Shown here piece after piece: positions 1-35,780 of a DNA stretch of 35,780 nt. This DNA comes from Maricaulis sp. (GTDB lineage Bacteria; Pseudomonadota; Alphaproteobacteria; Caulobacterales; Maricaulaceae), in NCBI GenBank assembly GCA_029251785.1, contig JAQXCQ010000039.1:1-35780 (forward strand), in the 5' to 3' direction. The first letter of the stretch is position 1, and every line of letters begins with the position of its first letter. A program made the position numbers and the translations under genes. The notes below the pieces were generated by a model. That model made no database searches, was not told the DNA's origin, and saw only the letters and a list, made by a program, of their open reading frames with translations.

Positions 1-1
1 A

Positions 2-49
2 TCGGTCATCAACAGCCAGACGGGTGACGCAGACGTCACGCCCGACTAA
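2..49 (+). CDS. C-terminal fragment of an upstream gene (possible)
   Basis: The frame starting at base 2 is open from the window edge to a TAA at 47-49 and reads SVINSQTGDADVTPD, a plausible hydrophilic C-terminus. The stop lies 47 bases before the ketoacyl synthase start, so the two could form one transcription unit. With only 15 codons visible no family can be named, and another frame in this stretch is also open. Low confidence. Confidence 0.3.
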   Translation, partial: SVINSQTGDADVTPD

Positions 50-96
50 CGTGCGCCGCTCGGCAGCGCGTCGAGCGATCCATCTGGGGTGAGTGC

Positions 97-1215
97 ATGA
101 ATGCTGTAATCCGGTCGACCGGTCTTTGGACCCCCGACGAGACGATTTCCAATGATGAGCTCGTGGACTGCTACAACACCTATGTGGCGCGCTTTAATGA
201 GGCGCATGCCGGCGAGATCGAGAATGGGACGACCGAGCCGAAAAACCCGTCTTCCTCGGCGTTTATCGAGAAGGCGTCGGGCATCAAGTCTCGCTATACG
301 GTCAATAAGTCGGGCTGTCTGGACGTCGACCGGATGCGGCCGCTTTTGCCGCGACGCTCGGACGATGAGCTGTGTCTGATGGCCGAGGCCGGTGTGGCGG
401 CGGCGCGTGAGGCGCTGGCTGTGGCGGATCGTGATCCGTCCGAGATTGATGCGGTGATCTGTGCGGCGACGACGATGGAGCGGACCTATCCGTGTATCGC
501 CATTGAGATTCAAAACGAGTTGGGCATTGACGGTTTTGCCTATGACATGTCGGTGGCGTGTTCATCCGGCACGTTTGGCATTATCTCCGCGGTCAATATG
601 ATCGCCACCGGGCAGGCCAAATCGGTGTTGCTGGTGACGCCGGAGATCACCACGCCGCAACTTAATTTCCGCGATCGCGACAGTCATTTCATCTTTGGCG
701 ATGTCGCCGTGGCGATGCTGATCGAGGCCGAAGATGTGGCCGGCGATGGCAATGGTTGGTCGATCATCGGCACGCGTATGATGACCAAGTTTTCCAATAC
801 CATCCGTTCCAATCTGGGCTATCTCAATGCCAGCCACGATCCCGAACCGGCGTTTGAGGAGCGCTATTTCTCCCAGGAAGGCCGTCGCGTCTTTAAGGAA
901 GTCTGCCCGATGGTGGCGGCTTTGATCCTGGAAGAGCTGGGGAAGCTGGATTTGGGGCCTGAGAACATGAAGCGTCTGTGGCTGCACCAGGCCAATATCA
1001 ATATGAATATGATGGTCGCCCGCAAGGTCTATGGCCGCGACTTCACCGAAGAAGAAGCGCCGGTCGTGCTGGATGAATTTGCCAATATCGCCGGCGCCGG
1101 ATCACTGGTGGCATTCCATCGCCACCATGAGGGCATCGCAGCGGGCGAGAAGGGCGTGATCTGCTCGTTTGGGGCGGGTTATTCCGCCGGTACGGTGTTT
1201 GTTGAGAAGCGGTAG
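97..1215 (+). CDS. Beta-ketoacyl-ACP synthase III (FabH-like), copy 1
   Basis: A thiolase-fold condensing enzyme of 372 aa. FabH-type enzymes join an acyl-CoA or acyl-ACP primer to malonyl-ACP. The triad is visible: Cys155 in VACSSG, His297 in LHQANIN and Asn330 in FANIAGAGS, the last position usually reading GNTS in housekeeping FabH. At 372 aa it is longer than E. coli FabH (317 aa), with extra sequence between residues 35 and 90, which suggests a specialised FabH paralogue acting on preformed acyl primers rather than the initiator. GGGGTGAG just before ATG97 serves as ribosome binding site. A second copy, alike along its whole length, lies at 3688-4803. The family is clear; the substrate is unknown. 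Confidence 0.9.
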   Translation: MNAVIRSTGLWTPDETISNDELVDCYNTYVARFNEAHAGEIENGTTEPKNPSSSAFIEKASGIKSRYTVNKSGCLDVDRMRPLLPRRSDDELCLMAEAGVAAAREALAVADRDPSEIDAVICAATTMERTYPCIAIEIQNELGIDGFAYDMSVACSSGTFGIISAVNMIATGQAKSVLLVTPEITTPQLNFRDRDSHFIFGDVAVAMLIEAEDVAGDGNGWSIIGTRMMTKFSNTIRSNLGYLNASHDPEPAFEERYFSQEGRRVFKEVCPMVAALILEELGKLDLGPENMKRLWLHQANINMNMMVARKVYGRDFTEEEAPVVLDEFANIAGAGSLVAFHRHHEGIAAGEKGVICSFGAGYSAGTVFVEKR

Positions 1216-1239
1216 TTTGTGACGACCGCCTCGATGCGC

Positions 1240-1443
1240 TGAGATACCCCTCATCTGCCCTTCGGGCATCTTCTCCCCAGGGGGGGCGAAGAAAACCCCC
1301 TCTACCCTTTTGGGGAGAGGGTGCCCCAACGGGGCGGGTGAGGGGCTTTGACGCTTGTTGAGGGCGGCCGGATTGCGTATCTCGGCCCCTCATCCGACGC
1401 TGCGCGTGGTCCTTCTCCCCAAAAGGGAAGAACGGGTTTGTCC
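1240..1443. repeat. GC-rich palindromic intergenic repeat region
   Basis: The 358-base gap after the first synthase holds several short inverted repeats. CCCCTCATCTGCCCTTCGGG around 1249-1268 begins a unit ending in CTTCTCCCC, and a diverged second unit starts at about 1386 (CCCCTCATCCGACGCTGC) and also ends in CTTCTCCCC. Between them, CCCTCTACCC-TTTT-GGGGAGAGGG (about 1299-1322) can form a strong hairpin and may terminate the upstream transcript. No reading frame here looks protein-like. It resembles the dispersed intergenic palindromes common in alphaproteobacteria. Confidence 0.6.
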
Positions 1444-1465
1444 CACCACAAAACCCGATCATTCC

Positions 1466-1492
1466 TTGAGTTCCCTCCGCCTGTGCTACATC
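1466..1492 (+). promoter_or_regulatory. Housekeeping-type promoter, copy A
   Basis: TTGAGT at 1466-1471 and GCTACATC at 1485-1492, separated by 13 bases, match the published Caulobacter vegetative sigma consensus (TTGaCgS, 10-14 bases, GCTANAWC); the -10 box matches at every defined position. It lies within a 57-base stretch repeated upstream of the dipeptidase gene. It probably drives the small membrane protein at 1574. An alternative 30-codon frame opens at ATG1501, at nearly the same distance from the promoter as the dipeptidase start in copy B. Confidence 0.65.
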
Positions 1493-1573
1493 TTGTGCGG
1501 ATGATGAAAAACCATACTTCCAAGGCTTTCGAGCGCACGACCCTGCACACTGACGACAAGGTGAGCGGCTACT

Positions 1574-1858
1574 ATGTTTGCTCCAATTTTTAAAAAATTC
1601 GCTACTTCCAGCTTGTGGATGATCATCTCAATCGTGTGTTTTTGGAAATATATGGAGTCTCAGGATTTATTCTTTGTGATTGTTATGGCTCATGCTTTCA
1701 ATGCGCGCTTGATGCAAACGATTATCGATGAGCCGCCCGACTCTCCCCGTCTATCGCTCGCTCGACTAATTTCATCACGTTTGGCAATAGCGACGTGGCT
1801 GGGGACAGTCGTATATAGCTATTATGCGTTGCGCTGGTGGTCTGGGATCGGCAGCTGA
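1574..1858 (+). CDS. Small membrane protein, unknown function
   Basis: A 94-aa protein with two hydrophobic segments: roughly residues 11-39 (SLWMIISIVCFWKY followed by DLFFVIVMAHAF) and 67-90 (ISSRLAIATWLGTVVYSYYA). A basic N-terminus and a Pro/Asp-rich loop at 52-58 lie outside them. Base composition is visibly more AT-rich than the neighbours, which may mean later acquisition. AAGGTGAG about 10 bases upstream could be the ribosome binding site, and promoter copy A lies about 80 bases upstream. I recognise no family. The gene is supported by the promoter and membrane topology rather than homology. Confidence 0.5.
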   Translation: MFAPIFKKFATSSLWMIISIVCFWKYMESQDLFFVIVMAHAFNARLMQTIIDEPPDSPRLSLARLISSRLAIATWLGTVVYSYYALRWWSGIGS

Positions 1859-1938
1859 CGTTCGCCGAAGCATCGGGGTGCATAATCTTTTGCTGAAAGT
1901 TTTTCATTTTTTGAAGCACCACAAAACCCCACCCGCCC

Positions 1939-1966
1939 TTGAGTTTCTGCCCGCCTGTGTCACATC
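1939..1966 (+). promoter_or_regulatory. Promoter, copy B, of the dipeptidase gene
   Basis: TTGAGT at 1939-1944 and GTCACATC at 1959-1966, 14 bases apart. The surrounding 1917-1974 matches 1444-1500 at about 46 of 58 positions by eye. The -10 is weaker than in copy A (GTCACATC against GCTACATC). It ends only 20 bases before ATG1987, so the leader would be very short but still includes GAAAGGGAG as ribosome binding site. Confidence 0.6.
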
Positions 1967-1986
1967 TTGTGCAGAAAGGGAGAAAC

Positions 1987-3225
1987 ATGATGCGCATTTT
2001 TACCACCACGGCGATGGCTGCGGCCTTGGGGCTGACGGCTTGCCAGGGTGAAACTTCGTCCGGTTCGCAGCCCGCCGCACAAGACGACAGTCTGCAAGCG
2101 CTGCACGACCGTCTGCTCCTGATCGATACGCATGTGGATATCGGCAATGGCTATGCCACCGACGCGCTGGATCCGGGTGGTTTTTCCGCGGCGCAGGTGG
2201 ATTTGCCGAAGATGCGGGCCGGTGGGCTCGATGCGGCGTTTTTCATTGTTTATACCGGGCAAGGCGGGCTGGATGACGTAGCACTGGCCGCCGCGCATCG
2301 CGCGGCTGAGGATAATTATGCGGCGATCAATCGCATGATCCGCGCCTATCCCGACGAAATCGCTTTGGCACGTACGGCCGATGAGGTGGAAGCGATTGCG
2401 GCAACCGGGCGCCGAGTGGCGCTGATCGGCATGGAAAACGCCTATCCGCTGGGCAATACACTGGACGATCTGCCGTTATGGGCCGAGCGCGGTGTGCGCT
2501 ATGTGTCGGTGACGCATTTCGGCAATAACCAGTTTGGCGGCAGCTCCAATCCCAATATCGCCAATGGCGAACCGGCCGAGGATCCGGGCCTGAGTGAGCT
2601 GGGGCGTCAGCTGATCCCGGCGCTCAATGATCTGGGCATTATGGTGGATATCTCCCATGTCGGAAAAACCACGATGATGCAGGCTGTGGCCCTGTCGCGC
2701 GCACCGGTGATTGCCTCGCATTCGGGCGCCCATGGCGTGTATCAAAACGCCCGCAATCTGGATGATGAGCAGCTATTGGCGATCCGAGATAATGGCGGTG
2801 TGGCCCAGATGGTCGCCTTTCGCGGTTATGTGCAACCGCGCGTGCCGGAACACGATGCGGCAATTGCCGCTCTGAGAGTCCGTCTCGGCATGGATACCAA
2901 CGCTGGCTATGCCAATGCGACCGCCGCCGAACACCAAATTTATCGCAGCGAGCTGGCGGCCCTGCGCGGTCAGTTTCCCGGCGTGACGATTTCCGACTTC
3001 GCAGACCATATCGACCACGCGATCTCGGTCGTCGGCGTCGATCATGTCGGTATCGCCTCAGACTTTGACGGCGGTGGCGGCGTTGATGGCTGGGAAGACG
3101 CTTCAGAGACGCTGGAGGTCACGCGCGAATTGGTATCGCGCGGGTATAGCGAAGAAGACCTCGCGAAGATCTGGGGCGGCAATGTGCTGCGCGTGATGCG
3201 CGCTGTTGAGGCGGCTGCGGAGTAG
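1987..3225 (+). CDS. Membrane dipeptidase, peptidase family M19, lipoprotein
   Basis: A zinc-dependent renal-dipeptidase-type enzyme that hydrolyses dipeptides. Counting from ATG1987 (412 aa), residues 1-19 form a lipoprotein signal ending in the lipobox LTAC with Cys19, so it is probably anchored on the periplasmic face of a membrane. Metal ligands of the family are all visible: His49 and Asp51 in DTHVDIG, the bridging Glu150 in GMENAYP, His224 in DISHVG and His245 in ASHSGAHG; DHVGIASDFDG near 352-362 is the usual C-terminal motif. The frame is open upstream to TTG1939, but GAAAGGGAG before ATG1987 and the lipoprotein signal decide for ATG1987. It sits between the two FabH-like genes; a shared role is not obvious. 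Confidence 0.92.
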   Translation: MMRIFTTTAMAAALGLTACQGETSSGSQPAAQDDSLQALHDRLLLIDTHVDIGNGYATDALDPGGFSAAQVDLPKMRAGGLDAAFFIVYTGQGGLDDVALAAAHRAAEDNYAAINRMIRAYPDEIALARTADEVEAIAATGRRVALIGMENAYPLGNTLDDLPLWAERGVRYVSVTHFGNNQFGGSSNPNIANGEPAEDPGLSELGRQLIPALNDLGIMVDISHVGKTTMMQAVALSRAPVIASHSGAHGVYQNARNLDDEQLLAIRDNGGVAQMVAFRGYVQPRVPEHDAAIAALRVRLGMDTNAGYANATAAEHQIYRSELAALRGQFPGVTISDFADHIDHAISVVGVDHVGIASDFDGGGGVDGWEDASETLEVTRELVSRGYSEEDLAKIWGGNVLRVMRAVEAAAE

Positions 3226-3302
3226 GGGGTGGGGTCGCGGGCAGACGACAGCTTCTGTCACCCGCTCCCACCATCATGATCTCCCACAGCGAGGAGATCC
3301 CC

Positions 3303-3383
3303 ATGCGTCGCCATCATATCTTGTCTGCGACTTTGAATTTTCTGACCATATCTGCGTTCTTTTTGATGATTGGCGGGGTGTGA
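3303..3383 (+). CDS. Very small single-span membrane protein candidate
   Basis: ATG3303 opens a 26-codon frame. After a basic start (MRRHH) it is almost entirely hydrophobic, ending FLTISAFFLMIGGV before TGA. GAGGAGA at 3291-3297 is an excellent ribosome binding site at the right distance. The peptide would span the membrane once with the N-terminus inside by the positive-inside rule. It matches no family I know. It lies between the dipeptidase gene and a palindromic repeat. A chance hydrophobic frame cannot be excluded. Confidence 0.4.
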   Translation: MRRHHILSATLNFLTISAFFLMIGGV

Positions 3384-3415
3384 GTTCACCATCTCAAATG
3401 CACAAAATAAACACC

Positions 3416-3528
3416 TTTCCCCGGCCCTCGTGCCGGGGTCTGGCATGCAGTGGCAGGCGTACGCTGATGAGGCGTCTCAGCGTTTCACTCAGCTCGCCCT
3501 CCAGGCCCCGGCACGAGGGCCGGGGAAA
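3416..3528. repeat. MITE-like palindromic element, 113 bp
   Basis: Positions 3416-3443 and 3501-3528 are inverted copies that match at 27 of 28 bases by eye. Each arm carries an inner palindrome, CCCCGG-CCCTCGTG-CCGGGG. The 57-base centre has no coding potential. The structure resembles a miniature inverted-repeat element or REP-like palindrome. It could also fold in RNA as a long hairpin that ends the dipeptidase transcript. No flanking target-site duplication is obvious. Confidence 0.65.
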
Positions 3529-3687
3529 GGCGTATGTTGGAGGAGTTGAGCGAAATAGCCCCCCGGTCACGCCGCATTACAAATTCCCCTGCGACATCAC
3601 ATCACCCCATAAAATGTGTGCTTGTATTGATTCAGCGCGTTCATCCATTACCCTGCGGTAAGGGAAGCAATTGGCGAGCTAAGCATC

Positions 3688-4803
3688 GTGCAGACAAGCA
3701 TAATTCGTTCGACCGGGTATTGGGTTCCGCCCAATGTGATCAGTAATGAAGAGCTGGTGGAGAGCTATAATCGCTATGCCACGCGCTTTAACAGCGACAA
3801 TGCGGCAGCGATAACCGCGGGCGAGTTGGCGGACGTGCCGCTCTCCAGCGCTGAATTTGTCAAGAATGCCTCGGGCATTGAACGGCGGCATGTGATTGAA
3901 AAGTCGGGTATTCTCGATATCGATCATTTGCGACCCCATATCACGCCGCGGCCCTTTGATGAGGTGTCGTTTCATGCGGAATTTGCCCTGAAATCGGTCA
4001 AAATCGCGCTGGAGAAGGCCGGGATTGATGGCAGCGATGTGGATGGTGTGATCGTCGCGTCCTCGGCTCAGCAGCGGAATTTTCCCGGCATTGCCTGTGA
4101 GATTCAGAGCCTGATCGGCTCGCAAGGCTGGTCGTTTGATCTGACCATGGCCTGCGCCTCGGCGCTGTATGGGCTTAATATCGCCAATGCGATGATCGCC
4201 TCGGGCCAGGCGAAACGCATCTTGGTGTGCTCGCCGGAGATTATGACCTGTATCAATGTGCATTCGCGCCGCGATGTGCACTTCATCTTTGGTGATGCCT
4301 CCAGCGCTATTCTGGTAGAGGCCGAGGATGGTCAGGCCGGTGGCTGGGACGTGCTGGGCACGCATACCAAGAACAAGTTTTCCAATAATCTGCGCTCTGA
4401 TTTTGGCTTCCTCAATGATGCGGAACGCTCTGTGGAACCGGACTTTTCGCCGGGCCTCGATCAGGACGGGCAAAAAGTGTTTAAGGACGTGGTGTCCTTC
4501 TCGCCGACTGTCGCGCGGGAGCTGATGGACCGGCTCAAGATTGCGCCGGAGGATGTGCGCCGCACCTGGCTGCACCAGGCCAATATCCGGATGGTGGAGA
4601 TGATCGCCAAACGCATTCTGGGCCGGGACCGTACACCGGAAAATGCGCCGGGCATTTTGCACGAATACGGCAATACTTCATCCTCCTCCGTGGTGATGAA
4701 TTTTGAAATGCATTCCGATGACATGGCCGCCGGCGAGACCGGTCTGATGTGTGCGTTTGGGGCCGGCTATGGTGTCGGTGCCGCTGCAATTAGGAAACGC
4801 TGA
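3688..4803 (+). CDS. Beta-ketoacyl-ACP synthase III (FabH-like), copy 2
   Basis: A 371-aa paralogue of the gene at 97-1215, alike along the whole length (for example IRSTG, ISN.ELV, ASGI, HFIFGDA, KFSN, TWLHQANI). Catalytic Cys156 lies in MACASAL, His296 in LHQANI and Asn329 in GNTSSSS, here the canonical GNTS form. It starts with GTG at 3688; no ATG precedes the conserved IRSTG motif, and the upstream ribosome binding site is weak (GGCGAGCTAAG). It overlaps the next gene by one base (TGATG), implying translational coupling. The two copies probably arose by duplication and then differentiated; Ser/Ala changes near the active Cys and acyl pocket may alter primer choice. The substrate is unknown. 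Confidence 0.9.
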   Translation: MQTSIIRSTGYWVPPNVISNEELVESYNRYATRFNSDNAAAITAGELADVPLSSAEFVKNASGIERRHVIEKSGILDIDHLRPHITPRPFDEVSFHAEFALKSVKIALEKAGIDGSDVDGVIVASSAQQRNFPGIACEIQSLIGSQGWSFDLTMACASALYGLNIANAMIASGQAKRILVCSPEIMTCINVHSRRDVHFIFGDASSAILVEAEDGQAGGWDVLGTHTKNKFSNNLRSDFGFLNDAERSVEPDFSPGLDQDGQKVFKDVVSFSPTVARELMDRLKIAPEDVRRTWLHQANIRMVEMIAKRILGRDRTPENAPGILHEYGNTSSSSVVMNFEMHSDDMAAGETGLMCAFGAGYGVGAAAIRKR

Positions 4804-5798
4804 TGGATATCTCGATGAAGCTTGTTATTGCGGCCGGTCTGGCCGGTTCGCTGGCCGCGTGTTCGCCGGCGGCGGACGAGGCGGAGCCGGCACAAGAGGC
4901 TGTTGAGACTCCCGCTGAGGCGGCTGCCGCACCGGAAGAAGGGGTCGAGGAAGAAGCCGCCGCTGAAGCGCCTCCCGGCATGGACATTCATATCCACACA
5001 TTGAGCTGGGCAGACGGCGTGCCGTCCCTGGGCGGACATGCCAATGGGGTGATGCGCCCGGGCTATGACAACCAGCCCTTCTTTACGCCGGATGGCAGCG
5101 CGATGCTGTATTCCGCGGGCATGGAGACCGATACCGATATTTTAAGCCTCGATCTGGCGACGGGCGAGACCACCAATCTGACCAACACACCTGTTGAGAG
5201 CGAATATTCGCCGCGTTATCTGCCGGACGGGTCCGGTATCAGTTATATCCACCAGGCGGAGGGCGGCTATGGCGGCCAGGTCTATCGCGCCGCTCTGGAT
5301 GGCAGCGCGCCGCAGGCAGCGTTCGAATACGGCCCGCTGGGCTATTATGTTTTCTCCCAATCTATGGACCAGGTTGTGGTGTTTGCGCTCGGTGAGGAGA
5401 GCAATACGCTGCAGCATATCGATCTGGGTGGCGGCGAAGAAACTGCGACCTTGATCAGCGACCAGCAAGGCCGCGCCATCACGCCGGCGCTGACTGGCAA
5501 TGGCGTCTTCTACACACTGGCGCGCGCCGATGAGGGCAATACCGTCCACTTCCGCAATTACGACACGGGCGAAAGCCATGAAGTGATGGATCTGCCCGGC
5601 CAGTCCCAGGATTACGCGCTGGTGCGCAGTGGCAATGATTGGGACGAGCACGGCTTCTTCGCGGCTGATGGCGGTGTCTTGTACTACACCACACCGGGCA
5701 ATGACTGGGTGGCCGTGGCCGAGCTGGCCTATCCCGGTGTGACGCGCCTGGCCGTCAATGAAGCGCGGGATATGATTGCGATTGTGGCTGCTGAGTAG
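4803..5798 (+). CDS. TolB-like beta-propeller lipoprotein
   Basis: A 331-aa exported protein. The start at 4803 overlaps the synthase stop, but ATG4815 also gives a good signal: MKLVIAAGLAGSLAAC with the lipobox LAAC. A low-complexity Ala/Glu/Pro linker (about residues 22-57) follows. The rest contains PD40/WD40-like repeats as in TolB and dipeptidyl-peptidase propellers: QPFFTPDGSAMLYSA, YSPRYLPDGSGISYI and similar blades at about 40-60 residue spacing, with phrases such as DILSLDLATGETTNLTN. No peptidase domain follows, so it is probably a periplasmic binding or scaffolding protein. Coupling to the condensing enzyme is suggestive but unexplained. Confidence 0.75.
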   Translation: MDISMKLVIAAGLAGSLAACSPAADEAEPAQEAVETPAEAAAAPEEGVEEEAAAEAPPGMDIHIHTLSWADGVPSLGGHANGVMRPGYDNQPFFTPDGSAMLYSAGMETDTDILSLDLATGETTNLTNTPVESEYSPRYLPDGSGISYIHQAEGGYGGQVYRAALDGSAPQAAFEYGPLGYYVFSQSMDQVVVFALGEESNTLQHIDLGGGEETATLISDQQGRAITPALTGNGVFYTLARADEGNTVHFRNYDTGESHEVMDLPGQSQDYALVRSGNDWDEHGFFAADGGVLYYTTPGNDWVAVAELAYPGVTRLAVNEARDMIAIVAAE

Positions 5799-5800
5799 TT

Positions 5801-5955
5801 CTTCTTCCCCCGTTTACGGGGGAAGTGGCCACGCCGTAGCTTTAGCGTAGGCGAGGACGATGGGGGCCGAGCGAAGCGAGGTGCGGCACCATGCGCTGCG
5901 CGCTCCCCCTCCGCCCTGCTGCGCAGCACACCTCCCCCGCAAGCGGGGGAGGAAA
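5801..5955. repeat. Dispersed repeat, copy 1 (about 155 bp)
   Basis: The element starts with the hairpin CTTCCCCC-GTTTAC-GGGGGAAG, continues with GTGGCCACGCCGTAGC and GATGGGGGC, and ends in CACCTCCCCC-GCAAGC-GGGGGAGG. A second copy in the same orientation lies at 15611-15772, with matching blocks GTGGCCGCGCCGTAGC, GATGGGGGC, GCGCTGCGCGCTCCCCCTCC and CACCTCCCCCGCAGGC. Two terminal hairpins and a variable middle fit a mobile palindromic intergenic repeat. It follows the propeller lipoprotein stop by only 2 bases and may act as its terminator. Confidence 0.7.
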
Positions 5956-5974
5956 AGTGCTCCAATTTCCAACA

Positions 5975-6120
5975 TATCGACGCCATCGACACACCTTGCC
6001 TTCATGTCGACAAAATTCAACTCTACCGACACATATCATTGACGTGTCGATCCGTTCGACACATGCTCACAGTGTGTCGACATAAGTGCATTTTATCGAC
6101 ATGTTTTCCCGATATGTCGA
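5975..6120 (+). promoter_or_regulatory. Array of TGTCGA/TCGACA sites upstream of fic
   Basis: Nine variants of TGTCGA or its complement occur in 146 bases: at about 5975, 5985, 6004, 6025, 6044, 6055, 6072, 6094 and 6112. Two contain the full palindrome TGTCGACA (6005-6012 and 6075-6082). Others pair as perfect inverted repeats: GTGTCGA/TCGACAC at 6044-6050 and 6056-6062, and TCGACAT/ATGTCGA at 6096-6102 and 6114-6120. The stretch is AT-richer than its surroundings and ends 12 bases before the fic start. It looks like a multi-site operator, probably for autoregulation through the protein's C-terminal winged helix (inference). Confidence 0.65.
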
Positions 6121-6132
6121 AGGAAACGACTT

Positions 6133-7248
6133 ATGCCGCAAATGCCTGATGGTCCGTATAACAATCTTCCCCCGTTACCGCCGGCAATTGATCTGGAATC
6201 GCGGGCGATCCTGAAGACCTGTATCGAGGCGCGGGCGGCGCTGGCGGAACTGCGCGGGGCGGGGGAGTTGTTGCCCAATCAATCCATCCTGATCAATTCG
6301 ATCCCGCTCTTGGAGGCGCAGGCGTCTTCGGAGATTGAGAATATCGTCACGACGACGGACAAGCTGTTTCAATATGCCAGCCAGCCTCACGCCAACACAG
6401 ACAATGCGACCAAGGAGACGCTGCGCTATCGCACCGCGCTGAAATCCGGTTTTGAAATGCTGGACGAGACACCGGTCTCGGCGCAGCTGGCCAGCCAGGT
6501 TTGCTCGATGGTGATGGGCACGGAGATGGATGTGCGCACCGGACAGGGCACGGCGCTGATCAATGATGCGACGGGCGAGATCATCTATACGCCGCCCGAT
6601 GGTGAAGGGCGGCTGCGGCAGTATCTGCACAATTGGGATCGCTTCATCCACGAAGCCGATATGATCGACCCGCTGATCCGCATGGCCGTGCTGCACTATC
6701 AGTTTGAAGCGATCCACCCATTCGATGACGGTAATGGTCGCACCGGGCGCATTCTCAACCTGCTCTTCCTGGTCGAGCAGGACTTGCTGGATCTGCCGGT
6801 GCTGTATCTGTCGCGCCATATTATCAAGCACAAGAACAGCTATTACCGCCTGCTGCTGGAGGTCTCGACCGAGGCCAATTGGGAAGACTGGATCATCTTC
6901 ATGCTGGAGGCCGTGCGCGAAACCGCCGTCTGGACGACCGCCAAGATCCGCGCCATCCGCACGCTGCTCGACGACACCGCCCGCACCTTGCAGGCTGAAC
7001 TGCCGAAAATTTATTCCCGCGAACTGGCCGAAATCATCTTCATCCAGCCCTATTGCCGCATCGCCGATCTGGTCGATGCCGGCATCGCCAAACGCCAGAC
7101 CGCTGCTGTGTATCTGGACGCGATGGCCGAGGCGGGAATCTTGCGCAAGATGCCGGTTGGCCGGGAGAATATTTTCGTCAATCCGGCCCTTGTGCGCCTG
7201 CTGGCACGAGAGCCCAAGCGCGTGGATCGACCGACGAGTTTGTTGTGA
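6133..7248 (+). CDS. Fic family protein (predicted AMPylase) with C-terminal winged helix
   Basis: A 371-aa Fic-domain protein. Fic enzymes transfer AMP or another nucleotide part onto target hydroxyls. The core motif HPFDDGNGRTGR is complete at residues 195-206, with His195 the predicted catalytic base. An N-terminal inhibitory helix motif of the (S/T)xxxE(G/N) type is present as SSEIEN at 65-70, making this a class II (self-inhibited) Fic. The N-terminal Fic_N region spans about 15-95. After residue 280 comes a winged-helix-like segment (IFIQPYCRIADLVDAG, then RQTAAVYLDAMAEAGIL), which may bind DNA. AGGAA at 6121-6125 is the ribosome binding site. The upstream TGTCGA array suggests tight autoregulation. 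The cellular target is unknown. Confidence 0.93.
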   Translation: MPQMPDGPYNNLPPLPPAIDLESRAILKTCIEARAALAELRGAGELLPNQSILINSIPLLEAQASSEIENIVTTTDKLFQYASQPHANTDNATKETLRYRTALKSGFEMLDETPVSAQLASQVCSMVMGTEMDVRTGQGTALINDATGEIIYTPPDGEGRLRQYLHNWDRFIHEADMIDPLIRMAVLHYQFEAIHPFDDGNGRTGRILNLLFLVEQDLLDLPVLYLSRHIIKHKNSYYRLLLEVSTEANWEDWIIFMLEAVRETAVWTTAKIRAIRTLLDDTARTLQAELPKIYSRELAEIIFIQPYCRIADLVDAGIAKRQTAAVYLDAMAEAGILRKMPVGRENIFVNPALVRLLAREPKRVDRPTSLL

Positions 7249-7251
7249 GAC

Positions 7252-7298
7252 GGTGAAAACCCCCTCTTCCCTCTTGGTGGGGGGAAGGGGTTTCACAC
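7252..7298. terminator. Bidirectional terminator-like hairpin between fic and ygfZ
   Basis: GGTGAAAACCCCCTCTTCCC pairs imperfectly with GGGGGAAGGGGTTTCACACC around a TCTTGGT loop. It lies between two convergent genes, starting 4 bases after the fic stop and overlapping the ygfZ stop. No strong U-tract follows on either strand, so termination efficiency is uncertain. Confidence 0.5.
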
Positions 7299-8117
7299 CT
7301 TCGTGGCGGCTTCGTTGGGCTTCAAATTGTCGGGCACGTCAATCTGCGCGGGCTGATCTCCGGCGGTCACGTCTCCCCCGGCCTTTTCCAGCTTGTCGAC
7401 GCGGATCAGAGCCAAAGCGTTGCTCCCATTCACTGATGTCAGAGCCCCCACCGTCACATCACCGGCCTTCAACGCCGTGCCGACTGCCGGCGCTTCATCC
7501 TCAAAACTCACGGCCACAGACCGCTTGCGGATCGTGCCGCGGCGTTTCATGCGGCTGACGACTTCCTGGCCGATGAAGCAGCCCTTATTCCAGCCAATGC
7601 CGCCATAGACGTCGAGATTAACGTCGGTGGGGAAGATATCGCCCTCGCCATAATCGCGGCCGAAGGCGGGGATTCCGTGGGCGATTTCGAGGGCGGAGAG
7701 CTGGCCGGTTTCGGGCTGCGGCGCTTCATCAGAGATGCCACGCCAGGCGCGGCCGGGCAGGCGGGGATCTGCGGCCAGATCGTCAGGCTGATCGGACCAG
7801 ACGGCGTGCAAATCCTCGCGACGTTCGATCACGGCATCGGCGCGCAGCTTGTACATTTTCAGGCGCTTTGCCAGCGCGTCGGCGGCATCGCTGTGGACGT
7901 CGATCAGAACCAGATCGCCGTCGGCGAAGATCAGGAAGTCGACCATCGTCTTGCCCTGCGGCGTGAGCAGGGCGCCGGGGCGGCACTGGCCGCGTTCAAG
8001 TGTTTCGACATCGGCGGTGATGACGCGTTGCAAGAGGGCGCGGGCGTCGGGGCCGTCGATGGAGAGGATGGCGCGGTCGGGCAGTCCGCCCGAGAAGGAT
8101 GGCTTGGATGAGGTCAT
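7293..8117 (-). CDS. ygfZ: YgfZ-type folate-binding (GcvT-like) protein
   Basis: A homologue of YgfZ/IBA57, which with tetrahydrofolate assists assembly or repair of certain iron-sulfur enzymes. The diagnostic signature K-G-C-x-x-G-Q-E is present as NKGCFIGQEVVSRMKRRG, with the Cys near residue 180 of the 274-aa product. An aminomethyltransferase-like N-terminal part (LSIDGPDARALLQRVITAD) and a C-terminal beta domain surround it. The frame is open to 8249, but MTSSKPSFSGG at 8117 is the natural start: the conserved region begins right after it and the upstream extension overlaps the divergent glycosyltransferase. It is convergent with fic and divergent from GT9. Confidence 0.9.
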   Translation of the reverse strand: MTSSKPSFSGGLPDRAILSIDGPDARALLQRVITADVETLERGQCRPGALLTPQGKTMVDFLIFADGDLVLIDVHSDAADALAKRLKMYKLRADAVIERREDLHAVWSDQPDDLAADPRLPGRAWRGISDEAPQPETGQLSALEIAHGIPAFGRDYGEGDIFPTDVNLDVYGGIGWNKGCFIGQEVVSRMKRRGTIRKRSVAVSFEDEAPAVGTALKAGDVTVGALTSVNGSNALALIRVDKLEKAGGDVTAGDQPAQIDVPDNLKPNEAATKV

Positions 8118-8181
8118 GTCTGTGCTTAAACCATTGCGCTCGCGTCTGGCCAAGTCCTCGTCTGCACGGTATCTCGGCACC

Positions 8182-9132
8182 ATGGACTCTGTGCTCTTTA
8201 TTACCTCGACGCGGATTGGTGATGCGATCATCAATTCCGGCGTGCTCAATCATCTCGTCGAGACCCGGCCCAATGCCCGGTTCACCATCGCCTGCGGGCC
8301 TTTGGCGGCGCCGCTTTTTGCCGGCACACCGCGCCTGGACCGCACGATTATTATGCGCAAGCAAAAGCGCGGCGGGCATTGGTTTGATTTGTGGAAACAG
8401 ACCGTCAGCACGAAGTGGTCGCTGGTGGTGGATTTGCGCTGTTCGGCGACGGCCTGGGTATTGCGCGCCGACGAGCGCCGGATCCTGAGACAATCCCCGA
8501 CGCCGATCAATAAGGTGATCGAGGCGGCCAGCGTGCTCGATCTGGATCCGGTCCCGCTGCCGGGCTTGTTTTTGACCGGTGCGGTGAAGGCCGAGGCGGC
8601 GCGACTGATCCCCGACGGATCGCCGGTTCTGGGTGTGTGCCCGTCAGCGTCCTGGCCATTCAAGATGTGGCCGGGCACGCGTTTTGGCACGCTGATGCAG
8701 CGTCTGATCGCCAAGGACGGACCGATGCCGGGGGCGCGTGTGGCGATCTTTGGCGGGCCGGATGATCATGAGGCTGCCCGCCCGATCCATGACGCCTTGC
8801 CGGATGCCGAGATTATTGACCTGACCGGGCTGGGGCTGGCGGAAACGGCCGCCTGTCTGGAGCGTGTGCGGCTGTATGTCGGCAATGATAGCGGCCTGAT
8901 GCATATGTCCGCGGCGGTCAAGACACCGACACTGGGCCTGTTTGGCCCCTCCGATCATCGGTGCTATGGCCCCTATGGTGATCATTGTGACTTGATCCGG
9001 GGTGATGCGAGTTTCGAGCAGATTGATGCCGAGCACGATGACCGGCGCCTTCACCCCACCAGCCTGCTGCTCGATCTGAGCGTAGATGCGACCTATGAGG
9101 CGGCCTGCCGCCTGTATGAAAGGACTTCCTGA
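8182..9132 (+). CDS. Glycosyltransferase family 9 (heptosyltransferase-like)
   Basis: A GT9 enzyme of the ADP-heptose:LPS heptosyltransferase type, acting at the cytoplasmic side of the inner membrane on lipopolysaccharide core or another cell-surface glycan. The start MDSVLFITSTRIGDAIINSG is the classical first strand and glycine turn. The C-terminal donor-site motif is YVGNDSGLMHMSAAVKTPTL, followed by GLFGPSDH. From ATG8182 the length is 316 aa, usual for GT9. The frame is open further upstream, and ATG8116 with GAGG in front is an alternative, but the family start fits 8182. It overlaps the next gene by one base (TGATG). The sugar and acceptor are not deducible. Confidence 0.87.
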   Translation: MDSVLFITSTRIGDAIINSGVLNHLVETRPNARFTIACGPLAAPLFAGTPRLDRTIIMRKQKRGGHWFDLWKQTVSTKWSLVVDLRCSATAWVLRADERRILRQSPTPINKVIEAASVLDLDPVPLPGLFLTGAVKAEAARLIPDGSPVLGVCPSASWPFKMWPGTRFGTLMQRLIAKDGPMPGARVAIFGGPDDHEAARPIHDALPDAEIIDLTGLGLAETAACLERVRLYVGNDSGLMHMSAAVKTPTLGLFGPSDHRCYGPYGDHCDLIRGDASFEQIDAEHDDRRLHPTSLLLDLSVDATYEAACRLYERTS

Positions 9133-10478
9133 TGGCTATGAGCTTCGATCTGATCCTAAGGGGCGGCGAGATCGTCAATCATGATGGACGCGGCCGGGCC
9201 GATATAGCGGTGCGCGACGGCAGGATTGCCGAGATTGGCGATCTGGGCCAGGCCGATGCCGGCGAGATCATCGATTGCTCTGGTCTGACCGTGCTGCCCG
9301 GCGTGATCGACACGCAGGTGCATTTCCGCGAGCCGGGCATGGAGTGGAAGGAAGATTTGCAATCAGGATCGCTGGCGGCCGTGATGGGCGGTGTGACGGC
9401 GGTGTTTGAAATGCCCAATACTGATCCGACCACCACCTCGCCGGACATGCTCAATGACAAGCTGGCGCGCGCCGCCAACCGCATGCATTGCGACCATGCT
9501 TTTTATGCCGGGGCGACCAATGAAAATGCCGCCGCGCTGACCATTATGGAGCGCATGCCCGGCTGTTGTGGCGTGAAGGTGTTTATGGGCGCTTCGACCG
9601 GTTCTTTACTGGTGCAGGATGATGAGGGTGTGGAGCGCGTGCTCAACGCGATTACCCGGCGCGCAGCGTTTCATTCCGAGGACGAATACCGCCTGGCAGA
9701 CCGGCGCGGCCTGGCCGTCGACGGGGACTGGACCTCCCATCCGGTGGTGCGCGATGCCGAGGCGGCGATCATGTCGACCAAGCGCCTGGTGCGCCTGGCC
9801 CACAAGACCGGCAAACGCATTCATGTGCTGCATGTCTCAACAGCCGAAGAGATGCGCTTCCTGGCGGAGCATCGCGATATTGCCAGTGTGGAAGCAACAC
9901 CGCAGCACCTGACCCTGGAAGGGCCGGGCATTTATGAGGAAATTGGCGCACGGGCACAGATGAATCCGCCGCTGCGCGATGCACAGCACCGGGCCGGTCT
10001 GTGGTGGGGGCTGGAGCGCGGGATTGTTGATGTGATTGGCTCTGACCATGCACCGCACACGCTGGAAGAAAAAGCCAAGCCGTATCCACAAAGCCCGTCG
10101 GGCATGCCGGGTGTGCAAACCCTGGTACCGGTGATGCTCGATCATGTGGCCAAGGGGCGAATGACGATCGAGCGCTTTGTTGATCTGACCTCGGCCGGGG
10201 CGCAGCGGATTTTCAATATCGCCGGCAAGGGCCGGATGGCTGTCGGCTGGGATGCGGATTTCACTATTGTGGACCTCAAGCACAGCCGCGAGATCACCGA
10301 TGAATGGTCAGCCTCGAAAGTGGGCTGGACACCGTTTGCCGGGCGCACCGTCACCGGCTGGCCGATGGCAACGCTGGTGCGCGGGCAGACCGTGATGCGC
10401 GATGGCGAGTTAATTGCATCAGGCGCTGGAAAACCCGTGCAGTTTCAGGGCACACTGTCTCCGGATGCAACGGCCTAG
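9132..10478 (+). CDS. pyrC: Dihydroorotase-type cyclic amidohydrolase
   Basis: A 448-aa amidohydrolase most like class I dihydroorotase, which closes carbamoyl-aspartate to dihydroorotate in pyrimidine synthesis. Seen: the signature VIDTQVHFREPGMEWKED at 58-75, the candidate carboxylated Lys149 in GVKVFMGAS, His181 in AFHSEDEYRL, His234 in HVLHVST, and Asp305 in GSDHAPHTLEEK. The metal motif normally reads DxHxH; here the first His is Gln62 (DTQVH), a variant I recall from other alphaproteobacterial homologues. The protein may be a true dihydroorotase of that subfamily or a relative with a shifted substrate. It is coupled to GT9 by a 1-nt overlap; no pyrB is adjacent. The family is sure, the exact reaction less so. 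Confidence 0.82.
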   Translation: MAMSFDLILRGGEIVNHDGRGRADIAVRDGRIAEIGDLGQADAGEIIDCSGLTVLPGVIDTQVHFREPGMEWKEDLQSGSLAAVMGGVTAVFEMPNTDPTTTSPDMLNDKLARAANRMHCDHAFYAGATNENAAALTIMERMPGCCGVKVFMGASTGSLLVQDDEGVERVLNAITRRAAFHSEDEYRLADRRGLAVDGDWTSHPVVRDAEAAIMSTKRLVRLAHKTGKRIHVLHVSTAEEMRFLAEHRDIASVEATPQHLTLEGPGIYEEIGARAQMNPPLRDAQHRAGLWWGLERGIVDVIGSDHAPHTLEEKAKPYPQSPSGMPGVQTLVPVMLDHVAKGRMTIERFVDLTSAGAQRIFNIAGKGRMAVGWDADFTIVDLKHSREITDEWSASKVGWTPFAGRTVTGWPMATLVRGQTVMRDGELIASGAGKPVQFQGTLSPDATA

Positions 10479-10490
10479 AGGATTTTAGAG

Positions 10491-10883
10491 ATGACACAGA
10501 CCATTATGACGGCCGTCGCCCCCGGCGAGCTGATCGACAAAATCACCATTTTACGCATCAAGAGCGATCGCATCACCGATGCCGCGAAGGTGAAGAATGT
10601 TCGCATTGAGCTGGATATTCTCAATGCGACCCGCGCTGAATCGGTGCCGGATTCCGAAGAGCTGACACGGCTCGATGCGGCCCTTCAATCGGTCAATGAG
10701 GAATTGTGGGTGATCGAAGACGATATCCGCGATTGCGAGCGTGACGGTGATTTTGGCCAGAAATTTATCGATCTGGCGCGGGCGGTCTACGTCACCAATG
10801 ACAAGCGGGCGGCCTTGAAAAAGGACATCAATTTGCTCCTAGGCTCACATATCGTCGAAGAAAAATCCTATGCCGAGTATTGA
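10491..10883 (+). CDS. DUF6165 family protein
   Basis: A 130-aa protein carrying the family hallmark near its N-terminus, APGELIDKITILRIKSDRI, followed by a helical body (LDAALQSVNEELWVIEDDIR, then FIDLARAVYVTNDKRAALKK). DUF6165 has no established function; from memory, members often occur near surface-polysaccharide genes, which agrees with the GT9 gene two places upstream. The start ATG10491 follows GAGGATTTTAGAG and lies 12 bases after the dihydroorotase stop, so it is likely in the same operon. No signal peptide or membrane span is seen, so it is probably cytoplasmic. Confidence 0.8.
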   Translation: MTQTIMTAVAPGELIDKITILRIKSDRITDAAKVKNVRIELDILNATRAESVPDSEELTRLDAALQSVNEELWVIEDDIRDCERDGDFGQKFIDLARAVYVTNDKRAALKKDINLLLGSHIVEEKSYAEY

Positions 10884-10948
10884 GTTGAGCGCCTGGACAG
10901 GCTAGGCGGCTCTGGCTTGTTGCGGTTTGCGCCAAAAAGGACAACACC

Positions 10949-11710
10949 TTGAAACGCCAAAGCTTCTATTTCTTCGACATTGATGAGAACATTTTGCACC
11001 TGCCAACGCGGGTGCATTTGCTCAACACCATGACCGGTGAAGAGCGCGCCATGCGCCAGCACGAATACGAAGAGATCAAGGCTTATCTGGGCGTGCCCGG
11101 CCTGTGGGAAGACTGGGCCGATCCGCCGGCCCGCGCCTATCGGGAATTCTCCGATGGCAAGGACCGGAATGGCGAGGAATACTTGCTGCGCGATGTCCGC
11201 CGCGCCCTGGAGACGGCCAATTGGAAGGGCCCTTCCTGGAATATTTTCAAATACGCCGTGCTCAAGCGTCGACCGCTCGCCGTCATCACGGCCCGGCAGC
11301 ACTCCAAGGAGACAATCAAGAAAGCCTTGAAGCTCCTGGTTGATGCCGGCCACATTCCGGAAGAGCCTGATTTTCTTGAGATTTTCGCCGTCTCCAATGA
11401 CGAGACTCGCAACGAGCTTGGCCCGCATCTGACCACGGCCGGCCTCAAGCGCGCCGCGATCCATCGCTGCGTGGAAAAGGGCCTGGAACTTTATGGACGC
11501 GATTTGCCGCATTCCTTCGGCATGTCTGACGATGACCTAAAAAACATCGATCTGATCACCTCCGCCATGCTGGAATCCAAACTGGAACACCCGGACAAAC
11601 GCTTCTTCGTCATCTCCACCAACCGCCGCCGCCATCTCAAGATGGAAATCTTCTCGCCGCACAAGGATGAGGAAAAATTGCGTGAGGCGGAGGATAATTT
11701 TTACGGGTGA
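10949..11710 (+). CDS. HAD-like hydrolase, TTG start
   Basis: A 253-aa protein with haloacid-dehalogenase-type motifs: motif I as FYFFDIDENIL (Asp10 and Asp12), motif II Thr114 in AVITARQHS, a Lys-containing helix at about 168-180 and motif IV acids in GMSDDDLKNI (194-196). A helical cap lies between residues 25 and 100. Such enzymes usually transfer phosphate; the substrate is not deducible. The start must be TTG10949: AAAAAGGA at 10934-10941 is well placed and the first internal ATG lies beyond motif I. It follows DUF6165 by 65 bases and overlaps the next gene. The C-terminal stretch (about 205-253) resembles no domain I recognise. Confidence 0.75.
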   Translation: MKRQSFYFFDIDENILHLPTRVHLLNTMTGEERAMRQHEYEEIKAYLGVPGLWEDWADPPARAYREFSDGKDRNGEEYLLRDVRRALETANWKGPSWNIFKYAVLKRRPLAVITARQHSKETIKKALKLLVDAGHIPEEPDFLEIFAVSNDETRNELGPHLTTAGLKRAAIHRCVEKGLELYGRDLPHSFGMSDDDLKNIDLITSAMLESKLEHPDKRFFVISTNRRRHLKMEIFSPHKDEEKLREAEDNFYG

Positions 11711-12069
11711 TGGGTGTGGCTGTTGTGATGCGTGATTGGGACGACGTTATCGCTGCCATTACACGCGTCGTGTCCGACAGCTTGCACAAATATTCGGACC
11801 AAACGCTGAGTAATGCGCTCGTTTTCTGCGAGATGGCCCGCGAGCGCTACAAACTTCCTGCTGATGTAAATGCAGGCTATTGGCCGACAATCCAACTGCA
11901 TTGGTCTGCGACCCAGCCAGTCCCAATTGAGCTCGAAATACATAAAGCATCGTTTGAATTGTATGAGTTCTCTGGGAAACTCTTCAAGGTTTCCGAATTC
12001 GACCCTGGACCTTCGGGTGCGATTCCAGAGGCGTTGGTGCAGCGCCTGGATGAATTTATTTCGCGCTAA
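11710..12069 (+). CDS. Hypothetical protein, 119 aa
   Basis: ATG11710 overlaps the HAD gene stop (GTGATG), with GTG11707 and ATG11728 as other possible starts. The product is a mixed alpha/beta soluble protein: an N-terminal helix (RDWDDVIAAITRVVSD), a central Trp-containing part (AGYWPTIQLHWSATQPVPIE) and a C-terminal helix (IPEALVQRLDEFISR). No signal peptide, membrane segment or familiar motif is visible. Base composition is less GC-rich than the preceding genes. The overlap suggests translational coupling to the HAD-like gene. Function unknown. Confidence 0.55.
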   Translation: MGVAVVMRDWDDVIAAITRVVSDSLHKYSDQTLSNALVFCEMARERYKLPADVNAGYWPTIQLHWSATQPVPIELEIHKASFELYEFSGKLFKVSEFDPGPSGAIPEALVQRLDEFISR

Positions 12070-12077
12070 AAATATTT

Positions 12078-12130
12078 TGTCATCCCTGACGGGGGCCCTG
12101 GCTAAACCCGGGCATCCATCAAGGATGACA
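12078..12130. repeat. Short inverted repeat (TGTCATCC...GGATGACA)
   Basis: TGTCATCC at 12078-12085 and GGATGACA at 12123-12130 are perfect inverted ends of a 53-base unit with an inner GGGCCC/CCCGGGC palindrome, followed by TTTTT. GTCATCC-ended intergenic palindromes are common in alphaproteobacteria. The hairpin plus T-run may also terminate the HAD/unknown transcript. Confidence 0.5.
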
Positions 12131-12172
12131 TTTTTATACATTTATATCAGAGTGATAATGCATCCAACAAAC

Positions 12173-12298
12173 CGTCATTCTGACGAAGGTCAGCACCCAG
12201 TTTGTAAGATGTGGCCGGGGTGTGTGATGCACTGACGGTCCGTCGCCTATCCACGCAATCGCTTTATGAACTGGGTACTGATCGTCATCAGCATGGCG
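12173..12298. repeat. Degenerate MITE-like element
   Basis: Arms at 12173-12203 and 12268-12298 match in inverted orientation at about 24 of 31 bases (CGTCATTCTGACGAAGGTCA against its partner, both ending ACCCAGTT). The middle has no coding potential. A short related string (CATCCTGACGAAAGTCATTA) occurs at about 28797. It looks like an old mobile palindrome next to a toxin-antitoxin locus. Confidence 0.5.
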
Positions 12299-12306
12299 GT
12301 TTTAGT

Positions 12307-12336
12307 TTGCGATGTTAAACCTAAAGGTTGTATAAT
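12307..12336 (+). promoter_or_regulatory. Sigma-70-type promoter of the toxin-antitoxin pair
   Basis: TTGCGA at 12307-12312 and a perfect TATAAT at 12331-12336, 18 bases apart, in an AT-rich stretch. About 60 bases downstream, TGTAC-CTCACATG-GTACA at 12394-12411 is a perfect 5-bp inverted repeat straddling the toxin start region and is a candidate operator for the antitoxin. Confidence 0.5.
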
Positions 12337-12413
12337 TCAGTGCTGCAGCTATCATGCTGTATGCCCAAACCTACACGTCCAGTATTGCATCAATGTACCT
12401 CACATGGTACACC

Positions 12414-12770
12414 GTGAGCGTTCCAGAGAAAATTCTTCATGCCGTCTTTTTTCGCCAACTCAGCAGCAGGGAACCGGTGCGGGAGTGGTTGAAGGACAAA
12501 TTGGAACCAGAAGACCGGCGAGTGATCGGGATGGATATCGCGACGGTGGAGTGGGGCTGGCCCGTTGGTATGCCCGTCCGTCGCTCCCTCGGGCAGGGAT
12601 TGCGAGAAGTGCGCTCCAGCTTGCCTGGCGGCCGCATTGCGCGTGTCGTGTTTTGCCTTCGCGGTGATCGCATGATCCTGCTGGCGGGATTTTTGAAAAC
12701 CAGCAGCAAAACACCAGCGATCGAGATAAACAAAGCCCTGAAACGCATGAAGGAAATCGACCATGTCTAA
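12414..12770 (+). CDS. Gp49-like/HigB-type toxin (RelE/ParE superfamily)
   Basis: A phage-Gp49-like (DUF891) toxin, predicted to be a ribosome-dependent mRNA interferase. The family pattern is very clear: EPVREWLK, EDRRVIGMDIATVEWGWPVG, then GLREVRSSLPGGRIARVVFC, LLAGFLKTSSKTPAIEI and ALKRMKE. GTG12414 gives a 118-aa protein that starts just before the conserved part; ATG12393 and ATG12354 are also in frame. It precedes and overlaps the antitoxin gene by 8 bases, the toxin-first order typical of higBA-like loci. The region lies beside palindromic repeats, fitting a recently inserted module. Confidence 0.87.
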   Translation: MSVPEKILHAVFFRQLSSREPVREWLKDKLEPEDRRVIGMDIATVEWGWPVGMPVRRSLGQGLREVRSSLPGGRIARVVFCLRGDRMILLAGFLKTSSKTPAIEINKALKRMKEIDHV

Positions 12771-13068
12771 GCAGAAACGTCCCGGCCTGAATGAAGCCGT
12801 TATCGGCAGTAGCTTCGACGATTTTCTGCGCGAAGACGGCACTTATGAGGCCAGCCAATCCGGTGCTATCAAACGCGTTGTGGCCTGGCAATTGACCGAG
12901 GAAATGGCGCGCCAGTCTATCACCAAGGTTGAAATGGCCCGCCGCTTGAACACCAGCCGCAGCCAGCTCGACCGCTTGCTCGACCCCGACAATGACAAGG
13001 TGGAATTGGCAACGCTGGCGCGGGCGGCGAAGGCCGTGGGGCGAGAATTGCGGGTGGGGCTGGGCTGA
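12763..13068 (+). CDS. XRE/HigA-like antitoxin
   Basis: A 101-aa helix-turn-helix antitoxin paired with the Gp49-like toxin. The HTH lies at about 50-85: ARQSITKVEMARRLNTSRSQ as helix-turn-helix, then LDRLLDPDNDKVELATLARA. The N-terminal half (FDDFLREDGTYEAS) would neutralise the toxin. ATG12763 lies inside the toxin gene, overlapping its last 8 bases, so translation is coupled. Such antitoxins repress their own promoter; the 12394-12411 inverted repeat is a possible site (inference). Confidence 0.87.
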   Translation: MSKQKRPGLNEAVIGSSFDDFLREDGTYEASQSGAIKRVVAWQLTEEMARQSITKVEMARRLNTSRSQLDRLLDPDNDKVELATLARAAKAVGRELRVGLG

Positions 13069-13172
13069 CGTCGCGCTGTCCTTGTTCCGCCAATTTAGTC
13101 TCCCCTTGCCACCGACGAGCTTGAGGCGCAGTGTTTTTGATCCACAAGCGATAGCCCTGGGGAGGGGAGTCT

Positions 13173-13748
13173 ATGTCTGGTTTTGTTTCGAGACGTGTGC
13201 GTGGCGTTGTTACGATGGCGGCACTGGTCGCGGCCGGTGCGGTGGCCAGTGTGCCGGCGATTGCCGTGCAGCCGGTTTACGGGGCTGAGGCCTATATCGG
13301 GACGGTCCGGCTGGATTGTTATGGCGATGGAACCATTCAGCATACCGGCACCAGCAATACCATCACGATTACCGTGGTCAGCGCGGTAGGCCGGGAAACC
13401 ATGACTGTGGTGCCAACCGATTCCGCCTGTGAGCCAGACGTGGTCGGATCCATTTTGACCGGAGGCGTCACCGACTATTATGGCATCTCCAAGCAATTCA
13501 CTTCCTATACGAGCTATCCAGTGCAATATGTGCGGATCAGCACGAATGGCGATAACGGGTTCTGGATGGACCAGGTTTCGCTGAGCGCCGGCGGTGCCAG
13601 TGATAATTGGGGCGTCAATGGTGAGCGGGGCTATTGTTTGTCCACCGACCCCTCGGACGCAGATCGCAGCTGGCGCAATTATGTCGGCAGCCGCGGATGC
13701 CAGCGCTGCATGCAGTTTAATGTCGATGGCGGCGTGACGAGTTGTTGA
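13173..13748 (+). CDS. Secreted Cys-containing protein, unknown function
   Basis: A 191-aa protein with a clear Sec signal: a basic start (MSGFVSRRVRG), a hydrophobic core (TMAALVAAGAVASVPAIA) and a cleavage site near residue 31. The mature part is rich in Thr, Ser, Gly and Tyr and looks all-beta. It has six Cys (in LDCYG, SACEPD, GYCLS, GCQRC and the last residue), which could form three disulfides in the periplasm or outside the cell. Ribosome binding site GGGGAGGGGAG precedes ATG13173. It is convergent with the large membrane protein gene, only 4 bases between stops. I recognise no family. Confidence 0.7.
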   Translation: MSGFVSRRVRGVVTMAALVAAGAVASVPAIAVQPVYGAEAYIGTVRLDCYGDGTIQHTGTSNTITITVVSAVGRETMTVVPTDSACEPDVVGSILTGGVTDYYGISKQFTSYTSYPVQYVRISTNGDNGFWMDQVSLSAGGASDNWGVNGERGYCLSTDPSDADRSWRNYVGSRGCQRCMQFNVDGGVTSC

Positions 13749-13752
13749 CGGG

Positions 13753-15549
13753 CTAGGGTTCGTCGATGGGGTCGGCAGACAAATAATAGTATTCCAGCAT
13801 CTCCACAATCCGCGCACCGTCCTCGCCGCGATTTTCGCGCAGGAGGGCGTAGCAGGCAGCGCGGTTTTGGGTGCTGTCGAGGTCTGGGTCGTTGAGGTCG
13901 ACGAATTCGACACCAGCTTCGCGCAGGGCGGTGTTGATTTGCGGCAGGGCGTCGTCATTGCGCTTGAGCTGGGTGCGCAGGCTGAGGCGGTGCTCGTCGG
14001 GGAAGATGACGGCGTAATTCAGATTGGCCACGGGGCCATCCTCATCTTCTCGCACTTCGCACTTTGTCTCAACGCGCAGGGCCTCGGCATAGCTGCGGTG
14101 ATGCGCGGTCAGCTGGAAAGGCCCGGAATGGGTGACACCGGTGGGCGACCAGCTGGTGAACCAGTTTGCGTCGAAGGCGAAGAGGGCGAGGATCAGGGGC
14201 AGGGTAAAGAGGAGCGCAGTCTTACTGAAATTGATACTTCGCATCGCCCAGCGATGATGGAAGGCTTCGGGGTCAAATGGTGCGGTCATTGGGTACCAGC
14301 CACGACGAGCGGCACTGTCCAAGGCGGCCTGGTTTTCCGCGTAAATCATCTCCGGGGATATTTGCAGCCGGTACCGGTTTTGACTGGCCCAAAATGTTTT
14401 GAGCCAGGGTGTAATTTGGGCTGCGGCGATGCCAACCACTATGCCGAGAAAAAATCCTGTGATGCCAGCCAGAGCAACGCCCCAGGCACCCATGGTTTGC
14501 TGTAGCAGCGATGTCGGATCAACAAAAAGAGACGCATTGATTAATTGCGTTAAGTAATAGCTGCCGGCGATCAGCAGTGCCGGGCTGACAAGCATGCCGC
14601 CAATCATGGACAGGGTGGTGACCCAAATCGCCATGCGGCGTTTGGGCTGTCCTTCCATCCATTCAAGCATGGCGCGCGTCGAGGCACTGACCCAATCGCG
14701 CTGCGCATCGGTTAATTCGAGGCGTTTCTCCCTGTACGCTTTCCCACTTGCTTTGAACAAAGCGGTCAGCGGCGGAATGATCACTAAATAGAATGCTGCC
14801 AGCAAACCCGCATACATTGCCGTGCCCCGCGCCAACGGCCAGGCAAATTCGCTATAGGTTTGCCCGATATAGTCCAAGGCCCTGCCGGTGAGCTCACCCA
14901 ATCGTTCGAGCGGAACGGCTCGACCGGACGCCAGTATCTCCCAGAAAATCAAGCCAAGCATAAAGATGACCAAGGCAGCAAGCGCGACTAATTGTAGGGT
15001 GATGATCGCGATAATGGCGTAGCGGGCCATATAGACAAGAAAGCGCCAGATCCTTGTCAAAATAGGCGTAGGCGCAGGCTCGGCAGTCGGTGAAACCACC
15101 GGGGCCTCAATGTCTGTCAGCGCGTCCTGCAAATCATGATCCGGCGTCTTATCGGTCATGATCCGCAGCGCGACCCACGCTAATGCCAGCCCGGGCAGGG
15201 CCAGCACGCCCAACCCGGCCAGGTCCCAGCGGGCGGTTCTGGCGACTTGCCACAGCAACCCACCATCCAGCGCTGCAAACAGGGCGGCGGCGACCAGGCT
15301 GGTCCCCAGCACATAACTCGTCCACCAGTCCTCACGTAATTTCAGGCGCAGACTGGCTGTGACGAGGCCAAGGACAAAGGCGTTCAGCGTCAACAAGAAC
15401 GCCATCGGGCCGGCGGCGTCCGGCGTTAGTCCCAACAAAGTCGCGCCCTGTGGCCACAGCAATAATGCGATAGCGAGACCCAGCGTGACGACATAGCTGG
15501 TCAGTGTCACGGCGGTCAGCCGGGGCGGTATCGGGTTGAAGGGACGCAT
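13753..15549 (-). CDS. Large polytopic membrane protein, unknown function
   Basis: A 598-aa inner-membrane protein with about nine hydrophobic segments (for example TLTSYVVTLGLAIALLLW, FLLTLNAFVLGLVTASL, GVALAGITGFFLGIVVGIAA, ALLFTLPLILALFAF). A polar loop at about 150-195, one at about 290-345 and a soluble C-terminal domain of about 130 residues with Cys (KCEVREDEDG, RAACYALL) follow the spans. The frame is open to 15729, but that extension is encoded by the dispersed repeat at 15611-15772; MRPFNPIPPRL at 15549 is the likely start. I recognise no catalytic motif or family. Neighbours give no clear hint. Confidence 0.75.
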   Translation of the reverse strand: MRPFNPIPPRLTAVTLTSYVVTLGLAIALLLWPQGATLLGLTPDAAGPMAFLLTLNAFVLGLVTASLRLKLREDWWTSYVLGTSLVAAALFAALDGGLLWQVARTARWDLAGLGVLALPGLALAWVALRIMTDKTPDHDLQDALTDIEAPVVSPTAEPAPTPILTRIWRFLVYMARYAIIAIITLQLVALAALVIFMLGLIFWEILASGRAVPLERLGELTGRALDYIGQTYSEFAWPLARGTAMYAGLLAAFYLVIIPPLTALFKASGKAYREKRLELTDAQRDWVSASTRAMLEWMEGQPKRRMAIWVTTLSMIGGMLVSPALLIAGSYYLTQLINASLFVDPTSLLQQTMGAWGVALAGITGFFLGIVVGIAAAQITPWLKTFWASQNRYRLQISPEMIYAENQAALDSAARRGWYPMTAPFDPEAFHHRWAMRSINFSKTALLFTLPLILALFAFDANWFTSWSPTGVTHSGPFQLTAHHRSYAEALRVETKCEVREDEDGPVANLNYAVIFPDEHRLSLRTQLKRNDDALPQINTALREAGVEFVDLNDPDLDSTQNRAACYALLRENRGEDGARIVEMLEYYYLSADPIDEP

Positions 15550-15610
15550 GTTTTGGGAATTCCGCACAATGAGGGCAGAGTTTGGCTTGGATGATCGGGC
15601 GGGGCAATTG

Positions 15611-15772
15611 CTTTCTTCCCCCGCCCGCGGGGGAAGTGGCCGCGCCGTAGCCTTGGGGTAGGCGGGGTCGATGGGGGCGAACCGCAGGTGAGGTGTGGCG
15701 ACAAGCGCTGCGCGCTCCCCCTCCGTCATCGCGATGCGATGACACCTCCCCCGCAGGCGCGTGAGGAAGGTG
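15611..15772. repeat. Dispersed repeat, copy 2
   Basis: Same element as 5801-5955, in the same orientation: hairpin CTTCCCCCGCCCGCGGGGGAAG, GTGGCCGCGCCGTAGCC, GATGGGGGC, GCGCTGCGCGCTCCCCCTCC and a terminal CACCTCCCCCGCAGGCG hairpin that has begun to decay (GCGTGAGG instead of GGGGGAGG). It separates the large membrane protein gene from the TIGR02301-like gene and creates false upstream extensions of nearby reading frames. Confidence 0.7.
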
Positions 15773-15777
15773 AGTTT

Positions 15778-16416
15778 TTAGTCGTAATAGGCTTCGCGCA
15801 TCATGTCGGCGAGGTCTTGGCCGCGGTGGGCGAGGGCGCGGCGTTCGGAGTCGACTTCGGGGCCGCAGAGCGGGCGGAAGCGTTGCTGGACGCGATAGCC
15901 CTCGTTGAAATTCTCGATCATGTCGTCGCGCAGGCGGCCATTATCGGGGGCTTCCATAGACATGAGTTCGACCATGCGCTGGCGCCATTCCTGGGCGTCG
16001 AGGCCGTCGCAGGCATAGGAGAGATAGTGGAGCTCGCCGAGCGTGTAGGCGAGATAGGGCAGGGTGCGGCTGGCCTGGCGGCGGCGTTCACCGTCGGACA
16101 GGCGATCGCTGACCTGGCGGTTGAGATCGGCGGTCTGGCGGTCTTCTTCATAGCGACCATTGGCGCTGCTGGAATTTCGGCCGCGATAATCTTGCGGCGC
16201 ATTGGCCTCGCGTTCGCGGGCTTCTTCGGCTTCGCGCGCCTCGCGGCGTTCGCGGCGGGTCAGGCGGCGATTGTCGTTTTGATCGCGGCGATCATCATAG
16301 CGGTCCGGCTTGCCGCCATTGCGCTGGGCTTCGGCGGAGGTGGCCCAAAGCGGCAGGGCTATCAATAGCGTCGAGGCCAGGGCGATGAGGATGGATGAGC
16401 GCATAATGGCTATCAT
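15778..16416 (-). CDS. TIGR02301-like exported protein
   Basis: A 212-aa alphaproteobacterial exported protein. An N-terminal signal ([20 protein letters not shown], cleavage near SAEA) is followed by a highly charged Arg/Glu/Asn region at about 35-95, probably disordered. The conserved domain at 110-205 has the family pattern [19 protein letters not shown], then [15 protein letters not shown], with two Cys that may pair. It overlaps the upstream Nudix gene by ATGA, so translation is coupled; MRSS at 16404 is an alternative start. Function is unknown; periplasmic location is inferred. The Nudix-TIGR02301 pairing recurs in related genomes as far as I recall. Confidence 0.75.
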
Positions 16417-16889
16417 GGCGTGGAATGTGGCACGGGAATGGCGGGCGCTGCGTCGATAATGGCGCGGGAGCGCGCGATGACATCGCGGGTCTTGTCCCAG
16501 CGTGTCAGGGTGATGGCCTCTTGATAGGGAAAGAAGGCGGCCTCGGCGGCATCGTCCCCGGCGACGGGCTCGCCCCCGGTCCAGATCGCGGCATAGTCGA
16601 CCAGCAGATAATGCCAGACGCCCTTGCGGCCTTCCTGCCGTTCGGAGATGGAATCGACAACGTCGATCAGGCCGGCAATGCGGGCGGTAATACCGGTTTC
16701 CTCCGCCAGTTCGCGCAGGGCTGCCTCGGCGGCGGTCTCGCCAAATTCAATCTTGCCGCCGGGGATAGACCACTCGCCCTTATAGGGCGCCTTGCCGCGC
16801 TTGATCAGCAGCACTTCATCACCGCGCCAGACAACTATGCCGGCTCCGGGGATGGGGTGTTTGGGTGGAGTTTGGTCAATGTCAGTCAT
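16413..16889 (-). CDS. Nudix hydrolase (MutT-like)
   Basis: A 158-aa Nudix enzyme that cleaves nucleoside-diphosphate-linked substrates. The full Nudix box GX5EX7REUXEEXGU is present as [20 protein letters not shown] followed by TG. Preceding strands ([18 protein letters not shown]) and the Trp-rich KGEWSIPGG are typical of MutT/ADP-ribose pyrophosphatase-like members. [11 protein letters not shown] at 16889 is chosen; the open frame to 17003 has unlikely Pro/Arg-rich sequence. It ends with an ATGA overlap with the TIGR02301-like gene. The substrate is not deducible. Confidence 0.87.
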
Positions 16890-17039
16890 GGGAATGGGTA
16901 TGGCCGGGCGAGGCCGGAAAGGAAAGGGGGCGGTGCGGTGTTTGAATTTGACAAATGCCGACAGCCCGCCGGAACGGTTACCCGCAGCCCGGACAGCGTG
17001 CATGCTTATAATATCAAGCGTGCTGTGGCGTTGCGGCGC

Positions 17040-17417
17040 CTATTCAGCCGGCGCTTTGATGGCCTTGTACAGCATCAACACGACCGACAGGATGACCAAC
17101 ATCGCCGAGATGCCGAGAATGGGGCCGAGACGTTCGGGATCACCCTGCTCGCCATAGAGCAAATAGCGGGCGGTCACCATCACAAGCGTGCCAATCTGGT
17201 GTAGGCCGAGCTGAATGTAGCCGAGCAGGCCACCCGCCAATTTGAAGACGCGGTAGAGCACCGCCCAGATGATCGACAGAACGCCGCCAACCAGCATGAT
17301 GTGGGCGTGGGTCGGCAATTGGCCGTGATCGCCAGTGCGTCCCATATGCTCGCCCAGGGCCATGCCCGCGAGCAGCCAGACCAGTCCCACCAGTAAGTGT
17401 ATGCGTTCGATTTTCAT
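17040..17417 (-). CDS. Small four-span membrane protein with His motif
   Basis: A 125-aa membrane protein. GGGGAGAG before ATG17417 is the ribosome binding site and decides against the longer frame to 17474. About four spans: 6-22, 37-57, 64-87 and 99-119. Conserved-looking histidines lie at His37 and His39 (PTHAHIMLVGG) and His73 (LGLHQIG), recalling the heme-ligating helices of cytochrome oxidase subunit I relatives, but there are too few helices for an oxidase. It may bind heme or metal (inference). The gene is divergent from the small exported protein at 17534. Confidence 0.6.
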   Translation of the reverse strand: MKIERIHLLVGLVWLLAGMALGEHMGRTGDHGQLPTHAHIMLVGGVLSIIWAVLYRVFKLAGGLLGYIQLGLHQIGTLVMVTARYLLYGEQGDPERLGPILGISAMLVILSVVLMLYKAIKAPAE

Positions 17418-17450
17418 GATGCTCTCCCCAGTTGCGTCGACGTGCAGAAC

Positions 17451-17467
17451 TTCTCGTTTCACGAGAA
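17451..17467. promoter_or_regulatory. Perfect inverted repeat between divergent genes
   Basis: TTCTCGT-TTC-ACGAGAA is a perfect 7-bp-arm palindrome, 34 bases upstream of the membrane-protein start at 17417 and 67 before the exported-protein start at 17534. A candidate operator for a dimeric regulator; no known consensus is recognised. Confidence 0.45.
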
Positions 17468-17533
17468 AACGCAAGTGGCTGGCCCGGGCGTGAGATTCTG
17501 CTAGGCTGATTCGGATAAGTATTTATTCCAGAA

Positions 17534-17782
17534 ATGAGGCCAAACATGCGCGCGACGAGATCAAAAGCCCTTCGGATATTCGCCGGCCTGATCGTGGCCG
17601 CCAGTCTGAGCGCTTTCACCCATCCAACTCCCACAAATCGTGCCGAGTGCAAGGCGGATGCGGATGTGGCGTTTGAGGCATGCACTCAGAATGCGGGAAC
17701 AGCGGCGGACATCGAAGCCTGTCGCGCCCAGCGCACGGAAGAGTACGATTATTGCGATCGCGTGTTTCTCAATCGCCGGTGA
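17534..17782 (+). CDS. Small exported Cys-rich protein
   Basis: An 82-aa protein (or 78 aa from ATG17546). An N-terminal signal peptide (basic RATRSKALR, then IFAGLIVAASLSAF, cleavage near residue 28) leads to a short mature domain with four Cys in spaced pairs: AECKADADVAFEACTQNAG and EACRAQRTEEYDYCDRVF. The CX8-9C spacing suggests a helical hairpin with two disulfides in the periplasm. It is divergent from the four-span protein. No family is recognised. Confidence 0.6.
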   Translation: MRPNMRATRSKALRIFAGLIVAASLSAFTHPTPTNRAECKADADVAFEACTQNAGTAADIEACRAQRTEEYDYCDRVFLNRR

Positions 17783-17864
17783 GGCCAAGCGGATCCCGGA
17801 CCGAAACGGGCTGTACTAAACAAACTGCAGGTGAAATATTCCCGGTGATGAAGGGGATTTGTTG

Positions 17865-18572
17865 ATGTTACTTGCACGTTTAAGACGGCAACTTGAAAAT
17901 CAGAACTGGTTCGCGGTGGCGCTGGAATTTGTCATCGTGATCAGTGGTGTGGCCATCGGTTTTCAGATCACCGCGTGGAATGAAACGCGGCAGGAGCATG
18001 CGCAGGAAGTGTTGATCCTGGAGCGCTTGCGGGCGGATTTTGCAATCATTGAAAGCCGCAGTGCGGAGGCCCTCGATGCACTAACCACACGGTCGGAGAC
18101 CGCAAAGGCGATGAGTCAGCAAATCCAGGATGTGCCGCTGGACCCTGGCACGGAGGCGTTTGCGTCAAGTCTCGGCGATATTATCGGTACCAGCGTGCCC
18201 ACCGGGCGGTCGGCTACTTATGTGGAATTGCTGGCCAGTGGCGAAATGCGGCTTGTTCGCTCCGAGGCCCTGCGCACCGCCCTGGTACAGTTTGATGAGC
18301 AGGTTCGCCGCCAGGAACTTGCCTATAATACGCTCTCTACGCTTGTGATCGATAATGCCGGCATATTGCTCGACATACAGGCGCTCGACGCCCTGCTGGG
18401 ACCAGAGGGGCCCGCGGCCGGGGATATCCACCGTGCCGAATTGGCGGCCCAGATTACGTCCACGGATTTTCTGATCGCGGTGCACATGATGGGCACGATC
18501 AATTCGATCAATGCCAATTGGCACGCGGGAACGCATGCCCAGGCCCAGGCGGTACTGGCGGCGCTGGGGTGA
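17865..18572 (+). CDS. DUF6090-like single-span membrane protein
   Basis: A 235-aa protein. The N-terminus (LARLRRQLENQNWFAVALEF followed by VIVISGVAIGFQITAWNE) matches the hallmark of DUF6090-like proteins: a basic amphipathic stretch, one membrane span at about 18-36 and the closing QITAWNE motif. The rest is a helical, probably periplasmic domain (VLILERLRADFAIIESRS, then YVELLASGEMRLVRSEALR). AAGGGG at 17851-17856 fits ATG17865; the two upstream TTG codons are less likely starts. It is convergent with the glyoxalase-fold gene, 3 bases between stops. Function is unknown. Confidence 0.75.
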   Translation: MLLARLRRQLENQNWFAVALEFVIVISGVAIGFQITAWNETRQEHAQEVLILERLRADFAIIESRSAEALDALTTRSETAKAMSQQIQDVPLDPGTEAFASSLGDIIGTSVPTGRSATYVELLASGEMRLVRSEALRTALVQFDEQVRRQELAYNTLSTLVIDNAGILLDIQALDALLGPEGPAAGDIHRAELAAQITSTDFLIAVHMMGTINSINANWHAGTHAQAQAVLAALG

Positions 18573-18575
18573 GGT

Positions 18576-18938
18576 TTAACCCGCCTCATACTTCCCATTC
18601 TCAGACCACACAGCCAGCTCATTGCCGGACGGGTCGGTGAAGTGGAAGCGGCGACCGCCGGGGAAGTCGACCCGGGCGCTGATCGTGCCGCCAGCAGCCG
18701 CGACGCGGTGTTCGGCGGCAACGATATCGTCGGCGCGCAGGATGAGCAGGCAGCCGGTGGGGAAGGCTGTCTCTTCCAGGCGCAATCCGCCATCAATGCC
18801 GGCATTGTCGAAGGCTTGGTATTGCGGGCCGTAATCAACGAAGGTCCAGCCGAACGCCCCGGCATAGAACGTCTTCGCCACGTCCATATCGGTGACGGGG
18901 ATCTCGTTATAGTCGATTTTCAAAACCGGATCAGACAT
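18576..18938 (-). CDS. VOC/glyoxalase-fold protein
   Basis: A 120-aa vicinal-oxygen-chelate protein. The pattern is clear: YNEIPVTDMDVAKTFYAGAF then GW at the start, LRADDIVAAEHRVAAAGGT in the middle, and FHFTDPSGNELAVWSEN at the end. Metal ligands would be near Glu12, His98 and Glu108; substrate and even catalysis are uncertain for such short members. GGAGGG before ATG18938 decides the start against the longer frame. Confidence 0.87.
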   Translation of the reverse strand: MSDPVLKIDYNEIPVTDMDVAKTFYAGAFGWTFVDYGPQYQAFDNAGIDGGLRLEETAFPTGCLLILRADDIVAAEHRVAAAGGTISARVDFPGGRRFHFTDPSGNELAVWSENGKYEAG

Positions 18939-19193
18939 GGGCCCTCCAAGGGTTAGATGACCCTGCAAGCATGGACATAACACGAACGCAATCAAGCGAA
19001 AATCGTTATTCGCCAGAGCTTATCCATGCCGCCTGCTTGACCGCCAGATAAGCCATCAAGCCGACAGAAAACCATAAATAATTTCGCTGGTATGCGAGAG
19101 CGTGTGCGGACCCAAAAACGGGCAGCCAGAATCTCGGCATGATAGGTATGGGCAGGTCCGGGCGCGGCGCGCCGGCCGGACTGGACGAACAGG

Positions 19194-19811
19194 TCAAGCG
19201 TTGAACGACACAGTGTAACCCGCCCGGATTGCCTCTACGGTCCCTTTGGGCGTGAGCACAGTGACCGTCTGGTCAATCGGATCGAGAACTGGCTGATAGC
19301 CTCCAAATGACCAGGCAAAGGTCTGGCCTTCTCGCATCACCAACGCGGGCTCTGTCTCACGCAGGCAAAAGAAAACCCCGTCTGGCAGCGTGCTCAGCTG
19401 CGCCGAATATGTGATCTGCCGTCGCGTGCGACTGTCCACCCGATCCGCATGCAGCGCCCGGTTCATGACCTGCGGTGAGGCGGGCGCGGGCAGCGCCTGG
19501 TGCGCCCGCCCAAACGCCTCGCGAAAGCGCTGATAATCCGCCCGCCGACACGTGCCACACGGCCGGTGCCCGGCGGCCAGGGCCACGGCGTCATCGGTGA
19601 AGAATAATTCGGTATAACGGTTCGGCGTCATGATTTCGCGATGCCAGCCGCGATATTCCAGCACACACAACACCCAGGCCTGATGCCCCCACCGCCGCTG
19701 GCCCAACTGGCCGTGCTCGTTATGCAGACAACCGCGATTGCCCATCAGCGTGCCGCGGGCAGAGTGAGCGACGATCTCGCCGAAGGGGGTGATGCGGTTT
19801 TGTCGGGGCAT
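19194..19811 (-). CDS. Conserved hypothetical protein with Ada-like CxxC motif
   Basis: A 205-aa protein of a conserved unnamed proteobacterial family. The N-terminus MPRQNRITPFGEIVAHSARG then TLMGNRGCLH is characteristic. GHRPCGTCRRADYQRFREAF at 81-100 resembles the Zn-binding GFRPCKRCRP segment of Ada; Cys28, Cys49, Cys85 and Cys88 could form a metal site. The C-terminal half is beta-rich with Trp (FAWSFGGYQP). No signal peptide. Nucleic-acid or repair involvement is only a guess from the Ada resemblance. Confidence 0.7.
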   Translation of the reverse strand: MPRQNRITPFGEIVAHSARGTLMGNRGCLHNEHGQLGQRRWGHQAWVLCVLEYRGWHREIMTPNRYTELFFTDDAVALAAGHRPCGTCRRADYQRFREAFGRAHQALPAPASPQVMNRALHADRVDSRTRRQITYSAQLSTLPDGVFFCLRETEPALVMREGQTFAWSFGGYQPVLDPIDQTVTVLTPKGTVEAIRAGYTVSFNA

Positions 19812-19852
19812 GGGCGGAGTTTAGCGCGGACTGTGAAACGCGCGACACCCGA

Positions 19853-19930
19853 TTATTGCGGCGTGCAAACCGGGTTCATGGCATTTGTCCGGATTAGCGC
19901 CAGAGACGCCGTCATAAATGCCCGTATCAT
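19853..19930 (-). CDS. Tiny ORF with strong ribosome binding site (25 aa)
   Basis: On the minus strand GGAGGA sits 7 bases before ATG19930, an ideal spacing. The frame reads MIRAFMTASLALIRTNAM, then NPVCTPQ and TAA. It is moderately hydrophobic with one Cys, somewhat like a short lipoprotein leader. It lies between two minus-strand genes (20218 and 19811). It may be a real small peptide or a decayed gene start. Confidence 0.35.
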   Translation of the reverse strand: MIRAFMTASLALIRTNAMNPVCTPQ

Positions 19931-19981
19931 GATGTGTCCTCCGCGGGTTATCGAAGACAAGGGCTTCGGTGTGCCGGTCCG

Positions 19982-20218
19982 CTAGTTCGTGGCACCCCTC
20001 GGGCCAAGGGCGAGCCTGGTTTTTTTGTGCAGCTCGCTGTCAGGCGGTTCGCTGGCGCACAGGGCTTCTGCTTGGGCGCGGTCGATGATCAGTTCGCGCT
20101 GGACGGGTTCGCCCTTGTCATTGGTGGCTTTGATCGTGATTTTGAAGGTATCGGTGGCGACCTCCTCGATGTCGATGCCGTCGAGTTCCAGATCGTCTTG
20201 CGTCAATGCTGCCTCCAT
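19982..20218 (-). CDS. Small acidic hypothetical protein
   Basis: A 78-aa protein from ATG20218 (a longer frame to 20260 is open). GGGGGATC lies directly before the start. The sequence alternates acidic strands (LELDGIDIEEVATDTFKITI then KATNDKGEPVQRELIIDRAQ), giving a probable small beta-rich or alpha/beta cytoplasmic fold. No family is recognised. Length, codon usage and ribosome binding site favour a real gene. Confidence 0.5.
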   Translation of the reverse strand: MEAALTQDDLELDGIDIEEVATDTFKITIKATNDKGEPVQRELIIDRAQAEALCASEPPDSELHKKTRLALGPRGATN

Positions 20219-20644
20219 GATCGATCCCCCGAAACTAGCTATTCTGGCCGGGAATTTCAATTCTGCCCAATCATTAAATTACTGAAATAATGATCATATA
20301 CTTCTCAATTGCGCTGGGTTAGCCGTCGGTTTTTTTGGCAAAATTTGCCGGTCTCTAACGTGTCCTGCGGGTCGCCAAGCGGACTGATGTCCGCGACTTT
20401 ATTCGCGGAATGGGCTGGGACATGGACAGGTTTTTCAAGCTCGCCGGTGCGGCCGTATTGCTGGTGTCGGGCGGGGGCGATGTTTATGAAAACAAGCGCG
20501 GACACGGATAGCGACTGGTTAAATCCGCGTCCGGTTCGGGGGTTTAAATGGGGCGAAAATCACGATTTTTGACCAACCCAATACGTTTTGTGGCATTATG
20601 CGTGCAGGGGTGGCCGATGAGGTCACCGCTGTGTGAGGGGCGTT
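20219..20644. other. Intergenic stretch without a convincing gene
   Basis: Long reading frames here lack protein-like composition. One weak possibility is a 33-codon frame at 20410-20511 with a hydrophobic core (FFKLAGAAVLLVSGGG) but no clear ribosome binding site. Around 20554-20567 AAAATC-AC-GATTTT is a short palindrome. Otherwise I see nothing. Confidence 0.4.
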
Positions 20645-20740
20645 ATGGGTCGGGATTTTAGTGTTTGGGCGGGATTAGTCGCGTCAGGTTTGACCCTGAT
20701 GACGGTGATTGCTGCGGCTCTGCTGCGTGCCTCTCCGTAG
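20645..20740 (+). CDS. Very small single-span membrane protein (31 aa)
   Basis: GTGAGGGGCGTT precedes ATG20645, giving a GAGGGG ribosome binding site. The product (MGRDFSVWAGLVASGLTLMT followed by VIAAALLRASP) is a single hydrophobic helix with charged ends, resembling many bacterial small membrane proteins. It is 150 bases upstream of the TMEM175-like gene on the same strand. No family is assigned; supported by composition and ribosome binding site only. Confidence 0.45.
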   Translation: MGRDFSVWAGLVASGLTLMTVIAAALLRASP

Positions 20741-20890
20741 TCCACAAACGACCCGGTGACCGCGCTTTGCGCCCTGCCAATCCATCAAAAATTGTTTCGT
20801 CGGGCCGCGATCCCTGGTCGTGGGCTTTGTGCTGAGGCCAAACCTGCTTATGACCAGTCTTGATGGGGCTGGATCGCACAGGGGAAAGTC

Positions 20891-21613
20891 ATGAGTGAGG
20901 GGCGTTTGCGCGGGATACAGGCAGAGGATTTTTTTCGCTGGCGGGGCAAGGAGGTGTCGCGCACGGAAAACCTGTCCGACATTGTGTTCGCCATGGCGCT
21001 GACATTGATCGTTGCCTCATCGGTGCCGGAATCCTTTGCGGCGTTGACGGAGCTTTGGCGCGAGGGGCTGGCGATCGCACTTTGCTTCACCATGCTGTTG
21101 ATGATCTGGCATATCCACTACATCTATTTTCGCCGGTATGACCTGGAGGATGGCACCACGATCCTGCTCAATTCCGTCTTGATCTTCCTCGTCATGATTT
21201 TTGCCTATCCGCTCAAATTCCTGGCGTCATTCTTGGTCAATTTCTTCACCGGAGGGTTTGCAACCAACCATGCCATCGCCGAGGTGTTGACGCTGGACCA
21301 GGCCCCCTGGCTGAGCACGTTATATTCCGTCGGATATGCGTGCGTGTTTGTGGTGATCACCCTGCTCTACTGGCACGCGCTGAAGCGGGCTGATGATGTG
21401 GGGCTGAATGAAGCCGAGCGGATCCTGACGCGTGCGGCAGTGCAGGCCAATCTGACGCATGTGGTTTTCGGCGTGGTGATCGCGGGCCTGTCATTTGTAT
21501 TGCCGGGAAATTGGGGCCTGATGGCGGGCGCGTTTTGGGGGCTATTAGGCATACCGCTGACCATTATCGGGCGGCGCTCTCGGGCAGCGGCCAAAGCAGC
21601 CCTGACCGACTAG
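20891..21613 (+). CDS. TMEM175-like membrane protein (DUF1211, predicted K+ channel)
   Basis: A 240-aa protein with about six spans. RTENLSDIVFAMALTL at 24-39 corresponds to the RxxxFSD pore-helix signature of TMEM175 potassium channels, with Leu in place of Phe. Further spans: about 60-80 (IALCFTMLLMIWHIHYIYF), 90-115, 135-160 (LSTLYSVGYACVFVVITLLY), 185-205 and 210-225. Bacterial members carry one repeat and act as tetramers. GGGGAAAGTC before ATG20891 fits as ribosome binding site. K+ conduction is family knowledge, not shown here. Confidence 0.82.
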   Translation: MSEGRLRGIQAEDFFRWRGKEVSRTENLSDIVFAMALTLIVASSVPESFAALTELWREGLAIALCFTMLLMIWHIHYIYFRRYDLEDGTTILLNSVLIFLVMIFAYPLKFLASFLVNFFTGGFATNHAIAEVLTLDQAPWLSTLYSVGYACVFVVITLLYWHALKRADDVGLNEAERILTRAAVQANLTHVVFGVVIAGLSFVLPGNWGLMAGAFWGLLGIPLTIIGRRSRAAAKAALTD

Positions 21614-21721
21614 CAGACCCCGAGCTCAACGCGTTATGTTCTTGTCAGCCGGCTGCTCAAGGCACGCAGGCCGGCTCGAGCTGAAGACGGATGCGGCCGA
21701 TCGTTTCGGCTGGCCCGCGGT

Positions 21722-22372
21722 TTAGGCTGGTATTTCTGATTTCTTGCGGTGGACGTGAGCCTGGGCCTCTTCGATGATGCCGCTCACATGCGCTTTCGAC
21801 ATCAACAGCGCCTCGCCGCACGTGCGGGTCTGCTCGATCTCCGGTTCGGCAAATTCACCATCCGTGATCGCCACACCCACGACGGCCATCAAGACCATTT
21901 CGCGCGCGCCATCATTAAGGGAGGGCGCGATATCGGCGAGTAGTTCCTGCACCGTCAGTTCTGACTTTTGCATATCGTGCAGGGCGTTATTGACCAGACC
22001 ATCGGAGAATTCCGTGCTGGTGATATCCGACATCATTTGGGCAATTTCAGACCGTTCGACATCGTCGATATGGCCGTCGCTCAGGGCCATTTTGGCCGCC
22101 ACATTCAGGCAGGTGCGCTCAAACTTCGCCATGAAGCGTTCGCCGCTATCACCGGGTTTGAAATCCAAAACGCTGGGCACAAAACCGGTCTCGCAGGAGC
22201 GGCATTCCACATAGGAGGGGTAGGTTTTGATCGGGAAAATCGGGATCCAGTAAAGATGCCCCCAGGTGCGCGGACGGCGTTCCCAAAATTGGGTCTTTTG
22301 CTGACATTGCGGGCAGTCAAATTCCCCGGGATTCAGCTTTTTCTTGAGTGATTTGGTGCCAAATACAAACAT
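21722..22372 (-). CDS. Zinc-ribbon and TerB-like domain protein
   Basis: A 216-aa two-domain protein. The N-terminal zinc ribbon has Cys20, Cys23, Cys57 and Cys60 (FDCPQC and VECRSC) around an aromatic stretch (WGHLYWIPIFPIKTYPSY) that may touch the membrane. Residues 85-205 form a TerB-like helical domain with the acidic metal-site pattern MALSDGHIDDVERSEI and VVGVAITDGEFAEPEI. TerB-type domains occur in tellurite-resistance and stress proteins, but the function here is unproven. It is monocistronic; neighbours are unrelated. Confidence 0.77.
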   Translation of the reverse strand: MFVFGTKSLKKKLNPGEFDCPQCQQKTQFWERRPRTWGHLYWIPIFPIKTYPSYVECRSCETGFVPSVLDFKPGDSGERFMAKFERTCLNVAAKMALSDGHIDDVERSEIAQMMSDITSTEFSDGLVNNALHDMQKSELTVQELLADIAPSLNDGAREMVLMAVVGVAITDGEFAEPEIEQTRTCGEALLMSKAHVSGIIEEAQAHVHRKKSEIPA

Positions 22373-22466
22373 GCTATTCCCCTGTTTGCGCGCAGCTTAT
22401 CGCGTGTTTGGGGAAAGTTTCAAATGGTTTCGTGTTGGGGGTGAAAGTGCGACGGTTTACGGGCGC

Positions 22467-23276
22467 TCAAGCCGCCCGGGCTTTCTTCTGGGCCAGGGTT
22501 TCCGGCTGGGGGCGGGTGAAGAGCAGATTGCCGTCGGCGGAGCCGTCCGCCTCGAAGCGATAGCCACCACCATCAAACTTCACCAGATCGGCGGCATTGG
22601 TAATGCGGTTTTGCACGGCCCAGCGGGCCATCATGCCCCGAGCCTTTTTGGCGTAGACCATCAGCGCGCGCAGCTGACCGTCTTTTTCTTCCTTGAAGGT
22701 GGCGGTGATGACGCGGCCCTTCAACGTCTTCTTGTCGACGGATTTGAAATATTCGTTGGAGGCGAGATTGAGGATGACCGGCGTGTCTTCGTCCGCATCG
22801 GTTTCATTGATCTCATTGAGGTGCTTGGCGATGTGCTTGCCCCAGAAATCATAAAGGTTTTCGCCGCGACGTGTGTGCAGCTTGCGGCCCATCTCCAAGC
22901 GGTAGGGGTGGATCGCATCGAGCGGACGCAGCGCGCCATACATGCCTGATAGCAGGCGCAGATGATCCTGCGCATAGGCCAGATCATCATCGCTCAGGGA
23001 CGCCGCATCCAGCCCGCGATAGACCTCGCCATTGAAGGCAAAGGCCGCAGGTTTGACACCCGGCTCATCCGCCTTGAAGGCCTGAAACCGCTCATAATTG
23101 AGCTTCGCCAGATCGGCATTAATCCCCATCATCGCGCGCAATTTCGCCTGCGTCAGCCCACGCGTGGTTTTTGACAGGATGCGTGTCTGGTCAATCAGCA
23201 CGGGTGATGTCGTCTCCAGCGCGCGATCAACTGGATCGAAACTCATATTCTTGGCAGGCGAAAGCAGAATCAACAT
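22467..23276 (-). CDS. yaaA: Peroxide stress protein YaaA
   Basis: A 269-aa member of the YaaA/UPF0246 family, which in E. coli limits free iron and DNA damage during hydrogen peroxide stress. Hallmarks: MLILLSPAKNM at the start, FNGEVYRGLDAASL, LRLLSGMYGALRPLDAIHPY and EMGRK, then LNLASNEYFK and ARGMMARWAVQNRI. Length is close to the E. coli protein. It starts at ATG23276 and is monocistronic or loosely linked to the M28 peptidase upstream on the same strand. No OxyR-type site can be called with confidence. Confidence 0.95.
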   Translation of the reverse strand: MLILLSPAKNMSFDPVDRALETTSPVLIDQTRILSKTTRGLTQAKLRAMMGINADLAKLNYERFQAFKADEPGVKPAAFAFNGEVYRGLDAASLSDDDLAYAQDHLRLLSGMYGALRPLDAIHPYRLEMGRKLHTRRGENLYDFWGKHIAKHLNEINETDADEDTPVILNLASNEYFKSVDKKTLKGRVITATFKEEKDGQLRALMVYAKKARGMMARWAVQNRITNAADLVKFDGGGYRFEADGSADGNLLFTRPQPETLAQKKARAA

Positions 23277-23330
23277 GGGCGGGCTCCTCTTTTGAACAGA
23301 TAAGCGTTGGGGCGGCAGAGGGGAAGGGGG

Positions 23331-25574
23331 TTACTGTCCCGCTTCGTCCAGAGGGAATTGTGTTCGGACCAAACGCAAATCGCCCCAGTGTTGTGGCACC
23401 GCCCAATCTGGCCGCGCGGCTTGCAGGTCATCGCTCTCAGGTCCGAGACCATGCGTGAAGGCGAGCAGGATCAATTCCGGTGCCTCCAGCGTGGCGTCGA
23501 GGGTCAGGGTCAATTCGATATCGCGGCATGTGCGGCCATAGCAGGCGAAATTGGCCGGACCGTTCAAGTCCTGGGTCTGTCCTCTTAATGAGAGGGCCAA
23601 CAGGGCCGGCTTGTTTCTGATCGGCATCCAGAGCCGGTCGCTGCCAGGGGCCTGAATATGAAAACTTATGTTACGCCGACTGCCATCGATTGTGTCTGAG
23701 AGCGGGGTGATCGTGACCTCGGGCAAGCCGGTATCTGGAGCCGGGGTGAGCAAGGTAGTGCCCAGCAGGCCGGACACGCGCCCGCGCTCAAAATCGGCAA
23801 ATCGGGTCAGGCTGTCCGGAAGGGCTTCGCTTGCGCGGATTCCGTAATGGGCCTCGCTCTGCTCGGTATGCGAGATATGAAGAACAGAAAGCGAGCGCGG
23901 CGCGTCGAGTGAATAGGCGGGAACAAAGATTGAGGCGACCATAAAGCTGACCAGGCCGGCCCCTATGAGCGCGGTTGGTGCCCATCTTGCCGCGGTGTTG
24001 CCGGCCTCGATAGTGGACAGGTGCGGGATCACAAACAGGACGATAAACAGGGGCGCAAAGGCAAAGGGCGCGGCGTTTTCGATAAACAGACCCACTTCAC
24101 CGACGGCGGTCAACGGCAGTGCAATGATCGCGAAGACAAAGGCCGCCAGTATGCCGACCCAGCGGGCGATTGAGGTTTGCCCCAGGCCGACCAGGATCGC
24201 GACGAGACTCATGATTGCCAAAGGCGGGGCAAACAGGATGGCGGCTCCCGGGGCGAAATTGATCGCCACCAAACCAGCGCCGGCAAACCAGATCCAGGCT
24301 GCGGAAGTCAGTCGATGGGCCGTTTCCTGACGCAGGCTAAAGCTGAGCACGGCCATCGCGCCCAGTGCGGCCCCAATGGTTTGCACCCCGCGCAGGGCCC
24401 AGGGATTGGCCCCGCCAAAACTGTTTTCCGGACGCAACAGGCCGATCAGCATCGTCAGCCCGATGGCCAGACCAAGGCCGACAATCAGGGCAAGCGGAGG
24501 TGTCAGGGCGGCTTGTAAAGTGGCCCAGCTGGGACGCTGGTCTGACGTGCGAATGAAAATGAACAGGGCAGCCAGGGCCCCCAATCCGATCATGTACAAG
24601 CCCCAGCCTGCGGGAAGGATGAGGACAAACCAGCCGAGAATATCGGTATACATCATCTGACTCTCCGGCTCTGAATTGTCCTGGCCGAGAAAGGTCTCCG
24701 CCGCGCGCAGGGCCGAGATGCCGATATGGTGCAGGGCGCGCAGGTCCAGATTTTCCAGATTGTCGAAGGGCGTGTGATAGTGGGCTGGCGTGCCGGCATA
24801 GGCGAAATTGGCGGCATCGATGTCGAGCGGCAGGAAGACCGTCATATCGGTGTCATTCGGCATCAACTCGTAAATATCGGCGTTTAGAGAGGATGCGACG
24901 GCTGTTCGTCCGACACCGGTCAGGACATCCAGATCGCTGCTATTGGGTCGGCTGGTCTGGATCAGGGCGGTGATCCCGCTGGAGCCGCGCGCTTCCATAT
25001 TGACGACGGCCCGAATCTGCTCGACCAGCGGGTCGGCGCGGACAAAGGCGCGGGCCCCCATCAAACCGGTTTCCTCACCATCTGTAATCAGCACCAATAC
25101 CGGGCGATCCAGCTCGCGCTGCGACAGCAGATGGGCGATCTCCAGGCTGGCCGCCATGCCCGACCCGTCATCGGAGGCGCCGGGGCCGGCGGGCACGGAA
25201 TCATAGTGCGACAGCAAGACCACCGCATCCGGTCCCGGCTCGGTCACCCAGAACACCACGTTTTGCACCCGGGCGCAGGCAAGACCAAAGCCGGTAATGC
25301 ATTGAAAATCATCCCGCACCATGGGATCGAAACCGAGGCCGGTTATCTCGTTCAGCAGGCGTGCGCGCACGGCATCATTGGCGTCGCTATCGACGGGGTG
25401 GGGTGTCTCATCGCCGAGGATACGGACCAGGCGCTGATAGGCGCGTTCGGTGTTGAAGGGGGCGTCGGGGTCGACGGCGGGGGCGGCGACGAAGAGCGGT
25501 CGGGCGATAAACGCCGCCAGAATGACCAGTAATGTCGCAAGGACGGCCCAAGCAGATTTCAGTCCAGCCAGCAT
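23331..25574 (-). CDS. M28 family metallopeptidase with multispan membrane domain
   Basis: A 747-aa protein. A signal-anchor at about 8-31 precedes an M28 zinc aminopeptidase domain (residues 40-310) with ligands and catalytic residues: His123 and Asp125 in LLSHYDSVPAG, Asp135 in GASDDGSG, Glu167-Glu168 in DGEETGLMGA, Glu194 in VNMEARG and His267 in YHTPFDN. About eight spans follow at 325-575, then a C-terminal beta-rich domain at 600-745. The layout matches ERMP1/Fxna-like membrane peptidases; the catalytic domain should face the periplasm. Substrate unknown. Confidence 0.9.
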   Translation of the reverse strand: MLAGLKSAWAVLATLLVILAAFIARPLFVAAPAVDPDAPFNTERAYQRLVRILGDETPHPVDSDANDAVRARLLNEITGLGFDPMVRDDFQCITGFGLACARVQNVVFWVTEPGPDAVVLLSHYDSVPAGPGASDDGSGMAASLEIAHLLSQRELDRPVLVLITDGEETGLMGARAFVRADPLVEQIRAVVNMEARGSSGITALIQTSRPNSSDLDVLTGVGRTAVASSLNADIYELMPNDTDMTVFLPLDIDAANFAYAGTPAHYHTPFDNLENLDLRALHHIGISALRAAETFLGQDNSEPESQMMYTDILGWFVLILPAGWGLYMIGLGALAALFIFIRTSDQRPSWATLQAALTPPLALIVGLGLAIGLTMLIGLLRPENSFGGANPWALRGVQTIGAALGAMAVLSFSLRQETAHRLTSAAWIWFAGAGLVAINFAPGAAILFAPPLAIMSLVAILVGLGQTSIARWVGILAAFVFAIIALPLTAVGEVGLFIENAAPFAFAPLFIVLFVIPHLSTIEAGNTAARWAPTALIGAGLVSFMVASIFVPAYSLDAPRSLSVLHISHTEQSEAHYGIRASEALPDSLTRFADFERGRVSGLLGTTLLTPAPDTGLPEVTITPLSDTIDGSRRNISFHIQAPGSDRLWMPIRNKPALLALSLRGQTQDLNGPANFACYGRTCRDIELTLTLDATLEAPELILLAFTHGLGPESDDLQAARPDWAVPQHWGDLRLVRTQFPLDEAGQ

Positions 25575-25773
25575 TGTGTCTCTCCCCTATTTGCGCGCAG
25601 ATTGGGTGAGGCGACGGGCGATGGCAAGTGCGCGGTCTTGAAAATAAATACCAATTTTAGTCTCACCTGATGAATGCGTGAGACGACCGATTGTCGATCA
25701 AGCTGATCGAGGAGCCCCCGAACGCGCGCGGACACGCTGCAGACTGTGCGAGAGAATTGAGGCCATGGATCGA

Positions 25774-25804
25774 AAAGCGCCACCGGTATAACCGGTGGCG
25801 CTTT
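25774..25804 (-). terminator. Rho-independent terminator
   Basis: A perfect 14-bp stem AAAGCGCCACCGGT-ATA-ACCGGTGGCGCTTT, followed on the minus strand by another T (GCGCTTTTCG). It lies 32 bases after the stop of the duplicated secreted-protein gene, so it should end that transcript. The rest of 25575-25835 holds no gene that I can see. Confidence 0.75.
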
Positions 25805-25835
25805 CATTCGGAACAAGTCGCATGTTTTAGTAGGA

Positions 25836-26987
25836 TTACAGCTCGGAAATCGCGAGACGGGCGCGCGCCGTGGCGTTGTCATAGGTGCCAATCCAGATAT
25901 CGTATTGGCCGCTCATCGGTGTCAGTGACAGCGCCGGATTCATACCGTTCACACCGCTATCGTCATCACAAAACCAATTGCCGTTCGGGTCATTGATGAT
26001 CAGTGTCGTATCATCATAGGCATCGACCGAGAAAATCAGCTCGGCATAGGAGCCTTCGGCAAAGTCGAGGCGAACATCCGGGGCCTCGGCCACGTAACCG
26101 ACACACTGGTTATTTGTGTAGGCGGCGATATCAATCTCGCCACCGGCAACAACTGGGATCTCGTAGGGATCGGGTGTGAAGCCTGAATAGAGCGAGTAAT
26201 GGCCATAGGTCGGTGGCAGTGAATAATCGGGACCACCGCCCAGACTTGTCTCTGAGACATTGCCGTTTGGATTGTAGGGCAGCTCGGAAATGGCCAGCGT
26301 GGCAGCCGCAAGCGAGCGATCATAGGTGCCGACCCAGATATCGTATTGGCCACTCATCGGGGTGAAGCTGAGCAGCGGGTTTAGATTGCCGCCGCTATCA
26401 TCGTCACAATACCAATTGCCATTGGGATCGTTGATGATCAGCGTGGTGTCGCCCTCGGAGAAGGCCGAGAAATTGATTTCATTGTAATTGCCGCCCTGAA
26501 AATGCAGGCGCACATCCGGGGCCGCCGAAGCAAAGCCGCTGCACTGGCCCTGTGTCGCGGTGGACATATTTACGGGGCCGCCGGCAGTCAGATTGATCTG
26601 GTGTGGATCGGGCGTGAAGCCGGAGTTCAGATTATAGGTGCCGTAGGTGGCGACGAGCGAGTAATCCAGCTGTGGCTGGCCGCCCATTGTTGAGCCGTAG
26701 GATTGCGTGTTGAACGACATGCGCTGGGGACAGATATTTCCGTCCTGGGTCTTAGGATCATAATCCATCAGATAGGCCCAACGGCCCGGATTGTATTCCA
26801 GACGTTGACCGACGCCCGGGACCTGAAAGCGATTGCCGCTATCGGCACCGGTCAAGACCAGCTCGCCGCCCTGGGCGTTATAGGTGCAGGTCATAGTCGA
26901 CTGAGCGGCGGCCGGGGCCGCTGTCGCGGCCACTGACAACAAGCCAGCAATTGCTAATAAACGGATGATTTCCCCCTGATGAAACAA
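25836..26987 (-). CDS. Secreted protein with two pre-peptidase-C-like repeats
   Basis: Up to 383 aa. A signal peptide (IRLLAIAGLLSVAATAAPAA) precedes an N-terminal domain (30-105, with Cys34 and Cys86) and two tandem copies of about 128 residues: 108-235 and 254-383. Each copy has YG.Y.L.SGFTPDP, a single Cys, APDVRL, then DTTLIINDPNGNW, CDDDSG, PMSGQYDIW, GTYD and LAISEL, the pattern of PPC-type beta-sandwich domains with an acidic, probably Ca-binding loop. No catalytic domain is present. The listed start is TTG26987; there is no ATG before the signal peptide. AGGGGGAA sits just before an ATC codon that opens the natural signal sequence, so the true start is uncertain. Confidence 0.75.
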   Translation of the reverse strand: MFHQGEIIRLLAIAGLLSVAATAAPAAAQSTMTCTYNAQGGELVLTGADSGNRFQVPGVGQRLEYNPGRWAYLMDYDPKTQDGNICPQRMSFNTQSYGSTMGGQPQLDYSLVATYGTYNLNSGFTPDPHQINLTAGGPVNMSTATQGQCSGFASAAPDVRLHFQGGNYNEINFSAFSEGDTTLIINDPNGNWYCDDDSGGNLNPLLSFTPMSGQYDIWVGTYDRSLAAATLAISELPYNPNGNVSETSLGGGPDYSLPPTYGHYSLYSGFTPDPYEIPVVAGGEIDIAAYTNNQCVGYVAEAPDVRLDFAEGSYAELIFSVDAYDDTTLIINDPNGNWFCDDDSGVNGMNPALSLTPMSGQYDIWIGTYDNATARARLAISEL

Positions 26988-27204
26988 CTCTGCGAATTCT
27001 AAAAGGGCCGGCGGCCCGGGTTCAACTGATAATTTTATGCCCGGACCTCAACATCAGACCAGGCCCGCTGCAATTGCGCCTCATCGCCATTCGAATGGCG
27101 GATGCACGGATAATCCCCAGCCTTCCCAGCGTCTCCACTTCCCCCACATCTCCGGCTCTGCTATCCCGGCTGATCCCATCCCCAGCCAAAAGGCCAACTT
27201 CCGC

Positions 27205-27822
27205 ATGCCCGCATCTGCCCGTACCAAAGAACCGCCCCGCGCCTGGCAGCGCATGATTTCCGGACGTCGGCTGGACCTGCTCGATCCATCGCCCTTCGAT
27301 ATTGAAATCAGTGATATCGCCCACGGGCTGGCACGGGTGGCGCGGTGGAATGGGCAGACCAAGGGCGATCATGCCTTCTCTGTTGCCGAGCATTCGGTGC
27401 TGGTGCTGAATATCGTGACAGAGCTGTATCCGGATCTGGATATCAAATGGCGCATGGCGGCCTTGCTGCATGACAGTTCGGAATATGTGATCGGCGATAT
27501 GATCAGCCCGTTTAAAGCGGCGTTGGGGCTGGATTATCGCGAGTTTGAGGACCGGATCGAAGAGGCGGTGCATCTGCGCTACGGCCTGCCGCCGCACATT
27601 CCAAAATTGATCAAGAAGAAGATCAAGCGCGCCGACCATATCAGCGCCTATTTCGAGGCCACGCAGATCGCCGGCTTTGCTCATGGCGAGTCGACCAAGT
27701 TTTTCGGGCGCCCGCCGGCGGGTATGGAGATCGCCATCCGGCCGCTTCCGGTAAAGGCGGCGCAGGCGCTGTTTATGTCGCGCTTTGAAGAATTGCTGGC
27801 CGAGCTGGAGGCGCAGGGATGA
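27205..27822 (+). CDS. HD-domain phosphohydrolase (YfbR-like)
   Basis: A 205-aa HD-domain protein resembling YfbR-type 5'-nucleotidases. Metal ligands: His63 in SVAEHSVLV, the His89-Asp90 doublet in AALLHDSSEYVIGDMISPFK and Asp144 in KRADHISAYFEA. The segment ISDIAHGLARVARWNG at 36-50 is typical. ATG27205, after AAAGG, is chosen; the open frame back to 27037 is Pro/Ser-rich and unlike protein. It overlaps the next gene by ATGA. Because its partner is an NAD-type regulator, its substrate may be a nucleotide of NAD or dNMP metabolism (inference). Confidence 0.87.
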   Translation: MPASARTKEPPRAWQRMISGRRLDLLDPSPFDIEISDIAHGLARVARWNGQTKGDHAFSVAEHSVLVLNIVTELYPDLDIKWRMAALLHDSSEYVIGDMISPFKAALGLDYREFEDRIEEAVHLRYGLPPHIPKLIKKKIKRADHISAYFEATQIAGFAHGESTKFFGRPPAGMEIAIRPLPVKAAQALFMSRFEELLAELEAQG

Positions 27823-28781
27823 GCGGCGTGGATGATGCGATTTCCGTCGGCCTTAACGGGGTTATTCTGACGGCCAATCCGGATCATCCCCAGGTGCTGA
27901 TCGTGCCGCGTGAGCAGGGCGATGTGGCGCTGCCCTTTGGGCCTTTCGATCCGGTCTCGGACCGCACGTTTGAGATTGGATTGAGACGCTGGGTGGCCGA
28001 GCAGGCACGGTTTGTTCTGGGCTATGTGGAACAGCTCTACACCTTTGGCGATCTGGGCCGCGAAGCGCCGTTGGCCGAGCTTGAGGGCGCTGGCAAAAGC
28101 CGGGTGATCTCGATCTCCTATCTGGGCCTGACCGACGATCATTCCGCCCCGCCCGAGGGCGGCGGTGTGTGGCGCGATATTTATGATTTTTTTCCCTGGG
28201 AAGACTGGCGCAAGGCGCGGCCGCCGCTACTCGACAGTCATATCATCCCGCGCCTGAACACCTGGGCTGATGCCGAACCAGACCGCATCAATCGCGCCGC
28301 CCGCCATGACCGCATCCGCACCGGCTTTGGGGATGCCGACGCGCGCTGGAATGAGGAGCGCCTGCTGGACCGCTTCGAGCTCTTGTATGAGGCCGGTCTG
28401 ATCGAGGAAGCCGTCCGCGACGGCCAGATCAAAAAATCTTCTAATTGCCCCGGCCTGGGCGAGGCGATGGCCTCCGACCATCGCCGCATTCTGGCGACGG
28501 CCCTGTCGCGCTTGCGCGGCAAGGTGAAATACCGCCCGGTCGTGTTTGAGCTGATGCCGGAAACCTTCACCCTGTCGCATCTCCAACACGTGCTGGAAGG
28601 CATTGTCGGCTACCGAATCCACAAACAAAACTTCCGGCGCTCATTGGACCGCATGGGGTTTGTCGAAGGTACGGGCGAGATGGAATCGGCAACCGGCGGG
28701 CGCCCGGCGGAGCTGCACCGTTATCGCCGCGAGGCGGTGGCCGGGATGCCATCACTGGGCCTGGCGACACCGCGCCTGTAA
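27819..28781 (+). CDS. nadQ: NadQ-like (COG4111) NAD regulator
   Basis: A 320-aa regulator with an N-terminal Nudix-like sensor and a C-terminal winged helix. The Nudix-box region is degenerate: FEIGLRRWVAEQARFVLG aligns with it but lacks the REUXEE glutamates, so it should bind a nucleotide rather than cleave it. The C-terminal part (FTLSHLQHVLEGIVGYRIHK, then NFRRSLDRMGFV and GRPAELHRYRRE) is the DNA-binding helix pair of the NrtR/NadQ group. COG4111 proteins are described as NAD-synthesis regulators in alphaproteobacteria. It is translationally coupled by ATGA to the HD phosphohydrolase. Target sites are not in view. Confidence 0.8.
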   Translation: MSGVDDAISVGLNGVILTANPDHPQVLIVPREQGDVALPFGPFDPVSDRTFEIGLRRWVAEQARFVLGYVEQLYTFGDLGREAPLAELEGAGKSRVISISYLGLTDDHSAPPEGGGVWRDIYDFFPWEDWRKARPPLLDSHIIPRLNTWADAEPDRINRAARHDRIRTGFGDADARWNEERLLDRFELLYEAGLIEEAVRDGQIKKSSNCPGLGEAMASDHRRILATALSRLRGKVKYRPVVFELMPETFTLSHLQHVLEGIVGYRIHKQNFRRSLDRMGFVEGTGEMESATGGRPAELHRYRREAVAGMPSLGLATPRL

Positions 28782-29008
28782 TCCGGTCCGCCCGCATCCT
28801 GACGAAAGTCATTACGTCATTCCACGGGCAATGCCCAAAAACGCCTTCTTCCCAGGTGGGTAGAATTTGTTTGCGAGAACACTCAAATACGCTTGAATAG
28901 CGATTAAATAAACCCAAACCTATTTCAGGTAGCATTCCAAGTCATTGGACTTGCACTCATTAGCGGACAAGCCGCTGAGCGGTACGGGTGCGTTATTCGG
29001 GACGCGAC

Positions 29009-29950
29009 ATGGCCAAATCTGTCAAAAAAGCCATTGCAGAGATCGATGCTTTTCGCGAGGATCGGATTGCGCTGGTGATGTTGCAGGACATTGCGTTAAG
29101 CCTGATCGCCACACCGGAGCCGGAATATTTGTCTGGATTTGTTGAGGCGGCGGGTCAGGCCATGGGCGCTGATATGGTTTTGGTCAGCCGAATTCGATCC
29201 CCGGAAGAGCCGGTGACCGCAATTGCCATCTATGACCGGTCTGGTCAGGCCAGCCATTATGAGTATCCTTTGCGTGGCACGCCGTGTGAGCAAGTGTTCA
29301 TCGACAATCAGCCGTTTGTGATGGGCTGCGGATTGCAGGAGGCGTTTCCATCCGACGAGGATTTGGGGGCCTTCGGGCTGAACTCCTATGTCGGCATGCC
29401 ATTGTTTCATGAGGGCAAGTGTTTTGGCCTCGTCGCTGCCCTGTTTCGTGCCGAAAACCCGCCCAGTGAGCCAATCCTGAAAGTGTTTAAGCATGTCGAG
29501 GACCGGATCGCATCCGGCATTCGTGCTTATGATGCGATTCAGGCGGAGCGTCTGGAACTTCGCGGGCAGGTGGCCCATGGGCGCAAACGTCTGGAAATCG
29601 CTCTGGGTGCGTCGGGTATCGGTGTGTGGGAATACGATATGACGGCGGGATCAACGCGCTGGGATGACCGCATGTGCGAGCTGTACGGTGTGCCCTGGCA
29701 AGGGGAGATCGTGAAGCCGGAGGAATGGCTCAAATTTATTCATCCCGATGATCTTGAAGCTGTTTGGGGAAATACGCTGCGCGCGGTCCAGGACCGCAAA
29801 CCCTACCAGATTGAGTTTCGGATTCTGCGCTTAGGCGGGGCTGTTCGAACGCTGCGTTCGGTCGGTCAATATGTGGAGATCGAGGGCGCTAATCCCGGCT
29901 TTATCGGGTGCGATCGCGACATTACTGACGACATGGCCCTGGCCGTGTAA
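29009..29950 (+). CDS. GAF-PAS sensor half of an interrupted histidine kinase
   Basis: A 313-aa product from ATG29009 (GTG28988 is an alternative). An N-terminal GAF domain (about 25-170: IALSLIATPEPEYLSGFVEA through NSYVGMPLFHEGKCFGLVAA) is followed by a PAS_3-type domain (about 188-305: LEIALGASGIGVWEYDMTAG, FIHPDDLEAVWG, IEFRILRLGG, FIGCDRDITDD). It ends at TAA29948. The same frame continues without another stop into a histidine-kinase core, so this looks like the sensor part of one ancestral kinase. Alone it could still bind a ligand but not signal. No membrane span, so it is a cytoplasmic sensor. An inverted repeat CAAGTC-ATTG-GACTTG lies at 28938-28953 upstream. Confidence 0.82.
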   Translation: MAKSVKKAIAEIDAFREDRIALVMLQDIALSLIATPEPEYLSGFVEAAGQAMGADMVLVSRIRSPEEPVTAIAIYDRSGQASHYEYPLRGTPCEQVFIDNQPFVMGCGLQEAFPSDEDLGAFGLNSYVGMPLFHEGKCFGLVAALFRAENPPSEPILKVFKHVEDRIASGIRAYDAIQAERLELRGQVAHGRKRLEIALGASGIGVWEYDMTAGSTRWDDRMCELYGVPWQGEIVKPEEWLKFIHPDDLEAVWGNTLRAVQDRKPYQIEFRILRLGGAVRTLRSVGQYVEIEGANPGFIGCDRDITDDMALAV

Positions 29951-30691
29951 TTAAAGGATCGTTCCCGCGAAGCGGAGGCGGCCAATCTGGCGAAATCTCA
30001 ATTTTTGGCCAATGCCAGCCATGAATTGCGAACGCCGCTCAACCACATTCTGTCGAGCCTCGAAATTCTCCGGTCAAGCGGCTATGATGAAACGCAGGAA
30101 AAGTGGCTCGGTGTTGCAAAAAGCAGCGGCCAGAACTTGCTAAATATTATCAATGATTTCCTCGACATGACACGTCTTGAAAACCGAACCATGGATGTGG
30201 ATCGCACGGCATTTGACCCGAGGGATATTGTCGAACACGCGGTTGAGATGTGTGTTGGAGATGATCGCTCTGTTTCGCTCAGGCTGAATGTTCATCCCGA
30301 AACCCCGCAAGTCTTGGTATCCGACCCGAGACGGGTCGGGCAAGTGGTGATCAATTTGCTGTCAAATGCGATGAAATTTGGCAAGGACAAACCGATCGAG
30401 GTGGTCATGAGCCCGGCGCAACACGCCGATATGAGTGTCCGTCTTGAGGTGGCGGATAAGGGGTGTGGCATTGAGCCGGCCCAGCAGGCCGCGATTTTTG
30501 ATCGACTGCATCAAGTGAATGGCGATTGTAATCGTGTGCATGGCGGCAATGGGCTGGGCCTGTCGATTTGCCGCGAGCTGGTGACGCTGCTTGGCGGGTA
30601 TATCGGCGTCGACAGCACGCCGGGTGAGGGCAGTCGCTTCTATGTTGAATTGCCCGCTCTCGATACTGATCACGACGAGCAGGCGGCCTAG
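29951..30691 (+). CDS. Histidine kinase core half, downstream of in-frame stop
   Basis: The frame resumes right after TAA29948-29950 and runs to 30691. The first possible start codon is TTG30005, giving 228 aa that begin inside the H-box region. Dimerisation H-box: FLANASHELRTPLNHILSSL with the phospho-acceptor His; N-box LLSNAMKF; G1 DKGCGIEPAQ; F-box IFDRLHQ; G2 GNGLGLSICRELVTLLGGYI. All catalytic blocks look intact and there is no receiver domain. The 18 codons before TTG30005 (KDRSREAEAANLAKSQF) encode the normal coiled linker, so a true start inside the conserved helix is unlikely. No ribosome binding site is evident. Probably a recently broken gene. Confidence 0.8.
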   Translation, partial: LKDRSREAEAANLAKSQFLANASHELRTPLNHILSSLEILRSSGYDETQEKWLGVAKSSGQNLLNIINDFLDMTRLENRTMDVDRTAFDPRDIVEHAVEMCVGDDRSVSLRLNVHPETPQVLVSDPRRVGQVVINLLSNAMKFGKDKPIEVVMSPAQHADMSVRLEVADKGCGIEPAQQAAIFDRLHQVNGDCNRVHGGNGLGLSICRELVTLLGGYIGVDSTPGEGSRFYVELPALDTDHDEQAA

Positions 30692-30726
30692 TTGTATCGT
30701 TCTGAAGCCTCTCGCATTCACAGCAA

Positions 30727-30756
30727 CAAGAGCCCGCACATAGGTGCAGGCCCTTG
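30727..30756. terminator. Terminator-like hairpin between convergent genes
   Basis: CAAGAGCCCGCAC-ATAG-GTGCAGGCCCTTG pairs at 11 of 13 positions. It lies between the kinase stop at 30691 and the convergent ankyrin frame stop at 30785, so it can serve both strands. No strong U-tract follows. Confidence 0.5.
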
Positions 30757-30784
30757 TCTCATCTGGCTTGAATAACGCGGCGCG

Positions 30785-31453
30785 CTAATCCGCTGGGGGG
30801 CGATGTTGTGCCCCGCGTGCTTCAAGCCAGCGAACCATGTCTCCGCGATTTAGGCGGCGTGCTTCGCTGAGTGGTGAGCGATAGACCTCCTCGCCCTGTG
30901 CTGTTTCTGAATCATATTGGGAGGCCCGCACTGTCAGCGATAGATCGGCACCGGCAGCGACCAGTAATTCAGCGACATCAAGATGGCCGGACTGGGCGGC
31001 ATTGATCAGCGGTGTTTCATCGCCATAGATATAGCCGTCAACTGCGGCACCGCGATCGAGCAAAGCTGTGACCATGGCGGTTTCGCCACGCTGGGCCGCG
31101 GCAATCAATGGATTGCCATCGCCACCAATGCCCAGCTCGGGATCCGCTCCTGCAGTGATTAATTGATCGAAGATATCCATATCGCCGCGACGGGCTGCGG
31201 CGATCAGGGGTGAGCCGTCGCCGCTGACAGCGAGATTTGCATCGGCGCCATTGGCTAATAGCACAGTGACAACGTCTCCGCGGCCGCGGCGCACCGCGGC
31301 GATAAGGGCCGTGCCGTCGCCGCGGAAGACGCGATTGACGTCGGCACCGTTCTCAATCAGTTCACGAACGCGATCGAGGCGACCGCGGGATGCGGCGTGA
31401 AACAGAGCTGAATCGGGATGGCGACGATCATCTATATCGCCGTGTCCGGGTGA
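30785..31453 (-). pseudogene. Ankyrin-repeat frame, probably the frameshifted 3' part of the M56 gene
   Basis: The frame encodes about six ankyrin repeats: DSALFHAASRGRLDRVRELI then ENGADVN; GTALIAAVRRGRGDVVTVLL; GSPLIAAARRGDMDIFDQLI; GNPLIAAAQRGETAMVTALL; ETPLINAAQSGHLDVAELLV; and a last one ending DMVRWLEARGAQ. The first start codon in the frame is GTG31294, which would cut off the first repeat and part of the second. Upstream of it the frame is open to 31453 with no ATG, GTG or TTG, beginning inside the end of the M56 gene, which is one base out of register. The simplest reading is a former M56-ankyrin fusion broken by a single-base indel. A separate protein from GTG31294, or a sequencing error, remains possible. 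Confidence 0.65.
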
Positions 31454-32511
31454 TTACTATTGCGATGGCCGTGATTATGGTTGGACTTCTGCTCCTGATC
31501 GGCCGCGACATAAACGGTCTCGGCGGCGCCGACATGGGGGGTGAGAACGAGGGCGCTGGTGGCAAGCAGGGGCAGGATAATTGAGAGACGCATGGGGGAA
31601 TGACTCCGTTTGAGGACGCGGGGGGACGTCAGGTGATCGATCCGGGCGGCGAGAGCCGACCGGCTCGGGGTTGAGGCAAGCGCCAGGGCAGGGATCTGGC
31701 GTGTTGTTGAAGACATAAGAGATCGTGAAGCGGCATCGAGCAGGGCGGTGGCTAAATGGTGCGGCGTCTGGGTGATGCGGGCCGCGCGACTGTCGCACAG
31801 CGCTTCGCGGGTCGTGTTCAGGATCGGCAGCAAAGCGTGCAGCGGCGCGACCCACCACAGGGGAATGATCAGGAAGCGCAGACCCAATACCGTCCACGGA
31901 TCGCGGCGTTCCAAATGCGCGATTTCATGTTCCAGAACCGGGCGGGCGCTGTCGTCGAAGCTGAAATTTCGTGGCAGCAGGATGACGGGGCGCAGATAGC
32001 CGACCAGAAGCGGCGAGGTGGCCGTCTCGCTGGTGCGCACCTCGATCTTGCGAGACAACTTTATGTGCGATGGAATGCGGGTGGGCTGACTGTCGCGACG
32101 CAAGTGCTCCAGCCCCAGAAGGTCACGGCCGAGACGGGCCAGCAGGGCCAGGCTAATCGCCGTCCAGCCGACCAGGGCAATCAGCGGCCATTCAACACGA
32201 ATGCCGGTTGAAGTAGACGGTGCGGACGTTGCAGGCATTGCAAGAGCGGCCGCATTCATGCCCCCTTCGGAGCTGGCAATCGGTGTGGCCTCGGCGGCGA
32301 TGCGAATGATTTCGGTCGCACTGGGCTGCAGCGCGATCAGCAAGACGATTGGAGCCAACAATAGAGACGCCAACGCCAGATCATGACGCTCGGCGACATA
32401 GCGGGCCGGGGCAAATTTGTTGAAGGCCAGTACGCCAGCGCTGAGGGCCGTCAGGGCGAGCAGGGTAATGCCGGCGGCATTGAGAAGCGTGTACAAAAAG
32501 TCGGGACTCAT
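31432..32511 (-). CDS. M56 (BlaR1-like) membrane metallopeptidase
   Basis: A 359-aa membrane protease of the BlaR1/MecR1 type. Five likely spans: 8-30, 45-63, 108-128, 208-230 and 312-332. The zinc motif HEIAH lies at 195-199 (PVLEHEIAHLERRDPW), with a further Glu near 236 (NTTREALCDSRAA). In characterised systems such a protease cleaves the cognate BlaI repressor on a signal; no penicillin-binding sensor domain is present here. The start overlaps the BlaI-like gene by ATGA. The C-terminus is His/Asn-rich (NHNHGHRNSNH) and stops at TAG31432, just where the ankyrin frame opens in the -1 register. Confidence 0.9.
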   Translation of the reverse strand: MSPDFLYTLLNAAGITLLALTALSAGVLAFNKFAPARYVAERHDLALASLLLAPIVLLIALQPSATEIIRIAAEATPIASSEGGMNAAALAMPATSAPSTSTGIRVEWPLIALVGWTAISLALLARLGRDLLGLEHLRRDSQPTRIPSHIKLSRKIEVRTSETATSPLLVGYLRPVILLPRNFSFDDSARPVLEHEIAHLERRDPWTVLGLRFLIIPLWWVAPLHALLPILNTTREALCDSRAARITQTPHHLATALLDAASRSLMSSTTRQIPALALASTPSRSALAARIDHLTSPRVLKRSHSPMRLSIILPLLATSALVLTPHVGAAETVYVAADQEQKSNHNHGHRNSNHPDTAI

Positions 32512-32900
32512 GTGTCGGCCTCCTGATCGTTGATTTTCTCGGCGAGGGCGGCGCGCAATTGCTCGATATCGTCGGCGGTGAGTTTTTCATCCTCAATTAG
32601 ATGCAGGGCCAGCTTTTGCGGTGAGCCGCCAAACAGGGATTTGACCAGGGAGCCCAGTGCCGAACTCTGCGCCTTCTCGCGGCTTAAGAGCGGGAAGAAG
32701 ATATGGGCGCGACCTTCCTTGCGAAAATCGACAAAACCCTTATCCGCCATGATGCGGATCGTGGTCAGCACCGTGGTATAGGCGAGCCCGTATTTCGGCT
32801 CCAGCGCCTCGGTCAATTCCCGCACGCTGGCTTCGCTCCGATTCCAGAGCTCGTCCATCAAACGTTGTTCGGCGGTGGTCAGTTGCGGTGTCGATTTCAT
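32508..32900 (-). CDS. BlaI/MecI/CopY family repressor
   Basis: A 130-aa winged-helix repressor. Family pattern: LTTAEQRLMDELWNRSEASV, then RELTEAL, YTTVLTTIRIMADKGFV with the recognition helix, and a C-terminal dimerisation helix pair (SLVKSLFGG, then LTADDIEQLRAALAEKI). BlaI-type repressors bind inverted repeats as dimers and are inactivated by cleavage by the M56 partner. The gene is first in the pair, coupled by ATGA. It probably controls its own promoter through the inverted repeat at 32912-32958. Confidence 0.92.
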   Translation of the reverse strand: MKSTPQLTTAEQRLMDELWNRSEASVRELTEALEPKYGLAYTTVLTTIRIMADKGFVDFRKEGRAHIFFPLLSREKAQSSALGSLVKSLFGGSPQKLALHLIEDEKLTADDIEQLRAALAEKINDQEADT

Positions 32901-32911
32901 CTACCAAGTCC

Positions 32912-32958
32912 TTAGTTGATAACCCTAGAATGCATGGGAGTTCATGTGCGTCAACTAA
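32912..32958 (-). promoter_or_regulatory. Promoter/operator of the BlaI-M56 pair
   Basis: TTAGTTGA at 32912-32919 and TCAACTAA at 32951-32958 form perfect 8-bp inverted arms 31 bases apart. On the minus strand TTGACG (32954-32949) overlaps the upstream arm and would be the -35; a weak -10 (ATTCTA) follows after 17 bases. The downstream arm then covers the start of transcription, a layout that fits repression by a BlaI dimer. Further upstream ACTACATCTTTAGT (minus strand) resembles the ACTACA-NN-TGTAGT-type BlaI box. Confidence 0.55.
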
Positions 32959-33056
32959 AGATGTAGTAGGTTTGGCTTTTGGGGAGGGGTTTGTCGATTA
33001 TGATAAGCTAAATCAGTTGGTTGTGTGATTATTAAATCGACGAAATAAACACAAAA

Positions 33057-33085
33057 CTCTTCTTCCCCCTGAGGGAGAAGAAGAG
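33057..33085 (-). terminator. Rho-independent terminator of the lipoprotein gene
   Basis: CTCTTCTTC (33057-33065) pairs with GAAGAAGAG (33077-33085), extended by CCC/GGG. Read on the minus strand the stem is followed by TTTTGTGTTTATTT, a good U-tract. It lies 24 bases after the lipoprotein stop. Confidence 0.75.
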
Positions 33086-33108
33086 GGAAGGTCGAACCTG
33101 TTTTCGCT

Positions 33109-33747
33109 CTACTCGTAGCGATACATCTGAAAGCCGGTGCTTTGTACGGTGTCGGAAACAGGGTCACAGGTTTGTCCCATGAGGCCGGTTTCGTAATCAT
33201 CGGCATTGAACTGAATGGTGAAGTTTTCCAGCATCAACTCGATATAGGACCCGTGAAGCCAGCCGCAATTGGGTGTGCCCTCGGGCAGGGCGGCCGTGGC
33301 TTCGGCAAGTGTTGCCCCGATACTCAGGCCCTCGATAATCGGGTATCCGGCACCGGTGACCATAATGCTCCGCACGATGTCGTGGTTTTCGATCTCGCCA
33401 CTGGGATCGGTGGTGACAAATGTTGTGGTCGCAATGGCCCCGGTATCACCACATCGAAACTGGCCGTTGGTGAAGCCGTAACCCTCGGAACCGGCCTCGG
33501 TTAGGCCGATGAAATTGTCGAGCGATTGCAGGTCGGCGGTGCTTTGTCCGAGCGTCAGACCACAGGCGCTGACAGGGAGTTGCGGCCCCGCGGCGGCTTC
33601 GCTGGCCTCCGGTGCCATCGCGACCTCTTGATGAAGCTGGTTCTCGTCTGCCGCTGCCGGTTCTGAGTCTGCCGGTGCGGCCTGGTCGCCTGAGCACGCG
33701 GTGAGCGCGAGCAAGGCTGTGATGGTGATACCGGTTGGATAGCGCAT
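33109..33747 (-). CDS. Exported lipoprotein, unknown function
   Basis: A 212-aa protein from ATG33747, preceded by GGGGGGAAT. The signal MRYPTGITITALLALTAC ends in a lipobox with Cys18. An Ala/Glu/Pro-rich linker (19-55) leads to a domain with two likely disulfides (Cys near 62, 97, 160 and 194). A repeated theme, CGLTLGQSTADLQSL and GLSIGATLAEATAALPEG, looks like small BON/SmpA-like alpha-beta units, but I cannot name the family. Codon usage and the signal support a real gene. Confidence 0.7.
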   Translation of the reverse strand: MRYPTGITITALLALTACSGDQAAPADSEPAAADENQLHQEVAMAPEASEAAAGPQLPVSACGLTLGQSTADLQSLDNFIGLTEAGSEGYGFTNGQFRCGDTGAIATTTFVTTDPSGEIENHDIVRSIMVTGAGYPIIEGLSIGATLAEATAALPEGTPNCGWLHGSYIELMLENFTIQFNADDYETGLMGQTCDPVSDTVQSTGFQMYRYE

Positions 33748-33978
33748 GATAATTCCCCCCAAAAGACCAGCTTTGGGCGAAAATAGCAGTGATGACAAGG
33801 GAATACTTGGTTTGGCGGCTTCGCGCTGCCAAAGATATCGACCCGGATTGATGCGTGAACATCAAGCCGGGCCTGACTGACAGCATAGTGGCGACCATGC
33901 CATCAGCGTCTCGCCTGTGTGCCAGATTTGATCAGGTTCGCACAGCGGTGAGTCAGTGGGGAGGTGTCGGGGAAGAGT

Positions 33979-34030
33979 GGGGACACAGACTTTTGTGTAT
34001 CAAGGCAGCCATTGAAAAGTGTGCGTCCCC
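33979..34030. repeat. REP-like inverted repeat (GGGGACACAGACTTTT)
   Basis: GGGGACACAGACTTTT at 33979-33994 and AAAAGTGTGCGTCCCC at 34015-34030 match at 14 of 16 bases in inverted orientation with a 20-base loop. Ends of the GGGGAC...ACTTTT type are familiar from REP elements linked to REP-associated tyrosine transposases in other bacteria; no such transposase is in this window. Confidence 0.55.
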
Positions 34031-34100
34031 GGTGTGCCAATCATTCGCACTCGCAGCCAGCGCGGCACACCGCCCCATATGTCTCATGTCAGCAGGGGGC

Positions 34101-34176
34101 CTCAAGGGTTTATCGAGGTCAAGGGTGGAACCGCGGGCGGCGACTTTGTCGCCCTTGACCTCGATAAATCCTTGAG
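34101..34176. repeat. Long near-perfect inverted repeat, 25-bp arms
   Basis: Arms at 34101-34125 and 34152-34176 match at 24 of 25 bases (left arm begins CTCAAGGGTTTATCGAGG). The 26-base loop and the right arm contain a second small hairpin, GGCGAC-TTT-GTCGCC. It could be a mobile palindrome or a strong transcript-end structure about 110 bases beyond the PhyH-like gene. Confidence 0.6.
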
Positions 34177-34284
34177 GCGGAGTCTCGGCATGAAATGTAT
34201 GGGGGAGAGTCTAGGCGCGTGCCGCCCGATTAGCCCCTATGGCCTTGCTTACCGTAGCTGTGAGCAAGAACGCTGAATTTGCCC

Positions 34285-35130
34285 TTATTTCTCCAGCAAC
34301 CGCTTGGGATGCACGCCATCCACCATGCCGATATAGGGCGGTAGGATCGAATAGCCCAAGAGCGACTGAAGCTGCGGCGACAGTTCGCGGACGACTGATT
34401 TGGGGGTGCCCATGCCGAAATTTTCCTGCGTGCGCAGCCAGGGCTCGCAATATTGGGCGGTCATGGCGAGGCGTCTTCCGTCGCTGGTATTGGCACCACC
34501 GCCATGCCACAGCGTGCCGCCGTAAAAGATCACACTACCGCGGGGCATTTCGGCGGGGATGGTATGGTCATCCTCACCGGGAAACCGGTCGCCCCAATGC
34601 TGGGAGCCGGGGATCAGGCGTGTGGCACCATTGGCCTCGGTAAAATCATCGAGCGCCATGATGGTGGCGGCGCTGAGCGGCGCGCGCGGGCGCGGGATCG
34701 GGTAGAATGAATCGTCCGGGTGCAGATACTGGGCCTCCTCGCCGGGCAGGATATTGATCACCTGCAATTGCGAGAGCAGATAATTGGGCATGAACATCCG
34801 ATCCAGCAGGGCCAGAATGCGGGGGTGTGTGACATAGGCGTCGCAGGCGCGCGTCTTCTGGATGGTGGAATAGACACGCTGGGTCTGCTTGCCCTCAAAA
34901 GCATTGCGGCCCTTGCGATCGAGCAGCGGCAGCAGCGCCTCGGTGATCGCGTCACATTCCGCATCCGAGAATAAATTCTCGATCATCAGATAACCGTCGG
35001 CCTGCAGGGCGGCCCAGTCGGCTTCGTGCAGGGCCGGGTCCACATCGCGCTTGGTACGGTCAAATGTGTGTGTGCCCGCCAGATCCTTGCTCAGATCGGT
35101 GATGTTCTTGACGTCGTTATACTGGTCCAT
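34285..35130 (-). CDS. Phytanoyl-CoA dioxygenase (PhyH) family oxygenase
   Basis: A 281-aa Fe(II)/2-oxoglutarate-dependent oxygenase. The facial triad is visible: His137 and Asp139 in QYLHPDDSFYP and distal His209 in GGTLWHGGGAN, with Arg219 or Arg220 as 2-oxoglutarate anchor (SDGRRLAM). Other family features: ADGYLMIENLFSDAECDAI near 44-62 and GATRLIPGSQHWGD at 168-181. Such enzymes hydroxylate diverse small molecules; the substrate is not deducible. The gene lies 9 bases downstream of tag on the same strand, so they may be co-transcribed. Confidence 0.88.
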   Translation of the reverse strand: MDQYNDVKNITDLSKDLAGTHTFDRTKRDVDPALHEADWAALQADGYLMIENLFSDAECDAITEALLPLLDRKGRNAFEGKQTQRVYSTIQKTRACDAYVTHPRILALLDRMFMPNYLLSQLQVINILPGEEAQYLHPDDSFYPIPRPRAPLSAATIMALDDFTEANGATRLIPGSQHWGDRFPGEDDHTIPAEMPRGSVIFYGGTLWHGGGANTSDGRRLAMTAQYCEPWLRTQENFGMGTPKSVVRELSPQLQSLLGYSILPPYIGMVDGVHPKRLLEK

Positions 35131-35139
35131 GCGCGCAGA

Positions 35140-35766
35140 TTAGGTGGGAATGCGCGGGGGCTCAATGGTGTCTGTTGGAGCCGCTCCCCCCTGAACCGCC
35201 TTGTGCCTTGGACACCCAATCGTGTGATTGTTCAACATGCCGACCGCTTCCATGAAGGCGTAGACAATGGTTGGGCCGACGAATTTGAAGCCGCGCTTCT
35301 TGAGGTCCTTTGACAGGGCCTCGCTGAGGGCATCCTTGGTCGGGACTTCGGCGTGGGTCTGATAGGTGTTTTGTACGGGCGCGCCATCGATCCAGGCCCA
35401 CAGATAGTTCGAGAAATCCTCGCCGGCAGCCTGCATGGCCAGATAGGCCTGCGCATTTCCGATCGCTGCCTCGACTTTCAGCTTCGAGCGGATAATGCCC
35501 GGATTGGCCATCAGGCGATCGCGGTCAGTGTCGGTATATTGGGCGATGATGCTGGGTTCAAAGCCATCAAAGGCCTCACGCATCGTGTCGCGCTTGCGCA
35601 AAATCGTGATCCAGGCGAGCCCGGCCTGGAAGCCGTCGAGCATCAATTTCTCCCATAGCGCCCGGCTATCATATTCGGGCACACCCCATTCGGTGTCGTG
35701 ATAATCGGCATAGAGGGCGTCGTCGGAGTTGACCCAGGCGCAGCGGTTTTGTGGGGTGATTTGCAT
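35140..35766 (-). CDS. tag: DNA-3-methyladenine glycosylase I
   Basis: A 208-aa Tag protein, which removes 3-methyladenine from alkylated DNA. Hallmarks: RCAWVNSDDALYADYHDTEW near the start with zinc ligands Cys9 and His23, WEKLMLDGFQAGLAWITILRK with candidate catalytic Glu39, and zinc ligands His181 and Cys185 in NNHTIGCPRH. The C-terminal tail is slightly longer than E. coli Tag (187 aa). ATG35766 is near the window edge, so its promoter is not visible. It is probably the first gene of a tag-PhyH pair; co-occurrence with an alkylation-repair-like oxygenase is suggestive only, since PhyH is not AlkB. Confidence 0.95.
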   Translation of the reverse strand: MQITPQNRCAWVNSDDALYADYHDTEWGVPEYDSRALWEKLMLDGFQAGLAWITILRKRDTMREAFDGFEPSIIAQYTDTDRDRLMANPGIIRSKLKVEAAIGNAQAYLAMQAAGEDFSNYLWAWIDGAPVQNTYQTHAEVPTKDALSEALSKDLKKRGFKFVGPTIVYAFMEAVGMLNNHTIGCPRHKAVQGGAAPTDTIEPPRIPT

Positions 35767-35780
35767 GGGGGGAGTATGCG

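What the first reader, a model, noticed from the sequence alone, without database searches (positions are those of the whole stretch)
30785..32511. M56 peptidase and ankyrin repeats look like one gene broken by a frameshift
Ankyrin repeats begin immediately after the M56 stop but in the -1 register. The ankyrin frame has no usable start before GTG31294, which would delete the first repeat and part of the second. The two frames overlap only in 31432-31453. A BlaR1-like protease with a cytoplasmic or periplasmic ankyrin tail instead of a beta-lactam sensor would be an unusual signalling protein. The alternatives are an indel, a sequencing error or programmed -1 shifting.
Basis: partly seen in the sequence, partly recalled or inferred. 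Interest (0 to 1): 0.7.

Follow-up and report, generated by a model that had tools for sequence, protein, structure and literature searches.

The report
Frameshifted ankyrin-tailed BlaR1-like membrane receptor
This is one bacterial gene, for a membrane protease that normally carries a protein-binding ankyrin tail where its famous cousin carries a penicillin sensor, found here cut in two by a frameshift; intact copies in related bacteria show that the protease-ankyrin receptor is a real and conserved design.

Summary
The M56 frame (31432-32511, minus) and the ankyrin frame (30785-31453, minus) overlap by 22 nt in a -1 register, and the ankyrin frame has no usual start before GTG31294. They are two halves of one gene: 12 of 12 near-full-length orthologues in the genus, and further genomes of the family and of two other families, encode one uninterrupted M56-ankyrin protein. 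A BlaI-like repressor gene lies upstream; 12 of 18 relatives carry exactly one copy of the operator ACTAANNNNTTAGTTGA, and 9 of 12 orthologues have a PF00144 (beta-lactamase/DD-peptidase family) gene downstream. The intact system looks like blaI-blaR1-bla with a periplasmic ankyrin domain in place of the penicillin sensor. Programmed frameshifting is very unlikely. The break is a recent real mutation or an assembly error; no reads were available. A neighbouring histidine-kinase gene is also broken, the partner enzyme was not found and the main operator departs by one base, which leans towards local decay; the ankyrin part is still as constrained as in intact relatives. The broken copy is ordinary; the ankyrin-sensor variant was not found in the open papers searched.

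The parts
31432..32511 (-). 5' part of the gene: M56 (BlaR1-type) membrane metalloprotease with HEIAH motif; ends at TAG in the linker after the last hydrophobic segment
   Evidence: PF05569 56.2 bits, cut-off 31; HEIAH at residue 195, hydrophobic segments 5-23, 45-63, 110-128, 206-224, 306-324; REALCD zinc-ligand region aligned with relatives
30785..31453 (-). 3' part of the same gene in the -1 register: six ankyrin repeats, no ATG/GTG/TTG before GTG31294
   Evidence: Pfam ankyrin families; AF2 mean pLDDT 84.4, helix pairs 13-34, 49-67, 82-100, 115-133, 148-166, 194-212; frame read
31432..31453 (-). stretch in which the net -1 offset must lie (only overlap of the two open frames); His/Asn-rich linker
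   Evidence: no X XXY YYZ heptamer and no run of four or more identical bases in 31421-31500
32508..32900 (-). BlaI/MecI-family repressor, overlaps the M56 start by 4 nt
   Evidence: PF03965 104.2 bits, cut-off 22.6; MecI and BlaI structures 1sd6, 1okr, 1sd4; overlap
32951..32967 (-). main operator-like site O1, one mismatch to ACTAANNNNTTAGTTGA, 51-67 nt upstream of the blaI start
   Evidence: both one-mismatch sites together: 2 found, 0.01 expected by chance in the window; exact form in 14 of 14 upstream regions read and once per genome in 12 of 18 genus relatives
32903..32919 (+). second operator-like site overlapping the blaI ribosome-binding region, one mismatch (relatives are inexact here too)
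   Evidence: related block at the same place in 14 of 14 upstream regions, exact as a palindrome in L016 only
28988..30691 (+). convergent neighbour: GAF-PAS-HisKA-HATPase histidine kinase, interrupted by an in-frame TAA at 29948-29950 (not part of the system; context)
   Evidence: Pfam of both parts; homologues uninterrupted over the aligned range in G011, G012, G013

Best explanation
The window holds a broken copy of a conserved receptor gene. Shown: relatives encode, as one gene, a BlaR1-type M56 membrane protease with a C-terminal ankyrin domain; in this assembly a net -1 offset in the linker after the last hydrophobic segment ends the M56 frame before the ankyrin domain. Inferred working of the intact system: BlaI dimers hold the operon down at ACTAANNNNTTAGT; the ankyrin domain, in the periplasm where BlaR1 has its penicillin sensor, binds a cell-wall-related protein (the neighbouring PF00144 enzyme or another peptidoglycan enzyme is the best candidate); a change in that contact activates the cytoplasmic zinc site, which cuts BlaI and switches on repressor, receptor and enzyme. 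In the window the product should be a sensorless protease with a short periplasmic tail, and the ankyrin part is probably not made.
For: Single open frame with M56 plus ankyrin in 12 of 12 near-full-length orthologues among 18 genus relatives. Fusions also in genera g10, g15, g17 and in families f2 and f5. BlaI gene directly upstream in 14 of 15 loci read (in the 15th the held flank ends first) and beside 11 of 11 further fusions (with 9 and 45). Operator pattern exactly once per genome in 12 of 18 relatives: in 11 at this operon, in G018 at its contig-cut copy; none in the 5 relatives without the gene; reversed control pattern none in 19. PF00144 gene immediately downstream in 9 of 12, in the 3 g15 fusions and in G196 of family f5. 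Charge before the last hydrophobic segment more positive than after it in 15 of 16 proteins. M23 domain behind the ankyrin repeats in the two g17 proteins scanned. S. aureus BlaR1 is N-out, C-out, cuts BlaI itself and carries its sensor outside (PMC9834060, abstract and passages). Bd3460, a periplasmic six-repeat ankyrin protein, binds and inhibits two DD-endopeptidases, one of them crystallised in the complex acylated with penicillin G (PMC4686830, abstract and passages). For local decay: adjacent kinase gene with a stop, no PF00144 match above 40% identity in G000, no exact operator in G000, and no other broken non-mobile gene among the flagged pairs beside 123 intact matches in a 457 kb sample.
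Against: The ankyrin part shows no relaxed constraint: its identity excess over the M56 part, 0.087 to 0.179 against the 12 genus relatives, is like that among the relatives, 0.123 +/- 0.054, so any mutation is recent, or there is none and the assembly is wrong. G002, G003 and G017 also lack the PF00144 neighbour yet keep an intact fusion. G010 has a second PF00144 copy, 59% identical, away from the operon, so the enzyme is not tied to the operon only. No PF00144 gene was listed beside the other fusions searched, though that list was truncated. The finished-genome control for the break rate failed. No ligand, BlaI cleavage or expression was tested. The linker here is longer than in relatives.
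Confidence: 0.72

Rival explanations
1. Assembly or sequencing error: the organism carries an intact fusion and the consensus of this contig is wrong at 31432-31453.
For: The assembly is a 232-contig draft, 94.96% complete. The ankyrin frame is open over 222 codons and as constrained as in intact relatives. Two neighbouring genes are broken on one contig, as a poor stretch would give. Three intact relatives also lack the PF00144 neighbour, so its absence is weak evidence of decay.
Against: Three genuine breaks (one in a transposase) beside 123 intact matches in the sample compared, so the assembly is not generally error-ridden; no homopolymer at the site; the neighbour's break is a stop codon in frame, not an indel; the main operator site departs by one base from the form exact in 14 of 14 regions.
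Confidence: 0.36
2. Programmed -1 ribosomal frameshifting or transcriptional slippage makes a regulated amount of full-length receptor.
For: The register is -1 and both frames are open on either side.
Against: No slippery heptamer and no run of four identical bases in 31421-31500; 12 of 12 genus orthologues need no shift.
Confidence: 0.03
3. The ankyrin frame is an independent gene translated by coupling or from a rare start.
For: GTG31294 exists; translational coupling after a stop is known in bacteria (recalled).
Against: That start deletes repeat 1 and part of repeat 2; the ATG right after the TAG lies in the M56 register, not the ankyrin one; the 12 genus orthologues encode the ankyrin part in the M56 frame, not separately.
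Confidence: 0.03
4. In the intact system the ankyrin tail is not a sensor but a tethered inhibitor or scaffold for cell-wall enzymes, and signalling by the M56 part is independent of it.
For: Bd3460 is a periplasmic ankyrin inhibitor of DD-endopeptidases (PMC4686830, abstract and passages); M23 hydrolase fused behind the repeats in g17; three g17 members (L042-L044) show no ankyrin match and, by eye, end in an M23-like domain.
Against: The tail sits where BlaR1 has its sensor, and the BlaI gene and, in the loci read, the operator are kept with it.
Confidence: 0.25

Closest known systems
BlaR1/MecR1 with BlaI/MecI (Staphylococcus aureus, Bacillus licheniformis)
   Same: M56 zinc protease in the membrane with HEXXH...E, last hydrophobic segment followed by a C-terminal domain predicted outside the cytoplasm, BlaI-family repressor gene, palindromic operator, and a beta-lactamase-family gene in the operon of most genus relatives
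   Different: Ankyrin repeats instead of a penicillin-binding sensor; far below the NCBIfam blaR1_generic cut-off (31.8 and 44.2 bits against 400); the neighbouring enzyme of relatives is PF00144 (class C/DD-peptidase family); broken in this assembly
Bd3460 of Bdellovibrio bacteriovorus (PMC4686830)
   Same: Six-repeat ankyrin domain in the periplasm (here predicted), encoded beside a serine-type cell-wall enzyme (here only in relatives)
   Different: Bd3460 is a free exported inhibitor, not tethered to a protease or linked to a repressor; no specific homology beyond the ankyrin fold was tested
M56-ankyrin-M23 and M56-M23 proteins of genus g17 (this study, L038-L044)
   Same: M56 domain, BlaI-like gene in the flank, C-terminal tail after the last hydrophobic segment
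   Different: Carry an M23 peptidoglycan-hydrolase domain at the C-terminus (Pfam in L038 and L039; by eye in the others)

Membership tests
BlaR1/MecR1 beta-lactam receptors | M56 gluzincin protease domain with HEXXH...E zinc site | tested here: met
   PF05569 56.2 bits over 31; HEIAH and RE.LCD invariant in 15 aligned relatives and present in the window; spacing as for His201, His205, Glu242 and Asp246 of S. aureus BlaR1 (PMC9834060 passages)
BlaR1/MecR1 beta-lactam receptors | C-terminal penicillin-binding sensor domain | tested here: not met
   Pfam finds ankyrin families after the M56 domain in the window and in the four relatives scanned (plus M23 in two of them); no transpeptidase or beta-lactamase domain in these proteins
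BlaR1/MecR1 beta-lactam receptors | NCBIfam blaR1_generic score over cut-off | tested here: not met
   31.8 bits (window M56 part) and 44.2 (L006) against 400
BlaR1/MecR1 beta-lactam receptors | C-terminal domain outside the cytoplasm | tested here: inconclusive
   Hydropathy and charge agree in 15 of 16 proteins, but this is a prediction; AF2 of the M56 part failed (pLDDT 42.8)
BlaR1/MecR1 beta-lactam receptors | BlaI-family repressor encoded alongside | tested here: met
   PF03965 104.2 bits; adjacent in 14 of 15 loci read and beside 11 of 11 further fusions
BlaR1/MecR1 beta-lactam receptors | Cleaves BlaI on signal | not testable with these tools
   The Asn-Phe pair of MecI aligns with His-Leu in the window and in the 14 relatives read; that Asn-Phe is the cut bond is reported for BlaI (PMC9834060 passage)
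Ankyrin repeat domain | Tandem helix-turn-helix ankyrin repeats | tested here: met
   Pfam, AF2 model, Foldseek top 50 listed matches are ankyrin-type proteins
Programmed -1 frameshift gene | Slippery heptamer and conservation of the shift | tested here: not met
   No heptamer; 12 of 12 orthologues unshifted
Pseudogene | Disrupted frame relative to intact orthologues | tested here: met
   whether the disruption is real or an assembly error is open
Pseudogene | Relaxed constraint after the break | tested here: not met

The most novel reading that the evidence does not exclude
A class of BlaR1-type receptors, spread over at least three families of this order and not found in the papers searched, senses a protein rather than a drug: the periplasmic ankyrin domain holds a co-encoded PF00144 penicillin-interacting-type enzyme (or another peptidoglycan enzyme) and reports its state to the cytoplasmic protease, so the enzyme itself acts as the ligand sensor. 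The window's copy is a natural sensor-deletion form of it.
Probability: 0.28. Interest if true: 0.75.

Novelty: new variant of a known kind. Interest (0 to 1): 0.5.

Why it matters
BlaR1 is the textbook case of direct drug sensing by a membrane protease. A family that keeps the protease, repressor, operator and, in most genus relatives, a beta-lactamase-family gene, but swaps the sensor for an ankyrin domain, would show that the M56 switch is modular and can read protein-protein contacts, perhaps the occupancy of cell-wall enzymes. The one-site-per-genome operator makes it directly testable. The broken copy itself matters little beyond a warning that this locus should not be annotated as two proteins.

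Tried and rejected
Programmed frameshifting (no slippery site; unshifted relatives). Separate ankyrin gene (no start before repeat 1; not separate in relatives).

General poor assembly quality: compared 457 kb of G000 (17,161 bases of it read N, seven small contigs) with 2.0 Mb of G003: 123 intact matches (one frame covering at least 70% of the G003 frame at 35% identity or more and over 80 bits), 18 of them in the window. Seven split pairs were flagged: the two window genes, two pairs from one transposase with an IS240-type DDE domain, and three that I dropped after inspection as upstream extensions of genes that start further in. Earlier passes were replaced; searches flagged many shadow frames. 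The reverse control (breaks in G003) crashed and was not rerun; one search flagged five pairs in that direction, which I did not vet, so the break rate has no finished-genome control. The comparison only sees pairs at most 120 nt apart.

AF2 of the M56 part was too poor to use. Foldseek of the ankyrin part gave generic ankyrins and DARPins in the 50 rows shown. The search for related loci in genome contigs gave one distant KSB1 hit, not used. Paper searches: BlaR1+ankyrin+M56 0, peptidase M56+ankyrin 0, BlaR1+ankyrin 0; BlaI+ankyrin 1,141 papers, of which the 20 listed look unrelated and the rest were not seen ('blai' probably also matches names such as Blair); Maricaulis+ankyrin 1 paper, listing only; BlaR1/M56/BlaI/sensor domain 24 papers, 20 listed; ankyrin repeat+periplasm+bacteria 237 papers, 25 listed; BlaR1-like/M56/metallopeptidase/antirepressor 60 papers, 15 listed. 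Only PMC9834060 and PMC4686830 were opened (abstracts and passages). Only open PMC papers are held, so 'undescribed' is limited to these searches.

Full report
What is there. On the minus strand, a BlaI-family repressor gene (32508-32900; PF03965, 104.2 bits) overlaps by 4 nt the start of an M56 protease frame (31432-32511; PF05569, 56.2 bits over a cut-off of 31), which ends with TAG at 31432-31434. A second frame, open from 31453 to 30785, encodes ankyrin repeats. The two frames share only 31432-31453 and differ by -1 in register. In the ankyrin frame the first ATG/GTG/TTG is GTG31294, residue 54. A single-sequence AlphaFold2 model of the ankyrin frame (mean pLDDT 84.4) is confident from about residue 11 and shows six helix pairs, the first at 13-34 and the second at 49-67, so that start would lose repeat 1 and part of repeat 2.

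One gene. The M56 part was searched in the 18 other genomes of the genus. Twelve have a near-full-length orthologue (E 1.5e-84 to 1.6e-59), one (G018) a fragment at a contig end, and five (G004, G005, G006, G013, G016) nothing better than E 4.3e-6. The 12 lie in single open frames of 559-659 aa that continue into ankyrin repeats. Pfam finds M56 and ankyrin in the same protein in the four relatives scanned: L006, L035, L038, L039. In the family search (137 genomes) further fusions appeared in genus g15 (L035-L037) and g17 (L038-L041). A profile of 15 intact proteins searched against 398 genomes of the order gave 60 genomes with a match at E 1e-30 or better; by my reading of query ranges and open-frame lengths, M56 and ankyrin lie in one frame in genomes of g1, g10, g15 and g17 of the family and of families f5 (G196, G156, G200) and f2 (G269, G320, G332). 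Among the listed rows G000, the window's genome, is the only one whose M56 and ankyrin matches lie side by side in two different frames; genomes with only one of the two matches were not looked at further. The single contig of G003 has 3,368,780 bases, which I recall as the size of the Maricaulis maris MCS10 chromosome; the genus name is therefore recalled, not tested.

How the break arose. In 31421-31500 there is no X XXY YYZ heptamer and no run of four identical bases, and the 12 genus orthologues need no shift, so programmed shifting is very unlikely. The ankyrin part has diverged from relatives no faster than in intact genes: ankyrin identity minus M56 identity is 0.087 to 0.179 against the 12 relatives, compared with 0.123 +/- 0.054 among the relatives themselves. 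So either the mutation is recent or it is an assembly error. To estimate the background I compared 457 kb of the window's genome (17 kb of it masked) with 2.0 Mb of G003: 123 intact matches, 18 in the window, and three genuine breaks, namely this gene, the neighbouring histidine kinase and a transposase with an IS240-type DDE domain. Three other flagged pairs were dropped as frame extensions. The reverse control on the finished genome crashed. The kinase gene (GAF-PAS-HisKA-HATPase, 28988-30691, plus strand) has an in-frame TAA at 29948; homologues are uninterrupted over the aligned range in G011, G012 and G013, while G014 has its best matches in two adjacent frames, split at another place. 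Two breaks within 1.5 kb, and no other in a non-mobile gene of the sample, point to something local: decay of a region no longer used, or a locally poor consensus. I lean to the former because no close homologue of the partner enzyme was found in G000 and the main operator departs by one base, but three intact relatives also lack the partner, and this is not decisive.

The intact system. The BlaI gene is directly upstream in 14 of 15 loci read, overlapping the M56 start by 1 or 4 nt (in the 15th, L007, the held flank ends first), and lies beside 11 of 11 further fusions (with places). Upstream of blaI the 14 loci share a palindrome, ACTAA-N4-TTAGTTGA, exact in 14 of 14, and a second related block over the ribosome-binding region, an exact palindrome only in L016. 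The exact pattern occurs once in each of 12 of 18 genus relatives: in 11 at this operon, in G018 beside its contig-cut copy. It is absent from the five relatives without the gene, from G007 and from G000; the reversed control pattern gave none in 19 genomes. The window has two one-mismatch sites, at 32951-32967 (-) and 32903-32919 (+), where 0.01 are expected by chance; only the first departs from what relatives have. So in the genus the repressor probably controls only its own operon. Directly downstream, on the same strand, most genus relatives carry a PF00144 enzyme: adjacent in 9 of 12 orthologues (G001, G007, G008, G009, G010, G011, G012, G014, G015; not G002, G003, G017), in the 3 g15 fusions and in G196 of family f5 (that list was truncated, so absence elsewhere is not established). 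G010 also has a non-adjacent copy at 59% identity. By eye the N-terminus looks like a signal peptide or lipoprotein signal. In G000 the best PF00144 matches to the G012 enzyme are 40% identical, against 54-63% for the other eight adjacent ones, and none lies beside the window gene. In the two g17 proteins scanned an M23 peptidoglycan-hydrolase domain follows the ankyrin repeats in the same chain.

Where the ankyrin tail is. Hydropathy shows five hydrophobic segments in the window protein, the weakest directly after HEIAH; the last one (306-324) has net charge +3 before and -2 after it; the same sense holds in 15 of 16 proteins, with a tie in L015. This matches the N-out, C-out topology of S. 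aureus BlaR1, whose sensor domain follows the last helix outside the membrane and can be shed by signal peptidase (PMC9834060, abstract and passages). An M23 domain behind the repeats fits the same side. So the ankyrin domain most likely lies in the periplasm, in the place of the penicillin sensor; this is a prediction.

How it would work. BlaR1 cuts BlaI directly, under control of its beta-lactam sensor (PMC9834060). By analogy, the ankyrin domain would bind a periplasmic protein and control the protease. A precedent for the contact is Bd3460 of Bdellovibrio, a periplasmic six-repeat ankyrin protein that binds and inhibits two DD-endopeptidases, one of which was also crystallised in the complex acylated with penicillin G (PMC4686830, abstract and passages). 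The PF00144 neighbour belongs to the family of class C beta-lactamases and DD-peptidases. Binding, cleavage and induction are all inferred. At the position aligned with the Asn-Phe pair of MecI, the BlaI proteins of this group read His-Leu; the cleavage site may therefore differ.

Against what is known. The protein meets the M56 and ankyrin family tests, fails the sensor-domain test and the NCBIfam BlaR1 cut-off (31.8 bits in the window, 44.2 in L006, cut-off 400), so it is not filed as BlaR1; it probably works like one. Searches of open papers for BlaR1 or peptidase M56 together with ankyrin found none. The window copy alone would be a minor curiosity; the conserved receptor type is a new variant of a known kind.

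Noticed in passing
window 28988-30691 (+), stop at 29948-29950: GAF-PAS-HisKA-HATPase histidine kinase interrupted by an in-frame TAA between the PAS and HisKA domains; homologues uninterrupted over the aligned range in G011, G012, G013.
   Followed up: partly
upstream of blaI in L006, L008-L017, L035-L037; window 32903-32967: Palindromic operator ACTAANNNNTTAGTTGA, exactly one copy per genome in 12 of 18 genus relatives, with a second related block over the ribosome-binding region.
   Followed up: yes
L038-L044 (genus g17): M56-ankyrin-M23 fusions (Pfam in L038, L039) and, by eye, M56-M23 proteins without ankyrin repeats (L042-L044): receptor-like proteases carrying a peptidoglycan hydrolase as tail.
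   Followed up: partly
L176:11409-12110 (-): Broken transposase gene with an IS240-type DDE domain on another contig of the window's genome.
   Followed up: partly
window 97-1215 and 3688-4803 (+): Two ketoacyl-synthase-like proteins (FabH type by eye) on the same strand, with a dipeptidase-like gene (by eye) between them; not examined further.
   Followed up: no
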